64,000 nucleotides of DNA from Neisseria leonii (GTDB lineage: Bacteria; Pseudomonadota; Gammaproteobacteria; Burkholderiales; Neisseriaceae): contig NZ_CP145606.1 of assembly GCF_028776105.2 (NCBI RefSeq), forward strand, positions 1,302,001 through 1,366,000, read 5' to 3'. The notes under the pieces were generated by a model. That model worked only from the letters and a program-made list of their open reading frames with translations. It did no database searches and was not told the DNA's origin. This document shows positions 1 through 64,000 of the stretch, in pieces (within the stretch, counting starts at the first letter, position 1; each line of letters begins with the position of its first letter). Made by a program: the position numbers and the translations under genes.

Positions 1-374
1 AAGACAAACGCATCGAAACGCTCAGCGGCGGCGAGCAGCAGCGTGCGGCCATTATCCGCGCCCTGCTGCAACAGCCCGAACTGCTGATGCTGGACGAGCC
101 GACCAACCATCTCGACGTACACTACCAACACCGTCTGATGCACCACCTGCAAACGCTGCCGCAACAGGGCACCACCGTGGTGATGGTGCTGCACGATCTG
201 AATCTGGCCGCCCATTACAGCAGCCACGCCCTGCTGATGGACAAAGGGGGCGTGGCCGCATCAGGCGCAACGGCACAAGTGATGGATACCGCCCTGCTGA
301 GCCGTATCTATGATTGGCCGATATGCGCCTATCGGGCAAACGGCAAAACCTGGTTTCAGGCCGCAACCTTATAA
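1..374 (+). CDS. Iron-siderophore/haem ABC transporter ATP-binding protein, 3' part
   Basis: This is the C-terminal part of an ABC ATPase that begins before the window. The open frame shows the signature LSGGEQQR (nt 21-44), Walker B LLMLDEP, the D-loop TNHLD and the switch histidine in MVLHDLN. The run of these motifs and the short C-terminal tail are like the FecE/FhuC/BtuD group, which powers import of ferric siderophores, haem or cobalamin from the cytoplasmic face. The substrate cannot be told from the ATPase alone. The frame ends at 374 and is followed by an inverted DUS pair. Confidence 0.85.
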
Positions 375-392
375 GCAATTGGGGACATGCCA

Positions 393-433
393 AAGGCCGT
401 CTGAAAACGCTTCATCTGTTTTCAGACGGCCTT
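393..433. terminator. Inverted DUS pair (terminator-like hairpin)
   Basis: AAGGCCGTCTGAAAA and its complement TTTTCAGACGGCCTT are separated by 11 bases. The pair lies between the convergent ABC ATPase and tldD genes. In Neisseria such inverted uptake sequences commonly act as bidirectional terminators. Confidence 0.75.
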
Positions 434-472
434 GATGTTACCAACCGTCGCGGACGGCCAGACTTCGGACGG

Positions 473-1915
473 CTAATGCTCGCTGCCGCCCACAATCAAC
501 CCGGCATCGATTTTCAGCGTCGGCTGCCCCACGCCCACCGGCACACTCTGGCCGTCTTTACCGCACACGCCCACGCCTTTGTCCAAAGCCGTATCGTTAC
601 CGATCATGGACACGTGTTTCAACACTTCCGGCCCGTTGCCGATAATCGTCGCCCCTTTCACCGGATACTGCAATTTACCGTTTTCCACCCACCATGCCTC
701 GGAAGCGGAAAACACGAATTTGCCGCTGGTGATGTCCACTTGGCCGCCGCCGAAATTGACCGCGTAAATGCCTTGGTCCACCGATGCGATGATTTCCTGC
801 GCGTCATACTGTCCGTTTTCCATAAACGTATTCGTCATGCGCGGCATGGGCGCGGAAGAATAACTTTCGCGGCGGCCGTTGCCCGTTACCGGCACGCCCA
901 TCAGGCGGGCATTGGTTTCGTCTTGCAGATAGCCGGTCAGAATACCGTCTTCAATCAAGACGGTACGGCCGGTGGGGTTGCCCTCGTCGTCGATATTGAG
1001 CGAACCGCGCCGGTCGGCCAGATTGCCCTGATCGACTACGGTAACGCCCTTGGCCGCCACCCGCTGCCCGATGCGTCCGGCAAACGCACTCGTGCCTTTG
1101 CGGTTGAAATCGCCTTCCAAACCGTGCCCCACCGCCTCGTGCAGCAGCACACCCGGCCAGCCGCTGCCCAACACGACCGTCATCGCACCCGCCGGCGCGG
1201 GGCGTGCTTCCAGATTCACCAAAGCCTGCTGCACGGCCGTCTGCACATATTCCTGCAATTTCACCTCATCGAAATAAGCCAAATCAAAACGGCCGCCGCC
1301 ACCCGCCGACCCCATCTCGCGCCGCTGCCCCTGCTGTGCAATCACGCTGACGCTCAGACGCACCAGCGGACGGATATCCGCCGCATGGCGGCCGTCCAGC
1401 CGCGCAATGTAGATTAAATCGTATTCGCAGGTCAGCCCCGCCATCACCTGCACTACGCGCGGATCCGCCGCCTTGGCCAAAGCCTCCACACGGTTGAGCA
1501 GGGCGACTTTGTCCGCCGAATCCAAACTGTGAATCGGATTGCCGCTGCCGTGCACCGCCGAGGCCGTCTGAATAGCGGTATCCGGCACCTGAAACCGGCC
1601 GCCTGCCGCGCCGATGGCTTTGACCGTATCGGCCGAACGCAGAATACTGTCCGCATTCAGGCTGTCGGCATAGGCAAAAGCCGTTTTCTCACCGGCCACC
1701 GCCCGTACGCCCACACCCTGATCAATCTGGAAGCTGCCCGACTTCACCAGCCCTTCTTCCAAATGCCAGCTTTCAAACGCCGTCCGCTGGCAGTATATAT
1801 CGGCAAAATCCACATGGCGGCTGCCGATGCGTGCCAGCGCACCCGCCAGTATGTCCGGTGCCAGCCCGTTGGCCGCCAGCAAATCGCGGCACACCGTTTC
1901 ATGATGTGTCTGCAT
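473..1915 (-). CDS. tldD: Metalloprotease TldD
   Basis: 480 aa, close to the 481 aa of E. coli TldD and similar along the whole length. TldD with TldE/PmbA forms a zinc protease that unfolds and cleaves peptides such as microcin B17 precursor and the antitoxin CcdA. The zinc motif HEAVGH is at about residues 259-264, followed by GLEGDFNRKG. The C-terminal VGVCGKDGQ block is also typical. A GTG four codons upstream (1927) is open, but the ATG at 1915 has a GGAA-type ribosome site at good spacing. No pmbA partner is in the window. Confidence 0.96.
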   Translation of the reverse strand: MQTHHETVCRDLLAANGLAPDILAGALARIGSRHVDFADIYCQRTAFESWHLEEGLVKSGSFQIDQGVGVRAVAGEKTAFAYADSLNADSILRSADTVKAIGAAGGRFQVPDTAIQTASAVHGSGNPIHSLDSADKVALLNRVEALAKAADPRVVQVMAGLTCEYDLIYIARLDGRHAADIRPLVRLSVSVIAQQGQRREMGSAGGGGRFDLAYFDEVKLQEYVQTAVQQALVNLEARPAPAGAMTVVLGSGWPGVLLHEAVGHGLEGDFNRKGTSAFAGRIGQRVAAKGVTVVDQGNLADRRGSLNIDDEGNPTGRTVLIEDGILTGYLQDETNARLMGVPVTGNGRRESYSSAPMPRMTNTFMENGQYDAQEIIASVDQGIYAVNFGGGQVDITSGKFVFSASEAWWVENGKLQYPVKGATIIGNGPEVLKHVSMIGNDTALDKGVGVCGKDGQSVPVGVGQPTLKIDAGLIVGGSEH

Positions 1916-1927
1916 AACATTTTCCAC

Positions 1928-2071
1928 TATTCAAACGGCTGCCATTATACGGCAGTTTGGCGGCGTCTTTGTACCGCTGCCCACCCTGCTGCCCAAACAA
2001 CAAACATTAAAATAAATTCATTTTAAATTCATTCGCTTATAAAAAATCTCGCTGATTTTCAAAAGATACTA
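1928..2071. other. AT-rich intergenic region upstream of tldD
   Basis: Non-coding DNA between the tldD start and the Fur-controlled promoter. It grows more AT-rich toward 2040 and probably carries the tldD promoter on the minus strand. I saw no further feature. Confidence 0.5.
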
Positions 2072-2099
2072 TTGATAATAATTATCGTTTTATTATAAT
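2072..2099 (+). promoter_or_regulatory. Sigma-70 promoter overlapped by a Fur box
   Basis: TTGATA (2072-2077), a 16-base spacer and TATAAT (2094-2099) form a near-consensus promoter. The 13-bp perfect inverted repeat GATAATAATTATC (2074-2086) covers the -35 and spacer and matches the Fur consensus half-sites. Repression by Fe-loaded Fur is the expected control. The start site would be near 2106. Confidence 0.8.
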
Positions 2100-2105
2100 A
2101 GGCCT

Positions 2106-2253
2106 ACCGATTACTCAGTCGGCCATTAAACACCCCAAAATCTTTTTTATTTAACGCATATACGGAGCCTGCTTATACGACTGACCTTCCGATTCCCTCA
2201 TACTCAAAACCAAAGCCGCGCCCCGCTGTTCCGACAGCGGGGCGCGGCTTATC
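2106..2253 (+). ncRNA. nrrF: Candidate Fur-repressed small RNA, NrrF-like
   Basis: A promoter with a Fur box fires into about 150 bases that contain no open reading frame of note and end in a very strong terminator hairpin. The predicted RNA has a 5' hairpin (CCGA/TCGG, 2107-2122), a U-rich unpaired stretch around 2140-2155 suitable for Hfq, and the terminator stem. Size and design match NrrF, the roughly 150-nt iron-responsive RNA of N. meningitidis and N. gonorrhoeae that down-regulates sdh mRNA. I identify it by architecture only, not by alignment; it could be a different Fur-regulated RNA. Confidence 0.65.
2213..2249 (+). terminator. Strong intrinsic terminator
   Basis: A 17/18-bp perfect stem with a 4-base loop: left arm AAGCCGCGCCCCGCTGT, loop TCCG, right arm ACAGCGGGGCGCGGCTT. 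It would end the Fur-controlled RNA. It is followed by TTATC rather than a long U tract. Confidence 0.8.
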
Positions 2254-2318
2254 AATTGCCCCGTCCTGTTTTATAATCGGCCGCACCTGCCGCCAAACAC
2301 GCGGCCAACCGCCGTTTT

Positions 2319-2358
2319 AGCTTCGCAGAAACTCGCTGCGCTCGTTTTCAGACGGCCT
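2319..2358. repeat. Single unit of the DUS-anchored 30-bp repeat
   Basis: GTTTTAGCTTCGCAGAAACT followed by CGCTGCGCTCG and TTTTCAGACGGCC, just upstream of trpC. This is the minimal form of the composite repeat seen at many other places in the window. Confidence 0.7.
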
Positions 2359-2376
2359 CTTTTTTACGGACGCACC

Positions 2377-3162
2377 ATGAGCGATATTCTCAACCGAATC
2401 CTGACCACCAAAGCCGCCGAAGTGGCCGCCGCCAAAGCCGCCCTGCCCTTGGAAACCCTCAAACGTCAGGCCGAAACCGCCCCGCCGGTGCGCGGTTTTA
2501 CCGATGCCCTGCGGCGCAAACACGCCGCCGGCCTGCCCGCCGTTATCGCAGAAATCAAAAAAGCCAGTCCGTCTAAAGGCCTCATCCGCCCCGACTTCCA
2601 ACCGGCACAACATGCCCGCGACTACGAACGCGCCGGTGCGGCCTGCCTGTCCGTACTCACGGACGAACCCTATTTCCAAGGCTCGCCCGACTATCTCAAA
2701 GCGGCACGCGAAGCCGTTTCCCTGCCCGTGTTGCGCAAAGATTTTATTATTGACGAATACCAAATCTACCAAGCCCGTGCCTGGGGTGCCGATGCCGTCC
2801 TGCTGATTGCCGCCGCCCTGAGCCGCACCGAACTGGAACATTTCGAGCAGGTAGCGCACAGTTTGGACATGGCCGTCCTGCTCGAACTGCACGATGCGGC
2901 CGAACTGGAAAAATGCCGCAACCTCACCACACCGCTGCACGGCGTGAACAACCGCAACCTGCGCACCTTTGAAGTCGATTTGCAGCAAACCCTGCAACTG
3001 CTCCCCGATCTGGCCGGCCGCATCGTGATTACCGAAAGCGGCATACGCGATAAAGCCGATGTCGATTTCATGCGCCGCCACGGCGTGCACACCTTTCTCA
3101 TCGGCGAAACCTTTATGCGCGCCGACGACATCTGCGCCGAAGTCGGAAAATTGTTTGAATAG
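2377..3162 (+). CDS. trpC: Indole-3-glycerol phosphate synthase
   Basis: 261 aa, the normal length for monofunctional TrpC. It closes the indole ring of 1-(2-carboxyphenylamino)-1-deoxyribulose 5-phosphate in tryptophan synthesis. Visible motifs are [11 protein letters not shown] (catalytic Lys and phosphate site), LRKDF, the NNRNL loop, ITESGI and FLIGE, in TIM-barrel order. It stands alone, without other trp genes, as is common where trp genes are scattered. The start ATG at 2377 has only a weak ribosome site. Confidence 0.96.
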
Positions 3163-3552
3163 ACCATGTTAAACCGCCCGAACGTAGGTCGGATACGGGC
3201 CTGCGTCCAACTGACCGCTCAAACGTAGGTCGGATTCTCGAATCCGACTGCATCCGCCCGATACCGTCAGGAATGTCGGATACAGAGTATCCGACCTACT
3301 TTTCATGATACAGCCGATCAGATTCGGTACTTTAATTCAGCCATTTCCCGATACTGTCCGAACCATATCGGACACCCGCCTGCGCCCGACCACCAGCCCA
3401 ATCGTAGGTCGGATTCTCGAATCCGACTTCACCCACCCAATACCGCCTGGCAAGTCGGATACGGAGTATCCGACCTATCTCATGCAGCACCGCTTTCAGA
3501 CGGCCGGGACGATTTGCGGTATAATCGCCTATCATTTTCAGCCTGCACAACC
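3163..3552. repeat. Gap with GTCGGAT palindromes and the map promoter
   Basis: No gene. Two near-identical blocks each hold GTAGGTCGGATTCTCGAATC CGAC (3225-3248, 3404-3427) and the palindrome opening GTCGGATAC and closing GTATCCGACCTA(C) (3275-3299, 3454-3477). A half copy is at 3184. A DUS lies at 3494-3504. TATAAT at 3520-3525 is a likely -10 element for map. Confidence 0.75.
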
Positions 3553-4329
3553 ATGACCGTTATCATCAAAACCCCCGAAGAAATCGAGAAGATGCGCGAA
3601 CTGGGCCGTTTGGCGGCCGAAGCCTTGGACTATATCGGCCCCTTCGTCAAACCCGGCATCACCACCAACGAAATCGACCGCCTGATTCACGATTACCATA
3701 TCAATGTACAGGGCGGCTATCCCGCCCCGCTCCACTACGGCAACCCGCCCTACCCCAAATCGTGCTGCACCTCGGTCAATCACGTTATCTGCCACGGCAT
3801 TCCCAACGACAAGCCGCTCAAAGAGGGCGACATTCTCAATATCGATGTCACGATTAAAAAAGACGGCTTTCACGGCGATTCCAGCCGTATGTTCGCGGTA
3901 GGCAAAATCAGCCCGCAGGCACAGCGGCTGATTGACGTGACCCACGAAAGCATGATGGCGGGCATCGCCGCCGTCAAACCCGGCGCCACTTTGGGCGACA
4001 TCGGCCACGCCTGCCAAACGGTTGCCGAAAACGCGGGTTATTCGGTGGTACAGGAATTTTGCGGCCACGGCATCGGCCGCAGCTTCCACGAAGCCCCGCA
4101 AGTGCTGCATTACGGCCGCAAGGGGCAGGGCATGAAACTGGCACCGGGCATGATTTTCACCATCGAGCCGATGATCAACCAAGGCAAACGCCATCTGCGT
4201 ATACTGGCCGACGGCTGGACGGTGGTTACCAAAGACCGTTCGCTGTCCGCCCAGTGGGAACATGAAGTACTGGTTACCGATACCGGCTGCGAAATCCTCA
4301 CCGTCAGCCCCGCCACCGGCAAACCGTAA
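3553..4329 (+). CDS. map: Methionine aminopeptidase, type I
   Basis: 258 aa. Removes the initiator methionine from new proteins. The five metal ligands can be placed: two Asp in NIDVTIKKDGFHGDSS, His in GHGIGRSFHE, Glu in FTIEPMI and Glu in QWEHEV. The start at 3553 gives MTVIIKTPEEIEKM, the usual N-terminus; an ATG 13 codons upstream would run into the promoter. TATAAT lies 28 bases upstream. Confidence 0.96.
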   Translation: MTVIIKTPEEIEKMRELGRLAAEALDYIGPFVKPGITTNEIDRLIHDYHINVQGGYPAPLHYGNPPYPKSCCTSVNHVICHGIPNDKPLKEGDILNIDVTIKKDGFHGDSSRMFAVGKISPQAQRLIDVTHESMMAGIAAVKPGATLGDIGHACQTVAENAGYSVVQEFCGHGIGRSFHEAPQVLHYGRKGQGMKLAPGMIFTIEPMINQGKRHLRILADGWTVVTKDRSLSAQWEHEVLVTDTGCEILTVSPATGKP

Positions 4330-4500
4330 ACATCAAGGCCGTCTGAAAACGAGCGCAGCGGGTTTCTGCGAAGCTAAAACGCATGAAATGCCTTGTCGGA
4401 TACAAATATCCGACCTACATGGGAGCAAAGCGGGTTTCTGCGCAGCAGAACGAAGTCATGCTAGCCTCTCAGAAACAGCGGTTTCAGACGGCCCGTTATC
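4330..4500. repeat. Composite intergenic repeat: DUS, 30-bp unit, palindrome, 30-bp unit
   Basis: Directly after map: AAGGCCGTCTGAAAACGAGC, then GGGTTTCTGCGAAGCTAAAAC, then the palindrome GTCGGATAC.../...GTATCCGAC type (4395-4418), then a second GGGTTTCTGCG unit and another DUS at about 4483-4493. Same order as the element at 6951-7187. Confidence 0.75.
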
Positions 4501-4582
4501 CCCGCAGAGTCAAAATCCGCAGCAAAACCAAAACAGTTTTCCTTCCATGCCTCCTGCTTCAAACCGGCACCCATAACGCAAA

Positions 4583-4612
4583 AATCACGGCCGAACTGCT
4601 CCGGCCGTGATT
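4583..4612 (-). terminator. Intrinsic terminator of tyrB
   Basis: On the minus strand, stem AATCACGGCC / GGCCGTGATT followed by a T run (TTTTTGCG). It sits 21 bases past the tyrB stop codon. Confidence 0.85.
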
Positions 4613-4633
4613 GTCTGACACCGGCGTGCCTGT

Positions 4634-5824
4634 TTACTGCAACACGGCCGCCATGGCATCGGCCACATAATCGATATTCGACTCGTTCAGTCCCGCCACG
4701 CACATCCGCCCGCTGCCCACCAGATAAACGGCAAATTCGTCCTGCAAACGCTGCACCTGTGCGGGGTTCAGGCCGGTGTAACTGAACATGCCGCGCTGTT
4801 TGATAAAGTAGTCAAAGTTGCGCCCGGGCAGTTTGCGGCTGAGCGTGTCGTACAGTTTTTGGCGCATGGCGCGGATACGGCCGCGCATGGCCGCCACCTC
4901 GTTTTCCCAGCTTTGGCGCAGCTCAGGCGTATTCATCACGGCGGCAGTAATAAACGCACCGTGGGCGGGCGGGCTGGAATAGATGCGGCGCACACCGAAT
5001 TTCAGACGGCTGAGTACCCGTTCCGCCTCTGCCGCCGTCGGGCAGACCACGCTCAAACCGCCGACCCTCTCGCCGTACAGCGACAGGTTTTTGGAAAACG
5101 AATTGCTCACAAATACCGTCAGCCCCATCTCGGCCGCTTTGTGAATGGCATAAGCATCTTCCTGCAAGCCGTCGCCGAAGCCCTGATAGGCGATGTCCAT
5201 AAACGGAATCAGCCCGCGCTGTTTCACCGCCGCCAAAAGCGTATCCCATTGATCACGGCTCAAATCCACACCGGTGGGGTTGTGGCAGCAGGGGTGCAGC
5301 AGCACCACGCTGCGTTCGGGCAGACCGTTGAAAAAATCGAGCATCGCATCAAAGCGCACGCCGACCGTTTCGGCATCGTAATAGGGATAAGTGCCGACGG
5401 TGCAGCCCGCCCCCTCAAAAATCGATTTGTGGTTGTCCCAAGTCGGGTCGCTCACATACACCTCGGCATCGGGAAACCACTGGTGCAGAAAATCCGCCCC
5501 CAATTTCAACGCACCCGACCCGCCCAAAGTCTGCACCGTGGCAATCCGCCCTTCGTCCAAAGCCGCACAGCCGGCAAACAGCAATTCCTGCACCGCGCGG
5601 CGGTATTCGGCCAGGCCCTCCATCGGCAGGTAACTGCGCGGCTGCGGTTCGGCGGCACGCGCTTTCTCGGCAGCGGCCACACTCGCCGGCACGGGCAGAC
5701 GGCCGTTTTCGTCAAAATAAATCCCGATGCCCAAATTCACTTTTTCCGCGCGCGGATCGTTCAGAAATTTTTCCACCAACCCCAAAATCGGGTCGCCCGC
5801 ATACGGTTCGACATGTCCGAACAT
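4634..5824 (-). CDS. tyrB: Aromatic amino acid aminotransferase
   Basis: 396 aa, class I PLP aminotransferase of the AspC/TyrB group. The PLP lysine is in [16 protein letters not shown], and the substrate-carboxylate Arg region is near the C-terminus. It would interconvert tyrosine, phenylalanine or aspartate with their 2-oxo acids. Aspartate versus aromatic preference cannot be read with certainty, but the name follows the usual neisserial annotation. It could supply 4-hydroxyphenylpyruvate to the hpd pathway at 39-40 kb. It has its own terminator downstream. Confidence 0.88.
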
Positions 5825-5903
5825 CTCTTTTCTCCTTTTGACGATACAGATAAAGACTTTATTCTATGTCGGCAGAGGCCGTCTGAAAAGCCTGTTTGCC
5901 TGC

Positions 5904-5909
5904 TATAAT
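5904..5909 (+). promoter_or_regulatory. -10 element for dusA
   Basis: TATAAT at 5904-5909 places the transcription start near 5916. This favours the ATG at 5937 over the one at 5919 as the dusA start. Confidence 0.55.
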
Positions 5910-5936
5910 GGCCGCCTGATGAAAACGGATACCGCC

Positions 5937-6950
5937 ATGAACGCCATTCTGCCGCCGCGCCGCCTGTCCGTCGCGCCCATGCTCGACTGGACCGACCGCC
6001 ACTACCGCCACATGGCGCGCCAGATTACCCGCCACACTTGGCTCTACACCGAGATGATTAACGCCGGTGCCGTGATTTACGGCGATCCGGCGCGCTTTTT
6101 GCACAAAAACGAATGTGAAAACCCCGTCGCCCTGCAACTGGGCGGCAGCGAACCGGCGGCCTTGGCACAGGCGGCGGCCAAAGCGGCGGCTTTCGGTTAC
6201 GACGAAATCAACCTCAACTGCGGCTGCCCCAGCCCGCGCGTACAGAAAGGCGCGTTCGGAGCCTGCCTGATGAACGAAGCCGGTCTGGTCGCCGACTGTC
6301 TGAACGCCATGCGGGACGCTGCGCCCGACTGTGCGGTTACCGTCAAACACCGCATCGGCGTCGACCGCCAAACCGACTATCAGACCGTGGCCGATTTTGT
6401 CGGCACGCTGCGCGATAAAACCGCCTGCACCACCTTTATCGTCCATGCGCGCAATGCCTGGCTGGACGGCCTGTCGCCGAAAGAAAACCGCGAAGTGCCG
6501 CCCCTGAAATACGATTATGTGTACCGCCTGAAACAGGAATTTCCCGATTTGGAAATCATCATCAACGGCGGCATCACCACCAACAGCGAAATCGCCGCTC
6601 ATCTGCAATATGTCGACGGCGTGATGGTCGGGCGCGAGTGCTACCACAATCCGATGATTATGCGCGACTGGGACCGGCTGTTTTACGGCGATACCCGCGC
6701 GCCGATTGAGTTGGACGAGCTGGTCGGCCGTCTGAAACACTATGCCGAAACGCAGATTGCCGCCGGAAACGGCACGATTCTGCGCCATATGGCGCGCCAT
6801 TATCTGGGGCTGATGCACGGCTTGAACGGTGCGCGCGTCTGGCGGCGTATGCTGTCCGATGCCGCCCTGCTCAAACCGAACAATCCCGAGCTGATTGCTG
6901 CCGCATGGGCCGAAGTGCAGAAACACGCGCATACCCGTCAGGCCGTCTGA
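5937..6950 (+). CDS. dusA: tRNA-dihydrouridine(20/20a) synthase DusA
   Basis: 337 aa with the 5937 start (343 aa from 5919). The FMN enzyme reduces uridines in the tRNA D-loop. APMLDWTDRH near the N-terminus, the catalytic cysteine in NCGCPSPRVQKG, the INGGI phosphate loop and GREC are all present and in DusA order. The stop codon is the TGA of a downstream DUS, so the protein ends Gln-Ala-Val. Confidence 0.95.
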   Translation: MNAILPPRRLSVAPMLDWTDRHYRHMARQITRHTWLYTEMINAGAVIYGDPARFLHKNECENPVALQLGGSEPAALAQAAAKAAAFGYDEINLNCGCPSPRVQKGAFGACLMNEAGLVADCLNAMRDAAPDCAVTVKHRIGVDRQTDYQTVADFVGTLRDKTACTTFIVHARNAWLDGLSPKENREVPPLKYDYVYRLKQEFPDLEIIINGGITTNSEIAAHLQYVDGVMVGRECYHNPMIMRDWDRLFYGDTRAPIELDELVGRLKHYAETQIAAGNGTILRHMARHYLGLMHGLNGARVWRRMLSDAALLKPNNPELIAAAWAEVQKHAHTRQAV

Positions 6951-7187
6951 AAATAGTGCGCAGCACGATTTCTGCGAAGCTAAAACGAGCAAAGCGGGTT
7001 TCTGCGGAGCTAAAACGAATGAAACTGCTTTTGTCGGATACAAGTATCCGACCTACATGAGAACGCAGCGGTTCTGCAAAGCCAAAACGAGCGAAACTGC
7101 TTTTGTCGGATACAAGTATCCGACCTACATGAGAACGCAGCGGTTCTGCAAAGCCAAAACCCGCAGCCGAATCTATAAGGAATCTGC
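6951..7187. repeat. Composite repeat element with an internal 72-bp tandem duplication
   Basis: The order is DUS, an inverted ATAGTGCGCAGCAC-type unit, two 30-bp units (TTTCTGCGAAGCTAAAACG), then two direct copies of a 72-bp block (7021-7092 and 7093-7160). Each copy holds the palindrome GTCGGATACAAGTATCCGAC followed by CTAC. The element fills almost the whole dusA-lysE gap. AAGGA at 7177-7181 is the ribosome site of the next gene. Confidence 0.8.
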
Positions 7188-7811
7188 ATGACAACCGTTA
7201 TCGGTACTTATCTGCTCACCGTTCTGCTGTTTCTGGTTCTGCCCGGGCCGGTGAATCTGGCGGTGGTGGACCATGCCGCACGCGGCGGCTGGAAAGGCGC
7301 GCTGCTGGCCGTGTTCGGCAGCAATCTGGCTTCGCTGGTGCTGATTCTGGCAGCCGGCTTGATGCTCGACGGCTTGGGACGGATACACGAATCGTTGCTT
7401 GATGTGCTGGCGGCGGTCGGCGGCCTGTACCTGCTGTATTACGGCAGCCGTTTGTGGCACAGCCGCCACGACCTGCCCGCCGCCGAAAGCGCGCCTGCCG
7501 CACGCGGACACGGCGCGAAAATCGTCGCCTCCGCCTTTATCATCGGCATTTCCAATCCGAAAGACGTGGTCTTTTTTATGACCTTTTTCCCGCCGTTTAT
7601 CGTGCGGCTGGGTTGGGATTTGTGGCCGGGGCTGCTGTTGCTGACGGCCTTGTGGTGCCTCTTGGATTACGCGGTTTTGCTTGCCTACGGCATGGGTGCG
7701 GCCAAAATCATCACACCCGCGCGCGCCCGTACCGTTCATACCGCGTGCGCCGCCCTGTTTATCCTGATCGGCCTGTACGCTTTCGGCAGCGGCATCGGCC
7801 GTTTTATCTGA
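7188..7811 (+). CDS. LysE/RhtB family exporter
   Basis: 207 aa, strongly hydrophobic, with about six membrane helices. PGPVNLAV near residue 19 is the helix-1 motif of LysE/RhtB amino-acid exporters, and [11 protein letters not shown] in the middle is their second hallmark. The natural substrate (homoserine, threonine, lysine or another) cannot be told. AAGGA ribosome site 6 bases before the ATG. It is followed by thyA with a 16-base gap, so the two are probably co-transcribed. Confidence 0.88.
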
Positions 7812-7827
7812 CAAACGGAAACTGTTT

Positions 7828-8622
7828 ATGAAAGCTTATTTAGACCTGATGCGCCATGTGCTGGAAAACGGCCGCGACAAATCCGACCGCACCGGCACCG
7901 GTACACGCTCGATATTCGGCTACCAGATGCGCTTTGACTTAAACGCGGGCTTCCCGCTTTTAACCACCAAAAAACTCCACCTGCGCTCCATCATTCACGA
8001 ACTGTTGTGGTTTCTCAAAGGCGACACCAACATCCAATACCTGAAAGACAACCAAGTATCGATTTGGGACGAATGGGCGGACGAGAACGGCGATTTGGGG
8101 CCGGTGTATGGTTATCAGTGGCGCAGCTGGCCGACACCCGACGGCGGCCATATCGACCAGATTCAGAACATCATCGACCAAATCCGAACCGCCCCCGATT
8201 CGCGCCGCATCATCGTTTCGGCATGGAATCCCGCGCTGGTCGATCAGATGGCACTGCCGCCCTGCCACGCGCTGTTCCAGTTTTACGTGGCCGACGGCCG
8301 CCTGTCGTGCCAACTCTACCAGCGCAGTGCCGACATCTTTCTCGGCGTGCCGTTCAACATCGCCAGCTACGCGCTGCTCACCCTGATGCTGGCGCAGGTA
8401 TGCGGCCTGCGGCCGGGCGAATTTGTCCACACCTTCGGCGATGCCCACCTCTACCGCAATCATTTTGAACAGGCCCGGTTGCAGCTGGCCCGCGAACCGC
8501 GCGCCCTGCCGAAAATGACGCTCAATCCCGCCGTGGACGACTTGTTCGCCTTCACTTTCGACGACTTTACCCTGACGGATTACGACCCGCACCCGCACAT
8601 CAAAGCCCCCGTGGCCGTCTGA
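7828..8622 (+). CDS. thyA: Thymidylate synthase
   Basis: 264 aa, the same length as E. coli ThyA. It methylates dUMP to dTMP using methylene-tetrahydrofolate. The nucleophilic cysteine lies in [30 protein letters not shown] and [11 protein letters not shown] are also conserved blocks (dUMP and folate binding). The last two codons and the stop come from a DUS (GCCGTCTGA), so the protein ends Ala-Val. Confidence 0.97.
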
Positions 8623-8787
8623 AATGTAGGTCGGATGCTCTGAATCCGGCATGAAGGCATGAGACAGTAGGCCGGATACTCCGTATCCGACACGGCCGCC
8701 CGTACCGGTCAAATGTCGGATGCTCTAAATCCGACACCTGCAAAAAACGCCATAAAAAAATATCGGACGACCTTGCCCGATATGTTC
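8623..8787. repeat. GTCGGAT-type palindrome cluster after thyA
   Basis: Three diverged copies of the GTAGGTCGGAT.../...ATCCGAC palindrome at about 8626-8650, 8668-8692 and 8713-8738. No gene. Confidence 0.65.
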
Positions 8788-8830
8788 AAGGCCGTCTGAA
8801 AACGGTACACAACCCGTTTTCAGACGGCCT
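8788..8830. terminator. Inverted DUS pair between convergent genes
   Basis: AGGCCGTCTGAAAACGG paired with CCGTTTTCAGACGGCCT across a short loop, between thyA (plus) and lrgB (minus). A likely bidirectional terminator. Confidence 0.8.
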
Positions 8831-8864
8831 GATTTTTGACGGAACTTAATCCGCACCGCTGCGC

Positions 8865-9551
8865 CTAATCCACCAGCAGCGGCACCACAAAGGGTGCCAG
8901 CGCGGCCGTGATAATCCCGTTGAGAATCAGCCCCAGACTGGCATAGGCGGCAAACTTTTTGCTGCGCTCCAAAGACGCGGCAATCCCCATAGCGTGCGAA
9001 GCCGAACCCATCGACATGCCCTGCGACATCGGCCGGCGCACACGGCTGCGGCGCATAATCTGATAACCGGCCACCTGCCCCACCAAACCCGCCAAAATCA
9101 CCGTGGCCGCCGTAATCGGCGGAATACCGCCGATGGCTTTGGTGACTTCCAGCGCAATCGGCGTGGTAACGGATTTGGCCGCCAGACTCAGCATCACCTC
9201 GCGTCCCGAACCGGACATTTTCGCCAGCCAAACCACGCTGACCATGCCGGTGAGGCTGCCTGCCGTCTGCGACAGGATAATCGGCAGCCACTGCCTGCGG
9301 ATTTTGCCCCAGCTCAGATACAGCGGCACCGCCAGCCCCACCACCGCCGGTTTGAGCCAGAAATCGATATACTGCGCCGCCCCGTGATAAGTGGCATAGT
9401 CGATATCGAACAGGCGCAGGTAAACAATCACGGCAAACGTACTCCACGCCACCGGATTGACCAGCACGCTGCCGGTACGCGCACGCAGAATATTGACCAC
9501 CCAATACACAAACAGCGTCAGCCACAGCAGGGTAAAACTATGATTCAGCAC
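8865..9551 (-). CDS. lrgB: LrgB/CidB-family membrane protein
   Basis: 228 aa with about seven hydrophobic segments. The block SVTTPIALEVTKAIGG and the later MSMGSASHAMGIA are typical of LrgB/CidB/YohK. The family acts with LrgA as a holin/antiholin-like or small organic acid (pyruvate, glycolate) export system; which role applies here is unknown. Its start overlaps the end of lrgA by 14 bases, so the two are translationally linked. Confidence 0.9.
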   Translation of the reverse strand: MLNHSFTLLWLTLFVYWVVNILRARTGSVLVNPVAWSTFAVIVYLRLFDIDYATYHGAAQYIDFWLKPAVVGLAVPLYLSWGKIRRQWLPIILSQTAGSLTGMVSVVWLAKMSGSGREVMLSLAAKSVTTPIALEVTKAIGGIPPITAATVILAGLVGQVAGYQIMRRSRVRRPMSQGMSMGSASHAMGIAASLERSKKFAAYASLGLILNGIITAALAPFVVPLLVD

Positions 9552-9900
9552 GGCCGCCCTTTCCCTTGCGCAGCCATTCGTGCACTTTGCCGGTTACCAG
9601 CAGCACCGCCACCGTACTCAACACCGTTGCCGACACAATCGACCACAGATCCGACGCAATCAAATCCAGATAATTCATCACCGCCACACAGGGCGGCACC
9701 AGAAACAGCGACAGATTGGCCATTAACAGATCGGTCAGCCCCGACAGCCAGGATGCCTGAACCCAACCGGCCTGCAAAGCCGCAAACAGAAGGCCCAATC
9801 CGACAATACTGCCCGGCAGCGGCACACCGCTGAACAGCACCACACCCTCGCCCGCCGCCAAAAAACCGAAAATAATACACAAAGCCCGAATCAAAACCAT
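9538..9900 (-). CDS. lrgA: LrgA/CidA-family holin-like protein
   Basis: 120 aa using the ATG at 9900; the open frame extends 23 codons further but that stretch does not look like protein. Four hydrophobic helices, with FFSGVPLPGSIVG-like sequence (LFSGVPLPGSIVGLGLL) and FLVPPCVAVMNY, both hallmarks of the LrgA/CidA family. First gene of the lrgAB pair. Confidence 0.88.
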   Translation of the reverse strand: MVLIRALCIIFGFLAAGEGVVLFSGVPLPGSIVGLGLLFAALQAGWVQASWLSGLTDLLMANLSLFLVPPCVAVMNYLDLIASDLWSIVSATVLSTVAVLLVTGKVHEWLRKGKGGRAES

Positions 9901-9987
9901 AGTTCCGCGTCCCCAATGCACACAAGCGCGAACACAAAATATAAACACCATCTTAACAAAAATCAACAATCCGGCCGCACAAAACCG

Positions 9988-10034
9988 AAAGGCCGTCTGA
10001 AAAAAGCCCGACAGCCCTTTTCAGACGGCCTTTT
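9988..10034. terminator. Inverted DUS pair
   Basis: AAAGGCCGTCTGAAAA and TTTTCAGACGGCCTTTT around a 14-base loop, between the 70-aa gene and lrgA on the minus strand. Could end the NlpC-70aa transcript. Confidence 0.75.
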
Positions 10035-10047
10035 CATCGGCCTGCAC

Positions 10048-10260
10048 TCAGCGGTAGGGGTTTTCCAGCCCCGCCACCAGTGCCTGCAGATAATCGCGCA
10101 ACTGCGCCTCGCCGCACCCCATCAGGAGGGCGTCTTCAAATGCGTCCTGCGCCGTTTGGTACAGCTCGTCCATATTTTCGGTCATCACCTTGATTTTTTC
10201 GGTACACGACACCGGCGCACCGTCGTCGCCGTACCATTTCGGCATCTCGGGTTTGGCCAT
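10048..10260 (-). CDS. Conserved small acidic protein, function unknown
   Basis: 70 aa, soluble, helical and acidic, starting MAKPEMPKWYGDDG and ending NPYR. No known domain recognised. It resembles small hypothetical proteins common in Neisseria. AGGGG ribosome site 6 bases upstream, and it starts 10 bases after the NlpC/P60 gene stop, so it is the second gene of that operon. Confidence 0.7.
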   Translation of the reverse strand: MAKPEMPKWYGDDGAPVSCTEKIKVMTENMDELYQTAQDAFEDALLMGCGEAQLRDYLQALVAGLENPYR

Positions 10261-10270
10261 TCACACGCCC

Positions 10271-10780
10271 CTAAAAACTGTTCTGCACAGGCTGTACACG
10301 CCGCGCGGTAACATAACGCTTGCTCCAATACGGATTGCCCAGACTGACGATTTCCACACTTTTGCCGGTACGCGGCGCATGTACGAAACGGTTATTGCCG
10401 ATGTACAGCCCGACATGGGAAATCCGCCTGCCTGCCGTATTGAAAAATACCATATCGCCCGGCTGCAAATCGCCGCGCGCCACCGCGACACCCACCTTGG
10501 CCTGCTCTGCCGACGTACGCGGCAGGCTGACCTGCATGGTTCTGCCGAAAATATACTGCATCAGACCGCTGCAATCGAACCCCTTCGCCGGCGATGTCCC
10601 GCCTAAACGGTAGGTCACGCCGACCAGCCCCACCGCACCGAAAATCAGCGCATCGGTATCGGCAGTCTGTACGGTACGGACGGCCGCCGCTCCGTCCGTC
10701 AAATCATCGGCTGCCGCCTGTCCGCACAGCATCACGGCCGCCGGCAGCAGGGCAAAAAAACGTTTCCACTTCTCTGTCAT
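10271..10780 (-). CDS. NlpC/P60 family cell-wall hydrolase
   Basis: 169 aa from the ATG at 10780, which begins a signal peptide (MTEKWKRFFALLPAAVML, cleavage after GQAAA). ATGs at 10783 and 10789 are alternatives. The NlpC/P60 triad is visible: Cys in FDCSGLMQY, His in ISHVGLYIG and His in RFVHAPRTG. The family cleaves D-Glu-diaminopimelate peptide bonds in peptidoglycan, so it should act in the periplasm. Short, single-domain form, like neisserial NlpC/P60 lipoproteins but without a lipobox Cys. Confidence 0.9.
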   Translation of the reverse strand: MTEKWKRFFALLPAAVMLCGQAAADDLTDGAAAVRTVQTADTDALIFGAVGLVGVTYRLGGTSPAKGFDCSGLMQYIFGRTMQVSLPRTSAEQAKVGVAVARGDLQPGDMVFFNTAGRRISHVGLYIGNNRFVHAPRTGKSVEIVSLGNPYWSKRYVTARRVQPVQNSF

Positions 10781-10832
10781 CATTCCCATCCGTATTACGG
10801 CCGTCTGCTCATGCGAAACAGCAGACACAAGG

Positions 10833-10878
10833 CCTTTGCGGTAAGGATTTCCGCAGCGGAAAATCATTACCGCAAAGG
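10833..10878. repeat. 46-bp near-perfect palindrome between divergent genes
   Basis: CCTTTGCGGTAA (10833-10844) and TTACCGCAAAGG (10867-10878) are perfect inverted arms. The middle, GATTTCCGC/GCGGAAAATC, continues the pairing with one bulge and one mismatch. It lies in the divergent promoter region of the NlpC/P60 gene and ubiB. It contains no DUS. It could be an operator, a cruciform or the relic of a small inverted-repeat element. Confidence 0.75.
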
Positions 10879-10931
10879 TCTTCGCGGATTATGGTATGCT
10901 GCCTGCCTGAACGCACGTCCGGTACCGCAGC

Positions 10932-12575
10932 ATGATGATCCCCACCCTTCTGGCTTTGCGCGACTTTTCCCGTATGCGCGAAATCGTCGCCGTTCTGAGC
11001 AAATACGGCTTGGGCGAGTTTGTCCGGCGCATCAAATTGGCGGGCAGTCCGTCCGATGCCGCCGATGAGGCAGGCAACCGTTACCTGAGCACGCCGCGCC
11101 GTTTCCGGCTGGCTTTTGAAGAGCTGGGGCCGACGTTTATCAAACTGGGGCAGATTTTATCGACCCGTGTCGATATTTTCAACGCCGAATGGATTGAAGA
11201 GTTCGAGCGTTTACAGAGCAATGTCTCCCCTATAGACGGCGCGGAAATTCCCGCCGTCATGGCCGCCGCCCTCGGCCGCGACCCCGAAGAAGTCTTCCTC
11301 AGCATCGACAGCCGCCCCATCGGCAGTGCCTCCATCGCCCAAGTCCACCGTGCCGTCCTGCACAGCGGACAGACGGTTGCCGTGAAAATCAAACGCCCCG
11401 ACATCGACAAACTGATTCACGCAGATTTACGCATTCTTAACCATCTGGCCGCCCTGATTGAATCGGAAATTCCCGAAAGCCGCCGCTACCGCCCTGTACA
11501 GATGATGCAGTATTTCGCGCGCAGCCTGGCCAGAGAAACCGATTTGTCGGTTGAAATACGCTATATGCAGCGCTTTGCCTCGGCGTTTTCCGGCCACGGT
11601 GCCGTCTGTATTCCCAAAGTCTATGCCGAATATTCCGGCCGCCGGATGGTGGTGCAGGAATACATCGCCGACACGCTGCTCGCCCATACAGACATTTCCG
11701 CCCTGCCTGCCGGACGGCGCACCGAATGGGCGCACACGCTGACCGATACGCTGTTTACCATGATACTCGAACACGGCTTTTTCCATGCCGACCCGCACCC
11801 GGGCAATATCTTCATCGGAGAAAACGGCCGCATCACACTGATCGACTACGGTTTGGTCGGCCATCTGTCGGCCGAGCGCCGCCGCGAAATCACCGACTTG
11901 ATTCAGGCTCTGATAGCACGCGATGCGGCCGCCATTCAATACGTACTGAGCAATTGGGCGCAGGGCGATCTGCCCGACGAAAGCCTGCTGGGTGCGGACG
12001 TGCTGGAAATGCTGCTCAACTACGAGCATACACCGGTACGCGACCTGCGCATCAGCCAAGTCATCAACGATATTACCCATCTGATGCGCGAACACCGGCT
12101 CACGCTGCCGGGCGACTTGGTCATGCTGTTCAAAGCACTGATTACGCTGGAAGGTGTAGTCAAACAGCTGGACGGCGGCACCGAACTGTTCGCGCGTGCC
12201 AAACCGATTGTACTGGCGCAACTCCGCCGCCGCGCCTCGCCGCATGAATGGCTGGGCAAAACCCGCAGCCGCCGCTTCCTGCTGCGGCGCGCCGTATCCG
12301 ACCTGCCGCACAATCTGCTGCAACTGTCGCGCCGTATCCAAAGCGGCCGTTTCAGCGTCAATCTCGACGTCAAACGGATAGACGACCTCAACCACCAGCT
12401 AGACCGCACAGCCAACCGCCTGACCATGGGCATCGTTACCGCCGCCCTGATTATCGGCTCTTCCATTGTGATGAGTACGGGAAACGGCCGTCTGCTCGGC
12501 CTGCTGGGTTACCTGCTGGCCTTTGCCAACAGCCTGTGGATTATCTGGTCGATCTGGCGTTCGGGCAAACACTGA
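10932..12575 (+). CDS. ubiB: Ubiquinone biosynthesis regulatory kinase-like protein UbiB
   Basis: 547 aa, an ABC1/ADCK/UbiB atypical kinase required for aerobic ubiquinone synthesis. The KxGQ motif is in FIKLGQILSTR, the Ala-rich loop in GSASIAQVHRA, the catalytic-loop equivalent in HADPHPGNIF, and the metal-binding Asp in LIDYGLVG. Two hydrophobic C-terminal helices (about residues 495-540) would anchor it in the inner membrane. Tandem ATGs at 10932 and 10935. Confidence 0.95.
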   Translation: MMIPTLLALRDFSRMREIVAVLSKYGLGEFVRRIKLAGSPSDAADEAGNRYLSTPRRFRLAFEELGPTFIKLGQILSTRVDIFNAEWIEEFERLQSNVSPIDGAEIPAVMAAALGRDPEEVFLSIDSRPIGSASIAQVHRAVLHSGQTVAVKIKRPDIDKLIHADLRILNHLAALIESEIPESRRYRPVQMMQYFARSLARETDLSVEIRYMQRFASAFSGHGAVCIPKVYAEYSGRRMVVQEYIADTLLAHTDISALPAGRRTEWAHTLTDTLFTMILEHGFFHADPHPGNIFIGENGRITLIDYGLVGHLSAERRREITDLIQALIARDAAAIQYVLSNWAQGDLPDESLLGADVLEMLLNYEHTPVRDLRISQVINDITHLMREHRLTLPGDLVMLFKALITLEGVVKQLDGGTELFARAKPIVLAQLRRRASPHEWLGKTRSRRFLLRRAVSDLPHNLLQLSRRIQSGRFSVNLDVKRIDDLNHQLDRTANRLTMGIVTAALIIGSSIVMSTGNGRLLGLLGYLLAFANSLWIIWSIWRSGKH

Positions 12576-12586
12576 TACCGCCGGAA

Positions 12587-12625
12587 AAGGCCGTCTGAAA
12601 ACGCATGGTGTTTTCAGACGGCCTT
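12587..12625. terminator. Inverted DUS pair between ubiB and grxC
   Basis: AAGGCCGTCTGAAAAC and GTTTTCAGACGGCCTT around GCATGGT, between convergent genes. A further single DUS follows at about 12639. Confidence 0.8.
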
Positions 12626-12652
12626 CGGCACACCGGATTCAGACGGCCGGCA

Positions 12653-12916
12653 TCAGCCTTTTCCGTGCAGCAGCGGCAGCAGGCCGCCCGCCTGATGCAG
12701 CGCGCGCAGGTCGGTAAAGCCGCCGACGTGGGTGTCGCCGATAAAAATCTGCGGCACGGTGCGGGTGGCAGTTTCCTCGACCATTTTGCGGAACGCCCCG
12801 GGGTCGGACTGCTGCGTGATTTCCTCAATCTGCATCACGCCCACCTGCGCCAGCAGCTGCTTGGCCATCACACAATACGGACAATGGGAGCCGGAATATA
12901 CAGTAACTTTCTGCAT
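12653..12916 (-). CDS. grxC: Glutaredoxin 3
   Basis: 87 aa. Dithiol glutaredoxin with active site CPYC near residue 12, TVPQIFIG (cis-Pro loop) and HVGGFTDLRAL (glutathione site). Reduces protein disulfides and glutathione mixed disulfides. Start at 12916 chosen because it gives MQKVTVYSG and has AAAGG 9 bases upstream; the longer open frame upstream is not protein-like. Confidence 0.95.
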   Translation of the reverse strand: MQKVTVYSGSHCPYCVMAKQLLAQVGVMQIEEITQQSDPGAFRKMVEETATRTVPQIFIGDTHVGGFTDLRALHQAGGLLPLLHGKG

Positions 12917-12986
12917 CGGAAAAACCTTTCTGTCAAATATCGGTCGGCACATCATACGGATACCGCACCGCAGCCGTACCGTCCGT

Positions 12987-13550
12987 TCAACGCAGCCGTA
13001 TGCCGCTGCGCCAATCAACGATTTCGCTCGGCCGTTTGGCACCGCCGGTGCGGCCGCCGACGATTTTCACCTGACGGCCGAACTGGCGGCGCACCTCGCG
13101 CTCGCTGCGGCAGGGACGTTTGCCCGCACGGTTGCACGATGTGGACACCAATGCCGAACCGGCACGGCGGCACAAAACCCGGGCGGCGGCATGGTCGGGA
13201 ACCCTGACGGCCAAAACGTCCCGACCCCGGCCGCGCAGCGCCGGCAGCACCCGCCGCCCCGCCGCCAGCAAAAAAGTTTGGCGCGCCGGCCAAATCTGCG
13301 CCAACCGCCCTGCCGTATCGGGCGGCAGCGCCGCCAGCCACGGCTGCAACTGGCCGACACCGGCACCGATGACAATCATGCCTTTGTGCTGCGGCCGTTT
13401 TTTCAGCCGCATCAGACGCACCAAAGCCCGCGCATGGCCGGGCAGACAGCCCAAACCGTAGCTCGATTCGGTGGGGTATGCGACCAAACCGCCGCGCTGC
13501 AAATGCCGCCGCAGGCTTCGGCCGGCCGCTTCGGACAAACGGGTTTCCAT
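12987..13550 (-). CDS. tsaC: Threonylcarbamoyl-AMP synthase (TsaC/Sua5/YrdC family)
   Basis: 187 aa. Makes threonylcarbamoyl-AMP for t6A37 in tRNA. GGLVAYPTESSYGLGC, the basic LKKRPQHKGM motif and STSCNRAGKRP (ATP site) match the single-domain YrdC type. It is unusually Arg-rich toward the C-terminus. The partner tsaB is at 58.8 kb. Confidence 0.93.
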   Translation of the reverse strand: METRLSEAAGRSLRRHLQRGGLVAYPTESSYGLGCLPGHARALVRLMRLKKRPQHKGMIVIGAGVGQLQPWLAALPPDTAGRLAQIWPARQTFLLAAGRRVLPALRGRGRDVLAVRVPDHAAARVLCRRAGSALVSTSCNRAGKRPCRSEREVRRQFGRQVKIVGGRTGGAKRPSEIVDWRSGIRLR

Positions 13551-13682
13551 AAAACGGTGCGGGCAAAAGCGTGATTGTACACGATTCAGACGGCCTGTCC
13601 GCCCGCTGCGTCCGAAAGGCCGTCTGAAACGGGGTGCATACTGTGCGATAAAACGGCCGTGCCGGGCGGATTGTCCGTCACA

Positions 13683-13715
13683 CCCGAAACCCGCCGTGCT
13701 GCGGGCGGGTTTCGG
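13683..13715 (-). terminator. GC-rich hairpin past the AGCS transporter
   Basis: CCCGAAACCCGCC and GGCGGGTTTCGGG around a short loop, 7 bases beyond the transporter stop codon on the minus strand. No U tract, so termination is likely but not certain. A DUS precedes it at 13617. Confidence 0.6.
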
Positions 13716-13721
13716 GCCGGT

Positions 13722-15170
13722 TTAACGCCGGTGGCGGCGCGCATATTCCACCCAGAAATCGGCACCGTCTATTCCCGCCGCACGCGGGTCGAATACCGGA
13801 TCGATACCGGCTTTGCGCTGGCGGTCGTAATCGCGCAGCGCGCGCAGGGCGGGTCTGCTCAGCAAAACGATGGCAATCAGGTTCAAATAGCACATACTGC
13901 CGAAACCGATGTCGCCCAAGCCCCACATCAAACCGGCCGACTGGACGCTGCCCGCGAACACCACCGCCAGAAACACCAGCCGCAACGCTCTGCCCAGCAG
14001 CGGGTATTTCAGCTTTTGATCCAGATACAGCAGCGCCGTTTCAGCGATGTAGTAATAAGCCATCAGACAGGTGAAGGCGAAAAAGAAAATGCCGACGGCG
14101 ACAAAAATCCCGCCGAAACTGCCGAACACCGTACCCAAGGCTGCCTGCGTGTAGGCCGCACCTGCGGCCACGCCGGGAATGTTCGCCACCAGCGGCGTAT
14201 CCATACCGGGCGACTGCACATTATACATGCCGGTAATCAGAATCATCACAGCGGTGGCACTGCACACCACAACGGTATCGATGTACACCGAAAACCCCTG
14301 CACCAAACCCTGTTTGACGGGGTGGCTGACTTCGGCCGCCGCCGAGCTGAACGTTGCCTCGCCCGCACCGGCCACATTGGAAAACACCGCACGGCGCACG
14401 CCCCAAGCCACGGCCGTGCCGACCATGCCGCCGAACAGCGCATCGGTACCGAACGCACTGCCGACAATCAGGCCGACCGTCTCGGGAATACGGCCGGCAT
14501 GGGCAACCAGCACCACCAGCATCAGGCAGACATAGCCCAACGCCATCAGCGGGATAATGCGGTCGGCGGCGCGGGCGATGCGTTTCGTACCGCCGAAAAT
14601 CAGAAATGCCAGGAAAAGGCTGACCGCCGCCCCGGTTACCCATGACGGCAGACCGAAGGCCTGATCAAACGAAGCGGCGATGGTATTGGCCTGAATCCCC
14701 GGCACCAGCACGCCGTAACTGAGGCAGATGACCACTGCCACCAGCACGGCAAAACCTTTCAACTTCAAACCTTTCTCAATATAGTAAGGCGAACCGCCCC
14801 GGTATTCCGTACCGACTTCGGTTTTATAAATCTGCGCCAGCGTCGATTCGGTAAAAGCGGCGGCTGCGCCCAAAAGCGCCATCACCACCATCCAGAACAC
14901 CGCACCCGGCCCGCCTGCCGCAATCGCGGTGGCGACACCGGCGATATTGCCGACACCGATGCGTCCCGACAGCGACATACAGAACGCCTGAAACGGCGAA
15001 ATGCCCGCCCCCGATTCCTGCCGCTCGCGCAGCAGGCGGATCATCTCGGGCAGATAGCGGAACTGCACGCCCCGGGTGGCCAGCGTAAAATACAGGCCGA
15101 CGGCCAAAGCCAGATACACCAGGCCGTTGCCCCAGATATAGTCCACCAGCGTATTTACCATTTGTTCCAT
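13722..15170 (-). CDS. Sodium:alanine symporter family (AGCS) transporter
   Basis: 482 aa with about 10-11 membrane helices. SGRIGVGNIAGVATAIAAGGPGAVFWM is the AGCS signature region, and GTAVAWGVRRAVFSNVAGAGE is the second conserved block. Start at 15170 has GGAGAAAA 6 bases upstream. AGCS members import alanine, glycine or imino acids with sodium. Its place beside the hydroxyproline-degradation genes suggests hydroxyproline or proline uptake, which is inference. Separated from them by 230 bases of repeats, so it probably has its own promoter. Confidence 0.9.
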   Translation of the reverse strand: MEQMVNTLVDYIWGNGLVYLALAVGLYFTLATRGVQFRYLPEMIRLLRERQESGAGISPFQAFCMSLSGRIGVGNIAGVATAIAAGGPGAVFWMVVMALLGAAAAFTESTLAQIYKTEVGTEYRGGSPYYIEKGLKLKGFAVLVAVVICLSYGVLVPGIQANTIAASFDQAFGLPSWVTGAAVSLFLAFLIFGGTKRIARAADRIIPLMALGYVCLMLVVLVAHAGRIPETVGLIVGSAFGTDALFGGMVGTAVAWGVRRAVFSNVAGAGEATFSSAAAEVSHPVKQGLVQGFSVYIDTVVVCSATAVMILITGMYNVQSPGMDTPLVANIPGVAAGAAYTQAALGTVFGSFGGIFVAVGIFFFAFTCLMAYYYIAETALLYLDQKLKYPLLGRALRLVFLAVVFAGSVQSAGLMWGLGDIGFGSMCYLNLIAIVLLSRPALRALRDYDRQRKAGIDPVFDPRAAGIDGADFWVEYARRHRR

Positions 15171-15230
15171 CTTTTTCTCCTTTTTATTGTCCGCCGCAAC
15201 CGTCGCGGCTGCGGCATTTTTTGACGGCAC

Positions 15231-15402
15231 CGCCTGCTTTCAGACGGCCGTCACCGTTCCCGATGTCGGATACAGAGTATCCGACCTACACGGTTAAACC
15301 ATCACGGTAGGTCGGATTCTCGAATCCGACACAGGCCGTCTGAAAACAGATCGACAGATGACGGATTACAGTTGTCGGATACCGAGTATCCGGCCTACGC
15401 GG
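15231..15402. repeat. GTCGGAT palindromes and DUS
   Basis: Palindrome copies at about 15265-15289 and 15373-15397, and the GGTCGGATTCTCGAATCCGA form at about 15307-15330, with DUS at about 15240 and 15333. No gene. Confidence 0.7.
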
Positions 15403-16872
15403 TTATGCCATCAGCCAGACGGTTTTGGTCTGCGTGTACTGCTCGAACGCTTCCACGCCTTTGTCGCGGCCGCCGAAGCCCGACTGCTTGTAACCGCCGA
15501 ACGGGGTGGCGATGCTGCCTTCGGAGAAACCGTTCACCGATACCGTACCTGCCTGAATCCGGCGGGCAACCCGGTGGGCGCGGCCGATGTCGGCGGTGTA
15601 GAACGAAGCGGCCAGCCCGTAATCGGAACGGTTGGCCAGCCGCACTGCTTCTTCCTCATCCTCAAATACCGTAACCGCCAAAACAGGGCCGAATATTTCT
15701 TCTTTGAAAACCGTCATCTCCTCGGTAACACCGTCGATAATCGCCGGAGCGAAATACCAACCGTCGCCGGTTCGACCGCCGGTAACCAAACGGCCGCCCT
15801 CTTGCAGCGCGGTATCGAAATAGCGGCACACTTTCTCGAAATGCGCCTGCTCCACCAGCGGGCCGAGATTGGTTTCGGGCAAACGCGGGTCGCCGACCTT
15901 CCAATTCTGTTTCAGGCCGTCTGAAAGTTTGGCCAGCAGGCTGTCTTTGACGCGCGCATCGACAATCAGGCGCGAACCGCAACTGCAATTTTCGCCCATG
16001 TTCCAGAATGCGGCGGCCAGAATCGAGGGCACGGCCTTGTCCAGATCGGCATCGGCAAACACAATCTGCGGGCTTTTGCCGCCGCATTCGAGCACGATTT
16101 CTTTCAGATTGCTCTGCGCCGAATATTCCAGAAAGTAACGGCCGACTTCGGTGGAACCGGTAAAGGCCACCATATCCACATCGTGATGCAGCCCCAGCGC
16201 GCGGCCGGCGGTTTCGCCCAAACCGCACACCAGCGTCAGCGCGCCTTCCGGCACACCCGCCTCGTGCGCCAGCTGTACCATGCGGCAGGCACTCATCGAA
16301 GTCAGCTCGGCCGGTTTCACAATCACGGAATTGCCCGCCGCCAGCGCGGGTACGACTTTCCATGCAAACATCTGGGCGGGGAAATTCCACGGCAGTACCG
16401 CACCGACCACGCCGACCGGCTCCTGCACAATCAGCCCCAGCGCATCATTGCCCGAAGGTGCTACGCGGCCGAAGGCTTTATCGACATATTCGGCATAGAA
16501 ATAAAAAGTTTCGACCGTGGCGGGCATATCGGTATTCAGGCATTCGCTGATGGGTTTGCCCGCCTCGATGCAGTCCAAGGCCGCCAACTCTTCGGCGTGC
16601 GCTTCGACCAGCTGCGCCCACCGCAGCAGCACGGCGCGCTTTTCGGCCGGGCTTTTGTCCGCCCACAGGCCGTCTGAAAAAGCACTGCGCGCCGCACGTA
16701 CGGCCGCATCGATGTCTTCCGCACCGCCGTCGGCAATGTAGCCGATGAGCGAGTTGTCGATAGGGGTGCGGTTTTCCAGTTTTTTGCCCGAATCGGTGTG
16801 GCCGGGAATCAGATGCCCCGCCCACAGGCTGCCTGCCCGGGCAGTGTCGAAAATGTCCTGTACTGTTTTCAT
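15403..16872 (-). CDS. NAD(P)-dependent aldehyde dehydrogenase, probable 2-oxoglutarate semialdehyde dehydrogenase
   Basis: 489 aa, full-length ALDH. The general-base Glu is in LECGGKSPQIV, the catalytic Cys in GENCSCGSR, and the dinucleotide site in FTGSTEVG. It resembles PuuC-type enzymes. Its position last in an operon with a hydroxyproline epimerase, FAD dehydrogenase and DapA-like deaminase makes 2-oxoglutarate semialdehyde the best substrate guess. It would complete conversion of hydroxyproline to 2-oxoglutarate. AAGGAGAG sits just upstream of tandem ATGs at 16875 and 16872. Confidence 0.88.
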   Translation of the reverse strand: MKTVQDIFDTARAGSLWAGHLIPGHTDSGKKLENRTPIDNSLIGYIADGGAEDIDAAVRAARSAFSDGLWADKSPAEKRAVLLRWAQLVEAHAEELAALDCIEAGKPISECLNTDMPATVETFYFYAEYVDKAFGRVAPSGNDALGLIVQEPVGVVGAVLPWNFPAQMFAWKVVPALAAGNSVIVKPAELTSMSACRMVQLAHEAGVPEGALTLVCGLGETAGRALGLHHDVDMVAFTGSTEVGRYFLEYSAQSNLKEIVLECGGKSPQIVFADADLDKAVPSILAAAFWNMGENCSCGSRLIVDARVKDSLLAKLSDGLKQNWKVGDPRLPETNLGPLVEQAHFEKVCRYFDTALQEGGRLVTGGRTGDGWYFAPAIIDGVTEEMTVFKEEIFGPVLAVTVFEDEEEAVRLANRSDYGLAASFYTADIGRAHRVARRIQAGTVSVNGFSEGSIATPFGGYKQSGFGGRDKGVEAFEQYTQTKTVWLMA

Positions 16873-16885
16873 CATGCTCTCCTTG

Positions 16886-17749
16886 TCAATGAAGCAAAGC
16901 TGCAAATTCGGCCGCTTCCGCCGCGCTCAGGTTGTGCAGCGGCAGGCGCACCCGTCCGGCGGGTTTCGTGCCGTTCAGGCAGCCGATTTTGGCTTTTTGG
17001 TTGTAACCGCCCGACTCCATCGAGTGCAGGGCGGGATAAAGCGTGTCGAAAATGGCACGCGCGGTGTCCCAATCCCCTTCCTGCGCGGCGCGGAACAAAG
17101 CCACCTGCTCGCCGGGGAACACATTGGCCGCCCCCGCAATCCAGCTTTTCACGCCCCAGAAGAAAAAATCCAAAGGCTGGTCGTCGCAGCCGCATATCAC
17201 TTGGAAATCGTCGAAACCGGCCTGAATCAGGCGCAGTGCGTCGGAAAAACTGCCGCTGCTCTCTTTGATGCCGACAATATTCGGGTGTCCGGCCAGATGC
17301 GCCACGGTTTCAAACGTCAGGCCCACACCGACGCGGGCGGGAAAGTTGTACAGAATCACCGGCAGATCGGTTTGCGATGCCGCATATTCAAAATGTTCGA
17401 TGATGCCCTGCTGCGACGGCAGACTGTACGGCGGTGCCGAAAGCATCAGTCCGTCGTACCCCAACTCCTTGGCACGGACAGCGCGGCGGGCGGCGGTTTC
17501 GCTCGACATACCGCTGATGCCCGCAATCAGCGTGCAGCGTCCGGCGGCGGCCTGAACAATGGTGGCCAGCACGGTTTCGCGCTCTTCTTCCGACAAGGCG
17601 TAATACTCGCCCGTGGTGCCGCAGGCGACGATGCCGCGCACGCCTTTGGCGATAAAGGCGTCCACCAGCTCCGCCAACAGCGCGGTATCCACGCGGTTAT
17701 CGTCGGTAAACGGGGTCACAATCGGTACCAAAATCCCTTCGATATTCAT
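16886..17749 (-). CDS. DapA-family aldolase, probable 1-pyrroline-4-hydroxy-2-carboxylate deaminase
   Basis: 287 aa, TIM-barrel of the DHDPS/NAL family. The Schiff-base Lys is K162 (IVGIKESSG), the conserved Tyr is Y134 (LYNFP), and GTTGEYYAL is the substrate loop. Start at 17749 with AAGGAG 7 bases upstream; the frame stays open far upstream but that is antisense shadow. Within this operon the likely reaction is deamination and dehydration of pyrroline-4-hydroxy-2-carboxylate to 2-oxoglutarate semialdehyde (LhpC). Lysine synthesis is the less likely alternative. Confidence 0.85.
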   Translation of the reverse strand: MNIEGILVPIVTPFTDDNRVDTALLAELVDAFIAKGVRGIVACGTTGEYYALSEEERETVLATIVQAAAGRCTLIAGISGMSSETAARRAVRAKELGYDGLMLSAPPYSLPSQQGIIEHFEYAASQTDLPVILYNFPARVGVGLTFETVAHLAGHPNIVGIKESSGSFSDALRLIQAGFDDFQVICGCDDQPLDFFFWGVKSWIAGAANVFPGEQVALFRAAQEGDWDTARAIFDTLYPALHSMESGGYNQKAKIGCLNGTKPAGRVRLPLHNLSAAEAAEFAALLH

Positions 17750-17769
17750 AAACACTCCTTGGTATACAG

Positions 17770-19029
17770 TCAGAAAACGGGGGAAAAACGGTTGAGCCGG
17801 TAGGGGCTCAAATCGATTTCGGGCGTTTCGCCGAAATACAGGGCTGTGACCAACCGCGCAGTCAGCGGTGCCTGCGTCAGCCCCAAATGCTGATGGCCGA
17901 ATGCCAGCAGCACATTGCCCACACGGTCGATGACCGGCAGCGAATCGGGCAGCGACGGACGGAAACCCAGCCACGGCACGGCATTTCCGCCGTTCAGACG
18001 GCCTTTGAGCACGGGCTGCGCCAAATCGTGCAGCCTGAATGCCCGCCGCATATCGGGCAGTGCGTGCAGTCCGGCAAATTCCACCGTTCCGGCCAGCCGC
18101 AATCCCGCATCCATCGGTGTCATAATCAATTTGCGCTCGAAACTGCTCACGGGGACGGCCGGCATATCCGTCTGCTGTGGCAGCATCAAGTGGTAGCCGC
18201 GCTCGGTATCGAGCGGTGCGCTGCGGCCGCACAGTTTTTTCAGCCACGGTTTGGAAAACGCCCCCGCCGCAATCACAATCCGCCCGGCCTCGAACAGCCC
18301 GCCGCGCACGATCAGGCGGAAACGGCCGTCTGAAAGCGGCGCCGCATCGGCCACTTCGGTATGTTCGTACAGCGTACCGCCTGCCCGTACAAACGCCTGC
18401 CGCAAATCTGCCGCCATGCCCGCCAGATCGGCCACATGGCCGGTGTCGGGGAAAAACAGCCCGCCGCAGATGCGGTCGGACAAGGCCGGTTCGCGCGCGT
18501 GCAGTCCGTCCCTATCCAGCCATTCGTTCGCCACACCCAAACCGGCCAGTACCCTGCCGTGCCGCTGTAAAGCCGCCTGTCCGTCCGCACTTTCACACAC
18601 CAGCAGCGAACCCCGCACCTTCAAGTGCCTTGCCGCCCCCCATTGGCTGGCGAAATCCTGCCATGCGGCCAAAGCACGGCCGTTGAGTGCGGACAGCGCG
18701 CGGCGGCTGTGCTCAAAACGCGCAGGGGTCAGGTTGTACAGCAGCCTGAACAGCCACGGTGCAATTTGCGGCAGATACCGCCAGTCCAGCCGCAGCGGGC
18801 CGAGCGGGTCGGCCAGCATACGCGGCAGCTGCTTCAATATATCGGGCGAGGCAATCGGAAACACCTGCTCCGCAGCGATGTGCCCCGCATTGCCCCAAGA
18901 CGCACCGCCGCAGACCGTGCCGCGCTCCAACAGCAGCACCCGTTCGCCGTACCGCTGCAATTCCAGTGCGGTACACAGACCGACAATGCCGCCGCCGACC
19001 ACCGCCGCCGAAAATACCTGCCCGTTCAT
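17770..19029 (-). CDS. FAD-dependent D-amino acid dehydrogenase, probable cis-4-hydroxy-D-proline dehydrogenase
   Basis: 419 aa, DadA/DAO family. Rossmann FAD motif [15 protein letters not shown] at the N-terminus with LLERG at strand 2, [11 protein letters not shown] in the middle and a C-terminal [11 protein letters not shown] block typical of D-amino acid dehydrogenases. The start codon overlaps the stop of the epimerase (ATGA, 19026-19029), so the two are coupled. In this context it should oxidise cis-4-hydroxy-D-proline to the pyrroline and pass electrons to the respiratory chain. Confidence 0.88.
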
Positions 19030-19973
19030 GATGTTTCGATTCCGCAGGCAAACGGATCGTCCGGCCGGACAAAAATATCCGCCGCCGCATGAATATGCGC
19101 CCGCCCCGTGATGGTCGGCACAATCAGGCCGTCTGAAAGCGGCTCGTACGAAGCGGCAAAGCGGCTGCCGATCACACTTTCCTGTATCCACGCTTTTTCA
19201 GGCGGCCACACACCGTCTGCCGCCAGACAGGCCAGTTTCGCGCTGGTGCCCGTCCCGCAGGGCGAACGGTCGTACGCCCCGCCCGGGCAGAGGACGAAGC
19301 TGCGGCTGTCGGCCGTATCCGTCGGTCCGAACAGCTCGATATGGTCGATTTCGGCTCCGTCCTTTCCCCTGATGCCCTGCTCATTCAATGCCGCGCGGAT
19401 ACGCGCAGCGGCATCGGTCAGCCGTGCCAGATTGTCGGATGCGACCGTACAGCCGTGGTTGTCGGTCAGAAAAAACCAGTTGCCGCCCCAGGCAATATCG
19501 CCCGTAATGCGGCCGACACCCGCCACATCGAGCGGCACCGCCCTGCGGTAGCGGTAGGCCGGCACATTGCGCACACTGACCGAACCGTCTTCATGCAGCG
19601 TACAGCACACATCGCCCACCGGCGTTTCCAGCAGATGCGTGCCGGTACCGATGCGCCCGAGATGATGCAGCGTCTTCACCAAACCGATGGTGCCGTGGCC
19701 GCACATGCCCAGATAACCGCTGTTATTGAAAAAAATCACCCCGGCCGCCGCTGCGGCCGACTGCGGGCGGCACAGCAGCGCCCCCACCAGCACGTCCGAA
19801 CCGCGCGGTTCCAAAATCAGCGCGCGGCGCAAATGGTCGAAACGCGCGGCAAAGTCCGCACACTGCGCTTTCACGCTGCCTCCGTCCAATTCGGGAAACC
19901 CGCCGTACACCACACGCGTCGGCTCGCCGCCGGTATGGGAATCGATTACAGAAAAAACATATCCGTCAGCCAT
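19026..19973 (-). CDS. Proline racemase family protein, probable 4-hydroxyproline epimerase
   Basis: 315 aa. Both catalytic cysteines are present: C91 in GMCGHGTIG and C239 in [12 protein letters not shown]. This excludes the trans-3-hydroxyproline dehydratase subgroup, which lacks the second thiol. The enzyme would invert trans-4-hydroxy-L-proline to the cis-D isomer, the first step of the pathway encoded downstream. Proline racemase activity is the alternative. Start at the ATG (19973) with AGGA 7 bases upstream, rather than the GTG at 19976. First gene of the operon. Confidence 0.88.
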
Positions 19974-20084
19974 CACGCCATCCTGTCCAAAATACTACCC
20001 GCCCCTACCTTACCCGCCCAATGCCCGCACTGTCTTGACGGATTCCGCCCGTTTTTTGTCGAAACAGGCACAACGCCCGCAAAA

Positions 20085-20123
20085 AGGCCGTCTGAAACAC
20101 CCGCACCCACGGTTCAGACGGCC
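20085..20123. terminator. Inverted DUS pair
   Basis: AGGCCGTCTGAAAC and GTTCAGACGGCC-type arms (arms 20086-20096 and 20113-20123) in the divergent region between the epimerase and the colicin-like gene. Confidence 0.7.
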
Positions 20124-20126
20124 ATA

Positions 20127-20155
20127 TTTAAATGATAATAATTATCTATTATAAT
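20127..20155 (+). promoter_or_regulatory. Fur box and promoter of the colicin-like operon
   Basis: TGATAATAATTATC (20133-20146) is the same 14 bases as in the small-RNA promoter at 2073-2086. TATAAT is at 20150-20155, with TTTAAA 17 bases upstream as a poor -35. Iron-loaded Fur would sit across the promoter, so expression should rise on iron starvation. Confidence 0.75.
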
Positions 20156-20229
20156 CAACCAACCGCTGCTGCGGCCAATATGCGGCAGCGGATATTTGCA
20201 AAAACCATATTCAAAGGAGAAACTGATTC

Positions 20230-20583
20230 ATGACCAATCTTTGCAGCAAGGACAACTTCGCCGGCGGAATCGCCAAAAACGATTCCGGCCGGGACTGCGC
20301 CGATAGGGACAATTCGTTTTCCGGCACAGGCCGGTCGGATTCCGCACCGGACAAATCCCATGACCGTAACGGGGTTCAGAATATCCATCTGACTGAGACA
20401 AAGATAACCTACGGCAAGATACAAAACATCGAATTGGCTCCCGTTTCCGTCTCAGCCGGCCGCCCTTTCCGCCTGATATATGACGGTAAATCCGGCAATC
20501 GCCCAGATGCAGATGCCTTGAACGCAACCGGCACCGCAGCTCCAAATCACGCCCCGCCGCCCCGTCCGCACCTCCTTCCCTGA
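20230..20583 (+). pseudogene. N-terminal part of a colicin-like protein, before a frameshift
   Basis: 117 codons from an ATG with a strong ribosome site (AAGGAGA, 20214-20220). The N-terminus is rich in Gly, Ser, Asp and Asn (FSGTGRSDSAPDKSHDRNG), as in the translocation domains of colicins, followed by a more ordered ELAPVSVSAGRPFRLIYDG stretch. The frame ends at TGA 20583 after a Pro/Ala run. The next frame (0, one base back) is open from 20490 and reads straight into the pore-forming part. I therefore read the two as one gene of about 540 codons with a one-base loss in the C-rich stretch 20551-20564. Alternatives are a sequencing error, phase variation or true two-gene coding. Confidence 0.6.
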
Positions 20584-21860
20584 GACCGGGATTCGGCATT
20601 ATCGGAAATCATGCCGCCTACATCGATGCGGCTGCCCGCAACCCGCACAAGACCCTGATGAAGCAGCTCGAACAACTGAAAAGCCAGGCATCGGCCAAAC
20701 ACAATCTGGCTTCGGCACTCTCGCACAACATCATGGCTTTTGAAGAAGGCCATATCTATGACGAACGCAAAGCATTCTATGCCGCCAACCGCGAAGCCTT
20801 AAACGAAGCAGTAGAAAAACTGCGTGCCGATACGGCGGAATTGACGCAGAAATACGGCGAAACCGCCGGCAAACTACATGCGCTCGAAGGCATCACCAAA
20901 ATCACAGGTGCGATAGGCGACCTGGCCGATGCCTACGAACTCGGCAGCCGTATCAAACAGGCCTGTCAGGACGGCAATTGGGACCCCGTTGCCGGAATGA
21001 TTGCCAAAATCGCCGCAACCGACGCAACAATCAGCGGCAGTGCCGCCATTGCCAGAATGCTGGGAATGGCACTGCTGGGAGTCAGTGCTCCTGCCGGTGT
21101 GCTTACTGCCCTTACTATCGGCACAAGCGTCTTACTGACATTTATTGCCATCAATACTTTTATTGACTCATTGGACAAAGAACTTTCCACCTCCGGCCTG
21201 TTGGATTTCGGCAGCAATACCTTTCCATATTCGGATTTGGTCGTATTCGGCAACCATCAATACACCGGCCATGTCAAACTGACAGCCGACAACATTACTC
21301 TGATCGGCCGGCAACAATTTCAAACACTGGAAATCGACAGCAACACCCTGACCGTTATCGGCAATATCGACGCATCGGCGCATCTGAAGATCAACAGCCC
21401 GAAAATCGAGATCATCGACAATCGGGATATTCTGGAAAAAATCATGCAACAATCCGAAGCCGGGATGCCCGGTTCCGAAGCCGGACAGACATCAGACAGC
21501 CCGCCTGCCGCAGAAAGCACAACCGGATCCGGTACGGCACCGCAAGCCGCTGCACATCCGCCATCCGATCCCGATCCGCAGATCGATTATGCCTACTTGA
21601 ACGCGGCAGCCGCCCGGTTCAATATGTCGCCGCAAGACTATCTCGATTCGCTGATCAGAACGGAGATTGACTGGGAAAGCCTGCCCGATCCGCGTTTGGC
21701 CGATGAAATCATGGAACGGAATGCGCGCGAATTGGACCGTATCTTCGGCAGCCCTACTTTGGAAACGCCCGCCCCGTTACCCGAAGAACAACCCCGCTAT
21801 CCCGACGCATTCACCAATACCGTTTATCCGTATGATGACGCAGGAAATGTATGGGCATAA
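20583..21860 (+). CDS. Colicin-like pore-forming bacteriocin, main part
   Basis: 400 aa from the first ATG in frame (20658), but that ATG has no ribosome site. The frame is open upstream and reads PGFGIIGNHAAYID before it, so translation probably joins from the 20230 start. Residues 1-75 (from 20658) are charged helices. DGNWDP (105-110) followed by a long hydrophobic hairpin (about 127-170) ending FIDSLDKEL resembles the colicin pore domain (xGxWxP ... hydrophobic hairpin ... YID). Unlike classical colicins, about 225 residues follow: a beta-rich stretch (190-255), a Pro/Ser/Ala linker (270-308) and an acidic C-terminus. Base composition is lower in GC than the neighbours. Killing activity is inferred. 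Confidence 0.62.
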   Translation, partial: RPGFGIIGNHAAYIDAAARNPHKTLMKQLEQLKSQASAKHNLASALSHNIMAFEEGHIYDERKAFYAANREALNEAVEKLRADTAELTQKYGETAGKLHALEGITKITGAIGDLADAYELGSRIKQACQDGNWDPVAGMIAKIAATDATISGSAAIARMLGMALLGVSAPAGVLTALTIGTSVLLTFIAINTFIDSLDKELSTSGLLDFGSNTFPYSDLVVFGNHQYTGHVKLTADNITLIGRQQFQTLEIDSNTLTVIGNIDASAHLKINSPKIEIIDNRDILEKIMQQSEAGMPGSEAGQTSDSPPAAESTTGSGTAPQAAAHPPSDPDPQIDYAYLNAAAARFNMSPQDYLDSLIRTEIDWESLPDPRLADEIMERNARELDRIFGSPTLETPAPLPEEQPRYPDAFTNTVYPYDDAGNVWA

Positions 21861-21867
21861 CCATCAA

Positions 21868-21894
21868 AGCCGTCTGAAAACAGTTCAGACGGCT
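21868..21894. terminator. Inverted DUS pair between colicin-like gene and immunity gene
   Basis: AGCCGTCTGAA and TTCAGACGGCT around AACAG. It could attenuate read-through from the Fur-controlled promoter into the immunity gene. It also marks the islet with local uptake sequences. Confidence 0.7.
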
Positions 21895-21910
21895 CCGGAG
21901 CTTAAATATC

Positions 21911-22432
21911 ATGAACAGAACCAAAATTGAAGAATATACTGTCTATTCCATATTAATCTTACCCGCCGTATTGTTTATTTTTATACCGGCACACCCGACA
22001 GGCAGTTTCGATCTCGCCCTCAACCGCTTTATCGATGATTATCTACTGGGAAACGGATATTTTCTGCCTTCCAATTATCCCTTTGCCGCCAAAGTCATCA
22101 ACAATTTCTCTGTTGTCCTTGCCGTTATCTCGGGCGCGTTTATGGGATTTTGGCGGAGGAACGATCTCGTCATACCGCTTCCGAAAAATATCCGAAAAGC
22201 CAACCTGATTCTCTTATGCCTTGGGCTTTGGGCGTTCTGGTTCAGCCTGTACCGGCAAGAATTTTCCATCTTTAAAGGTAGAAACTTTATGGCGACAGAA
22301 TCTTTTCATAATACCCCCCACTTATTCCTGGCTCTGCTCAGCTCAAAAACAATATGTATTTATGCAGGATTGAGGTTTCCCATTACTTTCTCCCTGTATT
22401 TTCTCGGGAAAACCAATATCAAAAGAAAATAA
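21911..22432 (+). CDS. Colicin A/N-type immunity protein
   Basis: 173 aa with four hydrophobic segments (about 12-28, 60-80, 98-115, 135-165) and short charged loops, ending in the basic tail NIKRK. Length, helix layout and local motifs match the immunity proteins of pore-forming colicins A, B and N: SNYPFAAKV before helix 2, GRNFMATESF before helix 4 and a Pro-Thr pair near the end. Such proteins sit in the inner membrane and block the cognate pore. GGAG at 21897-21900 is the ribosome site. AT-rich compared with flanking genes, suggesting transfer. Same strand as the toxin, whereas pore-colicin immunity genes usually face the other way. Confidence 0.65.
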   Translation: MNRTKIEEYTVYSILILPAVLFIFIPAHPTGSFDLALNRFIDDYLLGNGYFLPSNYPFAAKVINNFSVVLAVISGAFMGFWRRNDLVIPLPKNIRKANLILLCLGLWAFWFSLYRQEFSIFKGRNFMATESFHNTPHLFLALLSSKTICIYAGLRFPITFSLYFLGKTNIKRK

Positions 22433-22449
22433 GGGGTGTTTGACGAAAC

Positions 22450-22477
22450 AGGCCGTCTGAAAACAGTTCAGACGGCC
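22450..22477. terminator. Inverted DUS pair after the immunity gene
   Basis: AGGCCGTCTGAA and TTCAGACGGCC around AACAG. It lies between the immunity gene and the convergent araC-type gene. Confidence 0.75.
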
Positions 22478-22560
22478 CAAGAGCCGAACCGCCAACAGAA
22501 CCGAAGCGGAAGTATCCGCCTGCCATGCTTTGCAGATTGCGTCCGCCGCCGCTTCCCACT

Positions 22561-23322
22561 TCACACCCTGCCCTCTTGCCGCGACTTTTTAAATTCGGAC
22601 GGCGAAATGCCGATCAGGTTTTTGAACTGGCGCGTAAACGCGCTGTGGTCGGCATAGCCGCAGCGGGCGGCGGTTTCCGTTACCGACAAATCCGTTTCCA
22701 GCAGGGCGACGGCGGCCTCCATACGCACTTTCTGGATATATTGCGACGGCGTGATGCGGAAGATTTTTTTGAAATAACGCTCGATTTGGGCGGTGGAAAG
22801 GCGGGAAATCCGTTCCAAATCCTGCATTTTGATGTTTTGGCCGAAATGTTCGGCGATATAGGTTTCGATCAGGGCGATTTTGCGGTTGAGTTCGGGACGG
22901 TTGCCGTCGTTGCCGTCCACGTCCACGGATACGCCGAACATGGCGATGATGCCGCCCTGCGGGTTGTATACCGGCATTTTGTGGGTGATGCACCAGCCCA
23001 AACCGCCCGAAGTGTAGGTATGCAGTTCCAGCTTGCCGCTGATGGTGCGGCCGCCGGACAGCACTTCCCTGTCCTGCTGCGTGTACCGCCGTCCCCACTC
23101 GGAACGGAACAGGTCTTCGGACGTTTTGCCCGTCAATGCCGCCATATCGGGCAGTTGCAGGCGGTGCAGCAGTGTATCGTTGGCATAGACATATTCCGCC
23201 CGTGTGTTTTTGACAAAAAACACGGTGCTGGGCAGCACGCGCAGCACCGGTGCGAAAAGGTGCAGGCTGCGGAGCAGTTCGTCCAAATCGGCCGGACGGT
23301 AGGCAGGCAGTTCGGGATTCAT
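22561..23322 (-). CDS. AraC-family regulator with N-terminal PAS-like domain
   Basis: 253 aa. Residues about 20-130 resemble a PAS sensor (VFFVKNTRAEYVYAND, PVYNPQGGIIAMFGVSVD). Residues 150-250 form the two-helix-turn-helix AraC domain, with the conserved CGYADHSAFTRQFKNLIGISPSEF block. Transcribed divergently from the ThiO-like oxidase, which is the most likely target; the hydroxyproline genes are another possibility because PAS-AraC regulators often control amino-acid catabolism. Effector unknown. Confidence 0.9.
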   Translation of the reverse strand: MNPELPAYRPADLDELLRSLHLFAPVLRVLPSTVFFVKNTRAEYVYANDTLLHRLQLPDMAALTGKTSEDLFRSEWGRRYTQQDREVLSGGRTISGKLELHTYTSGGLGWCITHKMPVYNPQGGIIAMFGVSVDVDGNDGNRPELNRKIALIETYIAEHFGQNIKMQDLERISRLSTAQIERYFKKIFRITPSQYIQKVRMEAAVALLETDLSVTETAARCGYADHSAFTRQFKNLIGISPSEFKKSRQEGRV

Positions 23323-23500
23323 GATGGGATCGGGATATACGGTTCGGCGGCGGAGAACGGGCGGCTATGCGTATTCAGACGGCCTTTTTGCGGCTAGAAT
23401 ACAGCGGAAACCCGAAAAACGGAACCGGATAAGTCTATTTATCCCGCCGGGCGGCCGTCTGAAAAGTGCGCCGTCAGCCGACAGAAAGGTACCGATTCTG

Positions 23501-24577
23501 ATGGAAGATATTGCTGTTTTGGGCGGCGGCCTGCTCGGCCGTTTGTGCGCGCTGAATCTGGTCGAACGCGGCCGGAATGTCAGCCTGTATGAACAGGGCG
23601 GCGAAGCGGGCGGAGGTTCGGCGGCCTATATTGCCGCCGCCATGCTCGCGCCCTCGGCCGAATCGGTCGATGCACCGCCCGAAGTGGTTTCGCTCGGCCG
23701 CCGCAGCCTGCCGCTGTGGCGCGCGCTGGTTTCCAAACTGCCTCTGCCCGTATTTTTTCAGGAAAACGGCAGCCTGATTGTCTGGCACGGCCAAGACCGC
23801 CCACTGTCGGTGCAGTTTTTGCAGCACCTGCAACGCAGCAAACCGCCCGCAGCACCGGAAATCTGGACGGCACAACAGCTTGCCGAACACGAAAAGCAGC
23901 TGTCCGGCCGTTTTCAGACGGCCTGTTTCCTGCCGCAGGAAGGCCAGCTGGACAACCGCCAAACACTGGTCGCGCTGGCCGAAGCCTTGAAGCGGTACGG
24001 TGTATGCTGTCATTGGCACACGGCTGCCGATCCCGATACCTTGGCGGCACAGCACGGTCTGATCATCGACTGTCGGGGATTCGGTGCGCAAAACAGCTGG
24101 CATCGGGCAGACGGCAGCCGCCTGCGCGGGGTGCGCGGCGAAGTGGCGCGCGTCTTTGCGCCGGAAATCACGCTCAACCGCCCTGTCCGCCTGCTGCACC
24201 CGCGTTATCCGCTCTATATCGCGCCCAAAGAAAACCATATTTTTGTGGTAGGTGCCACCCAGATTGAAAGCGAAAGCCGCGCACCGGCAAGCGTTCGCTC
24301 GGGATTGGAACTGCTCTCGGCACTCTATGCCGTCCACCCCGCATTCGGCGAGGCCCAAATCCTCGAACTGTCCGCCGGCCTGCGCCCCACCCTCAACCAC
24401 CACCGTCCCGAAATCCGTTACAGCCCGAGCCGCCGCCTGATTGAAGCCAACGGCCTGTTCCGCCACGGTTTTATGATTGCGCCCGCCGTCAGCGCGGCCG
24501 TGGCCGATCTGGCCGTGCAGCTGGCAGACGGCGGCCGCGTACGGCACGATCCCGATATCCGCTACACTGCTATGTAG
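23501..24577 (+). CDS. FAD-dependent oxidoreductase, ThiO-like glycine/D-amino acid oxidase
   Basis: 358 aa. N-terminal Rossmann FAD motif VLGGGLLGRLCALNL with YEQG, then GGGSAAYIAAAMLAP. The C-terminal LSAGLRPTLNHHRPEI and HGFMIAPAVSAAVADL blocks are the DAO family pattern seen in ThiO. ThiO makes the glycine imine for thiazole synthesis, but no other thi genes are nearby, so a D-amino acid or imino acid substrate is equally possible. AAAGG lies 11 bases before the ATG. The divergent araC-type gene probably controls it. Confidence 0.8.
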   Translation: MEDIAVLGGGLLGRLCALNLVERGRNVSLYEQGGEAGGGSAAYIAAAMLAPSAESVDAPPEVVSLGRRSLPLWRALVSKLPLPVFFQENGSLIVWHGQDRPLSVQFLQHLQRSKPPAAPEIWTAQQLAEHEKQLSGRFQTACFLPQEGQLDNRQTLVALAEALKRYGVCCHWHTAADPDTLAAQHGLIIDCRGFGAQNSWHRADGSRLRGVRGEVARVFAPEITLNRPVRLLHPRYPLYIAPKENHIFVVGATQIESESRAPASVRSGLELLSALYAVHPAFGEAQILELSAGLRPTLNHHRPEIRYSPSRRLIEANGLFRHGFMIAPAVSAAVADLAVQLADGGRVRHDPDIRYTAM

Positions 24578-25160
24578 GCTGGATTCTTGAATCCGACTGC
24601 CAACCGTATTGCAGAAAACAGCCGTTGCGCAGCTTCCATTTTGTCGGATAACGGGTATCCGACCTAACATAGCCCGTTTGACCGGATACCCGAATCCGAC
24701 TTAAACAGAACCGGGCAATCCGTATCCGATCTCCAACCGTTGCCGGTGTTTTTCAGACGGCCTGTGCGCGGCATCAGCGCAATACGGTTACCCCTGTGGC
24801 CGTCTGAACGGTATCGAAATCCACGCCGTCGGCCATGTAGCAGGTCGGATTTTCCAATCCGACCATGCCGCTGCGGTTTTCAGAAACATCTCTGTTCGAC
24901 TGTCTCGTTTTGTCGGATAGCAAGTATCCGACCTACGTTTCGGTTATCCCGCTTTTCAGGCTGCCTCATGTAGGTCGGATTCTTGAATCCGACTGCCAGC
25001 CGGATTTCAGAAATAACCGTTGCACAGCTTATGTTTTGTCGGATAACGGTTATCCGGCCTGCATAACCCGTTTGGCCGGATAGCCGAGTCCGACACAAAC
25101 AGAACCGGGCAAGCCGTATCCGGCCGCTGCCGATGTTTTTCAGACGGCCTGTGCGCGGCA
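24574..25160. repeat. Repeat-rich gap with a 0.25-kb duplication that includes the scoB 3' end
   Basis: No intact gene. Two diverged direct copies, 24574-24835 and 24970-25222, share the same order: GTAGG..GGATTCTTGAATCC, GTCGGATAAC palindrome, AACAGAACCGGGCAA, TTTTTCAGACGGCCTGTGCG, and the end of scoB. The second copy runs into the real scoB. More GTCGGAT palindromes lie between them (about 24842-24864 and 24911-24934). Confidence 0.8.
24774..24835 (-). pseudogene. Duplicated 3' fragment of scoB
   Basis: 62 bases nearly identical to the last 62 bases of scoB, 387 bases downstream of them on the minus strand, including the stop codon. Similarity ends abruptly at GGCCA. Compared with scoB, the fragment has GGCCGTCTGAA where the real gene has GGCTGCCTGAA. 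Confidence 0.85.
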
Positions 25161-25790
25161 TCAGCGCAACACGGTTACCCCTGTGGCTGCCTGAACGGTA
25201 TCGAAATCCACGCCGTCGGCCAGCTCGATCAGTTTCAGGCCGTCGGGCGTGATATCGAATACGCCCAGATCGGTGATGATGCGGTGGACGACTTTTTTGC
25301 CCGTCAGCGGCAAATCGCACTGCGGTTTGATTTTGAATGCGCCGCCTTTGGCGGTGTGTTCCATCAGCGCAATCACGCGCTGCACGCCCGCCACCAAATC
25401 CATCGCGCCGCCCATGCCTTTGACCATTTTGCCCGGAATCATCCAGTTGGCCAGATCGCCCTGTCCGGATACTTCCATCGCGCCCAGAATGGCCAAATTG
25501 ATTTTGCCGCCGCGTATCATGGCGAACGATTGCGAGCTGGAAAAAAAGCTCGCGCCCTGTGCGGCGGTTACGGTCTGCTTGCCCGCGTTGATTAAATCGG
25601 CGTCGATTTGGTCTTCATCGGGGAAGGCGCCGATGCCCAACAGGCCGTTTTCCGATTGCAGCATCACGTTCACGCCCTCGGGAATGTAGTTTGCCACCAG
25701 TGTGGGCAGGCCGATGCCCAGATTGACGTAAAAACCGTCCTGCAATTCCTGTGCGGCGCGGCGCGCCATCTGTTCGCGTGTCCAAGCCAT
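25161..25790 (-). CDS. scoB: Succinyl-CoA:3-ketoacid CoA-transferase subunit B
   Basis: 209 aa, beta subunit of a type I CoA-transferase. The catalytic Glu is in SENGLLGIG, and GGAMDLVAG is also typical. With subunit A it moves CoA from succinyl-CoA (or acetyl-CoA) to acetoacetate. The gene follows scoA by one base. Its 3' end is duplicated downstream. It completes acetoacetate activation for the tyrosine and 3-hydroxybutyrate pathways encoded upstream. AtoA would be the alternative name if acetyl-CoA is the donor. Confidence 0.93.
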
Positions 25791-25791
25791 G

Positions 25792-26490
25792 TTATGCCTC
25801 TCTTACGGTGCGTTGTTCGATACGTTTTTCGGGATTTGCGTTCACGATGATGCGGTGGACGTAAATGCCGGGCAGGTGGATTTGGTCGGGGTCGAGGCTG
25901 CCTGTTTCCACCAGTTCTTCCACTTCCGCAATGGTGGTTCTGCCTGCGGTAGCGACGTCGGGATTGAAGTTGCGCGCGGTTTTGCGGAAGACGAGGTTGC
26001 CCGCCGTATCGGCTTTCCAGGCCTTGACCAGCGCGATGTCCGCCGTGAGCGAGCGTTCCAGCACATATTCCTGCCCGTCAAATTCGCGGATTTCCTTGCC
26101 TTCGGCCACTTGGGTGCCGACGCCGGTTTTGGTGTAGAAAGCGGGGATGCCCGCGCCGCCCGCCCGCAGTTTTTCCGCCAGCGTGCCCTGCGGCGTGAGT
26201 TCCACTTCCAGTTCGCCCGATAAAAACTGCCGCTCGAATTCTTTGTTTTCGCCCACATACGAGGCAATCATTTTTTTGATTTGGCGGCTTTCCAGCAGCA
26301 GGCCCAGACCGAAGCCGTCCACGCCCGCGTTGTTGCTGATGCAGGTCAGGTCTTTCACGCCGCTGTCGCGCAGGGCGGCAATCAGCGCTTCGGGAATGCC
26401 GCACAGGCCGAAGCCGCCGACGGCAACGGTTTGGCCGTCTGAAACAATGCCTGCCAACGCGGCGGCAGCATCGGGGTAACGTTTGTCCAT
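25792..26490 (-). CDS. scoA: Succinyl-CoA:3-ketoacid CoA-transferase subunit A
   Basis: 232 aa. [16 protein letters not shown] near the N-terminus and [16 protein letters not shown] are the CoA-binding blocks of the alpha subunit; FYTKTGVGT lies in the middle. AAGGAG 6 bases upstream of the start. Acts as a heteromer with ScoB, which follows directly. Confidence 0.93.
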
Positions 26491-26588
26491 ATATGGCTCC
26501 TTCGTTGTGTTGTTAAAAGCGGTGGAGGCCGTCTGAAAGCCGTATCTGTTTTCAGGCAGCCTGTATGTTTATGGGCGCAGGGCGGCCG

Positions 26589-27383
26589 TTATTTCATGCC
26601 CCAGCCGTGTCCCGCCAGAAACGACTGCCCGGTGAACACGTTGGTCGGAAAAGCCGCCAAAAAGCAGGCCAGATGGGCAATGTCGGCGGTGGTGGTAAAT
26701 TCGCCGTCCACCGTGTTGCCCAGCATGATGTTTTTGACCACTTCTTCTTCGCTGATGCCTTTTTCACGTGCCTGCTCGGGAATCTGCTTTTCCACCAGCG
26801 GCGTTTTGACAAAACCCGGGCAGATGACGTGGCTGCGCACGTTGTACGCCGCCCCTTCCTTGGCCAGCACGCGGCACAGCCCCAGCAGGCCGTGTTTGGC
26901 GGTTACATACGGGGCTTTGAGCGGCGAGGCCTCGTGCGAATGCACCGAACCCATATAAATCACCGTGCCGCCGCGTTTGTCCGCATACATATGTTTTAAG
27001 GCTGCCTGCGTTGTCAGAAACGCGCCGTCCAGGTGAATGGCCAGCATTTTTTTCCAATCGGCAAAGGCCAGTTTGTCGATGGGGTCGATAATCTGCACGC
27101 CCGCATTGGATACCAGAATATCGATGCCGCCGAATGTTTCGGCCAATTTATCCGTACCCGCATTCACGGCGGCCTGGTCGGTAACGTCCATCGTCAAAGC
27201 CAACGCGCTGCCGCCTGCGGCGCGGATTTCGCTTACTGTGTTTTCGGCAGCCTGCACATTCAAATCGGCGACACCCACGTTTGCACCCGCGCGGGCGTAT
27301 TGCAGGGCGATTTCTTTGCCCAAGCCGCTGGCCGCACCGGTAACCAAAGCGGTTTTGCCGCTCAAATCATACTGCACCGCCAT
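26589..27383 (-). CDS. 3-hydroxybutyrate dehydrogenase (SDR family)
   Basis: 264 aa short-chain dehydrogenase. NAD motif [15 protein letters not shown] at SNAGVQ, catalytic Ser in YMGSVHS and the YVTAK active-site pair. The closing AGHGWGMK is typical of bacterial D-3-hydroxybutyrate dehydrogenases. It would oxidise 3-hydroxybutyrate to acetoacetate for ScoAB. GGAGGCGG ribosome site. It stands between the atoE-type transporter and scoA, the expected ketone-body gene order. Confidence 0.9.
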
Positions 27384-27399
27384 ATCCGCCTCCGCAGCC

Positions 27400-28740
27400 T
27401 TAAACCAAAAACAGGAACACCGCCGAAATCAGCAGCCCCGAATAAAGCAGCGCCATCAGGCAGTAGCCCATCACCGCACGCGCGTCCAAACCGGCAATGC
27501 CCAGCAGCGGCAACGCCCAAAACGGCTGAACCATATTCGTCCACGCATCGCCCCAAGCCACCGCCATCGCCGACACCACCGGACTGACACCCAGCTCCAC
27601 CCCCGCAGGCAGCATAATCGGCCCCTGCACCGCCCACTGCCCGCCGCCCGAAGGCACAAACACATTCACCAAACCCGCACTCAGAAACGCCAGCACGGGG
27701 AAACTGCGGCTGTCCGACCATGCCGCAAACGCGTTGCTGACTACCGCCGCCAGCGACATCCCGCCCTCCGGCGCAGCCGTCATCAGCCCCATAATACCGC
27801 CGTAAAACGGAAACAGCAGCACAATGCCCGCAATCCCCTTCACACTCTCTTCCACCGCACGGCCGTAACGCTCGGGCGTACCGTGCGCCAGCAGACCGGC
27901 AAACAGAAACACCGCGATGACGATATTCAGCGCCAGATTAAACCCTTTGCCGCTGAAATGGCCGTACAGATACACCCCGCCCAAAACCGCCGGCACCAAC
28001 GCCGCCAGACGGCTGTCGTCCCACCGCTGCGCCGGCGTATCGCGCGGCGGCGGCACAATTTCAGGCTCCCGCAGCTTCGCCGCCTCCACCGCCACCGGAT
28101 TTTTCGGCATCATCAGCATATTCATCAGCGGCAGCCCGACCAGCAGCCCGGCCACAATCGACAGATTCAGCGGCGAAAACAGCGTTTCGGCCACCGGCAC
28201 GGCCGTCTGAACCGTGCCGCCCGACATTTTCAGCAAATCCGCCCCTTCCGTGGCCAAAGCCAGCGGAATCGACCCGGACAGCCCGCCGTGCCAAATCAGA
28301 AAACCCGAATAGGCCGATGCCACCAGCAAAGGATAATCCGCCCCCTTCACCTGACGCGCCAGCGCCTTCGCCAACACCGCGCCGACCACCAGCCCGAATC
28401 CCCAGTTAATCCAGCAGGCTGCCAAAGACACCAGCGTAACCGTTACCACCGCCGTACGCGGACTGCGCACCCGCGCGGCCAAACCGTCCAGCAGACGGCT
28501 GACCGCAGGCGCTTTCGCCAGCACATGACCGGTAGCCAGAATCAGCGCCATCTGCATGGAAAACCCCAGCAGCGACCACAAACCCCTGCCCCAGGCATCG
28601 GCCGCAGCCGCCGGTGTCTGACCGCCTGCCAGCACCGCCGCGGCATACACCAAAACCGTCAGCAGAATACAGAACACAAACGGCGACGGCAGATAATTCT
28701 GCACCAGCCGCACACTCAACGCAGTAACGGTACGGAACAT
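27400..28740 (-). CDS. atoE: Short-chain fatty acid transporter, AtoE family
   Basis: 446 aa, about 11 membrane helices. FGFSM-like [31 protein letters not shown], and [14 protein letters not shown] are strong AtoE/TIGR00366 motifs. It imports acetoacetate, butyrate or related acids. The ATG at 28740 has GAGGAGAAA upstream; the longer open frame to 28944 runs through repeat DNA and is not used. First gene of the atoE-bdh-scoA-scoB set. Confidence 0.92.
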
Positions 28741-28999
28741 TTCTTTTTCTCCTCTCAATATGAATACGGCCGTTGCGGCGGCACGGAAACATACCGCCCG
28801 CTTCCGCTGCACGGAAATCCGCTTTACCCGTTTGGACTGTGCAGAAATCCAACCCGTCCGCTTCAACTCCGCAGAAACCCGGCCTTGGCGGTCTTGGCTT
28901 CGCTGAAACCCGCCTTTGGCGGTTTTAGCTCCGCAGAAACTCACTTCGTTCGTTTTAGCTTCGCAGAAATAGTGCTGCGCACTATTTTCAGACGGCCTT
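28741..28999. repeat. DUS-anchored 30-bp repeats upstream of atoE
   Basis: Between 28857 and 28997 are about four degenerate units containing TAGCTCCGCAGAAAC or GCTTCGCTGAAAC with hairpin cores such as CCGCCTTTGGCGG. They end in the AGTGCTGCGCACTATTTTCA inverted unit and a DUS next to the DctM stop codon. No gene. Confidence 0.75.
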
Positions 29000-30325
29000 T
29001 CAGGACAGCCAATACACCAGCCCCAGCGTTACGGGAGGCACAAACGCCAACAGCACGATACGGATCAAATCGGAACACAGAAACGGCAGCACCCCCCGAT
29101 AGGTTTCCTTCATCGGCACCCCTTTTGCCATACTGTTTACCACAAAAATATTCATGCCTACGGGCGGCGTAATCAGTCCCACTTCCACCACCATCAAAGC
29201 CAGCACGCCGAACCAGACTGCTTTGTCCGTCGGATTCAGACCGAAAAAATCCATGCCCATAATAATCGGCAGGAAGACCGGTATTGTGAGCAGAATCATC
29301 GACAGGCTGTCCATCACGCAGCCGAGTATCAGGTAAATCAAGATGATTGCCAACAACACCGCCCACGCAGGCAGCCCGCTGCCGGCCACCCATTCCGCCA
29401 CCCCTGCGGGCATTTGCGACAGGGCGAAAAAGGCATTTAACACATCCGCCCCCAGCAGAATCAGAAAAATCATCGCGGTGGCCGATGCCGTATCCAGCAG
29501 AGCCTGCATCAGGCCGCTGCCGTCCAGTTCCCGGGTCAGCCAGGCGAGCAGCCCCACAGCCACCGTGCCGATTGCAGCCGCTTCGGTGGGTGTAAAAATG
29601 CCGCCGTAAATACCGCCGATAACGGTCACAAACACTGCCGCCACCGGCCACACGCCTTTAAGCAGCCGGAAGCGTTCCCCCCACGGCACACGCGGCATGG
29701 CAGGCCCGCTGCCGGGTTTGAGCCGTACATAAACCGCCACGGCGGCCATATAGCCCAGCATGGCAATGATACCCGGCACCAGTGCCGCCATAAACATCAC
29801 GGATACATTCTGCTCGGCCAGTACCGCATAAATCACCAGCACCACAGAAGGGGGAATCAGAATGCCCAATGTTCCGCCTGCCGCAAGTGCGCCCGTAGCC
29901 AGCGCATCGGAATAACCGGCGCGTTTCAGCTCCGGCAGGGCAACCTGCCCCATGGTGGCGGCAGTGGCCAGCGACGATCCGCAAACCGCGCCGAACCCCG
30001 CACACGCGCCGATGGCGCTGACCGCAGCACCGCCGCGGTAATGCCCCAAAAACGCATTGGCCGTCTGAAACAGCCGCCGCGACAGTCCGCCGCGCGAAGC
30101 CAGATTGCCCATCAGCAGAAACAGCGGTACAACCGACAGGTCGTAGACGGAAAAACGGGCAAACGCAACGTTTTTCAAATAATTCAACAAAGGCAGCCAG
30201 CCTGCTACCCACATATAGCCCAGCGAACCGGCCAACAGCATGGCGGTACCGATATGTATGCGCAGCACCAGCAACCCGATAGTGAATGCACCGATGATCA
30301 ATCCTATGGTTACCGTATCGGTCAT
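29000..30325 (-). CDS. TRAP transporter large permease (DctM family)
   Basis: 441 aa with about 12-13 hydrophobic helices. SVVPLFLLMGNLA, GAVCGSSLATAATMG, and the GTLGILIPPSVVLVIYAV block are DctM hallmarks. Start at 30325 with GGAGG 6 bases upstream; it overlaps the small permease stop by 4 bases (ATGA). Works with the small permease and the periplasmic binding lipoprotein as a sodium-driven organic acid importer. Substrate unknown; the gene neighbourhood suggests an aromatic or ketoacid. Confidence 0.93.
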   Translation of the reverse strand: MTDTVTIGLIIGAFTIGLLVLRIHIGTAMLLAGSLGYMWVAGWLPLLNYLKNVAFARFSVYDLSVVPLFLLMGNLASRGGLSRRLFQTANAFLGHYRGGAAVSAIGACAGFGAVCGSSLATAATMGQVALPELKRAGYSDALATGALAAGGTLGILIPPSVVLVIYAVLAEQNVSVMFMAALVPGIIAMLGYMAAVAVYVRLKPGSGPAMPRVPWGERFRLLKGVWPVAAVFVTVIGGIYGGIFTPTEAAAIGTVAVGLLAWLTRELDGSGLMQALLDTASATAMIFLILLGADVLNAFFALSQMPAGVAEWVAGSGLPAWAVLLAIILIYLILGCVMDSLSMILLTIPVFLPIIMGMDFFGLNPTDKAVWFGVLALMVVEVGLITPPVGMNIFVVNSMAKGVPMKETYRGVLPFLCSDLIRIVLLAFVPPVTLGLVYWLS

Positions 30326-30864
30326 GATGCCTCCGATGATGATTGATTGTGCGGCCGGATAACATGCCACGCGGTATACAGCGCAGTCAGTCCCAGCAGA
30401 AAAAAGCCGGGTGCAATGCTGATGTGCGACCACCATTCCGGCCAGCCTAAAATCATGGTGGCGGATTTGGACTTAAACGCCCCCACCGCACCGAAATAAC
30501 TGCGCCATGCCAATACAAAGCCGATTGCCGCCAATATCAGTGCAGCCGCTGCATCTAATAGGCGGCGCACTGCCTCAGGGGCTTTCATGGTAAAGAAATC
30601 GACAATCACATGCGCATTCTTCATTTGCGCATAAGGCAGAAAAGCACTAATCGCCAGTGCGCAACCTATCTGCACCAATTCCACATCACCTTTCAGCGGA
30701 GCCGAAAACAGCCACCTGCCCAGCACGCTGACGGTAGAAATCAGGCAAACCAAAACTAAGATGACGACACCGCCCAAAGCAGACCATTTTGACCATATCC
30801 ATAACAATCTGCCCGGAGCGTCTTGCGGTATTTTCTCTGTTCCGATTTCAGTATCGACCGACAT
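30322..30864 (-). CDS. TRAP transporter small permease (DctQ family)
   Basis: 180 aa with four membrane helices. The motifs GRWLFSAPLKGDVELVQIG and YAQMKNAHVIVDFFT match the DctQ family. Couples to DctM, whose start overlaps its end. GC content of the TRAP and monooxygenase genes looks lower than that of nearby atoE and fahA. Confidence 0.92.
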   Translation of the reverse strand: MSVDTEIGTEKIPQDAPGRLLWIWSKWSALGGVVILVLVCLISTVSVLGRWLFSAPLKGDVELVQIGCALAISAFLPYAQMKNAHVIVDFFTMKAPEAVRRLLDAAAALILAAIGFVLAWRSYFGAVGAFKSKSATMILGWPEWWSHISIAPGFFLLGLTALYTAWHVIRPHNQSSSEAS

Positions 30865-30917
30865 GTTGTACCTACTTTACTTGATGGTTGGGCGCATGGC
30901 CGCTTTGGACTGGGCAG

Positions 30918-31994
30918 TTACGGTTGGGCCGCTTGGGCAATCAGTGCTTTGGCGCGCGCCACCATCGCTTTGCCGTCATAACCTTTTTGGCCCATTTCGT
31001 TCATCCAGTCTGCTTCCACTTGGGCCGCGGCCGCCTTGATTTCATTGATGCCCGCATGATCAATAGCATTAATGGCATTGCCGCGCTCAACGGCAGGTTG
31101 TTTGGCAGTATTGACCGATTCGTCCCAAGCCTTGCCGATAGCGGCCGAAAAATCAGCACCCGAGTTATCGTCAATCACTTTTTTCAGATGATCAGGCAGG
31201 CCGTCATAGCGCTGTTTGTTCATAGCAATTGTAAACAGCGCACTGAATAAAGCATTTTCCGGTGCATTGATTTCGGAATGGTATCGGGTCATATCATGCA
31301 GTTTCATGGTGGGGATGACCTCCCACGGCAAAATATAACCGTCGGCTACGCCTTTGGATACCGAATCCGCCAGACCGGGCAGGGGTATATTGACCGGTGT
31401 CGCCCCGAAAGCGGACAACATTTTATTGGTCAGGCGTGTGGGTGCGCGCATTTTGAGGCCTTTAAAATCTGCCAGCCGCGTAATGGGGCGGACATTGTTA
31501 TGTATTTGCCCGCGATCATGCACATTGAACGCCAGAGGTTTCACGTCGGTAAAATCTTTGCGGCCGAATTCGTCATAGATTTGCCAGGCAACACGGCTGC
31601 CGGATTCGGCCGTTCGGGTCATAAACGGCAGTTCCATCACCTCCATGCTGGGGAAGCGACCTGCACTGTAACCGGGCAGCGTCCAGACAATATCGGCTAT
31701 ACCGTCGGCAGCCTGATCAATCAGCTGGGGCGGTGTACCGCCCAACTGCATGGCGGGATAAATCTGGCAAGTCATCTGCTGTTTGGATGCTTCGGCAATT
31801 TTGGCACACCAAGGTTCCAGTATTTTTTTCTGGGCCAGCGAAGTAGCCGGCCAGAAGTGGGCCACTTTTAATACAATAGGTTGATTGCCATCACCTGTTT
31901 GGCCGGTACCGATATCTTCGCTGCATGACGATAATGCAGCGACACAGACTGCAGCTGACAAATAGGTTTTAAAGTGTTTTCGCGGACGCATCAT
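30918..31994 (-). CDS. TRAP transporter substrate-binding lipoprotein (DctP family)
   Basis: 358 aa. N-terminal signal with lipobox LSSC at C24, so a lipid-anchored binding protein, less common in this family than free periplasmic ones. LKVAHFWPATS starts the mature domain and GLKMRAPTR holds the Arg that usually binds the substrate carboxylate. Tandem ATGs at 31994 and 31991, with AGGAG just upstream. First gene of the TRAP trio. Confidence 0.92.
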   Translation of the reverse strand: MMRPRKHFKTYLSAAVCVAALSSCSEDIGTGQTGDGNQPIVLKVAHFWPATSLAQKKILEPWCAKIAEASKQQMTCQIYPAMQLGGTPPQLIDQAADGIADIVWTLPGYSAGRFPSMEVMELPFMTRTAESGSRVAWQIYDEFGRKDFTDVKPLAFNVHDRGQIHNNVRPITRLADFKGLKMRAPTRLTNKMLSAFGATPVNIPLPGLADSVSKGVADGYILPWEVIPTMKLHDMTRYHSEINAPENALFSALFTIAMNKQRYDGLPDHLKKVIDDNSGADFSAAIGKAWDESVNTAKQPAVERGNAINAIDHAGINEIKAAAAQVEADWMNEMGQKGYDGKAMVARAKALIAQAAQP

Positions 31995-32061
31995 TTACTC
32001 CTTTGTATTGATGTTGTGATGAAAGCCAAAACAGATTTTTCAGACGGCATAGATTGCGGTT

Positions 32062-32256
32062 TCATTCCTCCAATACGGCAGCCTGCCGTATTAATTCAAG
32101 GAAAGCAGCAGTATTGCCCAACGCCTCCGCCGATAATAATGACAACTTAACCAGAAAAATTTTTTGTTTTTCCGGCGGAATACTATCCAATGTTTCTGCC
32201 AACCTGTCATAAATGGCTTCCAAGCCTGCAAGGTCTAACCTGTTCGGTACATTCAT
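32062..32256 (-). CDS. DUF2783-family small protein
   Basis: 64 aa, helical, beginning MNVPNRLDLAGLEAIYDRLA. This small family is usually encoded beside a MhpA-like FAD monooxygenase, as here, where it starts 17 bases after the monooxygenase stop. AAAGG ribosome site at 7 bases. It may be an accessory subunit or stabiliser; that is inference. Matching is from memory of the family pattern. Confidence 0.7.
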   Translation of the reverse strand: MNVPNRLDLAGLEAIYDRLAETLDSIPPEKQKIFLVKLSLLSAEALGNTAAFLELIRQAAVLEE

Positions 32257-32273
32257 GGCCGTGCCTTTCCTCA

Positions 32274-33977
32274 TCAAAGTCGGGCGCAAAATGGTTTGAA
32301 GGTTTCAGTAAGCCTACCTGCCTGATACGTTTGCCAGCGTCCCATCACATGATGGTCCGGGCGTACCAAATAAACGGTGCCCTCTTGTGCGCCATAACGT
32401 TTACTGTCGTCCGGATGGCTTAAACCCGGTGTGCGGCCGGATTGGCATTCAGACGGCATATCTTGATTTAGGCGGATAATCGGGGACTGAATGGGAATGC
32501 CTGCTGCCTGTAAAGTATCCATTTCTGCTTCATAAGCCGGTTCAGGCTGCCCGCTGCCGGAGAAATAGACCGCCGTAAATCGGTTGGCCAGCCGCCCGTA
32601 TAAAAAACTGCCGTCGGCAAAACGGTAATCCGGAAACAGGGAACCGTTTTCCGCACCGCCGGTCATCACGCCATCGTCATCGCAGCCGCTATTCAGCAAA
32701 GATGTGCGGTATACATGGGCGCGGGAAGTACGCCAGTGAAACAGCGGGCGGACAAAGTCGTGCTGTAAGGATAAGGACAAAACCGCATCGCGCAATAAAC
32801 GGTAACCTTCGCTGGGCGGCGACATAAAACGTGTGGACTTACCCGCTTCGGCACAAATTTCACGGGCCGCACCCACACGGTCGGCACTGTAACTTTCCAA
32901 TAGGCTGCGTTTGGCCCAACCATGAATCACACCCGCCAGTTTCCAGCCCAGATCGAAAGCATCTTGAAAACCGGTATTCGCACCGCGCACGCCGAAAATG
33001 GGTAACAGATGTGCGGCATCACCCGCGAATACAATATTGTTGTGTACGTAATCAGGCAGCGTTAAGGCTTTGGCGGAATAAACAGTACACCAGTCCAATT
33101 CCCAGGTCAGATGCCCTTTGCCTATCATTTCCAATTGGGATTGAACGGCATATTGCAGATTTTCGGGCGATAAGGCTTGTTCTGCGGGGACATCCGGATC
33201 AATTTGCCAGTCAAACCGCCAAATATTGTGCGGTTCCCTGTGCATCAGAATGGTCTTGCCCGGATTCCAGTCTGGCGAGAAAAATGCCAGCCGTTCTGTC
33301 GGATAGTCCAGATCAATGCGTATATCGGCAATCACAAAGCGGCCTTCATAGCTGTTGCCTTCCATTTTCAAACCCAGGTGTCTGCGTATGAAGGATCGGC
33401 CGCCGTCGGCGGCAACCAGCCAAGGCGTCCTGTGGCAATAGCTGCCCTCTGGCGTATCGACAGTCAGCAGGACTTCGTTATCTTTCTGTAACAAATCAAT
33501 AACTTTATTCCCCCAACGCAGCTCAATCAAACTGTTCTGCCCAATTTGGCGCAACAGTGCCTCTTCCAAATAATTCTGTTGCAGATTGTTCAGAGGGGCA
33601 AAACGGTCATGCCGATCGGTCGGGCTGGCCATGCGGAATACGGTCCGGCCTTTGTAAACGGAATTGCCGTGCGTCCACGGCAAAGCCTGTGCAGCCACAT
33701 CTTGTACGGCACCGGCTGCCGCTAAAATGTCCATTGAGCGTTTGGTATACACCAAAGCCCTGCTGCCTTCCGACAACTGTCGCTCGTCATGGATTAACAC
33801 AACAGGAATCCCCCAGTCAGCCAATATCAATGCCGTCAGCATACCGATCGGCCCCGCCCCCACAACGGTGACACCGTTTTCCGGCGATACGGTTGGTTCC
33901 TTACTGAAAAAATAAGGGTAAATCTTGTAGTGGAAATACAGTGAACGGCGCGGCGTTTGAACCGGGATATGCATCAT
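32274..33977 (-). CDS. FAD-dependent aromatic monooxygenase (MhpA-like)
   Basis: 567 aa. Group A flavoprotein monooxygenase: VVGAGPIGMLTALILADWG (FAD fold), the DG-type motif AADGGRSFIRRHLG, and NNIVFAGDAAHLLPIFGVRGANTGFQDAFDLGWKL (second FAD site). It has an extra 30-residue N-terminal lead (SLYFHYKIYPYF) and a C-terminal thioredoxin-like domain. It resembles the monooxygenases found with DUF2783 near homogentisate genes in beta-proteobacteria. The substrate is unknown; a hydroxylated phenyl-acid is likely. GGGAGG precedes the tandem ATG. Confidence 0.88.
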   Translation of the reverse strand: MMHIPVQTPRRSLYFHYKIYPYFFSKEPTVSPENGVTVVGAGPIGMLTALILADWGIPVVLIHDERQLSEGSRALVYTKRSMDILAAAGAVQDVAAQALPWTHGNSVYKGRTVFRMASPTDRHDRFAPLNNLQQNYLEEALLRQIGQNSLIELRWGNKVIDLLQKDNEVLLTVDTPEGSYCHRTPWLVAADGGRSFIRRHLGLKMEGNSYEGRFVIADIRIDLDYPTERLAFFSPDWNPGKTILMHREPHNIWRFDWQIDPDVPAEQALSPENLQYAVQSQLEMIGKGHLTWELDWCTVYSAKALTLPDYVHNNIVFAGDAAHLLPIFGVRGANTGFQDAFDLGWKLAGVIHGWAKRSLLESYSADRVGAAREICAEAGKSTRFMSPPSEGYRLLRDAVLSLSLQHDFVRPLFHWRTSRAHVYRTSLLNSGCDDDGVMTGGAENGSLFPDYRFADGSFLYGRLANRFTAVYFSGSGQPEPAYEAEMDTLQAAGIPIQSPIIRLNQDMPSECQSGRTPGLSHPDDSKRYGAQEGTVYLVRPDHHVMGRWQTYQAGRLTETFKPFCARL

Positions 33978-34016
33978 GAACCTCCCTGTTTCTGTGCGGT
34001 ATGAGCCGGTAAACGG

Positions 34017-34658
34017 CTACTCCGCATCCGGCTGGTTTTCCGGTGCGGCGGCGGCGAATGCGGGCAAGGGGGTGCATTCGGCGGCGATGCGGGCGATGGT
34101 CGGGTAGGCGGTCAGGTCGATACCGAAGCGGCGGGCGTTGTACACCTGCGGAATCAGGCAGCAGTCGGCCAGTGTCGGGTTGTCTCCATGGCAGAAGCGG
34201 CCGGTCTGCGGGCTGTGCAGCAGGGTTTCCAGTGCGGTAAAGCCTTCGTTTATCCAGTGGCGGTACCAGTGGTTTTTGGCTTCGCCGTCGGCGGCAAAGT
34301 GCTGTTCGAGGTATTGCAGCACGCGCAGGTTGTTGAGGGGGTGGATGTCGCAGGCGGTCAGTTGGGCGATGGTGCGTACGCGGGCGCGGCCTGCGGCATC
34401 GGCAGGCAGCAGGGGCGGTTCGGGGCAGGTTTCGTCCAGGTATTCGATGATGGCGAGCGATTGGGTAAGTACGCCGTCGGGGGTGGTGAGGGCGGGAACC
34501 AGTTTCTGCGGGTTGAGGGCGGTGTATTCCGCGCCGCGCTGGCGGCCGCCGTCTTGCAGCAGGTGGACGGGCTCCGTTCGGTACGGCAGGTTTTTCAGGT
34601 TGAGGGCGATACGCACGCGGTAGGCGGCGGAGCTGCGGAAATAGGAATACAGTTTCAT
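34017..34658 (-). CDS. maiA: Maleylacetoacetate isomerase (zeta-class GST)
   Basis: 213 aa. The zeta-class signature SSAAYRVRIALN is at residues 9-20, with QKLVPAL and SLAIIEYLDE in the thioredoxin fold and DIHPLNNLRV in the helical domain. Isomerises maleylacetoacetate to fumarylacetoacetate with glutathione. It belongs with hpd and fahA on the same strand. Confidence 0.94.
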   Translation of the reverse strand: MKLYSYFRSSAAYRVRIALNLKNLPYRTEPVHLLQDGGRQRGAEYTALNPQKLVPALTTPDGVLTQSLAIIEYLDETCPEPPLLPADAAGRARVRTIAQLTACDIHPLNNLRVLQYLEQHFAADGEAKNHWYRHWINEGFTALETLLHSPQTGRFCHGDNPTLADCCLIPQVYNARRFGIDLTAYPTIARIAAECTPLPAFAAAAPENQPDAE

Positions 34659-34865
34659 GGTTTTGCTCTCAAAAGGCCGTCTGAAAAAATGAACGGGACG
34701 GATTACGGCTGTGCCGGAGCGGGCGGCGGGTGTCCGTTGCCCGGTAAGCCTGCCGCAACCGTTTCCGCTTCGCAGACCCGCTTTGACGGTTTTAGCTTCG
34801 CAAACCCGCCTTTGACGGTTTTAGCTTCGCAAACCCGCTTCGCGGGTTTTCAGACGGCCTGTGGG
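34659..34865. repeat. DUS-anchored 30-bp repeats
   Basis: Two to three units (GACGGTTTTAGCTTCGCAAA, period about 31) at 34770-34850, ending in GCGGGTTTTCAGACGGCC; a single DUS is at 34675. No gene. Confidence 0.7.
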
Positions 34866-36275
34866 TCAGGTGTTGTCGGTCTGCTGCGGGTTTTGCGGCG
34901 GTACTTTGCTGATGGTGAAGCCGGTAAAGCCGTAGATCAGGGTCAGCAGCAGGCTGAAATAGCAGAAGAAGGCATACGGTACGTAATCCACCACCGGTAC
35001 TTGCAGTATGCCCGCCAGGAATACGCCGTACACGCCCCACGGCACCAGCGGGTTGATGACGGTGCCGGCGTCTTCGATGGTACGCGCCAGATTGCGCGGG
35101 TGCAGGCCGAGACGCGCATACAGGGGTTTGAAGGCGTTGCCCGAGAGCAGCAGGCTCAAATATTGTTCGCCGATCAGGAAGTTGATGCCGAACGCGGTGG
35201 CCGCTGCGGTGGCGGTGGCACGGCCGACGCCGGTAATCAGGTGGCCGATGCCGGAGAGCAGTGCGGGCAGTACGCCCAAGCCGCCCAGCAGGCCGCCCAG
35301 ACTCAAAGCCAGAACGACGATGGTTTGACTGAAAAACATGCTTTCCATGCCGCCGCGCGATACCAGACGGCCGACCGCGCCCAAATCCAAGCCTTCGGCC
35401 GGTTTGTAGCCGCCGAAGAACCAGCCGCCCAGTTGGGCGAGTGAGGGGCTGCTGTGCAGATAGGTTACGGCAATGGCGGCGGTAATGGTGGCGATGATGG
35501 TGTACACGGCGTTTACTTTCAGCACGGCCAGCAATACCAGCAGAGCCAAGGGCAGCAGCGCGTAGCCGTGCACCAGACCGCTGTCGGTCAGCTGCTGCTG
35601 CATGGCGGCGGCACCGGACAAGTCTCCCTGCCCCGCCTGTCCGCCGAACAGCCACAGGCACAGCGCGGTCAGCAGCCATGCGGGAACGGTGGTGTAGAGC
35701 ATGTTGCGGATGTGGTCGAACAAATCGATGCCGACCACCGAAGCGGCGATGGTGGTGGTATCCGAGAGCGGCGACATTTTGTCGCCGAACAGCGCACCCG
35801 ATACCACCGCACCCGCCACAATAGCCGGTTCGGCGTTAAATGCTTCGGCCATGCCCAAAAAGGCCACACCGGCGGTGGCGCAGGTGGTAAAGCCGCTGCC
35901 CAGCGAAATACCGATAACGGAACACAGCACAAAGGCCGAAATGTAGAAATAGTTCGGCGAAATCAGCTCGAAGCCGTAATACATCAGCGTGGGAATCGCG
36001 CCCGACATCATCAGCGCGGCCACCAAAAGGCCGATATAGAAAAACAGGTAAATCGCGCCGATACCCGACACCACACCGTCGGCCATTTTGACCTGCATGG
36101 CGGCAAAATCCAGCCCACGCAGACGGCCGTAGGCAAACAGGCCGCACATCACCAGCACAATCGAAAGGTGCGGCACCCAGCCGAAGCCGATCATGGTAAT
36201 ACCCATCACCGCCACAATCATGGCGGCGATCACAAACGCCTCTTTCGGGCGCATGGCAATTAACGCTCCGTTCAT
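34866..36275 (-). CDS. nhaC: Na+/H+ antiporter NhaC family transporter
   Basis: 469 aa with about 11-12 membrane helices. VSGALFGDKMSPLSDTTTIA is the NhaC-family signature, and NPLVPWGVYGVFLAG is the matching C-terminal block. Members exchange Na+ for protons or for small metabolites such as malate/lactate; some carry amino acids. Between maiA and fahA, a role in uptake of tyrosine or another aromatic compound is plausible but not shown. AGGGGAAG ribosome site. Confidence 0.88.
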   Translation of the reverse strand: MNGALIAMRPKEAFVIAAMIVAVMGITMIGFGWVPHLSIVLVMCGLFAYGRLRGLDFAAMQVKMADGVVSGIGAIYLFFYIGLLVAALMMSGAIPTLMYYGFELISPNYFYISAFVLCSVIGISLGSGFTTCATAGVAFLGMAEAFNAEPAIVAGAVVSGALFGDKMSPLSDTTTIAASVVGIDLFDHIRNMLYTTVPAWLLTALCLWLFGGQAGQGDLSGAAAMQQQLTDSGLVHGYALLPLALLVLLAVLKVNAVYTIIATITAAIAVTYLHSSPSLAQLGGWFFGGYKPAEGLDLGAVGRLVSRGGMESMFFSQTIVVLALSLGGLLGGLGVLPALLSGIGHLITGVGRATATAAATAFGINFLIGEQYLSLLLSGNAFKPLYARLGLHPRNLARTIEDAGTVINPLVPWGVYGVFLAGILQVPVVDYVPYAFFCYFSLLLTLIYGFTGFTISKVPPQNPQQTDNT

Positions 36276-36488
36276 GTTTCTTCCCCTGTCTGAATCTGAA
36301 TATGTTCAGGCAGCCTGACCCTGCTCTGCGCCGGTTCCGGCTTTGCAGCAATCCGCTCTGTCTGTTTGGGCTGCCGAACCCGTTTCGCCGGTTCCGCTTT
36401 GCCGAACCGCCTTGGGCGGTCGGGTGCCGCTGAAACCTGCTGTGTTTATTTCCGCTTTTCACAAACCCGCTTCGCCCGTTTTGGCTCC
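36276..36488. repeat. Degenerate repeat region with a variant DUS
   Basis: TTCAGGCAGCCT at 36305-36316 is an exact match, on the minus strand, to AGGCTGCCTGAA, the Simonsiella-type uptake dialect. Then diverged copies of the CGCAGAAAC/GGTTTTAGC repeat lead into the tandem array. No gene. Confidence 0.65.
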
Positions 36489-36770
36489 GCAGAAACCCGC
36501 CTTTGGCGGTTTTAGCTCCGCAGAAACCCGCCTTTGACGGTTTTAGCTCCGCAGAAACCCGCCTTTGACGGTTTTAGCTCCGCAGAAACCCGCCTTTGAC
36601 GGTTTTAGCTCCGCAGAAACCCGCCTTTGACGGTTTTAGCTCCGCAGAAACCCGCCTTTGACGGTTTTAGCTCCGCAGAAACCCGCCTTTGACGGTTTTA
36701 GCTCCGCAGAAACCCGCCTTTGACGGTTTTAGCTCCGCAGAAACCCGCTTCGCGGGTTTTCAGACGGCCT
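36489..36770. repeat. Tandem array of eight 31-bp units ending in a DUS
   Basis: Perfect or nearly perfect direct repeats start at 36489, 36520, 36551, 36582, 36613, 36644, 36675 and 36706. A ninth, partial unit at 36737 switches to CGCTTCGCGGGTTTTCAGAC, i.e. into the uptake sequence. Each unit begins GCAGAAACCCGCC and ends GGTTTTAGCTCC. There are no spacers, so it is not CRISPR. It lies just downstream of fahA. Confidence 0.95.
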
Positions 36771-36786
36771 GATGTAAACGGCGGTA

Positions 36787-37788
36787 TCAATACTGCGTGT
36801 TTACGCGGTTGATGATGGTGCCGAAAATATTGTTGCCGTCCGAATCGCGCATTTCGATTTCCACCACATCGCCGTGATCCATAAACGGCGTTTGCGGTTT
36901 GCCGGTTTCGATGGTTTCGTACATGCGCACTTCGGCCAGACAGCAGTAACCCGCGCCGCCGTTTTCCACCGACGAACCGTGCAGGCTGCCCTGTTTGTTG
37001 GACACCGTACCCGATCCGACAATCGTACCGGCAGCGGCATCGCGGGTTTTCGCCACATGCGCCAGCAGGCGGCCGAAATCGAACGTCATGTCCTGACCGG
37101 CATCGGGACGGCCGAACGGCCTGCCGTTCAGCTTCACCAGAAGCGGCAGGTGGACTTTGGCATCACGCCACGCATCCCCCAGTTCGTCGGGCGTTACCGC
37201 CACCGGGCTGAACGCGCTGGCCGGTTTGCTCTGGAAAAAGCCGAAGCCTTTGGCCAGCTCTGCCGGAATCAGGCCGCGCAGCGACACATCGTTCACCAGC
37301 ATCACCAGCCTGATGGCGGCGGCGGCCTCTCCGGGCGCGGCACCCTGTTTCAAATCACCGCTCACCACCGCCACTTCGGCTTCAAAATCGATGCCCCACT
37401 CGGGCTGGGCCAGAATCTCGTCGCGCGGGCCGATAAAGCTGTCGGAGCCGCCCTGATACATCAGCGGGTCGTCGTAAAACGATGCCGGTACTTCGGCATT
37501 ACGCGCCCTGCGCACCAGTTCGACATGGTTCAGATAGGCCGAGCCGTCCGCCCACTGGTAAGCGCGCGGCAGCGGCGAATGGCACTGTTCGGGATCAAAC
37601 GCCTCACCTTTGGCGGGATCGGCATTCAGTTCGTCATACAGCGTTTTCAGACGGCCCTGCGCGTTGTCCCAGTCGTCCAACGCGGCTTGCAGCGTGGGAA
37701 TATCGGGCAGCGCGTAACGGCCCAAATCGCGGCTGACCACCGCCAGGCGGCCGTCGCGCCCGCCCTGTTTCAATGTTGCCAGTTTCAT
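36787..37788 (-). CDS. fahA: Fumarylacetoacetate hydrolase
   Basis: 333 aa, the length of the short bacterial FAH type. MKLATLKQGGRDGRL is the usual N-terminus; IDFEAEVAVV holds metal-binding Glu residues, VSLRGLIPAELAKGFGFFQSKP and GTIVGSGTVSN are conserved. Splits fumarylacetoacetate to fumarate and acetoacetate, the last step of tyrosine degradation. AAGGAAA ribosome site; the longer open frame to 38031 is repeat DNA. Confidence 0.94.
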   Translation of the reverse strand: MKLATLKQGGRDGRLAVVSRDLGRYALPDIPTLQAALDDWDNAQGRLKTLYDELNADPAKGEAFDPEQCHSPLPRAYQWADGSAYLNHVELVRRARNAEVPASFYDDPLMYQGGSDSFIGPRDEILAQPEWGIDFEAEVAVVSGDLKQGAAPGEAAAAIRLVMLVNDVSLRGLIPAELAKGFGFFQSKPASAFSPVAVTPDELGDAWRDAKVHLPLLVKLNGRPFGRPDAGQDMTFDFGRLLAHVAKTRDAAAGTIVGSGTVSNKQGSLHGSSVENGGAGYCCLAEVRMYETIETGKPQTPFMDHGDVVEIEMRDSDGNNIFGTIINRVNTQY

Positions 37789-38238
37789 GATTGTTTCCTT
37801 GTTGATTTTTCCGGTTCGGGGTTCAGGCTGCCTGAACGCCAGCAAAGTGAACCGCCGCCCGCCATCTGCGGCTTTTACGGCACGGCTGCCGTCAGGCCTT
37901 CCTGCCACGGCAGTCAAACGGCGGCAGGCGTTTCCGGCGCTGCCTGAACCCGCCCCGTCTTGTTTGCGCTCCGCAGAAACCCGCTCCGCTCCCATGTAGG
38001 CCGGATACTTGTATCCGACAAAGCATTTCATTCGTTTTGGCTGATGCAGAACGCTGCTTGCACGTTTCAGCTCCGCAGAAACCCGCCTTTGGCGGTTTTG
38101 GCTCCGCAGAAACTCACTTCGTTCGTTTTAGCTTCGCAGAAATAGTGCTGCGCACTATTTTCAGACAGCCTGAAACGGAACGGCATCGAAGCCCGCCTGA
38201 CGGCCGTCTGAAACGGTGTTGCGTCCTGTCTGCATGCT
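37789..38238. repeat. Composite repeat between VOC gene and fahA
   Basis: No gene. AGGCTGCCTGAA (variant DUS) is at 37825-37836. From 37965 to 38167, read on the minus strand, the order is TCAGGCTGTCTGAAAATAG-type DUS, ATAGTGCGCAGCACTAT, three to four 30-bp units, the GTCGGATACAAGTATCC palindrome (about 37997-38020) and a last unit. This is the same order as at 6951-7187 and 4330-4450. Confidence 0.75.
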
Positions 38239-38784
38239 TTACACTTCGGGCGGTTCGCTGCCGTCGTGAATCCAACGTGCGTGCTGCGGGGCGCGTTTGG
38301 TCTGCGCCCATTCGTTGAGCATCTCCCATTTGACTTTGTCCAACGCGCGGTTCATTTTCGGCGTGGACACTTCGCAGGCCAGCTCGATGCGGTGGCCGTT
38401 GGGGTCGAAGAAGTAGATCGAATGGAACAATGTGTGGTCCACCGGCCCCAGTACATCGACACCGCCCGCCACCAGTTTGTCTTTGGTTTTCAGCAGGGTG
38501 TCCATATCGTCCACTTTCAGGGCCAGATGCTGCGTCCACAGCGGCGTGTTGGGATCGCGCCCCATTTCGGGTTTGGTCGGCAGTTCGAAAAAGGCCAGAA
38601 TGTTGCCGCCGCCGGCATTCAGGAAAATGTGCATATAGGGGTCCGGCTCGCCGGTGGACGGTACTTTGTCTTCGGCAATCGCCAGCACAAAATCCATGTC
38701 CAGATGTTTTTGATACCATTCCACTGTTTCTTTGGCATCTTTGCAGCGGTAGGCAACGTGATGCACGCCTCGGGTAATCGACAT
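38239..38784 (-). CDS. VOC-superfamily metalloenzyme in the tyrosine operon
   Basis: 181 aa, a vicinal-oxygen-chelate fold. Possible metal ligands are H8/H9 (GVHHVAYRC), E67 (AFFELP), H86 (WTQHLALK) and E134 (GHRIELAC), the His-Glu-His-Glu spacing of glyoxalase I-like proteins, which overlaps with that of small extradiol dioxygenases. GAGGAG ribosome site. It sits between hpd and fahA, where homogentisate dioxygenase (hmgA) would be expected. Whether it acts on homogentisate, on a hydroxyphenylpyruvate side product or as a detoxifier is open. Confidence 0.8.
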   Translation of the reverse strand: MSITRGVHHVAYRCKDAKETVEWYQKHLDMDFVLAIAEDKVPSTGEPDPYMHIFLNAGGGNILAFFELPTKPEMGRDPNTPLWTQHLALKVDDMDTLLKTKDKLVAGGVDVLGPVDHTLFHSIYFFDPNGHRIELACEVSTPKMNRALDKVKWEMLNEWAQTKRAPQHARWIHDGSEPPEV

Positions 38785-39060
38785 AATGTTGCTCCTCTCG
38801 ACAGTCGGCGGGCAGCCGGGTCTGCCGCACCGGTTGGCAGCCTGAACGTATGGTTCGGGCAGGCTGCGGTTTTCCGTTTCAGCTCCGCAGAAACCCGCCT
38901 TTGGCGGTTTTAGCTCCGCAGAAACTCACTGCGCTTGTTTTAGCTCCGCAGAAACCCGCTTTGCGGGTTTTAGCTGCGCAGAAACTCGCTTCGCTCGTTT
39001 TCAGACGGCCTCCTGCGCCCTCCGGCTGACCGGGCAGGCGGCAGGCTGCCGTGCCTGTCA
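38785..39060. repeat. DUS-anchored 30-bp repeats downstream of hpd
   Basis: Four units of the GTTTTAGCTCCGCAGAAAC type at about 38876-39005, ending in CGCTCGTTTTCAGACGGCC; a variant GGCAGCCTGAA lies near 38837. No gene. Confidence 0.7.
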
Positions 39061-40140
39061 TCAGACTTCCAACGAGCCGCGGCGGATCTGGTCGCGTTCC
39101 AGCGATTCGAACAGGGCTTTGAAGTTGCCCTCGCCGAAGCCTTCGCGGTAATCGCCTTTGCGCTGGATAAACTCGAAAAATACGGGACCCAGCAGGGTTT
39201 CGGAAAAGATTTGCAGCAGCAGGCGCGGGTGGCCGCCTTCGGTGGTGCCGTCCAGCAGAATGCCGCGCGACTGCAATTCGGCCACCGGCTCGCCGTGTCC
39301 GGGCAGCCGTCCGTCCAGCATTTCGTAATAAGCAGCTGGCGGGGCAGTCATCAGCGGAATGCCGGCCGCACGCAGTTTGTCGATGGTGTCCAACAGGTTG
39401 TCGCTCAACAGCGCGATGTGCTGGATGCCCTCGCCGCCGAACTGCATCAGGTATTCTTCAATCTGGCCGCCGCCCTGTTTGGCTTCTTCGTTGAGCGGAA
39501 TGCGGATGAGGCCGTCCGGCGCGGTCATGGCGCGGCTGGTCAGGCCGGTGTATTCGCCTTTGATGTCGAAATAGCGGATTTCCTGGAAATTGAACAGTTT
39601 TTCGTAGAATTTCGCCCAGTAGTCCATGCGGCCGCGATAGACGTTGTGGGTCAGGTGGTCGACGATTTTCAGGCCGTGTCCGAACGGCTCGCGGTCCACA
39701 CCGGGCAGAAACTCGAAGTCGATGTCGTAAATCGATTTGCCTGCTTCAAAACGGTCGATTAAATACAAAGGTGCGCCGCCGATACCTTTAATCGCGGGCA
39801 GGCGCAGCTCCATCACCGAAGTCGGAATCTCCACCGGCTGCGCACCCAGTTCCAGCGCGCGCTTGTAGGCCGCCTGCGCGTCGCGTACGCGGAACGCCAT
39901 GCCGCAGGCGGAAGGGCCGTGTTCGGCGGCAAAATAGGCCGCCTGACTCTTCGGCTCGCGGTTCACGATAAAATTGATCCCGCCCTGACGGTAAAGCAGC
40001 ACGTCTTTCGAACGGTGCCGCGCCACCAGCGTAAAGCCCATTTTTTCAAACAGCGGTTCCAGCACATCGGGTTCGGGCGAGGCAAACTCGACAAATTCAA
40101 AACCGCACAAACCCATCGGATTGTCAAATAAATCAGCCAT
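39061..40140 (-). CDS. hpd: 4-hydroxyphenylpyruvate dioxygenase
   Basis: 359 aa, two-barrel VOC enzyme. The Fe(II) ligands are His in VDHLTHNV, His in IQHIAL and Glu in [10 protein letters not shown]; the C-terminal helix with [11 protein letters not shown] gates the active site. Converts 4-hydroxyphenylpyruvate to homogentisate. GAAGGAGA ribosome site. First gene of the long minus-strand block; an AT-rich promoter region lies upstream and a LysR gene is divergent. Confidence 0.96.
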
Positions 40141-40874
40141 CTTGAATCTCCTTCACATCGTAATCGCGGCAGCAGCCGCGTGTTGTCCGTCTGTCTGTAC
40201 CGACGGCTTGCACATCATCATAAAATACCGAATAATTATTGTACAATCAGTTTTTTCAGCAATATTTATCAGTTTATCTTTTTAATAAACGCCGAAAAAC
40301 CGACCGGCAACCTATCGTTCAGCGCGGCGGGCAGGAAATCGAAATGCCCCTTTCCCCTCAATCTGCCTGCTGCATACGGAAAAGCGGTACATCGGTATCG
40401 GGCGTCCGTTCAAACAGTTTGATCATGACCATGGTTGTGCGTTCATGATTTTTGACGGGTTCGACATTACAGGCCGCCCCGGCTGATTTTCCTCATCAGG
40501 ACTTATCGGACCGGTATGATTCAGACGGCCTGAAACAGACGGAAATATGAAAGCAAAACAGATTGGATTGACCGACCGTCAACCCGGTACCGCTGTTGAT
40601 GCCCCAATGCGGCCGAAAGTCCGAAAGCGGTTGCGGAATATGTTACAGTAGGGGCTGACAACCGTGCGTCCGCCCTTGGCCGGAAAAGGTTGTTTTGCAG
40701 CAGAAAACAGAAAAACCTACATCATCAGCCGCCCGGTTCCCGCTTAATTTTCAAACAGATGCAACCCAACCGAAACGCAATATGGCGCATCAGCCGCCCC
40801 GGTGCCGCCTGCCGGTATGAAAACAAAAACGCGGCTGATTTTGCTGTTTTTATAGAGGAGAGGTATCCCGTATC
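40141..40874. other. 734-bp divergent regulatory gap between hpd and lysR
   Basis: No convincing gene. The stretch 40205-40290 is very AT-rich (CCGAATAATTATTGTACAAT) and is the likely hpd promoter and LysR-binding area. A palindromic DUS, TTCAGACGGCCTGAA, lies at about 40521-40535. A 62-codon open frame near 40690 looks random. Confidence 0.6.
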
Positions 40875-41810
40875 ATGATTACCAGTTTGCGCCAATTACG
40901 CGCGTTCATCACCATTGCCGAGCACGGCAGTTTCAGCGCGGCGGCACAAGCGTTACACCTGACCCAGTCTGCGTTGAGCGGCCTGATGAAAGAATTGGAA
41001 ACCCACCTGGAAGTGCGCCTGTTCGACCGTACCACCCGCCGTATCGACTTGTCCGATGCGGGCATCAGGCTGCTGCCCTACGCCAAACGGGTGCTGAACG
41101 AAGCCTCCGCTTTGCAGAAAGAAGTCGAACTGCTGAAAAACGGCGGCAGCGGGCGGGTGAAACTGGCCGTATCGCAGCAGTTGGCCGCTTCGGCCATGCC
41201 GCGCATTCTCGGCGCATTCCGCCGCAGGCAGCCCGATATCGACGTACAGATGCTGGACTGTTCGGTGGAACAGGTTATCGCGCAAGTGCATAATGCCGAA
41301 GTCGATTTCGGCATCGGCCCCGAACGCAAAACACCCGAGGGCATCGAGGCGGTTGAGCTGTTTACCCTGCCGTTTTACGCGGTACTGCCGCCCTCGCACC
41401 CGCTGGCGGCCCAGGAAACCGTCGATTGGGCCGAACTGCGGCACGAACCGCTGATTCTGCTCAACGGCTCGTTCAGCGACCACCTCGCCGCCGCCCTGCC
41501 AACCAAACTGGCTCCGCTGCTCAACCGGCGGCGGTATTCGGTAAACTTTCTGTCCACCGCGCTGGGGCTGGTGAAAAACGGTGCCGGGCTGACCTTCTGC
41601 CTGCCGTTTGCCGCCGACTGGGTACACAGCCACGGCCTGATGATGCGGCCGCTGTGCAACCCCGAAATCGAACGCCGTTTTTTGATTTACCGCCGCCAGA
41701 ACCGCAGCCTGTCGGCCGCCGCCGAAAACGTACTCCGCTTTCTGACCGAACCCGGCATCTGGCAGCCCCGCCCCGAAACCGAAACGGCCGACGGCGCCCA
41801 AGCCGTCTGA
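40875..41810 (+). CDS. LysR-family transcriptional regulator
   Basis: 311 codons with N-terminal winged helix (LRQLRAFITIAEHGSFSAAAQALHLTQSALSGLMKELE) and a C-terminal periplasmic-binding-like effector domain. Divergent from the hpd block, so it most likely controls that block with an aromatic effector. GAGGAGAGG lies 12 bases upstream of the ATG. Its stop codon is the TGA of a DUS (ends Ala-Val). Confidence 0.92.
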   Translation: MITSLRQLRAFITIAEHGSFSAAAQALHLTQSALSGLMKELETHLEVRLFDRTTRRIDLSDAGIRLLPYAKRVLNEASALQKEVELLKNGGSGRVKLAVSQQLAASAMPRILGAFRRRQPDIDVQMLDCSVEQVIAQVHNAEVDFGIGPERKTPEGIEAVELFTLPFYAVLPPSHPLAAQETVDWAELRHEPLILLNGSFSDHLAAALPTKLAPLLNRRRYSVNFLSTALGLVKNGAGLTFCLPFAADWVHSHGLMMRPLCNPEIERRFLIYRRQNRSLSAAAENVLRFLTEPGIWQPRPETETADGAQAV

Positions 41811-42313
41811 AAAAATGCGCCCGCCCAACCGGCACTGCCCTCCGGTTCGGACTGTACCGCCAACCCGTGTTCAGGCTGTCTTTGGGGCGGACAGCCGTTT
41901 CAGACGGCATAAGCATCCTGCAAACGGGTACGGTGGGTTTCTGCGAAACCCGAACCCGCGCCGTGCGTTTCAGAGAAGCCGCAATGTCCAAAGCGGGCGT
42001 GCGGCAAAACCAACACGGCAGGTTCCTGCGGGACAAAAACAGCCGCCGCAGCCACAGGCTGTCTGAAAAATGCGTTCCGCCCAACCGGCACCGTCTGCCG
42101 GTCCGGACTGTACCGCCAACCCGTGTTCAGGCTGTCTTTGGGGCGGACAGCCGTTTCAGACGGCATAAGCATCCTGCAAACGGGTACGGTGGGTTTCTGC
42201 GAAACCCGAACCCGCGCCGTGCGTTTCAGAGAAGCCTCAATGTCCAAAGCGGGCGTGCGGCAGCAAAACTGGCACGGCAGGTTCCTGCGGGACAAAAACA
42301 GCCGCCGCAACCA
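41802..42313. repeat. 256-bp tandem duplication
   Basis: Two direct copies (about 41802-42057 and 42058-42313) at 256-bp offset, nearly identical in the core from GACTGTACCGCCAACC to GACAAAAACAGCCGCCGCA. Each carries several uptake-like sequences (GCTGTCTGAAAA, TTTCAGACGGCAT). Open frames through it come from the repeat and are not credible genes. Confidence 0.85.
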
Positions 42314-42316
42314 TAC

Positions 42317-42500
42317 AGGCCGTCTGAAAACCCGCGAAGCGGGTTTCTGCGAAGCTAAAACGAACAAAGTGAGTTTCTGCGAAGCTAAAACGAACAAAGT
42401 GAGTTTCTGCGGAGCTAAAACGAACAAAGTGAGTTTCTGCGGAGCTAAAACGGGCGCAGCGGGTTTCTGTAAAGCGGAAACGGACAAAGTGAGTGGCTGT
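42317..42500. repeat. Tandem 30-bp repeats following a DUS
   Basis: After AGGCCGTCTGAAAA at about 42318, units of the type GTTTCTGCGAAGCTAAAACG plus AACAAAGTGA recur with a 30-bp period at about 42331, 42361, 42391 and 42421, then decay to about 42500. With a period of 30 every frame stays open, which gives spurious proteins repeating KVSFCEAKTN. The gap from 42500 to 42745 shows nothing further. Confidence 0.85.
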
Positions 42501-42745
42501 GAAACGAAAACAGCGAAAACAGACGCAGCCACTCAGCAAAACCAAACCCGCGCTGTGCATTGCTACGCAACAGAAACCGCCCGAGACGGGTGTGCGGAAT
42601 CCAAACGGATGCAGTATGCCGCCCGGCACCGCCGGTGCAGACTGCACACATACCGACAAGCCGAAACCGCCGCATCAGGCAGAACCGATTTCCCAACCAA
42701 CCGTCCGGCAAAACGCATACCGCCGGCAAACAAAGGAGTCTGAAA

Positions 42746-43927
42746 ATGAACCGAACCGTTGTCGTTGTGGCCGCCAAGCGCACCCCTGTGGGCAGTTTTC
42801 TCGGCAGCCTGTCCTCCCTGTCCGCCCCGCAGCTGGGTGCGGCGGCCATACGCGCCCTGCTGGACGAAACCGGCCTGCCCGCAGAGCAAATCGACGAAGT
42901 GATGATGGGCAACGTGCTGACCACCGGCGTGGGACAGAATCCCGCCCGTCAGGCCGCCATGGCTGCGGGCATTCCCGAACACGTCCCCGCCGTTACCGTC
43001 AATGCCGTCTGCGGTTCGGGGCTTTACGCCATCCGTCAGGCCGTGCAGAGCATTGCCTGCGGCGACAACGATATTGTGATTGCAGGCGGGCAGGAGTCCA
43101 TGTCGCAGGCACCGCATTTTGTTTCATTGCGCCAGGGACGGAAAATGGGCGATGCGCCGCTGGCCGACAGCATGGTGGCCGACGGGCTGACCGATGTCTA
43201 TCACGGCTACCACATGGGCATCACCGCCGAAAATGTGGCGGAAAAAATCGGCATCGGCCGCGCCGAGCAGGACGCATTCGCCCTGCAATCGCAGCAACGT
43301 GCCGCCGCCGCCCGCGCCGAAGGCCGTTTCCGCGACGAAATCGTACCGGTCGAAATCCCGCAGCGCAAAGGCGGCATGCTGACCGTATCCGAAGACGAAT
43401 ACATCAAGGCCGACGCATCGGCAGAAGCGATGGCCAAACTGCGTCCCGCCTTCAAGGCCGACGGCACGGTTACCGCCGCCAATGCTTCCGGCCTGAATGA
43501 CGGTGCGGCCGCCGTGCTGCTGATGAGTGCGGATAAAGCCGCCGAACTGGGTCTGCGCCCGCTGGCCGTCGTCAAAGCCACTGCCGCTGCCGGCATCGCC
43601 CCCGAAATTATGGGACTCGGCCCTGTTCCCGCCATGCGCAGGGCATTGGCGCAAAGCGGCTGGCAGGTCGGAGATCTGGACTTGGTCGAAGCCAACGAAG
43701 CCTTTGCCGCCCAAGCCTTGGGCGTGTGCCGCGAACTGGGGCTGGATCCGGCCAAAACCAATGTGAACGGCGGCGCCATCGCCATCGGCCACCCCATCGG
43801 CGCATCAGGCTGCCGCATTGTGGTTACCCTGCTGCACGAAATGCAGCGGCGCGGCGTGCAGAAAGGTGCGGCCACCCTGTGCATCGGCGGCGGCATGGGC
43901 GTAGCCGCAACATTTGAGCGCGAGTAA
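42746..43927 (+). CDS. Acetyl-CoA acetyltransferase (thiolase)
   Basis: 393 aa. The three thiolase motifs are present: nucleophilic Cys in NAVCGSGLYA, His in NGGAIAIGHPIGASG and the second Cys in CIGGGMG. Start at 42746 with AAGGAG 7 bases upstream; a longer open frame is repeat DNA. It would split acetoacetyl-CoA from ScoAB into two acetyl-CoA, finishing tyrosine and 3-hydroxybutyrate degradation; the reverse, biosynthetic direction is also possible. Confidence 0.94.
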   Translation: MNRTVVVVAAKRTPVGSFLGSLSSLSAPQLGAAAIRALLDETGLPAEQIDEVMMGNVLTTGVGQNPARQAAMAAGIPEHVPAVTVNAVCGSGLYAIRQAVQSIACGDNDIVIAGGQESMSQAPHFVSLRQGRKMGDAPLADSMVADGLTDVYHGYHMGITAENVAEKIGIGRAEQDAFALQSQQRAAAARAEGRFRDEIVPVEIPQRKGGMLTVSEDEYIKADASAEAMAKLRPAFKADGTVTAANASGLNDGAAAVLLMSADKAAELGLRPLAVVKATAAAGIAPEIMGLGPVPAMRRALAQSGWQVGDLDLVEANEAFAAQALGVCRELGLDPAKTNVNGGAIAIGHPIGASGCRIVVTLLHEMQRRGVQKGAATLCIGGGMGVAATFERE

Positions 43928-43976
43928 CACCGCCTGACCGGCAACGGCTGCCTGAAACATCGGCGGCCCAAAAGCC

Positions 43977-44018
43977 AAGGCCGTCTGAAAATACCGCATC
44001 GGGCTTTTCAGACGGCCT
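43977..44018. terminator. Inverted DUS pair after the thiolase
   Basis: AAGGCCGTCTGAAAA and TTTTCAGACGGCCT arms around a loop containing ATACCGCATCGGGC. Confidence 0.75.
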
Positions 44019-44093
44019 CAAAGTGAACCGGACCGGCAAAACCGGCGGACGGTTCACAAAAAACGCCCGCCCATCGGGCAGGCTGGAAACGGC

Positions 44094-44168
44094 TGGCCCC
44101 GCCGACAGGAATCGAACCTGTATTTTACGCTTAGGAGGCATACGTTCTATCCGTTGAACTACGGCGGG
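44094..44168 (-). tRNA. tRNA-Arg(CCT)
   Basis: On the minus strand a full cloverleaf can be drawn: acceptor CCCGCCG/CGGCGGG, D-arm GTTC/GAAC, anticodon stem TATGC/GCGTA with loop CTCCTAA (anticodon CCT), T-arm ACAGG/CCTGT with TTCGATT, discriminator G and an encoded CCA. Decodes AGG. The first base pair is C1-G72. Confidence 0.95.
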
Positions 44169-44181
44169 AAACTTGATAACT

Positions 44182-45156
44182 TTACGACACACGCGCCAGA
44201 GACTGTTGCGCCAGCGCGCGCATGGCTTGGGTGGCTTCATTATCGGGCAGTTTGTCGAGACAGACCAGCGCCTGCTGCACGGCGCTTTCTGCCTGACGCA
44301 CACAATAACCCAGCGCGTCGGATTCGGCCACATGGCGGTAGATGGTTTCAAAACGGTTGCGGTCGGCGTTTTGCAGCGCATCACGCACATCGGCGGCGGC
44401 GGTTTCGCTGCCTTGGCGCATCAGATAAATCAGAGGCAGCGTGGGCTTACCTTCGGCCAGATCGTCGCCGACATTTTTGCCGATTTCTTCGGGCTTGCCG
44501 CCGTAGTCCAACACATCATCGATAATCTGAAACGCAGTGCCGACATACATACCGTAATCTTTCAATGCCTGCTCCTGTTCGGGCGCGGCACCGGCCAGCA
44601 CCGCGCCCACTTGGGCGGCAGCTTCAAACAGCTTGGCTGTTTTGTATTGGATCACCTGCACATATTCGCTTTCGCTGATGTCGGTATTGCCGATGTTCAT
44701 CAGCTGCATCACTTCGCCCTCGGCGATGATGTTGGTGGCATCGGCCATCACTTCCAAAATCTTCATGCTGCCCGAACCGACCATCAGCTGGAATGCGCGC
44801 GTGTAAAGAAAATCGCCCACCAGCACGGCGGCGGCATTGCCGAACAGGCTGTTGGCGGTTTTGCGTCCGCGCCGCAGTTCACTCTCATCCACCACATCGT
44901 CATGCAGCAGGGTGGACGTATGGATAAACTCCACCATCGCCGCCAGCGAATAGAGCTTGTCGCCCTCATAACCCAACGCCCTGCCTGCCAGAATGGTCAT
45001 AATCGGGCGCAGGCGTTTGCCGCCCGCGCTGATGATGTAACTGCCGATCTGCGAAATCAATGCCACTTCGGAAGTAACGGCACGGTCGATGACTTCATTG
45101 ACACGGCGCAAGTCGTTTTCCAGATGCCGCCGGAAATAAGGCAGGTTTTCAAGCAT
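44182..45156 (-). CDS. ispB: Octaprenyl diphosphate synthase (trans-polyprenyl synthase)
   Basis: 324 aa. First Asp-rich motif HDDVVDESELRRG and second motif QIIDDVLDY, with GGKRLRP near the N-terminus. Makes the C40-type side chain of ubiquinone, in line with ubiB elsewhere. Start at 45156 has GGGAAAA 6 bases upstream; the ATG at 45192 is less likely. Confidence 0.94.
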   Translation of the reverse strand: MLENLPYFRRHLENDLRRVNEVIDRAVTSEVALISQIGSYIISAGGKRLRPIMTILAGRALGYEGDKLYSLAAMVEFIHTSTLLHDDVVDESELRRGRKTANSLFGNAAAVLVGDFLYTRAFQLMVGSGSMKILEVMADATNIIAEGEVMQLMNIGNTDISESEYVQVIQYKTAKLFEAAAQVGAVLAGAAPEQEQALKDYGMYVGTAFQIIDDVLDYGGKPEEIGKNVGDDLAEGKPTLPLIYLMRQGSETAAADVRDALQNADRNRFETIYRHVAESDALGYCVRQAESAVQQALVCLDKLPDNEATQAMRALAQQSLARVS

Positions 45157-45293
45157 GACGTTTTCCCAAGCAAACACGGCCTTTCCGGCCAAGACGGCGG
45201 ATTATAACATTCCCCGCCGCAACCTGCTTGACAAAGCGCGGCAAGGCACGCCGGCTGTGCTAAAATGGCGCAGTTAAAGCAAAGAAATATATT

Positions 45294-45830
45294 ATGGAAC
45301 AGCAGAATGAAGAATGGGTCAGCAAGACCCGGATGAAAAAGCGCATGAACGAATTGCAGGATTTGGGCATGGAGTTGACCCGCCTGTCGAATGAAACGCT
45401 GAAAAAAATCGGCCTGCCGGAAGCTCTGTACGAAGCGGTGCGCGAATACAAAAAAATCACGTCCAACGGTGCCACCAAACGCCAAACCCAATATATCGGC
45501 CGTCTGATGCGCGAAACCGACCCCGCGCCGATACGCGATTATCTGGCCAAACTCAAAGGCGAACACACCGCGCACAATGCCTTTTTGCAGCGTGTGGAAG
45601 CACAGCGCGAACGGCTGATTGCCGACGACGGCGCACTGACCGCTTTTGTGGCCGACCACCCGCACGCCGATACGGGCGCGCTGCGCACCCTGATCCGCAA
45701 CGCGCGCAAAGAAAAAGAACAAAACAAGCCGCCGAAAAACTTCCGCGCACTCTATCAGGAAATCAAAGCCGTGATGGACACGCAGAATACGTTTTCAGAC
45801 GGCCTTGACGACACCGGCGGAGAAGTCTGA
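45294..45830 (+). CDS. darP: Ribosome-associated protein DarP (DUF615, YjgA)
   Basis: 178 aa, helical and highly charged. WVSKTRMKKRMNELQDLG at the N-terminus and RQTQYIGRLMRE are DUF615/YjgA blocks. DarP promotes late maturation of the 50S ribosomal subunit. Its stop overlaps the start of the next gene (TGATG). Confidence 0.92.
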   Translation: MEQQNEEWVSKTRMKKRMNELQDLGMELTRLSNETLKKIGLPEALYEAVREYKKITSNGATKRQTQYIGRLMRETDPAPIRDYLAKLKGEHTAHNAFLQRVEAQRERLIADDGALTAFVADHPHADTGALRTLIRNARKEKEQNKPPKNFRALYQEIKAVMDTQNTFSDGLDDTGGEV

Positions 45831-46297
45831 TGTTCCCCTATGCCGACGATCCCGCCTACAATGCCTTTATTCTCAACATTCTGGCACAGGAAACCGTTTA
45901 CAGCCTGAGTCTGCACGGCGAAACGGCCGAATGCCCCTCGGAAGTGTACGACGACGAACAGGGCGAGCCGCTGCCGGTATTCTGCGTGTGGCAGAGTGCC
46001 GCCAAAGCGCGCGCCTGCCGCAGTGCGGAATGGGCGGATTTCCAAGTGGAAGCGGTAACACTCAACGACTTCCTGCACGACTGGCTGATCGGTTTCGACC
46101 AGAACGAAGTCTTGGTCGGCGTGGATTTCGATGCCGACCTTTTCGGCATGGAAATCGAGCCGGTGGAACTGTTGGGCGATATTCTCGATGCGGCCGCGCA
46201 AAACCGGCAAACCCATTTAATCGACCAATACGACGACCTGATGGCCTACCGCTTGGAATGGGAACGCCTGATGGCCGGCCAGAAACACCTCAACTGA
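45830..46297 (+). CDS. DUF2750-like protein
   Basis: 155 aa, acidic. PLPVFCVWQSAAKARAC followed by EWADFQVEAVTLNDFLHDWLIG and VGVDFDADLFGMEIEP follows the DUF2750 pattern (PVLPVWP.., EWADY.., FL..WL.., VGV). Function unknown. Start codon overlaps the darP stop, so translation is coupled. Confidence 0.75.
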   Translation: MFPYADDPAYNAFILNILAQETVYSLSLHGETAECPSEVYDDEQGEPLPVFCVWQSAAKARACRSAEWADFQVEAVTLNDFLHDWLIGFDQNEVLVGVDFDADLFGMEIEPVELLGDILDAAAQNRQTHLIDQYDDLMAYRLEWERLMAGQKHLN

Positions 46298-46326
46298 ATC
46301 CGGCGGCACAAGCCGCCGTTTAATCT

Positions 46327-46965
46327 ATGCGCCCTATCGTTTCCCGCCGCCTGACGGCCGCCGCAGCCGCACTCTCGCTGTGCGCCGCCGCCCTGTTCGG
46401 CCTGACCCTGCACCCGACTGAACCGTTTGCCTTTGAAAATCCGCTGCTGCTGTGGCTGCACGCCCACACCGTACCCGCGATGACCTGTCTGTCGCTGGCT
46501 TTGCACTTTTTCGGCAAACCGCTCTATGCCACCCTGTTTATCCTGTGTCTCTCATCTTGGCTGTGGTATCGCGGCCGTGTGCGGCACGCCCTGCTTCTGG
46601 CCCTGGGTACCGGCCTGTCCGCCGCCCTGATGCACTATGCCAAACTGTTTTTTCTGCGCAGCCGTCCCGAATTGTGGCCGCGTCTGGCGGAAGAAACCAG
46701 CGCGTCATTTCCCAGCGGCCATGCCACGTATGCCGCCGCGCTGGCCGCCGCCCTCTTCATCAACCACCGCCACTCGCCGCACCGCAGCCTGTGGCTGGCG
46801 GGCGGCATACTGTTTGCTCTGGCGATGGGTCTGTCCCGGCTGATTCTGGGCGTACACTACCCTACCGATATTGCGGCGGGCTGGATAACCGGCACGGCGT
46901 GCGTTGTTCTGCTCCATACCCTGCTGCCGGAACGGCAAACCGCTGCTTTAAGCAGGCAGCCGTAA
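46327..46965 (+). CDS. PAP2-family membrane phosphatase
   Basis: 212 aa with about six membrane helices. The three PAP2 motifs are complete: KLFFLRSRP, FPSGHATY and SRLILGVHYPTDIAAG. Likely dephosphorylates a lipid phosphate such as undecaprenyl pyrophosphate or phosphatidylglycerol phosphate on the periplasmic side. Follows the DUF2750 gene by 29 bases. Confidence 0.9.
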   Translation: MRPIVSRRLTAAAAALSLCAAALFGLTLHPTEPFAFENPLLLWLHAHTVPAMTCLSLALHFFGKPLYATLFILCLSSWLWYRGRVRHALLLALGTGLSAALMHYAKLFFLRSRPELWPRLAEETSASFPSGHATYAAALAAALFINHRHSPHRSLWLAGGILFALAMGLSRLILGVHYPTDIAAGWITGTACVVLLHTLLPERQTAALSRQP

Positions 46966-46982
46966 CCGCCGCCTGCCATACA

Positions 46983-47026
46983 AAAGGCCGTCTGAAAACC
47001 ACGCAACCGCGTTTTCAGACGGCCTT
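46983..47026. terminator. Inverted DUS pair between PAP2 gene and ptsI
   Basis: AAAGGCCGTCTGAAAAC and GTTTTCAGACGGCCTT around CACGCAACCGC, between convergent genes. Confidence 0.8.
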
Positions 47027-47052
47027 ATCTATTACAGGTTTTTGCTACACGG

Positions 47053-48801
47053 CTAATCCGCCGCGCCCTCATTCAGGCTTTTCAGCAGTTTCTCCGCCTT
47101 ATCGGGATCTTCGTTGCGCATCACCCGCGCCACGCTGCGCTCCAATTCGTCCAGATGGCTGTGAATCACCCGGTCTTTGACTGCCAGCAGGTTGTTGGTA
47201 TTCATGGAAAAACGGCGCAGGCCGATGCCCAGCAGCAAACGGGTAAACAGCGCATCGCCCGCCATTTCGCCACACACCGATACCGACTTGTTCATGCGGT
47301 TGGCCGTGCGGATAATGTGGCTGATCAGACGCAATACGGCCGGATGGGCGGGCTGGTACAGATAGCTGACGGAATCGTCGCCGCGATCGACCGATAACGT
47401 ATATTGAATCAAATCGTTGGTGCCGATGGAAACGAAATCGATGTATTTGAGCAGCGTGGAAACGGTCAGCGCGGCAGAAGGCACTTCAATCATGCAGCCG
47501 ACTTTGATGCCGCCGAACGGCTCGCCGCGCTCTTCGAGCTGGCGGCGCGCGGTTTCCAGATGCAGCAGCGACTGCCTGACCTCGGCCACCGACGCAATCA
47601 TCGGCCACATCATGTTCACCGGCCCCAGGGCCGCCGCGCGCAGAATGGCGCGCATTTGGGTGCGGAACATCACGGGTTCGGCCAGACACAGGCGGATACC
47701 CGTCATGCCCAAAGCCGGATTGAGACTGCCGTTGGGCGTGCCGCTGTGGCCGAACCAGCGCGGATTTTTATCCACGCCCAAATCCACCGTGCGTATGGTC
47801 AGCGGTTTGCCTTTGAGTTTTTTGACAATGTCGCTGTATACGGCAAACTGCTCTGCTTCGTCGGGCAGCGTGTCGCGGTTGAGATAGAGAAACTCGCTGC
47901 GGAACAGGCCTACGCCGTCTGCACCGTAATTGTGCAGTGCTTTGATGTCTTCGGCCGATTCGATATTGGCCAACAGCTCGATTTGCGTACCGTCGGCAGT
48001 GGTGGCGGCAGTTTTTTTCAGCTTATTGAGTGCGCGCTTCTTGCTGCGGTATTCGCGCTGACGGCGGCGGTATTCGGCCATCACCAAATCATCGGGGTTG
48101 ATAATCAGCACGCCGTTGATGCCGTCCACAATCACCCATTCGTGTTCGCGGATCAGACGGCGTGCGTGATGCAGGCCGATGACGGACGGAATGTCCAGAC
48201 TGCGCCCCAAAATCGCCGTGTGGCTGGTGGGGCCGCCCGCATCGGTGACAAAAGCCACCACCCGCTGCTCTTTCAGATGCACCGTATCGGCCGGCGACAA
48301 ATCGTGCGCAATCAGAATGGTGTCTTCCAAAAGATTCACGTCCAAATTCAGATCGCTGCCCGAACCGGTTAAATGGTTGTGAATCCGCTCCACCACTTGC
48401 AGCATATCCTGTTTGCGCTGGCGCAGGTATTCGTCTCCGATGGCGTCAAACTGGCTGCTGAGATGGTCGGTTTGGATTTTGAGCGCCCATTCGGCATTGA
48501 TATTCTGCGCTTTGATAATATCGATCGGGTCGCGCGAGAGGGTTACATCGGTCAGCAGCATCAAATGCAGCGAGATAAACGCGCCCAGTTCGGTGGGCGC
48601 GTTTTCGGGAATCGAACTGCGCAGCCGCTCCAACTGGCGGCGCGCGGCTTTGACCGCAGCCTCAAACCGGCCGGTTTCGGCCGGGATTTCGTCTTCGGCC
48701 AGATGGTGCTGCGGCACTTCGTCCATACCGCGCACCAACAGATGCGCGCGGCCGATGGCAATGCCTTTGCCCGCCGCCACACCGTGCAGCATAAAACTCA
48801 T
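47053..48801 (-). CDS. ptsI: PTS enzyme I
   Basis: 582 aa, full length. The phosphorylated His is in GGPTSHTAILGRS, and the PEP-binding C-terminal domain has GMIEVPSAA, SIGTNDLIQYTL and CGEMAGD. Transfers phosphate from PEP to HPr. Starts one base after the HPr stop. No sugar-specific permease is in the window. Confidence 0.97.
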   Translation of the reverse strand: MSFMLHGVAAGKGIAIGRAHLLVRGMDEVPQHHLAEDEIPAETGRFEAAVKAARRQLERLRSSIPENAPTELGAFISLHLMLLTDVTLSRDPIDIIKAQNINAEWALKIQTDHLSSQFDAIGDEYLRQRKQDMLQVVERIHNHLTGSGSDLNLDVNLLEDTILIAHDLSPADTVHLKEQRVVAFVTDAGGPTSHTAILGRSLDIPSVIGLHHARRLIREHEWVIVDGINGVLIINPDDLVMAEYRRRQREYRSKKRALNKLKKTAATTADGTQIELLANIESAEDIKALHNYGADGVGLFRSEFLYLNRDTLPDEAEQFAVYSDIVKKLKGKPLTIRTVDLGVDKNPRWFGHSGTPNGSLNPALGMTGIRLCLAEPVMFRTQMRAILRAAALGPVNMMWPMIASVAEVRQSLLHLETARRQLEERGEPFGGIKVGCMIEVPSAALTVSTLLKYIDFVSIGTNDLIQYTLSVDRGDDSVSYLYQPAHPAVLRLISHIIRTANRMNKSVSVCGEMAGDALFTRLLLGIGLRRFSMNTNNLLAVKDRVIHSHLDELERSVARVMRNEDPDKAEKLLKSLNEGAAD

Positions 48802-48802
48802 C

Positions 48803-49072
48803 TCATTCCCCTTCGCCGAAATAATCGTTGATTAAATCCACGAGTGCCTGCATGGCTGCGGCTTCGTCGGGGCCGTCTGTTTCCAGCCCGATGAGGCTGC
48901 CTTTGGCCGCCGCCAGCATCATCAGCCCCATAATGCTTTTGCCGTTTACCCGCCGCTCCCCGCGCGTTACCCACACTTCGCTCTGAAAACCCGAAGCCGT
49001 CTGCGTGAATTTGCTGGACGCACGGGCGTGCAGGCCGAGTTTGTTGATGATTTCGATTTCCTGTTTCAGCAT
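48803..49072 (-). CDS. ptsH: Phosphocarrier protein HPr
   Basis: 89 aa. His-15 site in GLHARASSKF and the Ser-46-like region NGKSIMGLMMLAA. Start at 49072; the open frame continues upstream as the shadow of the IIA gene. Middle gene of the IIA-ptsH-ptsI operon. Confidence 0.97.
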   Translation of the reverse strand: MLKQEIEIINKLGLHARASSKFTQTASGFQSEVWVTRGERRVNGKSIMGLMMLAAAKGSLIGLETDGPDEAAAMQALVDLINDYFGEGE

Positions 49073-49083
49073 GGCGCGTATCC

Positions 49084-49488
49084 TTATTCGGGCGGGTGGG
49101 TAATTTCCAAAATGCCGTCTATGGCGGCCTGTTTGACTTGGGCGGCAAACAGCAGCAGATCGTCGGTCTGCGTGTGGTACTGCACGGCTTTTACCATCAT
49201 CGGCGCATTCAGCCCGGTCAGCATGGCCACTTTGCCCGGCACCACCAGTTTGCGCGCGGCATTGCACGGTGTGGCACCGAAAATATCGGCCAGCACCAGC
49301 ACGCCGTCCGGGCAGTCCAATTCCCGTATGCTTTCTTGAATACGGCCGATGACATCGTCGTGGTCTTCATCGGGCGATATGCCGAGCAGGGCGGTTTTCG
49401 CCATACCCATACCGGAAAAAAAATGATTCGCCAGCTTGCGGTAGGCTTCGCCCACGGTTTCGTGGGTAACAATTATCAGGCCGATCAT
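49084..49488 (-). CDS. PTS mannose-family EIIA component
   Basis: 134 aa, EIIA-Man fold. The phospho-His is in IVTHETVGEAY and the family motif DIFGATPCNAA. With no EIIB, C or D partner here, the relay is probably regulatory, as known for other Neisseria and beta-proteobacteria. Operon order is IIA, ptsH, ptsI. Confidence 0.92.
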   Translation of the reverse strand: MIGLIIVTHETVGEAYRKLANHFFSGMGMAKTALLGISPDEDHDDVIGRIQESIRELDCPDGVLVLADIFGATPCNAARKLVVPGKVAMLTGLNAPMMVKAVQYHTQTDDLLLFAAQVKQAAIDGILEITHPPE

Positions 49489-49531
49489 GATGCTATGCTG
49501 TTTTTGGCAACGCGGGCATTATAAGCTCTGT

Positions 49532-49592
49532 CAGGCCGTCTGAAAACACGCCCTCTCCCGACAGGTGCAGCCATGCCGTATTCAGACGGCCT
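49532..49592. terminator. Widely spaced inverted DUS pair
   Basis: CAGGCCGTCTGAAAA at 49532 and TTCAGACGGCCT at 49581-49592 enclose about 34 bases between the IIA promoter and ilvC terminator. Weak as a hairpin. Confidence 0.5.
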
Positions 49593-49613
49593 ATTCCGGC
49601 GCGGCAGCAAAAA

Positions 49614-49638
49614 ACCGCCTGCTTGGGCAACAGGCGGT
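49614..49638 (-). terminator. Intrinsic terminator of ilvC
   Basis: On the minus strand, stem ACCGCCTG / CAGGCGGT followed by TTTTTT, 18 bases past the ilvC stop. Confidence 0.85.
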
Positions 49639-49655
49639 CTGAAAAACGGAACCAA

Positions 49656-50696
<1,041 letters not shown>

Positions 50697-50729
50697 TCAT
50701 GAAAATAAAATGAAAAAAATCCGGGTTCC

Positions 50730-50771
50730 GTTTTCAGACGGCCTGCTGCTGCACGAAGGCCGTCTGAAAAC
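50730..50771. terminator. Inverted DUS pair between ilvH and ilvC
   Basis: GTTTTCAGACGGCCT and AGGCCGTCTGAAAAC around a 12-base loop, inside the ilvI-ilvH-ilvC gene order. It may separate ilvIH and ilvC transcription or only partly terminate. Confidence 0.7.
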
Positions 50772-50782
50772 AGCGTTGCGCG

Positions 50783-51274
50783 CTAAATGCGCAGAATCCG
50801 CTCGCCGCGACCGATGCCCGCCGCACCGGTACGCACGGTTTCGAGAATCAGCCCTTTACCGACGGTTTCCAAGAAAGAGTCCAGTTTGTCGGACGTGCCG
50901 GTGATTTCGACAGTGTAGGATTTGTCGGTAACGTCCACCACGCGGCCGCGGTAGATTTCGGCCAGCCGCAGTATTTCGTCGCGGTCTTTGCCCACCGCGC
51001 GCACTTTGACCAGCATCAGCTCGCGTTCGACAAAGCGGCTTTCGTTCAAGTCCACCACTTTTACCACTTCAATCAGCTTGTTCAGCTGCTTGGTAATCTG
51101 CTCGATGACGCTGTCGTCGCCGCTGGTTACAATCGTCATGCGCGAGAGGGTTTTGTCTTCCGTCGGTGCCACCGACAAAGAGTCGATGTTGTAGTCGCGT
51201 GCCGAAAACAGCCCCACCACACGGCTCATCGCGCCCGATTCATTTTCCATCAGGATAGATAAAATGTGTCGCAT
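50783..51274 (-). CDS. ilvH: Acetolactate synthase, regulatory small subunit
   Basis: 163 aa. N-terminal ACT domain (HILSILMENESGAMSRVVGLFSARDYNIDSL) that binds valine, and a C-terminal domain with ELMLVKV. Its start overlaps the ilvI stop by one base (TAATG). Confidence 0.96.
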   Translation of the reverse strand: MRHILSILMENESGAMSRVVGLFSARDYNIDSLSVAPTEDKTLSRMTIVTSGDDSVIEQITKQLNKLIEVVKVVDLNESRFVERELMLVKVRAVGKDRDEILRLAEIYRGRVVDVTDKSYTVEITGTSDKLDSFLETVGKGLILETVRTGAAGIGRGERILRI

Positions 51275-53055
51275 TATGGCACGCTCCTTGTATCATAGTC
51301 GCGGTCGTTCACGTCGTTCACATCGCTGTCGGCCTTGCTCTCGCGCATATGCAGCGGCAGCACCATTTCGTCCAAACCTTTGCCGTTGCCCACCATCGGG
51401 AAAACGTTCTGTTTTTTATCGGTAATAAAATCCAGGAACACAAAACGGTCTTTCATCGCCAGGGCTTCGCGCAGCGCGCCTTCGACATCCGATGCTTTTT
51501 CAATCCGCATACCGACATGGCCGTAGGCTTCGGCCAGCTTGACGAAATCGGGCAGCGAGTCGAAATAGGTTTCCGATTCGCGGTCGCTGTAATACAGCTC
51601 CTGCCATTGGCGCACCATGCCCAAATAACCGTTGTTCAGGCAAATCACCTTAATCGGCAGTTTGTATTGGAAGCAGGTACTCAATTCCTGAATATTCATC
51701 TGAATCGAGCCTTCGCCGGTGATGCAGCAGACATCTTTGTCCGGCGCGGCCAGATACGCGCCCATGGCATACGGCAAGCCCACGCCCATCGTGCCGAGGC
51801 CGCCTGAATTGAGCCACTGGCGCGGCCGCTCGAACGGATAATACTGCGCGGCAAACATTTGGTGCTGTCCCACATCGGACGTGATGATGGCATCGTTGTT
51901 GGTCACTTCGGCCAACGTTTTCACCACCATCTGCGGCAGGATAATGCCGCCCTCGGTATCGGGCAGACGCAGGCAGTCGCGGCTGCGCCATGCCTCGATG
52001 GTGTGCCACCATTTGTCCAGCGGCGCTTCGGCAAAGGCCAGATTCTGTTTGCGCCACAAAGCGGCCATATCGCGCAACACGTTTTTCACGTCGCCGACAA
52101 TCGGAATATCCGCCTTGACACGTTTGGAAATGCTGGACGGATCAATATCGATATGGATGATTTTTTTCGATTTTTCGGCAAATTTGGCCGGAACGGAAAC
52201 CACACGGTCGTCAAACCTCGCCCCCACGGCCAACACCACATCGGCATTCTGCATCGCCAGATTGGCTTCGTACGTGCCGTGCATACCCAGCATACCCAGA
52301 AACTGTCTGTTGCTCGACGGATACGCACCCAAACCCATCAAAGTGCCGGTACACGGCGCGCCGGTCAGTTTCACAAAATCGGTCAGCTCTTGTGCAGCAT
52401 TGCCCAGCACCACGCCGCCGCCGAAATACACCAGCGGCCGCTTGGCTGCCGCCAGCATCTGTACCGCTTTTTTCATCTGGCCTGCATGGCCGTTGACGAC
52501 CGGCTGGTACGAACGGATAAAAATATCTTCCTGCGGATAGCTGAATTTGGCCATCGCCTGGGTAACGTCTTTGGCGACGTCTACCACCACCGGCCCCGGA
52601 CGGCCGCTTTTGGCAATTTGAAAAGCCTTTTTAATGGTATCGGTCAGCTCGTGGATATTCGTTACCAGAAAATTGTGTTTCACACAGGGGCGCGACACCC
52701 CGACCATATCGATTTCCTGAAACGCGTCCGAACCGATGGCGGGCGTACCCACCTGGCCGGAAATTACCACAATCGGTACGGAATCGGTATAGGCCGTGGC
52801 AATGCCGGTAATGGCATTGGTCGCCCCCGGCCCGGATGTTACCAGTGCCACGCCCACTTTGCCGCTGGTACGCGCATAAGCATCGGCCGCATGAACCGCC
52901 GCCTGCTCGTGGCGCACCAAAATATGTTTGAATTTGTTTAACTGGAAAAGTGCATCGTAGATTTCGAGCACCGCACCGCCGGGATAACCGAAAACGTATT
53001 CCACGCCCTCGGCTTTCAGACTCTGCACAATAATCTGTGCACCTGATAATTGCAT
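51274..53055 (-). CDS. ilvI: Acetolactate synthase, catalytic large subunit
   Basis: 593 aa, ThDP enzyme. Catalytic Glu in LVRHEQAAVHAADAYAR, GSDAFQEID in the FAD region, and the ThDP-Mg motif GEGSIQMNIQELSTCFQYKLPIKVICLNN. Condenses pyruvate to acetolactate or with 2-oxobutyrate. AAGAGG ribosome site 6 bases upstream. Confidence 0.97.
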   Translation of the reverse strand: MQLSGAQIIVQSLKAEGVEYVFGYPGGAVLEIYDALFQLNKFKHILVRHEQAAVHAADAYARTSGKVGVALVTSGPGATNAITGIATAYTDSVPIVVISGQVGTPAIGSDAFQEIDMVGVSRPCVKHNFLVTNIHELTDTIKKAFQIAKSGRPGPVVVDVAKDVTQAMAKFSYPQEDIFIRSYQPVVNGHAGQMKKAVQMLAAAKRPLVYFGGGVVLGNAAQELTDFVKLTGAPCTGTLMGLGAYPSSNRQFLGMLGMHGTYEANLAMQNADVVLAVGARFDDRVVSVPAKFAEKSKKIIHIDIDPSSISKRVKADIPIVGDVKNVLRDMAALWRKQNLAFAEAPLDKWWHTIEAWRSRDCLRLPDTEGGIILPQMVVKTLAEVTNNDAIITSDVGQHQMFAAQYYPFERPRQWLNSGGLGTMGVGLPYAMGAYLAAPDKDVCCITGEGSIQMNIQELSTCFQYKLPIKVICLNNGYLGMVRQWQELYYSDRESETYFDSLPDFVKLAEAYGHVGMRIEKASDVEGALREALAMKDRFVFLDFITDKKQNVFPMVGNGKGLDEMVLPLHMRESKADSDVNDVNDRDYDTRSVP

Positions 53056-53343
53056 GATGGCCTCTTAATTTCCGCACGGGAACCAATAATAAACACAGGC
53101 TTTGCCGCAGCAACTTTAATGCTTGTAGTCCCGAACAGCGGTTTAGGGTACGCGAACGGGGAGAACAGACAACCAACCGTATGCTTCAGAATTGATTCCG
53201 ATGCTATTAGAGTTAAAAAGTAAAGAATCGCAAAGATAGCGCAATCCCACTCCGCTGGCAAGCAAATTTTCCTCTTGCCGCACCCAAAGAAAAGCCGCCG
53301 CCGGACGGCCGGAAGCGGCATATCTTTTTTACTCTGCATCGAG
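53056..53343. other. Leader region of ilvI
   Basis: About 290 bases between the tRNA and ilvI on the minus strand. Likely holds the ilvI promoter and leader. I looked for a Val/Ile/Leu-rich leader peptide with a terminator and could not support one. Confidence 0.4.
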
Positions 53344-53419
53344 TGGCGCACCCGACTGGGATCGAACCAGCGACCTTCAGCTTCGGAAACTGACGCTCTT
53401 CCAACTGAGCTACGGGTAC
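53344..53419 (-). tRNA. tRNA-Arg(CCG)
   Basis: Minus-strand cloverleaf: acceptor GTACCCG/CGGGTGC, D-arm GCTC/GAGC, anticodon stem TCAGT/GCTGA with loop TTCCGAA (anticodon CCG), T-arm GCTGG/CCAGT with TTCGATC, discriminator G, encoded CCA. Decodes CGG. Confidence 0.95.
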
Positions 53420-53540
53420 ATCGCCTGACAAAGTGTGCATTATCCCACAATCGGCCGCCGCTGCAAAATTTTTGTATCCCGTCCCGCGCCACTGCCGGCA
53501 GAAAAACAGACTTTATTTGAGTTAAACCAAACTTTAAAGA

Positions 53541-53569
53541 TTGGAAAGCGCCGGCGGATTCAGTATAAT
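53541..53569 (+). promoter_or_regulatory. Sigma-70 promoter for the cytochrome c gene
   Basis: TTGGAA (53541-53546), 17-base spacer, TATAAT (53564-53569). The leader to the start codon is about 120 bases and contains ATGCCGTCTGAA, the N. meningitidis-type DUS, near 53600. Confidence 0.65.
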
Positions 53570-53696
53570 CCAGCAAAATATTGTTAATACCCTTTACGAA
53601 ATGCCGTCTGAAAACAGGCCGGAATCCCAAAACGGCCGACCGGCAGCATTTCGCGGAACCTTTCGAACCCTACCCACCCCGGCGAGGCGCAACCCA

Positions 53697-54521
53697 ATGA
53701 ACCACTACTCCGACAACAAAAACGTCCGCGGCTCTGCAGCCACCACCATTATCGGCGGCATCGCGATTCTGCTGGCCGTTTTGTTCTTCCTGGTCAAACT
53801 GGCCACTTCCGGCTATTACAGCGACGTTGCCGATACGACTCCGACCGCTACCGAAACCCGCATCATGCCGCAGGGCTCGGTTATCATGGGCGACGGCACA
53901 CCGGTCGGCCAGCGTACCGGCGAACAGATTTTCAAAAAAACCTGTATCCAGTGCCATGCAGCCGACAGTCAGGTTCCCAACGCACCGAAGCTGACCGACA
54001 GCGGCGACTGGGCACCGCGCATCGCCAAAGGCTTTGAAACCCTGTTCAACAATGCGCTCAACGGCTTCAATGCCATGCCTGCCAAAGGCGGTGCCGCCGA
54101 CCTGACCGATGACGAACTTAAGCGCGCCATCGCCTATATGACCAACCAGTCGGGCGGCAATTTTGACGCCCCCGCCGTCGGTGCGGAAGACTCTGCCTCC
54201 GCAGCCAGCGGTACGGCTTCCGACGCCGCACCCGCCGCTTCGGCTACGGCATCCGTTGACGGCAAAAAAGTGTTCGACGGGCTGTGCATGGCCTGCCATG
54301 CCGCCAACTCCGCCATTCCCGGCTCGCCCAAAATCACCAATACCGCCGACTGGGCCGACCGCATCGGTCAAGGCCGTGCCACTTTGGTCAAACATGCCAT
54401 TGAAGGCTTTACCGGCAAAAACGGTATGATGCCGGCCAAGGGCGGCAACCCCAACTTGAGCGATGCCGAAGTCGAAGCGGCCGTGGTTTATATGGTCAAT
54501 CAGTCCGGCGGCAAAATTTAA
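53697..54521 (+). CDS. cycB: Membrane-anchored di-haem cytochrome c5
   Basis: 274 aa. One N-terminal membrane helix (about residues 15-36) and two class I cytochrome domains with haem sites CIQCH and CMACH. Each has the axial-Met loop (AMPAKGG, MMPAKGG). An Ala/Ser-rich linker joins them. Matches the neisserial c5 that carries electrons from the bc1 complex to cbb3 oxidase or nitrite reductase in the periplasm. Start at 53697 with GAGG at 9 bases. Confidence 0.88.
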   Translation: MNHYSDNKNVRGSAATTIIGGIAILLAVLFFLVKLATSGYYSDVADTTPTATETRIMPQGSVIMGDGTPVGQRTGEQIFKKTCIQCHAADSQVPNAPKLTDSGDWAPRIAKGFETLFNNALNGFNAMPAKGGAADLTDDELKRAIAYMTNQSGGNFDAPAVGAEDSASAASGTASDAAPAASATASVDGKKVFDGLCMACHAANSAIPGSPKITNTADWADRIGQGRATLVKHAIEGFTGKNGMMPAKGGNPNLSDAEVEAAVVYMVNQSGGKI

Positions 54522-54612
54522 ACCCCGCAGCATCGGGCGCACCTCAGAACGGTGCGCTTTTTTCATGCCTGCACTTTTTGTACAATAACCGTTTTATTCG
54601 GATTCGGCAGCC

Positions 54613-55713
54613 ATGGACGCCACCCAATACTACATCGGCATCATGTCGGGTACCAGCATGGACGGTGCCGATGCCGTCCTGATCCGCATGAACGGCATGC
54701 ACTGGCATTCGGCCGGTGCCCATGCCTTTTCCCCCTATCCCGCCGAGCTGAAGCAGGCACTGCTCGACCTGCAAAACTGCGGCAACGACGAATTGCACCG
54801 CAGCCGCCTTCTGGCGCAACAGCTCAGCCGTCTATACGCCGAAACCACCGCCAAACTCCTGCAAAAAAGCGGCTTGATGCCGTCTGAAATCACCGCTATC
54901 GGCTGCCACGGCCAAACCGTACGCCACGCTCCCGAACACGGTTACAGCATCCAGCTCGCCGACTGGGCATTACTGGCCGAATTAAGCGGCATACCCACAA
55001 TCGGCGACTTCCGCAGCAGCGATCTGGCCGCAGGCGGCCAAGGCGCCCCCTTGGTTCCCGCCTTCCATCAGGCACTGTTTGCCGCCCCCGGCGAAACCCG
55101 CGTGCTGCTCAATATCGGCGGCATCGCCAACATCAGTGTCCTGCCTGCCGACCGACCCGCCTTCGGTTTCGATACCGGTCCCGGCAATATGCTGCTGGAC
55201 GCTTGGATGCAGCGTACATTCAACCGTCCCTACGATGCGGACGGTCAAACTGCCGCCAGCGGCCGCACCCTCCCGACCCTGCTCGCACGCCTGCTCGATC
55301 ATGAATATTTCCACCGCCCTCCACCCAAAAGCACCGGCCGCGAACTGTTCTCCCCCGCCTATCTCGATGCCCTGCTCGACGGCAGCGAACAACCCCACGA
55401 CGTTTTGCGTACCCTTGCCGCATTCAGTGCCCAAACAATTGCTGCCGAAATCCGCCGACACGCCCCCGATGCACGGCAGATTTACCTTTGCGGCGGCGGT
55501 ATCCGCAACCGCACGCTGACCGGCGAACTGCAAACCCTGCTGCCCCAAGCCACGCTGCACAGTACAGCCGAACTGAATCTGGATCCGCAATGGGTCGAAG
55601 CAGCCGCGTTCGGCTGGCTGGCCGCATGCCGCACCCACCGCCTGCCCGGCAATCCGCATCACGCCACCGGCGCACGCGGCCCGCGCATTCTGGGCTGTAT
55701 GTACCTGCCCTGA
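54613..55713 (+). CDS. anmK: Anhydro-N-acetylmuramic acid kinase
   Basis: 366 aa. IGIMSGTSMDGADAVLI at the N-terminus, GCHGQTVRH, GFDTGPGNMLLD and the LCGGGIRN block are AnmK signatures. Phosphorylates and opens 1,6-anhydroMurNAc during peptidoglycan recycling. Confidence 0.96.
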   Translation: MDATQYYIGIMSGTSMDGADAVLIRMNGMHWHSAGAHAFSPYPAELKQALLDLQNCGNDELHRSRLLAQQLSRLYAETTAKLLQKSGLMPSEITAIGCHGQTVRHAPEHGYSIQLADWALLAELSGIPTIGDFRSSDLAAGGQGAPLVPAFHQALFAAPGETRVLLNIGGIANISVLPADRPAFGFDTGPGNMLLDAWMQRTFNRPYDADGQTAASGRTLPTLLARLLDHEYFHRPPPKSTGRELFSPAYLDALLDGSEQPHDVLRTLAAFSAQTIAAEIRRHAPDARQIYLCGGGIRNRTLTGELQTLLPQATLHSTAELNLDPQWVEAAAFGWLAACRTHRLPGNPHHATGARGPRILGCMYLP

Positions 55714-55730
55714 CACCGGCAAAAAAAATC

Positions 55731-55747
55731 GCCCCTGAAACAGGGGC
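55731..55747 (-). terminator. Intrinsic terminator of the PNPOx-like gene
   Basis: Minus-strand stem GCCCCTG / CAGGGGC with loop TTT, followed by GATTTTTTTT. It also lies just past the anmK stop on the other strand. Confidence 0.88.
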
Positions 55748-55778
55748 GCAAAAGGAACACAAACCACTACCAAAACTT

Positions 55779-56240
55779 TTAACAATCGGCAAAACGTCTG
55801 ACCCGCTCCGCCGCCGGGTAAAGCGCACGCTGCAAATGCTCGGGCGAAAGCGCACAATCCCATTGATCCTGAATACTCAGCCGCCCTTGCTGGGGACACA
55901 GCTCCCACAGGCAACCGATGGCATCTTCTCCGCACCGGCGGCTGAGTGCGGCACAGGCACCGGCGTATTTACAGTCTTTGCAGGCCACGCGGCGCGCTTC
56001 ACCAACCCAACTCAATCTGACTGACCGCTGCTCGTCCTCAATCAGTACAATCGCAGCCTGTTCCCGGACAGAACCGCAATCATTCGGCAGAGAAAAATAA
56101 TAACAACCGTCGACATGGACATACGGGCTGCCGACCACTTCGGCACCGCTCCGGCCCTCCAACACCAACCAAGAATTTGCCGTTTGCTGGTGGAGGCGCA
56201 GAATATCGACTGCAAAGCGCTGAAACAGGGATTCAGACAT
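55779..56240 (-). CDS. PNPOx/HugZ-like protein with Cys-rich tail, Fur-box upstream
   Basis: 153 aa. Residues about 8-75 follow the split-barrel pattern of HugZ/HutZ haem-utilisation proteins (SPYVHVDGCYYFSLP then AAIVLIEDE). The remaining part differs: eight Cys in about 60 residues, including CKDCKYAGAC, RRCGEDAIGC and LWELC, suggesting a metal or Fe-S site. It is shorter than HugZ. AGGAG ribosome site. A Fur-like sequence covers its promoter. Iron or haem metabolism is likely; the reaction is unknown. Confidence 0.68.
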   Translation of the reverse strand: MSESLFQRFAVDILRLHQQTANSWLVLEGRSGAEVVGSPYVHVDGCYYFSLPNDCGSVREQAAIVLIEDEQRSVRLSWVGEARRVACKDCKYAGACAALSRRCGEDAIGCLWELCPQQGRLSIQDQWDCALSPEHLQRALYPAAERVRRFADC

Positions 56241-56316
56241 TTCTCACTCCTACCGCAAACTGCCCGCAGGCCGTTGAACTGGTTGGCATCTTAGCAAAGC
56301 GTTCAAATAAAATCAA

Positions 56317-56351
56317 ATAAAAATTATTATCATTTCAAATATAAAATACAA
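56317..56351 (-). promoter_or_regulatory. Promoter with Fur-like box for the PNPOx-like gene
   Basis: Minus strand: TTGTAT (56351-56346), 16-base spacer, TAATAA as -10. AATGATAATAATTTTTAT (about 56334-56317) matches one Fur half-site well and the other poorly. Confidence 0.55.
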
Positions 56352-56607
56352 GATTCTGTTTTTTAATTGAATTTAGTTTTCAAAATTGCGGCGGGAATGG
56401 AATTTTCAGACGGCCGGAACGGTTCCACACCGCTTCAGGCCGTCTGAAAATACGGCTGCATTCCGCCAAGCAGCCAAGCCGGCACCATCCGCCCGCACCC
56501 TCTCCGCCGTACCGTATCCCGCCATACCGCCCGAAACTGCCGCCCCGCTTTTGACTTTTGCAGTCAAACCCTCTATTCTGGCAGCTTTTCCGCCCATACC
56601 GCCTGCC

Positions 56608-57123
56608 ATGACGCACACACCCGCCGTCCGCCGCGCCGTTTATGCCGGCAGTTTCGACCCGCCCACCAACGGCCATTTGTGGATGATCCGTCAGGCACAA
56701 TGCCTGTTTGACGAACTCATCGTCGCCATCGGTGTCAATCCCGATAAAAAAAGTACTTATTCCGTGGACGAGCGGCGCAGTATGCTGGAAGACATTACCC
56801 GCGAATTTCCCAATGTGCGGGTCAGCTCGTTTGAAAACCGCTTCCTGGTCAATTACGCCCACAGCATCAACGCAGGCTTCATCATACGCGGTATACGTTC
56901 CGGCTTCGATTACGAATACGAGCGCACCATCCGCTACATCAATTCCGATTTGCAGCCCGACATTGCCACCGTCTTCCTGATGCCGCCGCGCGAATTTGCC
57001 GAAGTGTCGTCCACTATGGTGAAAGGACTGGTCGGCCCGCAAGGCTGGCGCGACATTATCCGCCGTTACCTGCCCGACGCGGTCTACCGGAAAATCCTGC
57101 GCGACCACGAAAACAGCAACTGA
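56608..57123 (+). CDS. coaD: Phosphopantetheine adenylyltransferase
   Basis: 171 aa. The nucleotidyl-transferase motif is [11 protein letters not shown], the phosphopantetheine block [14 protein letters not shown], and [10 protein letters not shown] closes the active site. Fourth step of CoA synthesis. It resembles the neisserial CoaD form, which has a short N-terminal lead. No clear ribosome site before the ATG. DUS copies lie at about 56405 and 56438. Confidence 0.94.
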
Positions 57124-57140
57124 ATACCGCCCAACGCAAC

Positions 57141-57180
57141 AGGCCGTCTGAAACGGGATTTCCCGGTTTTCAGACGGCCT
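57141..57180. terminator. Inverted DUS pair after coaD
   Basis: AGGCCGTCTGAAA and TTTCAGACGGCCT with CGGGA/TCCCG extending the stem. Confidence 0.8.
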
Positions 57181-57258
57181 TGAAACCGCTCCTCCCGCCC
57201 CAACCGATTACGGCATGATTCCCCTTCCGCTCCCCCCGTTCTCTTTCCGCAACCCTTT

Positions 57259-57336
57259 CAGCCGCTCATACCGTCTGCCAATAATGTGCCGCCAATGGCT
57301 GCGCCGACTTTAATGGCTATTGATAACTCGGCTGAC
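57259..57336 (-). pseudogene. Truncated phage tail tape-measure protein, N-terminal scrap
   Basis: On the minus strand, 25 codons beginning MSAELSIAIKVGAAIGG, the kind of start seen in P2/Mu-like tape-measure proteins, then a stop after a likely frameshift (the next frame reads LKGLRKE). Nothing follows. Confidence 0.5.
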
Positions 57337-57478
57337 ATGATTTTTTATTTCGTGCGGCATAGTAATTTATGCGTTATTGACTGCCGTGGCGGTTTTGTCG
57401 GGTACTTTTTCTGTGTGTCGGGTGGCATACCGCAGCCATAAAACGCCGACGCGTCCGTAAAATCATTCATGAAATGCG

Positions 57479-57667
57479 CTAACCTTTCAGATACTTTTGC
57501 CTAATCTGCCGATTGGCTTCATCCAGCCAGCCGTCAAACTCGTCTAACGGCAAGTCGTAAATCTCTTGCATGCTCCACCCGAACCACCATGCCATATCCG
57601 CACAAGCCGGCAACAAATCTTTATTCAGTTGTTGAGAAGTTTTGTGATCCGCCTGTTTCGTCTTCGC
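57479..57667 (-). pseudogene. Phage GpE-type tail protein remnant
   Basis: Open minus-strand frame of 62 codons bounded by stops. From its ATG at 57595 it reads MAWWFGWSMQEIYDLPLDEF and then WLDEANRQI. This fits the small GpE tail protein of P2-like phages (aromatic/Trp start, DLPLDELxxW). The upstream part (DHKTSQQLNKDLLPACAD) may be the end of the overlapping tail gene. In P2 order it precedes the tape measure, as here. Between them a 41-codon frame (57345-57470) is unassigned. Confidence 0.55.
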
Positions 57668-57719
57668 TTATTGCCGTCCAACCCATCGGCATCAGCACCA
57701 TGCCCTGCCGTTCCGCCGT

Positions 57720-58628
57720 TCAGACGGCCTCCGACACTTCCGTTTCCGTGCAAATGGCCGCCGACGGCACTTTGTCCAGCCGCCAATGCGCCACCGTCCA
57801 TGCCAGCAGCGCGCGGCAGTCGGCTCCGTGCGGCGCGGGCGGAATGTTCAGGTATGCCATCACGCGGCGCAGCAGTTCGGTTTTACAGGCCGTATCCAGC
57901 GCGGGGGCAAGAGTCTGTTTCGACCACTTCTGGCCGAAGCGGTTTACCAGCAGCGGCAGATGGGCGTAAGACGGCGTCGGCAGCCGCAGGCAGGATTGCA
58001 GATAAATCTGACGCGGCGCGGACACCAGCAAATCCTGCCCGCGCACCACATGGTTCACGCCCTGCTCGGCATCGTCCACCACCACGGCCAATTGATAAGC
58101 CCAAAATCCGTCGGCGCGCAGCAGGACAAAATCGCCGATGTCGTCGGCCAGATTCTGACGGTAATGTCCTACCACCGCATCATCGAATCCGACGGCCTGC
58201 GCACCGACCTTCAACCGCCATGCGGGCGTTTTCGCAGATGACGGGGCGCGTTCCGCCGCATCGCGGCAGCGGCCGTTGTAAACAAAACCGTCCGCCCCCG
58301 CCCGTGCCGCCGCCTGCCAGTCTTTGCGGCTGCAATAGCAGGGATACACATCACGCTGCCGCTGCAACTGTGCCAAAGCGGCACGGTAGGCCTCGTGGCG
58401 GCGGCTCTGATACATCACGCTGCCGTCCCACTCGAAACCGAACGCTTCCAACGTGCGCAGAATATCGTCCGCCGCCCCGCGCATTTCACGAGGCGGGTCC
58501 AAATCCTCCATACGCACCAGCCAACGCCCGCCCGCCGCCCGCGCATCGGCATAAGAAGCCAGCGCCGTCAGCAGCGAACCGATATGCAGCTGCCCTGTGG
58601 GGCTGGGGGCAAAACGTCCGACATACAT
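57720..58628 (-). CDS. gluQ: Glutamyl-Q tRNA(Asp) synthetase
   Basis: 302 aa. Truncated GluRS-like enzyme lacking the anticodon domain. [17 protein letters not shown] (HIGH motif), four-Cys/Tyr zinc region CYCSRKDW...GRC, and the KMSKS variant QKWSKQ. Attaches Glu to queuosine of tRNA-Asp. Start at ATG 58628 with GGAG 8 bases upstream. The stop and last residues come from a DUS. Confidence 0.93.
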
Positions 58629-58768
58629 ATTTTCCACTCCCGTGCGCCGTGTGTCGGCCGCACCATAGGCAAAAACGGCATTTTAACCGATTTCAGACGG
58701 CCTATCCGCCGCCCGAATACGCGCTTTGCGCTATAATGGCCGTCTGAAAAACAGTCTTTCCCGCCGCC

Positions 58769-59446
58769 ATGCCCGTCGATTTTTCCCGCCCCCTGCTCGC
58801 CATCGATACCGGCACGCCTTTTCTCTCGCTGGCATTGTCCGCACACGGGCAGACCCTGCTGTTTCACGAAGCCGCTGCCAACCGCCAGTCCGAACAGATT
58901 CTGCCGCAAATCGGCCGCCTGCTGGCCGAAGCGGACTGCCGCACCGCCGACCTTGGCGCCATCGTGTACGCACAGGGGCCGGGCGCGTTTACCGGCCTGC
59001 GCATCGGTGCGGGCGTAGCACAGGGCTTGGCCGCACCGCACGGCCTGCCGCTGATCGGCATTCCCGGCCTCGATGCCGTGGCATACCAAATCCGCGCACC
59101 ACTGGTTCTGGCCGCCACCGATGCGCGCATGGGCGAAGTGTTTTACGCATGGTTCGATACCGAAAACGGCCGCCGGTTAAGCCCCTACCGGGTCGGCCCG
59201 GCCGATACCGTCGAACCGCCGCAGGCAGGCAGCGTCTGCGGCATCGGCAACGCCTTTGCCCTGCCCGAACCACCGCCGTTTGCGGGTCGCGCCGATATGC
59301 CCACCGCCGCCGATTATCTGAACATGGCGCGCAGCGGTGCGTATCCCGTTCAGACGGCCGCACAGGCCGATTTGCTGTATGTGCGCGACAAAATCGCCCT
59401 CACCGCCGCCGAACAGGCTGCCGCCAAACAGGCCGCATCATGCTGA
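58769..59446 (+). CDS. tsaB: tRNA threonylcarbamoyladenosine biosynthesis protein TsaB
   Basis: 225 aa. ASKHA-fold, LLAIDTGTPFLSLAL at the start, then QGPGAFTGLRIGAGVAQGLA, the TsaB signature. Partner of TsaD/TsaE in t6A synthesis. Overlaps rimI by 7 bases. TATAAT at 58732-58737 is a likely -10 box. Confidence 0.94.
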   Translation: MPVDFSRPLLAIDTGTPFLSLALSAHGQTLLFHEAAANRQSEQILPQIGRLLAEADCRTADLGAIVYAQGPGAFTGLRIGAGVAQGLAAPHGLPLIGIPGLDAVAYQIRAPLVLAATDARMGEVFYAWFDTENGRRLSPYRVGPADTVEPPQAGSVCGIGNAFALPEPPPFAGRADMPTAADYLNMARSGAYPVQTAAQADLLYVRDKIALTAAEQAAAKQAASC

Positions 59447-59877
59447 TCCGTGCCGCCCTGCCCGCCGACTGCGCCGCGCTGGCCGCGCTGGACGCACAAT
59501 GCAACCCTTCGCCGTGGCGCGAAACCCAGTTTTCTGCCGCGTTGGGCAACACACACAGCCAAACCATTTTGGCCGAATCAGACGGCCTGCTGCTCGGTTT
59601 CGCCGTCTGGCAGACCGTCTGCGGCGAATCGGAACTGCACCTGATTGCCGTGAGCCCGGAACACCGCCGCCAAGGCATTGCCGCCGGATTGATGGCAAAC
59701 TGGCTGACACAAACCGCCGGCGCAGCAAAACACTTTCTCGAAGTCCGCCACAGCAACGAAGCAGCCATCGCCCTGTACCGCCGTTTCGGTTTTGACGAAT
59801 GCGGCCGCCGCAAAAACTACTACCCCCTGCCCGACGGCACGCGCGAAGACGCCATTCTCATGGAGCAAATATGTTAA
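59440..59877 (+). CDS. rimI: Ribosomal-protein-alanine N-acetyltransferase RimI
   Basis: 145 aa GNAT acetyltransferase. Acetyl-CoA loop RRQGIAAGLM and EVRHSNEAAIALYRRFGF. The usual neighbour of tsaB. Acetylates the N-terminus of ribosomal protein S18. Overlaps both neighbours by 7 bases. Confidence 0.92.
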   Translation: MLIRAALPADCAALAALDAQCNPSPWRETQFSAALGNTHSQTILAESDGLLLGFAVWQTVCGESELHLIAVSPEHRRQGIAAGLMANWLTQTAGAAKHFLEVRHSNEAAIALYRRFGFDECGRRKNYYPLPDGTREDAILMEQIC

Positions 59878-60599
59878 GCAGCCGCTACCTGCATTTACAC
59901 GAAGCACTCGGCTTGGGACCGATGTGGCTGCGGCGCGGCGCCAAACTGCGTCCGCCCGAAACTGCGCAGACACAGGCCGAAACCGCCGACACGCTGCCTG
60001 ACGGCGGCAGCCCGTCCGCCCCTGCCGCCCGCGAAACACTCTTGGCCGCAGTCAGACAAGCCGCCAAAACAGCGACACCGTCAGCCGAACCAAACCGCGA
60101 AACCGCAGCACCAGCCTCGGCGGCCGATACCGCCGATAAAGCCGTCCATCTCGAAGCCTTACGCGGCCGTATCCAACCGGCCAAACTGATGTTGGCCACC
60201 GTCTGCCCCACGCCCGAAGACTTGATGGCAGGCAGCCTGTTCAGCGGTACAGACGGCATTCTGCTCGACAATATGCTGGCCGCCATCGGCCTCACCCGCG
60301 CGCAGACCCACTGCACCGCCTGGCTGGCAAACACCGCCTTCGCGCCGCAGCCGTCGGCAGACGATATGCTGGCGGCGGCGGGCAGAATCCAAGCCGAATT
60401 GACCCTGTCGGAAGCCAAAGCCCTGATTGTGCTGGGGCAGATATTCGAGCAGCCCGAGCATCAGGCTGCCGCCCGCCAAGCCTGTGCCGGCATACCGCTG
60501 TTCCACCTGCCCCACCCCGCCCGCCTGCTGCGCCAGCCGCATTTGAAAGCGCAGGCATGGCAGACCTTGAAACAAATCCGCCGCCTGCTGCAAAATTAA
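59871..60599 (+). CDS. Uracil-DNA glycosylase superfamily protein
   Basis: 242 aa. Residues 25-105 are a low-complexity Pro/Ala/Thr linker. The C-terminal domain follows the family 4 UDG layout: DLMAGSLFSGTDGILLDNMLAAIGL, ALIVLGQ, and HLPHPARLLRQPHLKAQAW (motif 2 HPxxLL). The motif 1 GEAPG is replaced by VCPTPED and the Fe-S cysteines are not evident, so activity may be altered. Coupled to rimI by overlap. Confidence 0.78.
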   Translation: MLSSRYLHLHEALGLGPMWLRRGAKLRPPETAQTQAETADTLPDGGSPSAPAARETLLAAVRQAAKTATPSAEPNRETAAPASAADTADKAVHLEALRGRIQPAKLMLATVCPTPEDLMAGSLFSGTDGILLDNMLAAIGLTRAQTHCTAWLANTAFAPQPSADDMLAAAGRIQAELTLSEAKALIVLGQIFEQPEHQAAARQACAGIPLFHLPHPARLLRQPHLKAQAWQTLKQIRRLLQN

Positions 60600-60905
60600 C
60601 GGCCGTACCGGCCGCCCCTTCCCAGCAGCATTCGAATCGGCAGCTGGTTCAGTCGGCGGGCAACCTGCCAGCAACCACCCGAGTTACGTTACCGAAAGGC
60701 CGTCTGAACACCTGCTTTCAGACGGCCTTGACTTGTCTGCCATGGTTTCTATCCGGCCTTTTTTCAACCAATCACGCCGATCAGTACAGACTGCCGGCAT
60801 TTTTGCTTACCGACAAAAAGGCCGTCTGAAAACGGATCGGGTACATTCCTGTCAAGCAGCATAAAACACCCGCCACGTTTTCAGACGGCCTCGGCCGCAC
60901 ACGGT
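60600..60905. other. Gap with two inverted DUS pairs
   Basis: No gene. Pairs at 60695-60729 (tight hairpin, ends the rimI-UDG transcript) and 60818-60891 (about 45 bases apart, before the sspB stop). Confidence 0.75.
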
Positions 60906-61337
60906 TTATTTTCCCAATTTCAAAATCTTTTTCTTCGGCTTCTGCCCCGCAGCACCGTCAGGACGTGCAGCCGTTTGGGGAGCGGGCGCACTGTCGGCCT
61001 GTATACCGTCCGTTTCGTTTTCCCCGTAAGGCTCGACTTCAAAACCCATGCCTTCGCCGGTTTCACGGGCGAAAATACCGCGCACATGGCCGACGGGAAT
61101 CCAAATATCTTGTGCCACTCCGGCAAAACGGGCGGAAAAGCTGACCCATTCGTTATCGATATGCAGATTTTTCGCCGCATTCGGGCCGATATTCAGCACA
61201 ATTTCGCCGTTTTCTACATATTGCGCCGGTACCCGGGTATGCGCGTTTACCCACACCGCAATATACGGCGTATGGCCGCTGTCGGTACACCATTCATACA
61301 GCGCGCGCAAAAGATAGGGTTTGGTGGATAAACTCAT
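60906..61337 (-). CDS. sspB: ClpXP adaptor SspB
   Basis: 143 aa. Folded domain starting STKPYLLRALYEWCTD, with NIGPNA and WVSFSARFAG, then an acidic/Pro-rich linker and the C-terminal ClpX-binding tail KKKILKLGK. Delivers ssrA-tagged proteins to ClpXP. ATG at 61337 (GGAGGGG upstream) chosen over the GTG at 61340. Follows sspA. Confidence 0.95.
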   Translation of the reverse strand: MSLSTKPYLLRALYEWCTDSGHTPYIAVWVNAHTRVPAQYVENGEIVLNIGPNAAKNLHIDNEWVSFSARFAGVAQDIWIPVGHVRGIFARETGEGMGFEVEPYGENETDGIQADSAPAPQTAARPDGAAGQKPKKKILKLGK

Positions 61338-61351
61338 CACGCCCCTCCGCC

Positions 61352-61957
61352 TTAACGCCGCATGGCCTTCTCAGCCGGAGTCAGTGCTTCGATAAAGGCT
61401 TCGCGCTGGAAGATGCGTTCGGCGTATTTCAGCAGCGGCGCGGCACTTTTGCCCAATTTGATGTCGTAATGATCCAAACGCCACAGCAAAGGCGCCAGTG
61501 CCACATCAATCATGGAAAAATCATCACCCATGATGTATTTGTTTTTGGCAAATGCCGGTGCCAGCATGGTCAGCCCCTGCGCAACGGCTTCACGCGCTTT
61601 GGCCTGCTCTTTGCTGCCCGCCTCGGGCGACTCCAACACCTGAACGTGGCTGAACAGTTCTTTCTCCAAACGGTACAGCACCAGACGGCCCCGGCCGCGC
61701 TGCACCGGATCGCCCGGCATCAGTTGCGGGTGCGGAAAACGCTCGTCGATGTATTCATTGATGATGTTCGACTCGTGCAAAATCAAATCACGCTCCACCA
61801 GCACCGGCACTTGGTTGTACGGATTCATCACAGCCAAATCTTCGGGCTTGTTGAAAATATCCACGTCTTTGATTTCAAAGTCCATGCCTTTTTCAAAAAG
61901 GACAAAACGGCAGCGGTGGCTGAACGGACAGGTAATGCCGGAATACAGTATCATCAT
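61352..61957 (-). CDS. sspA: Stringent starvation protein A (GST-like)
   Basis: 201 aa. Thioredoxin-fold start ILYSGITCPFSHRCRFVL, then NPYNQVPVLVERDLILHESNIINEYIDERFPHP, the SspA pattern. Binds RNA polymerase in stationary phase. Tandem ATGs at 61957 and 61954. Confidence 0.94.
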   Translation of the reverse strand: MMILYSGITCPFSHRCRFVLFEKGMDFEIKDVDIFNKPEDLAVMNPYNQVPVLVERDLILHESNIINEYIDERFPHPQLMPGDPVQRGRGRLVLYRLEKELFSHVQVLESPEAGSKEQAKAREAVAQGLTMLAPAFAKNKYIMGDDFSMIDVALAPLLWRLDHYDIKLGKSAAPLLKYAERIFQREAFIEALTPAEKAMRR

Positions 61958-62120
61958 ATTGCACAAATCCTTATCTCAAATGCCGCAATTGTGCGGTTCA
62001 GGCTGCGGCAGACGGTTTTCAGACGGCCTGCCGCAGACAGTGAAAAATAAATGGAAATCATAGCCGATTTATGCCGGAAATACCAGAAAATCAGAACAAG
62101 CATTTGTTTTAATAATAAAA

Positions 62121-62144
62121 AAGCAGAATCTTCCGATTCTGCTT
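62121..62144 (-). terminator. Intrinsic terminator of the petBC operon
   Basis: Minus-strand stem AAGCAGAATC / GATTCTGCTT with a 4-base loop, then TTTTTTATT. It begins 17 bases past the petC stop. Confidence 0.9.
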
Positions 62145-62161
62145 TGAGAAAACGCACCTGC

Positions 62162-62950
62162 TTAATGCACGTCTTTCCAATACTCTTTTTTCAAGAAATA
62201 CGCCAACGGCAGCAAAACGGCCAGCAGGAAAATCATCACGACATAACCGATCTGCTTACGCTGCATTTGTGCCGGTTCGGCCATGTACACCATAAAGCCA
62301 ACCAAGTCGCGGACATAGTCGTCATAGTCTTTCTCGATGACATTGCCGTTGGGCAGTTGGCGGCTGTGCAGGCCGGTTGCCTCCCAGCGAAGCTTCGGCA
62401 CGGTGTTGCCGTGTGCGTCCTGCTCCATCACAGGATTGCCCTTGTCGTCCAACTCCACTGCTTTGATGCCCTGCTGCTCCCACAGCGGATGCGGCATGGC
62501 GGCATTGGGCAGAACCGTGTTGTTCCAGCCGGTCGGGCGGGTCGGATCTTTATAGAAACCGCGCATATAGGCGTACAGATAATCCGCACCGCGCGAACGG
62601 GCAATCAACGTCAAATCCGGCGGCGCGACACCCAGCCATTTTTTCGCATCCTGCGGATTCATGGCCGCCTGCATGACATCACCGACCTTGTCGGTGGTAA
62701 ACATCATGTTCTTTTTGATTTCGTCTTCAGTCAGCCCCAGATCCTGCAGGCGGTTAAAGCGCATACTCGTGGCCGAATGGCACGAAAGACAATAGTTCGT
62801 AAAAATCTTGGCACCGTTTTGCAGGCTGATTTGGTTACCCAAATCAATGTCCACCTTTTCATAGCTGACATTGCCGCCGGCCGCCAGAGCCATACTTACC
62901 GGTGCCGCCAAAACCAAGGCAGCAACCCATTTTTTCAAGGTTTTTTTCAT
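62162..62950 (-). CDS. petC: Cytochrome c1 of the bc1 complex
   Basis: 262 aa. Signal peptide (MKKTLKKWVAALVLAAP...ALA), haem site CLSCH, axial Met region and a C-terminal membrane helix (IGYVVMIFLLAVLLPLAYFL) before KKEYWKDVH. Start at 62950 with GAGGG at 9 bases. Second of the two bc1 genes seen; petB is upstream. Confidence 0.95.
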   Translation of the reverse strand: MKKTLKKWVAALVLAAPVSMALAAGGNVSYEKVDIDLGNQISLQNGAKIFTNYCLSCHSATSMRFNRLQDLGLTEDEIKKNMMFTTDKVGDVMQAAMNPQDAKKWLGVAPPDLTLIARSRGADYLYAYMRGFYKDPTRPTGWNNTVLPNAAMPHPLWEQQGIKAVELDDKGNPVMEQDAHGNTVPKLRWEATGLHSRQLPNGNVIEKDYDDYVRDLVGFMVYMAEPAQMQRKQIGYVVMIFLLAVLLPLAYFLKKEYWKDVH

Positions 62951-62964
62951 CTTCACCGCCCTCA

Positions 62965-64000
62965 TCAAATATTGACTGCAAACAGATAAGCGCCAACCAA
63001 AGCCAAAGCCGTATATACAAAGAACATCAGCTTCTGCCTACCCGTACTCATGGTAACGCGCTCCGGTACGGCTTTGTTTTTGTCCAGCTTGGTGTAAAAA
63101 GGCATACCCAAAAAGAAAACAAAGTAGATAACACTCAAAATTTGCGATACAACCGTACGCAGGTTGCTTGCCGGCAGTGCACCCAAAATACCCAAGCCGA
63201 TAAAGGCGATCACAAACAGAACCAGCATGGTACGGAAAATCGGGCCGCGGTAACGGACAGATTTGACTTCCCCACGATCCAGCCACGGCAGCAGGGCAAT
63301 CAAAATGACCGCAGCCCCCATTGCCAATACCCCCCAGACCTGAGTACCCCAGAACGACGGAACCGCACGCAAAATGGCATAGAACGGCGTAAAGTACCAA
63401 ACGGGCGCAATATGGGGCGGCGTAACCATCGGATTGGCCGGATCAAAGTTGGGCTTCTCCAAGAAATAGCCGCCGGCCTCGGGCGCAAAGAACATGATGG
63501 CGCAGAAAACAATCAGGAACACCACCACGCCCAAAATATCCTTCACCGTGTAATACGGATGGAAAGGAATACCGTCCAGCGGGATACCGTTTTCGTCTTT
63601 CAGTTTTTTGATTTCGATGCCGTCGGGATTATTGGAACCCACTTCGTGCAGCGCAATCAGGTGCGCAACCACCAAACCCACCAGAACCAGCGGCAGAGCA
63701 ATCACATGCAGGGCAAAAAAGCGGTTAAGCGTTGCATCGGAAACGTTAAAGTCGCCGCGAATCCAAGTCGATAAATCGGGGCCGATAACGGGAATGGCCG
63801 CAAACAGGTTAATGATGACCTGCGCGCCCCAAAACGACATCTGCCCCCACGGCAGCAGATAGCCCATAAAAGCTTCGGCCATCAATACCAGGAAAATCAG
63901 TGAGCCGAACACCCACACCAGTTCGCGCGGTTTTTTGAACGAACCGTAAATCAGGCCGCGGAACATATGCAGGTATACCACGACAAAGAACATGGAAGCA
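62965..64000 (-). CDS. petB: Cytochrome b of the bc1 complex, 3' part
   Basis: 345 codons, 5' end beyond the window. GYLLPWGQMSFW follows helix C, haem histidines are in FALHVIALPLVLVGLVVAHLIALHEVG, and the Qo motif reads PVWYF rather than PEWY, the form common in beta- and gamma-proteobacteria. Later helices complete the C-terminal domain. petC starts 15 bases on. Confidence 0.96.
   Translation of the reverse strand, partial: ASMFFVVVYLHMFRGLIYGSFKKPRELVWVFGSLIFLVLMAEAFMGYLLPWGQMSFWGAQVIINLFAAIPVIGPDLSTWIRGDFNVSDATLNRFFALHVIALPLVLVGLVVAHLIALHEVGSNNPDGIEIKKLKDENGIPLDGIPFHPYYTVKDILGVVVFLIVFCAIMFFAPEAGGYFLEKPNFDPANPMVTPPHIAPVWYFTPFYAILRAVPSFWGTQVWGVLAMGAAVILIALLPWLDRGEVKSVRYRGPIFRTMLVLFVIAFIGLGILGALPASNLRTVVSQILSVIYFVFFLGMPFYTKLDKNKAVPERVTMSTGRQKLMFFVYTALALVGAYLFAVNI

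What the first reader, a model, noticed from the sequence alone, without database searches (positions are those of the whole stretch)
20127..22432. Fur-controlled colicin-like toxin and immunity pair in a Neisseriaceae chromosome
Seen: a Fur-box promoter, a protein with a colicin-type DGNWDP plus long hydrophobic hairpin ending FIDSLDKEL, and a four-helix neighbour with colicin A/N immunity motifs, all in lower-GC DNA. Known: pore-forming colicins pair with such inner-membrane immunity proteins, and some (for example Ia) are induced by iron starvation. Inference: this is a narrow-spectrum bacteriocin that exploits iron-starvation receptors in related bacteria. I am not aware of a described colicin family in Neisseriaceae.
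Basis: partly seen in the sequence, partly recalled or inferred. Interest (0 to 1): 0.87.

Follow-up and report, generated by a model that had tools for sequence, protein, structure and literature searches.

The report
Neisseria colicin-like toxin and immunity genes
A small gene pair in a Neisseria chromosome, probably switched on by iron shortage, encodes a broken copy of what looks like a pore-forming bacterial toxin that would enter rival cells by imitating their own iron receptors, plus the protein that would protect the maker; intact relatives exist in other Neisseria.

Summary
The 400-aa frame (20658-21860) carries a domain homologous to pore-forming colicins: hhalign probability 95.5, E 1.4e-8; family profiles pick colicins and pyocin S5 out of the PDB. 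The 173-aa neighbour is a small membrane protein. In 46 Neisseria genomes both genes occur in the same five, side by side. A Fur-box-like site sits in the best promoter-like match.

(1) Here the toxin gene is split: its N-terminal part lies in another frame (20230-20583). Four of five genome copies are split. (2) One class of relatives has an N-terminal look-alike of the TonB box of Neisseria iron receptors, so import is probably TonB-dependent; a second class lacks it. (3) The pore domain is not C-terminal: a beta-rich region and a proline-rich tail follow; its hydrophobic hairpin is far more variable than its flanks.

A match of the immunity protein to known colicin-immunity families was not found. 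No killing was shown. New variant of a known kind; seven paper searches on Neisseria listed no description.

The parts
20127..20155 (+). sigma-70-like promoter TTTAAA-17-TATAAT with a Fur-box-like site (20128-20146, TTAAATGATAATAATTATC) overlapping it
   Evidence: 10 of 12, best of six matches in the region; 15 of 19; 2 of 363 control upstreams reach 14 or more, one of them being this same site
20230..20583 (+). N-terminal ORF of the split toxin gene (117 aa): presumed import module, ribosome-binding site before it
   Evidence: frame relation to the C-ORF
20428..20463 (+). TonB-box-like 12-mer IELAPVSVSAGR (residues 67-78 of the N-ORF)
   Evidence: score 9.7; 3 of 381 control genes score as high; corresponding stretch in four relatives scores 16 or more, 0 of 381 controls
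20490..20583 (+). stretch open in both frames: the frame break lies here
20658..21860 (+). C-terminal ORF of the split toxin gene (400 aa; frame open from 20490)
20691..21176 (+). colicin-type pore-forming domain
   Evidence: alignment to a PF01024 protein (score 97, best of 380 controls 64)
20991..21215 (+). hypervariable segment with the hydrophobic hairpin (hydrophobic segments 21048-21164)
   Evidence: mean identity 0.44-0.57 here against 0.75-0.92 over the 135 residues before it and 0.78-0.85 in the 45 after it
21234..21416 (+). beta-rich region after the pore domain
   Evidence: strands E217-E277, local pLDDT about 60-75 in an otherwise poor model
21417..21857 (+). low-complexity proline-rich C-terminal tail with a YPD/YAD motif near its end
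21869..21893 (.). inverted pair of DNA uptake sequences (hairpin) between toxin and immunity
21911..22432 (+). immunity gene (173 aa, four predicted transmembrane segments with the looser setting)
22452..22476 (.). inverted pair of DNA uptake sequences (hairpin) after the immunity gene

Best explanation
The locus is an iron-regulated toxin-immunity cassette of a lineage of pore-forming, colicin-like bacteriocins found so far only in Neisseria. In intact members with a TonB box the flexible N-terminus would bind an outer-membrane iron receptor of a rival Neisseria and offer a look-alike of that receptor's TonB box to TonB; TonB would pull the protein in, and the colicin-type domain would insert its hydrophobic hairpin in the inner membrane and depolarise the cell. 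The membrane protein encoded next door would sit in the producer's inner membrane and block the hairpin, which would explain why the hairpin is the fast-changing part of the core. Fur repression would link production to iron starvation, when the receptors are displayed. Shown here by computation: homology of the pore domain, pairing and adjacency of the two genes, TonB-box resemblance, Fur-like site, hairpin variability, frame break in this copy. Inferred: receptor use, TonB import, killing, immunity, iron induction. In this genome the toxin gene is most likely inactive or yields separate pieces, and the immunity gene is kept.
For: Pore domain: profile-profile match to three PF01024 proteins, probability 95.5, E 1.4e-8 over 79 columns (window residues 62-152 of the frame, ahead of the hairpin); the window protein alone against one of them, E 1e-6 over residues 62-197, Smith-Waterman 97 against a maximum of 64 in 380 control genes and 58 in 300 shuffles; family profile against the PDB: pyocin S5 0.0075, colicin Ib 0.0079, colicin A 0.57, colicin S4 1.8 as the top 4 of 5 hits; a second profile: colicin Ib 2.8e-5, colicin A 0.0029 over residues 25-196 of 204, pyocin S5 0.0033, then S4 and N, 5 of 6 hits; P0019 exceeds the PF01024 cut-off (23.7 against 23.4), 1 of 10 proteins scanned. 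Pairing: toxin in 5 of 83 Neisseriaceae genomes, all among the 46 Neisseria; immunity in the same 5 of 46, downstream and on the same strand in all five. TonB box: 4 relatives score 16 or more, 0 of 381 controls do. Fur-like site of 14 or more at 3 of 5 loci, against 2 of 363 controls. Hairpin hypervariability. No T6SS sheath gene in 4 of the 5 genomes with the toxin.
Against: The window protein itself is far below the PF01024 cut-off (11 against 23.4), and 4 of 10 relatives scanned have no PF01024 match at E up to 1; the G051 member does not stand out from controls in single-sequence comparison (15, 23 and 29 of 380 controls score as high). The AlphaFold2 model is unusable (pLDDT 42) and finds no fold match. 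The window's own TonB-box score is modest and below every receptor (9.7; receptors 12.2-26.5; 3 of 381 controls as high), and stretches in the beta-rich region of some relatives score up to 12.8 with the same profile. Class II N-termini (5 of 5 tested) have no TonB box in their first 120 residues, and the class II locus L007 has no Fur-like site (11 of 19). The pore domain is followed by about 220 residues, unlike colicins. The immunity proteins have no colicin-immunity Pfam match; 3 of 9 have a weak match to a membrane acyltransferase family (PF01757, best E 2.8e-4). Four of five genome copies of the toxin are frame-broken. No release gene was recognised near the locus.
Confidence: 0.74

Rival explanations
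1. A contact-dependent polymorphic effector (T6SS, CDI or Maf type) with a colicin-like ionophore domain, not a diffusible bacteriocin.
For: Neisseria carries such systems; CDI ionophores also have polymorphic pore regions matched to membrane immunity proteins (PMC11630599, passages); several immunity-like genes in a row in G050 and G051 resemble polymorphic toxin islands; weak NCBIfam hit to T6SS effector family BTH_I2691, E 0.45.
Against: T6SS sheath gene (PF05943) absent from 4 of 5 toxin-bearing genomes, one of them only 85% complete; no ORF above 711 aa between 14000 and 30000 of the window, and no secretion gene recognised by eye around the four relatives; TonB-box N-termini fit receptor-mediated import.
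Confidence: 0.13
2. For the copy in this window (compatible with the best explanation for the family): a decayed remnant. The cassette came by transformation, the toxin is dead, and only the immunity gene is kept as protection against neighbours.
For: Frame break in 4 of 5 genome copies while each of the five genomes keeps at least one open immunity gene; a toxin tail remnant without immunity in G028; the assembly thought to be this genome is a hybrid Illumina plus Nanopore one (PMC11316581, passages), so a base-calling slip is less likely; a separate Neisseria record, P0002, starts within seven residues of the start of the second ORF of G028.
Against: Says nothing about what the intact family does: 8 full-length members exist in the protein database. 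All four breaks have the same frame relation, which is also what single-base under-calls would give. In G050 the immunity gene nearest the toxin is itself broken.
Confidence: 0.6
3. The break is used: programmed frameshifting or a two-piece protein, keeping the import module and the pore module apart.
For: Same frame relation in 4 of 4 broken loci; P0002 suggests that the break of G028 recurs in a relative; the two ORFs of G028 overlap by 10 bases.
Against: The breaks lie at different places in the protein, one in the first part of the pore domain (L010); no common slippery site was found by eye; G014 and 8 database members are in one frame.
Confidence: 0.05

Closest known systems
Pyocin S5 and the pore-forming colicins (colicin Ib, A, S4, N)
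   Same: Homologous pore domain; N-terminal disordered TonB box (for PyoS5 residues 6-14, PMC7064778 passages); iron receptor as entry (FptA for PyoS5); small membrane immunity protein
   Different: Pore domain is C-terminal in PyoS5, here about 220 residues follow; PyoS5's kinked helical bundle domains were not looked for here; its immunity protein has three TM helices, here four are predicted; the immunity proteins were not compared directly
PmnH/ImnH of Pseudomonas (PMC5358913, passages)
   Same: Modular bacteriocin with a colicin N-type pore module, entry by a TonB-dependent iron transporter, downstream same-strand membrane immunity gene of similar size (182-184 aa)
   Different: PmnH has a colicin M domain as well; no sequence relation of the immunity proteins was tested here
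CDI ionophore toxins with CdiI (PMC11630599, passages)
   Same: Polymorphic membrane-active region matched to polymorphic membrane immunity proteins
   Different: CdiI are 72-100 residues with two helices and the toxin is the tip of a large exoprotein; here a stand-alone protein and a 173-aa protein with four predicted TM segments
Meningocins and gonocins (PMC9263626, passages)
   Same: Reported Neisseria killing activities, one partly purified at 47-48 kDa and called suggestive of a colicin type
   Different: The genes have not been identified according to that review; I did not test named meningococcal or gonococcal genomes
Gonococcal Nap peptides (PMC11798529, abstract)
   Same: Bacteriocin-like genes in Neisseria, horizontally acquired
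   Different: Small cationic peptides for autolysis, no detectable antimicrobial activity

Membership tests
Pore-forming colicin domain (Pfam PF01024) | score above the curated cut-off | tested here: not met
   window protein 11.0 against 23.4 bits; of 10 relatives scanned one, P0019, passes with 23.7
Pore-forming colicin domain (Pfam PF01024) | homology by profile comparison | tested here: met
   hhalign probability 95.5, E 1.4e-8; PDB profile hits to colicins and pyocin S5; controls
Pore-forming colicin domain (Pfam PF01024) | hydrophobic helical hairpin near the domain's C-terminus | tested here: met
   two hydrophobic segments, residues 155-173 and 175-193, aligned with the hairpin region of a PF01024 protein
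Pore-forming colicin domain (Pfam PF01024) | ten-helix bundle fold | tested here: inconclusive
   AlphaFold2 pLDDT 42, no fold match
Colicin/S-pyocin architecture | pore domain at the C-terminus | tested here: not met
   homology ends at residue 197 of the 424-residue frame; relatives likewise continue
TonB-dependent (group B) bacteriocins | N-terminal TonB box | tested here: met
   class I: 4 proteins at 16 or more, 0 of 381 controls; window itself only 9.7, 3 of 381 controls as high. Not met in 5 of 5 class II N-termini
TonB-dependent (group B) bacteriocins | killing that needs tonB and an outer-membrane receptor | not testable with these tools
   needs experiment
A-type colicin immunity (PF03857) | Pfam match | tested here: not met
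   0 of 9 members at E up to 5; members of PF03857 could not be found for a profile comparison (nothing rang, controls included)
A-type colicin immunity (PF03857) | four transmembrane helices | tested here: met
   hydropathy: 7 of 7 proteins with the looser setting; the stricter setting shows two in the window protein, four in 4 relatives and three in 2; the poor AlphaFold2 model has five helices
T6SS effector family BTH_I2691 | NCBIfam cut-off and a T6SS in the genome | tested here: not met
   9.0 against 150 bits; PF05943 absent from G000
CDI (CdiA) ionophore systems | toxin is the C-terminal tip of a large exoprotein | tested here: not met
   no ORF above 711 aa between 14000 and 30000; intact members are 624-742 aa stand-alone proteins

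The most novel reading that the evidence does not exclude
Neisseria has its own lineage of colicin-like bacteriocins: iron-regulated, with exchangeable import modules (one imitating the TonB box of Neisseria iron receptors, one of unknown route), a pore domain in the middle of the protein with a hypervariable hairpin, and arrays of matching membrane immunity genes, spread as a small cassette among chromosomal sites. It would be the first genetically defined bacteriocin family of the genus and a candidate for the kind of protein behind the old colicin-sized meningocin reports.
Probability: 0.5. Interest if true: 0.85.

Novelty: new variant of a known kind. Interest (0 to 1): 0.72.

Why it matters
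[quoted passage not shown] This family gives concrete genes, an entry route that can be tested (TonB), a predicted immunity rule (hairpin against membrane partner), and a pore-forming domain in an unusual position. If right, it puts Neisseria iron receptors on the list of bacteriocin doors.

Tried and rejected
Plasmid records and two scans of GTDB r220 genome contigs gave no relative; the family was found only in the whole-genome set and the protein database. A class-level search of 369 genomes drawn from a larger group found only the window's own genome, so no wider spread is claimed. PF01024 over 83 Neisseriaceae genomes found at E up to 0.01 only the G050 member of this same family, below cut-off. 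The structure route failed: models at pLDDT 58 and 42; the rows shown by their fold searches include no colicin or immunity protein and I draw nothing from that. A search for the class I N-terminal module alone, taken from P0015, in 46 genomes found nothing, but it had no positive control and does not show absence. PF03857 found nothing in 398 genomes or in the named control genomes, so the immunity comparison could not be made. PADLOC: no hit for four proteins. Of the four PF01024 loci I dropped L062 (below cut-off, a stop inside) before building the colicin alignment. In one search the upstream of one receptor, L016, was read on the wrong side; one search corrected it. Considered and dropped: a resemblance of class II N-termini (GW...W) to a colicin TolB-binding stretch, which rests on recall only; a common slippery site at the breaks (none seen by eye). 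The consensus for Fur and for the DNA uptake sequence is recalled, not from a call.
Full report
What is there. The region 20127-22432 holds, on the + strand, a promoter with a Fur-like site, a first ORF of 117 aa (20230-20583) with a ribosome-binding site, a second ORF of 400 aa (20658-21860) in another frame, and a 173-aa ORF (21911-22432). The two frames are both open between 20490 and 20583. The GC content is 0.581 for the window, 0.571 in the 117-aa ORF, 0.533 in the 400-aa ORF and 0.42 in the 173-aa ORF. Neighbours are a proline-racemase-family gene upstream and an AraC-type regulator with a PAS domain downstream (Pfam).

Which genome. The window lies in a single-contig genome of 2,206,085 bases. 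The immunity protein is 94% identical to one of Neisseria leonii, whose longest contig has 2,321,692 bases. The N. leonii paper gives 2.21, 2.32 and 2.23 Mb for its strains 3986T, 51.81 and JF 2415, all hybrid Illumina plus Nanopore R10.4 assemblies (PMC11316581, passages). By size the window's genome would be strain 3986T; this is inference. If so, a sequencing slip is a poor explanation of the frame break.

The toxin is a colicin-type pore former. No library scan of the window protein alone is significant (Pfam PF01024 E 0.37). The family makes the case. Nine of 12 members match PF01024 at E up to 5; of 10 proteins scanned in detail six match at E up to 1, four do not, and one, P0019 (E 4.9e-5), is above the cut-off. 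A profile of the 12 finds in the PDB five sequences at E up to 10, of which the first four are pyocin S5, colicin Ib, colicin A and colicin S4. A profile of five class II rows, four of which hold the pore domain, finds colicin Ib at 2.8e-5, colicin A at 0.0029 over residues 25-196 of 204, pyocin S5 at 0.0033, then S4 and N, with one phage protein among the six hits. Against three PF01024 proteins of other Pseudomonadota, hhalign gives probability 95.5 and E 1.4e-8 over 79 columns ahead of the hairpin, and the window protein alone gives E 1e-6 over residues 62-197, hairpin included. As a control, the window protein scores 97, 103 and 67 against the three (L059, L060, L061), where 380 other genes of the same genome reach at most 64, 73 and 65, and 300 shuffles at most 58, 58 and 51. 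Twelve family members were tried: the G051 member stood out in none of the three comparisons (15, 23, 29 of 380 controls as high), and G050 and G014 each failed to beat one control in one comparison; the other nine beat all controls each time. The control genes were picked by a simple longest-ORF rule.

The neighbour is its partner. In 83 Neisseriaceae genomes the toxin is found in five, all among the 46 Neisseria. The immunity profile finds exactly the same five of 46. If genomes were independent the chance of that would be 1 in 1,370,754 (my arithmetic); they are related, so this is only a guide. The genes are adjacent and on the same strand in all five, and G050 and G051 carry several immunity-like genes in a row; in G050 the one nearest the toxin is broken and the next two are open. 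G028 also has a lone toxin tail without an immunity gene. A further Neisseria, Dent CA1/247, has both, with locus tags LVJ85_00070 and LVJ85_00085. The immunity proteins share four hydrophobic segments in all seven proteins tested with the looser setting; with the stricter one the window protein shows two, four relatives four and two relatives three. None of nine matches a colicin immunity family in Pfam; three have a weak match to membrane acyltransferases, best E 2.8e-4. PMC7064778 (passages) gives four TM helices for A-type and three for E1-type immunity proteins; by number this is A-type, by homology it is not shown.

How it may enter. I read the N-termini of the TonB-dependent receptors of the same genome: 11 plug domains were found, ten boxes chosen by eye were used for a profile, the eleventh was read later and not used. 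The receptors score 12.2-26.5 when left out one at a time; the best of 381 control genes scores 11.9. Of 14 toxin N-termini tested over their first 120 residues, four (P0003, P0004, P0005, L011) score 16 or more; the window scores 9.7 with three controls as high, L010 10.0 with two, P0015, P0017 and P0019 9.0 with four; five (L007, L008, P0014, P0018, P0020) score 5.3 or less with 36 or more controls as high. Several of these are near copies, so they count as about four independent lineages. The same profile scores up to 12.8 in the beta-rich region of some relatives, so position matters. There are thus two classes of N-terminus; the class II route is unknown. PyoS5 has its TonB box in the disordered N-terminus and binds TonB1 there (PMC7064778, passages).

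Iron. The site at 20128-20146 overlaps the best promoter-like match. Against the recalled consensus the loci score 15 (window), 15 (G050), 14 (G028), 13 (G051) and 11 (G014); of 363 control upstream regions two reach 14 or more, one being the same site read from the divergent gene. Upstream of the receptors six of 11 reach 14 or more in a longer stretch of 520 bases (L016 corrected).

Which part changes. Among eight close relatives mean identity is 0.75-0.92 over residues 1-135 of the frame, 0.44-0.57 in 136-210, which hold the hydrophobic hairpin, and 0.78-0.85 in 211-255; the tail beyond is poorly aligned and also variable (0.41-0.85). This is what a lock between toxin hairpin and membrane immunity protein would give; [quoted passage not shown]

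What is odd. The pore homology ends at residue 197, yet the frame goes on for about 220 residues: a beta-rich stretch and a low-complexity, proline-rich tail. In PyoS5 the pore domain is C-terminal (PMC7064778, passages), and in colicins too (recalled). The role of this tail (release, receptor binding, stability) is open. No lysis or export gene was recognised nearby.

The break. The toxin gene is split in four of five genome copies (window, G028, G050, G051) and whole in G014; each of the five genomes has at least one open immunity gene. All four breaks have the same frame relation, which chance would give one time in eight. They lie at different places; that in G050 is in the first part of the pore domain, in a genome of 85% completeness, and in G051 the TonB box lies after the break. 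P0002, from another Neisseria, starts within seven residues of the start of the second ORF of G028, and no toxin protein of the second N. leonii strain came up beside its immunity protein; both suggest real breaks. Eight full-length members exist in the database. I therefore think the copy here is most likely inactive.

Spread. The five loci lie in different chromosomal neighbourhoods (most neighbours recognised by eye). Inverted pairs of uptake sequences stand between toxin and immunity, and after the last immunity gene, in the window, G028 and G051; G014 has none in 18 kb by the 10-base pattern. Uptake by natural transformation is a plausible way of spread; this is inference.

Literature. 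Eight paper searches were made. Seven of them concern Neisseria bacteriocins, colicin-like proteins, TonB or N. leonii; concerns pyocin S5. No title or abstract start in the listings showed this family, but the listings were cut (25 of 42, 7 of 8, 15 of 21, 15 of 19 and 15 of 72 papers) and only open-licence papers are held. [quoted passage not shown] a 2026 paper on N. subflava still cites only the old gonocin and meningocin reports in the passages seen (PMC13375697).

Noticed in passing
L009:8376-8987: G028 has a second, lone copy of the toxin's beta-rich region and tail, without pore domain and without a detected immunity gene: a remnant or a store for recombination.
   Followed up: partly
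L010:6121-7950; L011:9218-10923: Several immunity-like genes after one toxin (three in G051; two open and one broken in G050), as in polymorphic toxin islands.
   Followed up: partly
L059:486-1832; L060:1474-2775: Two PF01024 proteins of other Pseudomonadota begin with LPPIIITP / LPPIIVTP, which look like TonB boxes by eye.
   Followed up: no
window:13722-19976: Minus-strand cluster with a proline-racemase-family gene (Pfam) and, by eye, an FAD oxidase, a dihydrodipicolinate-synthase-like and an aldehyde dehydrogenase gene; perhaps a hydroxyproline breakdown cluster. The racemase gene shares the Fur-like intergenic site with the toxin.
   Followed up: no
P0003; L011:7598-7747: The N-terminus of one class I subgroup starts with a Cys-rich CCPYC..C stretch before the TonB box; role unknown.
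   Followed up: no
L007: No copy of the usual 10-base DNA uptake sequence in the 18 kb around the G014 locus; perhaps another uptake dialect.
   Followed up: no
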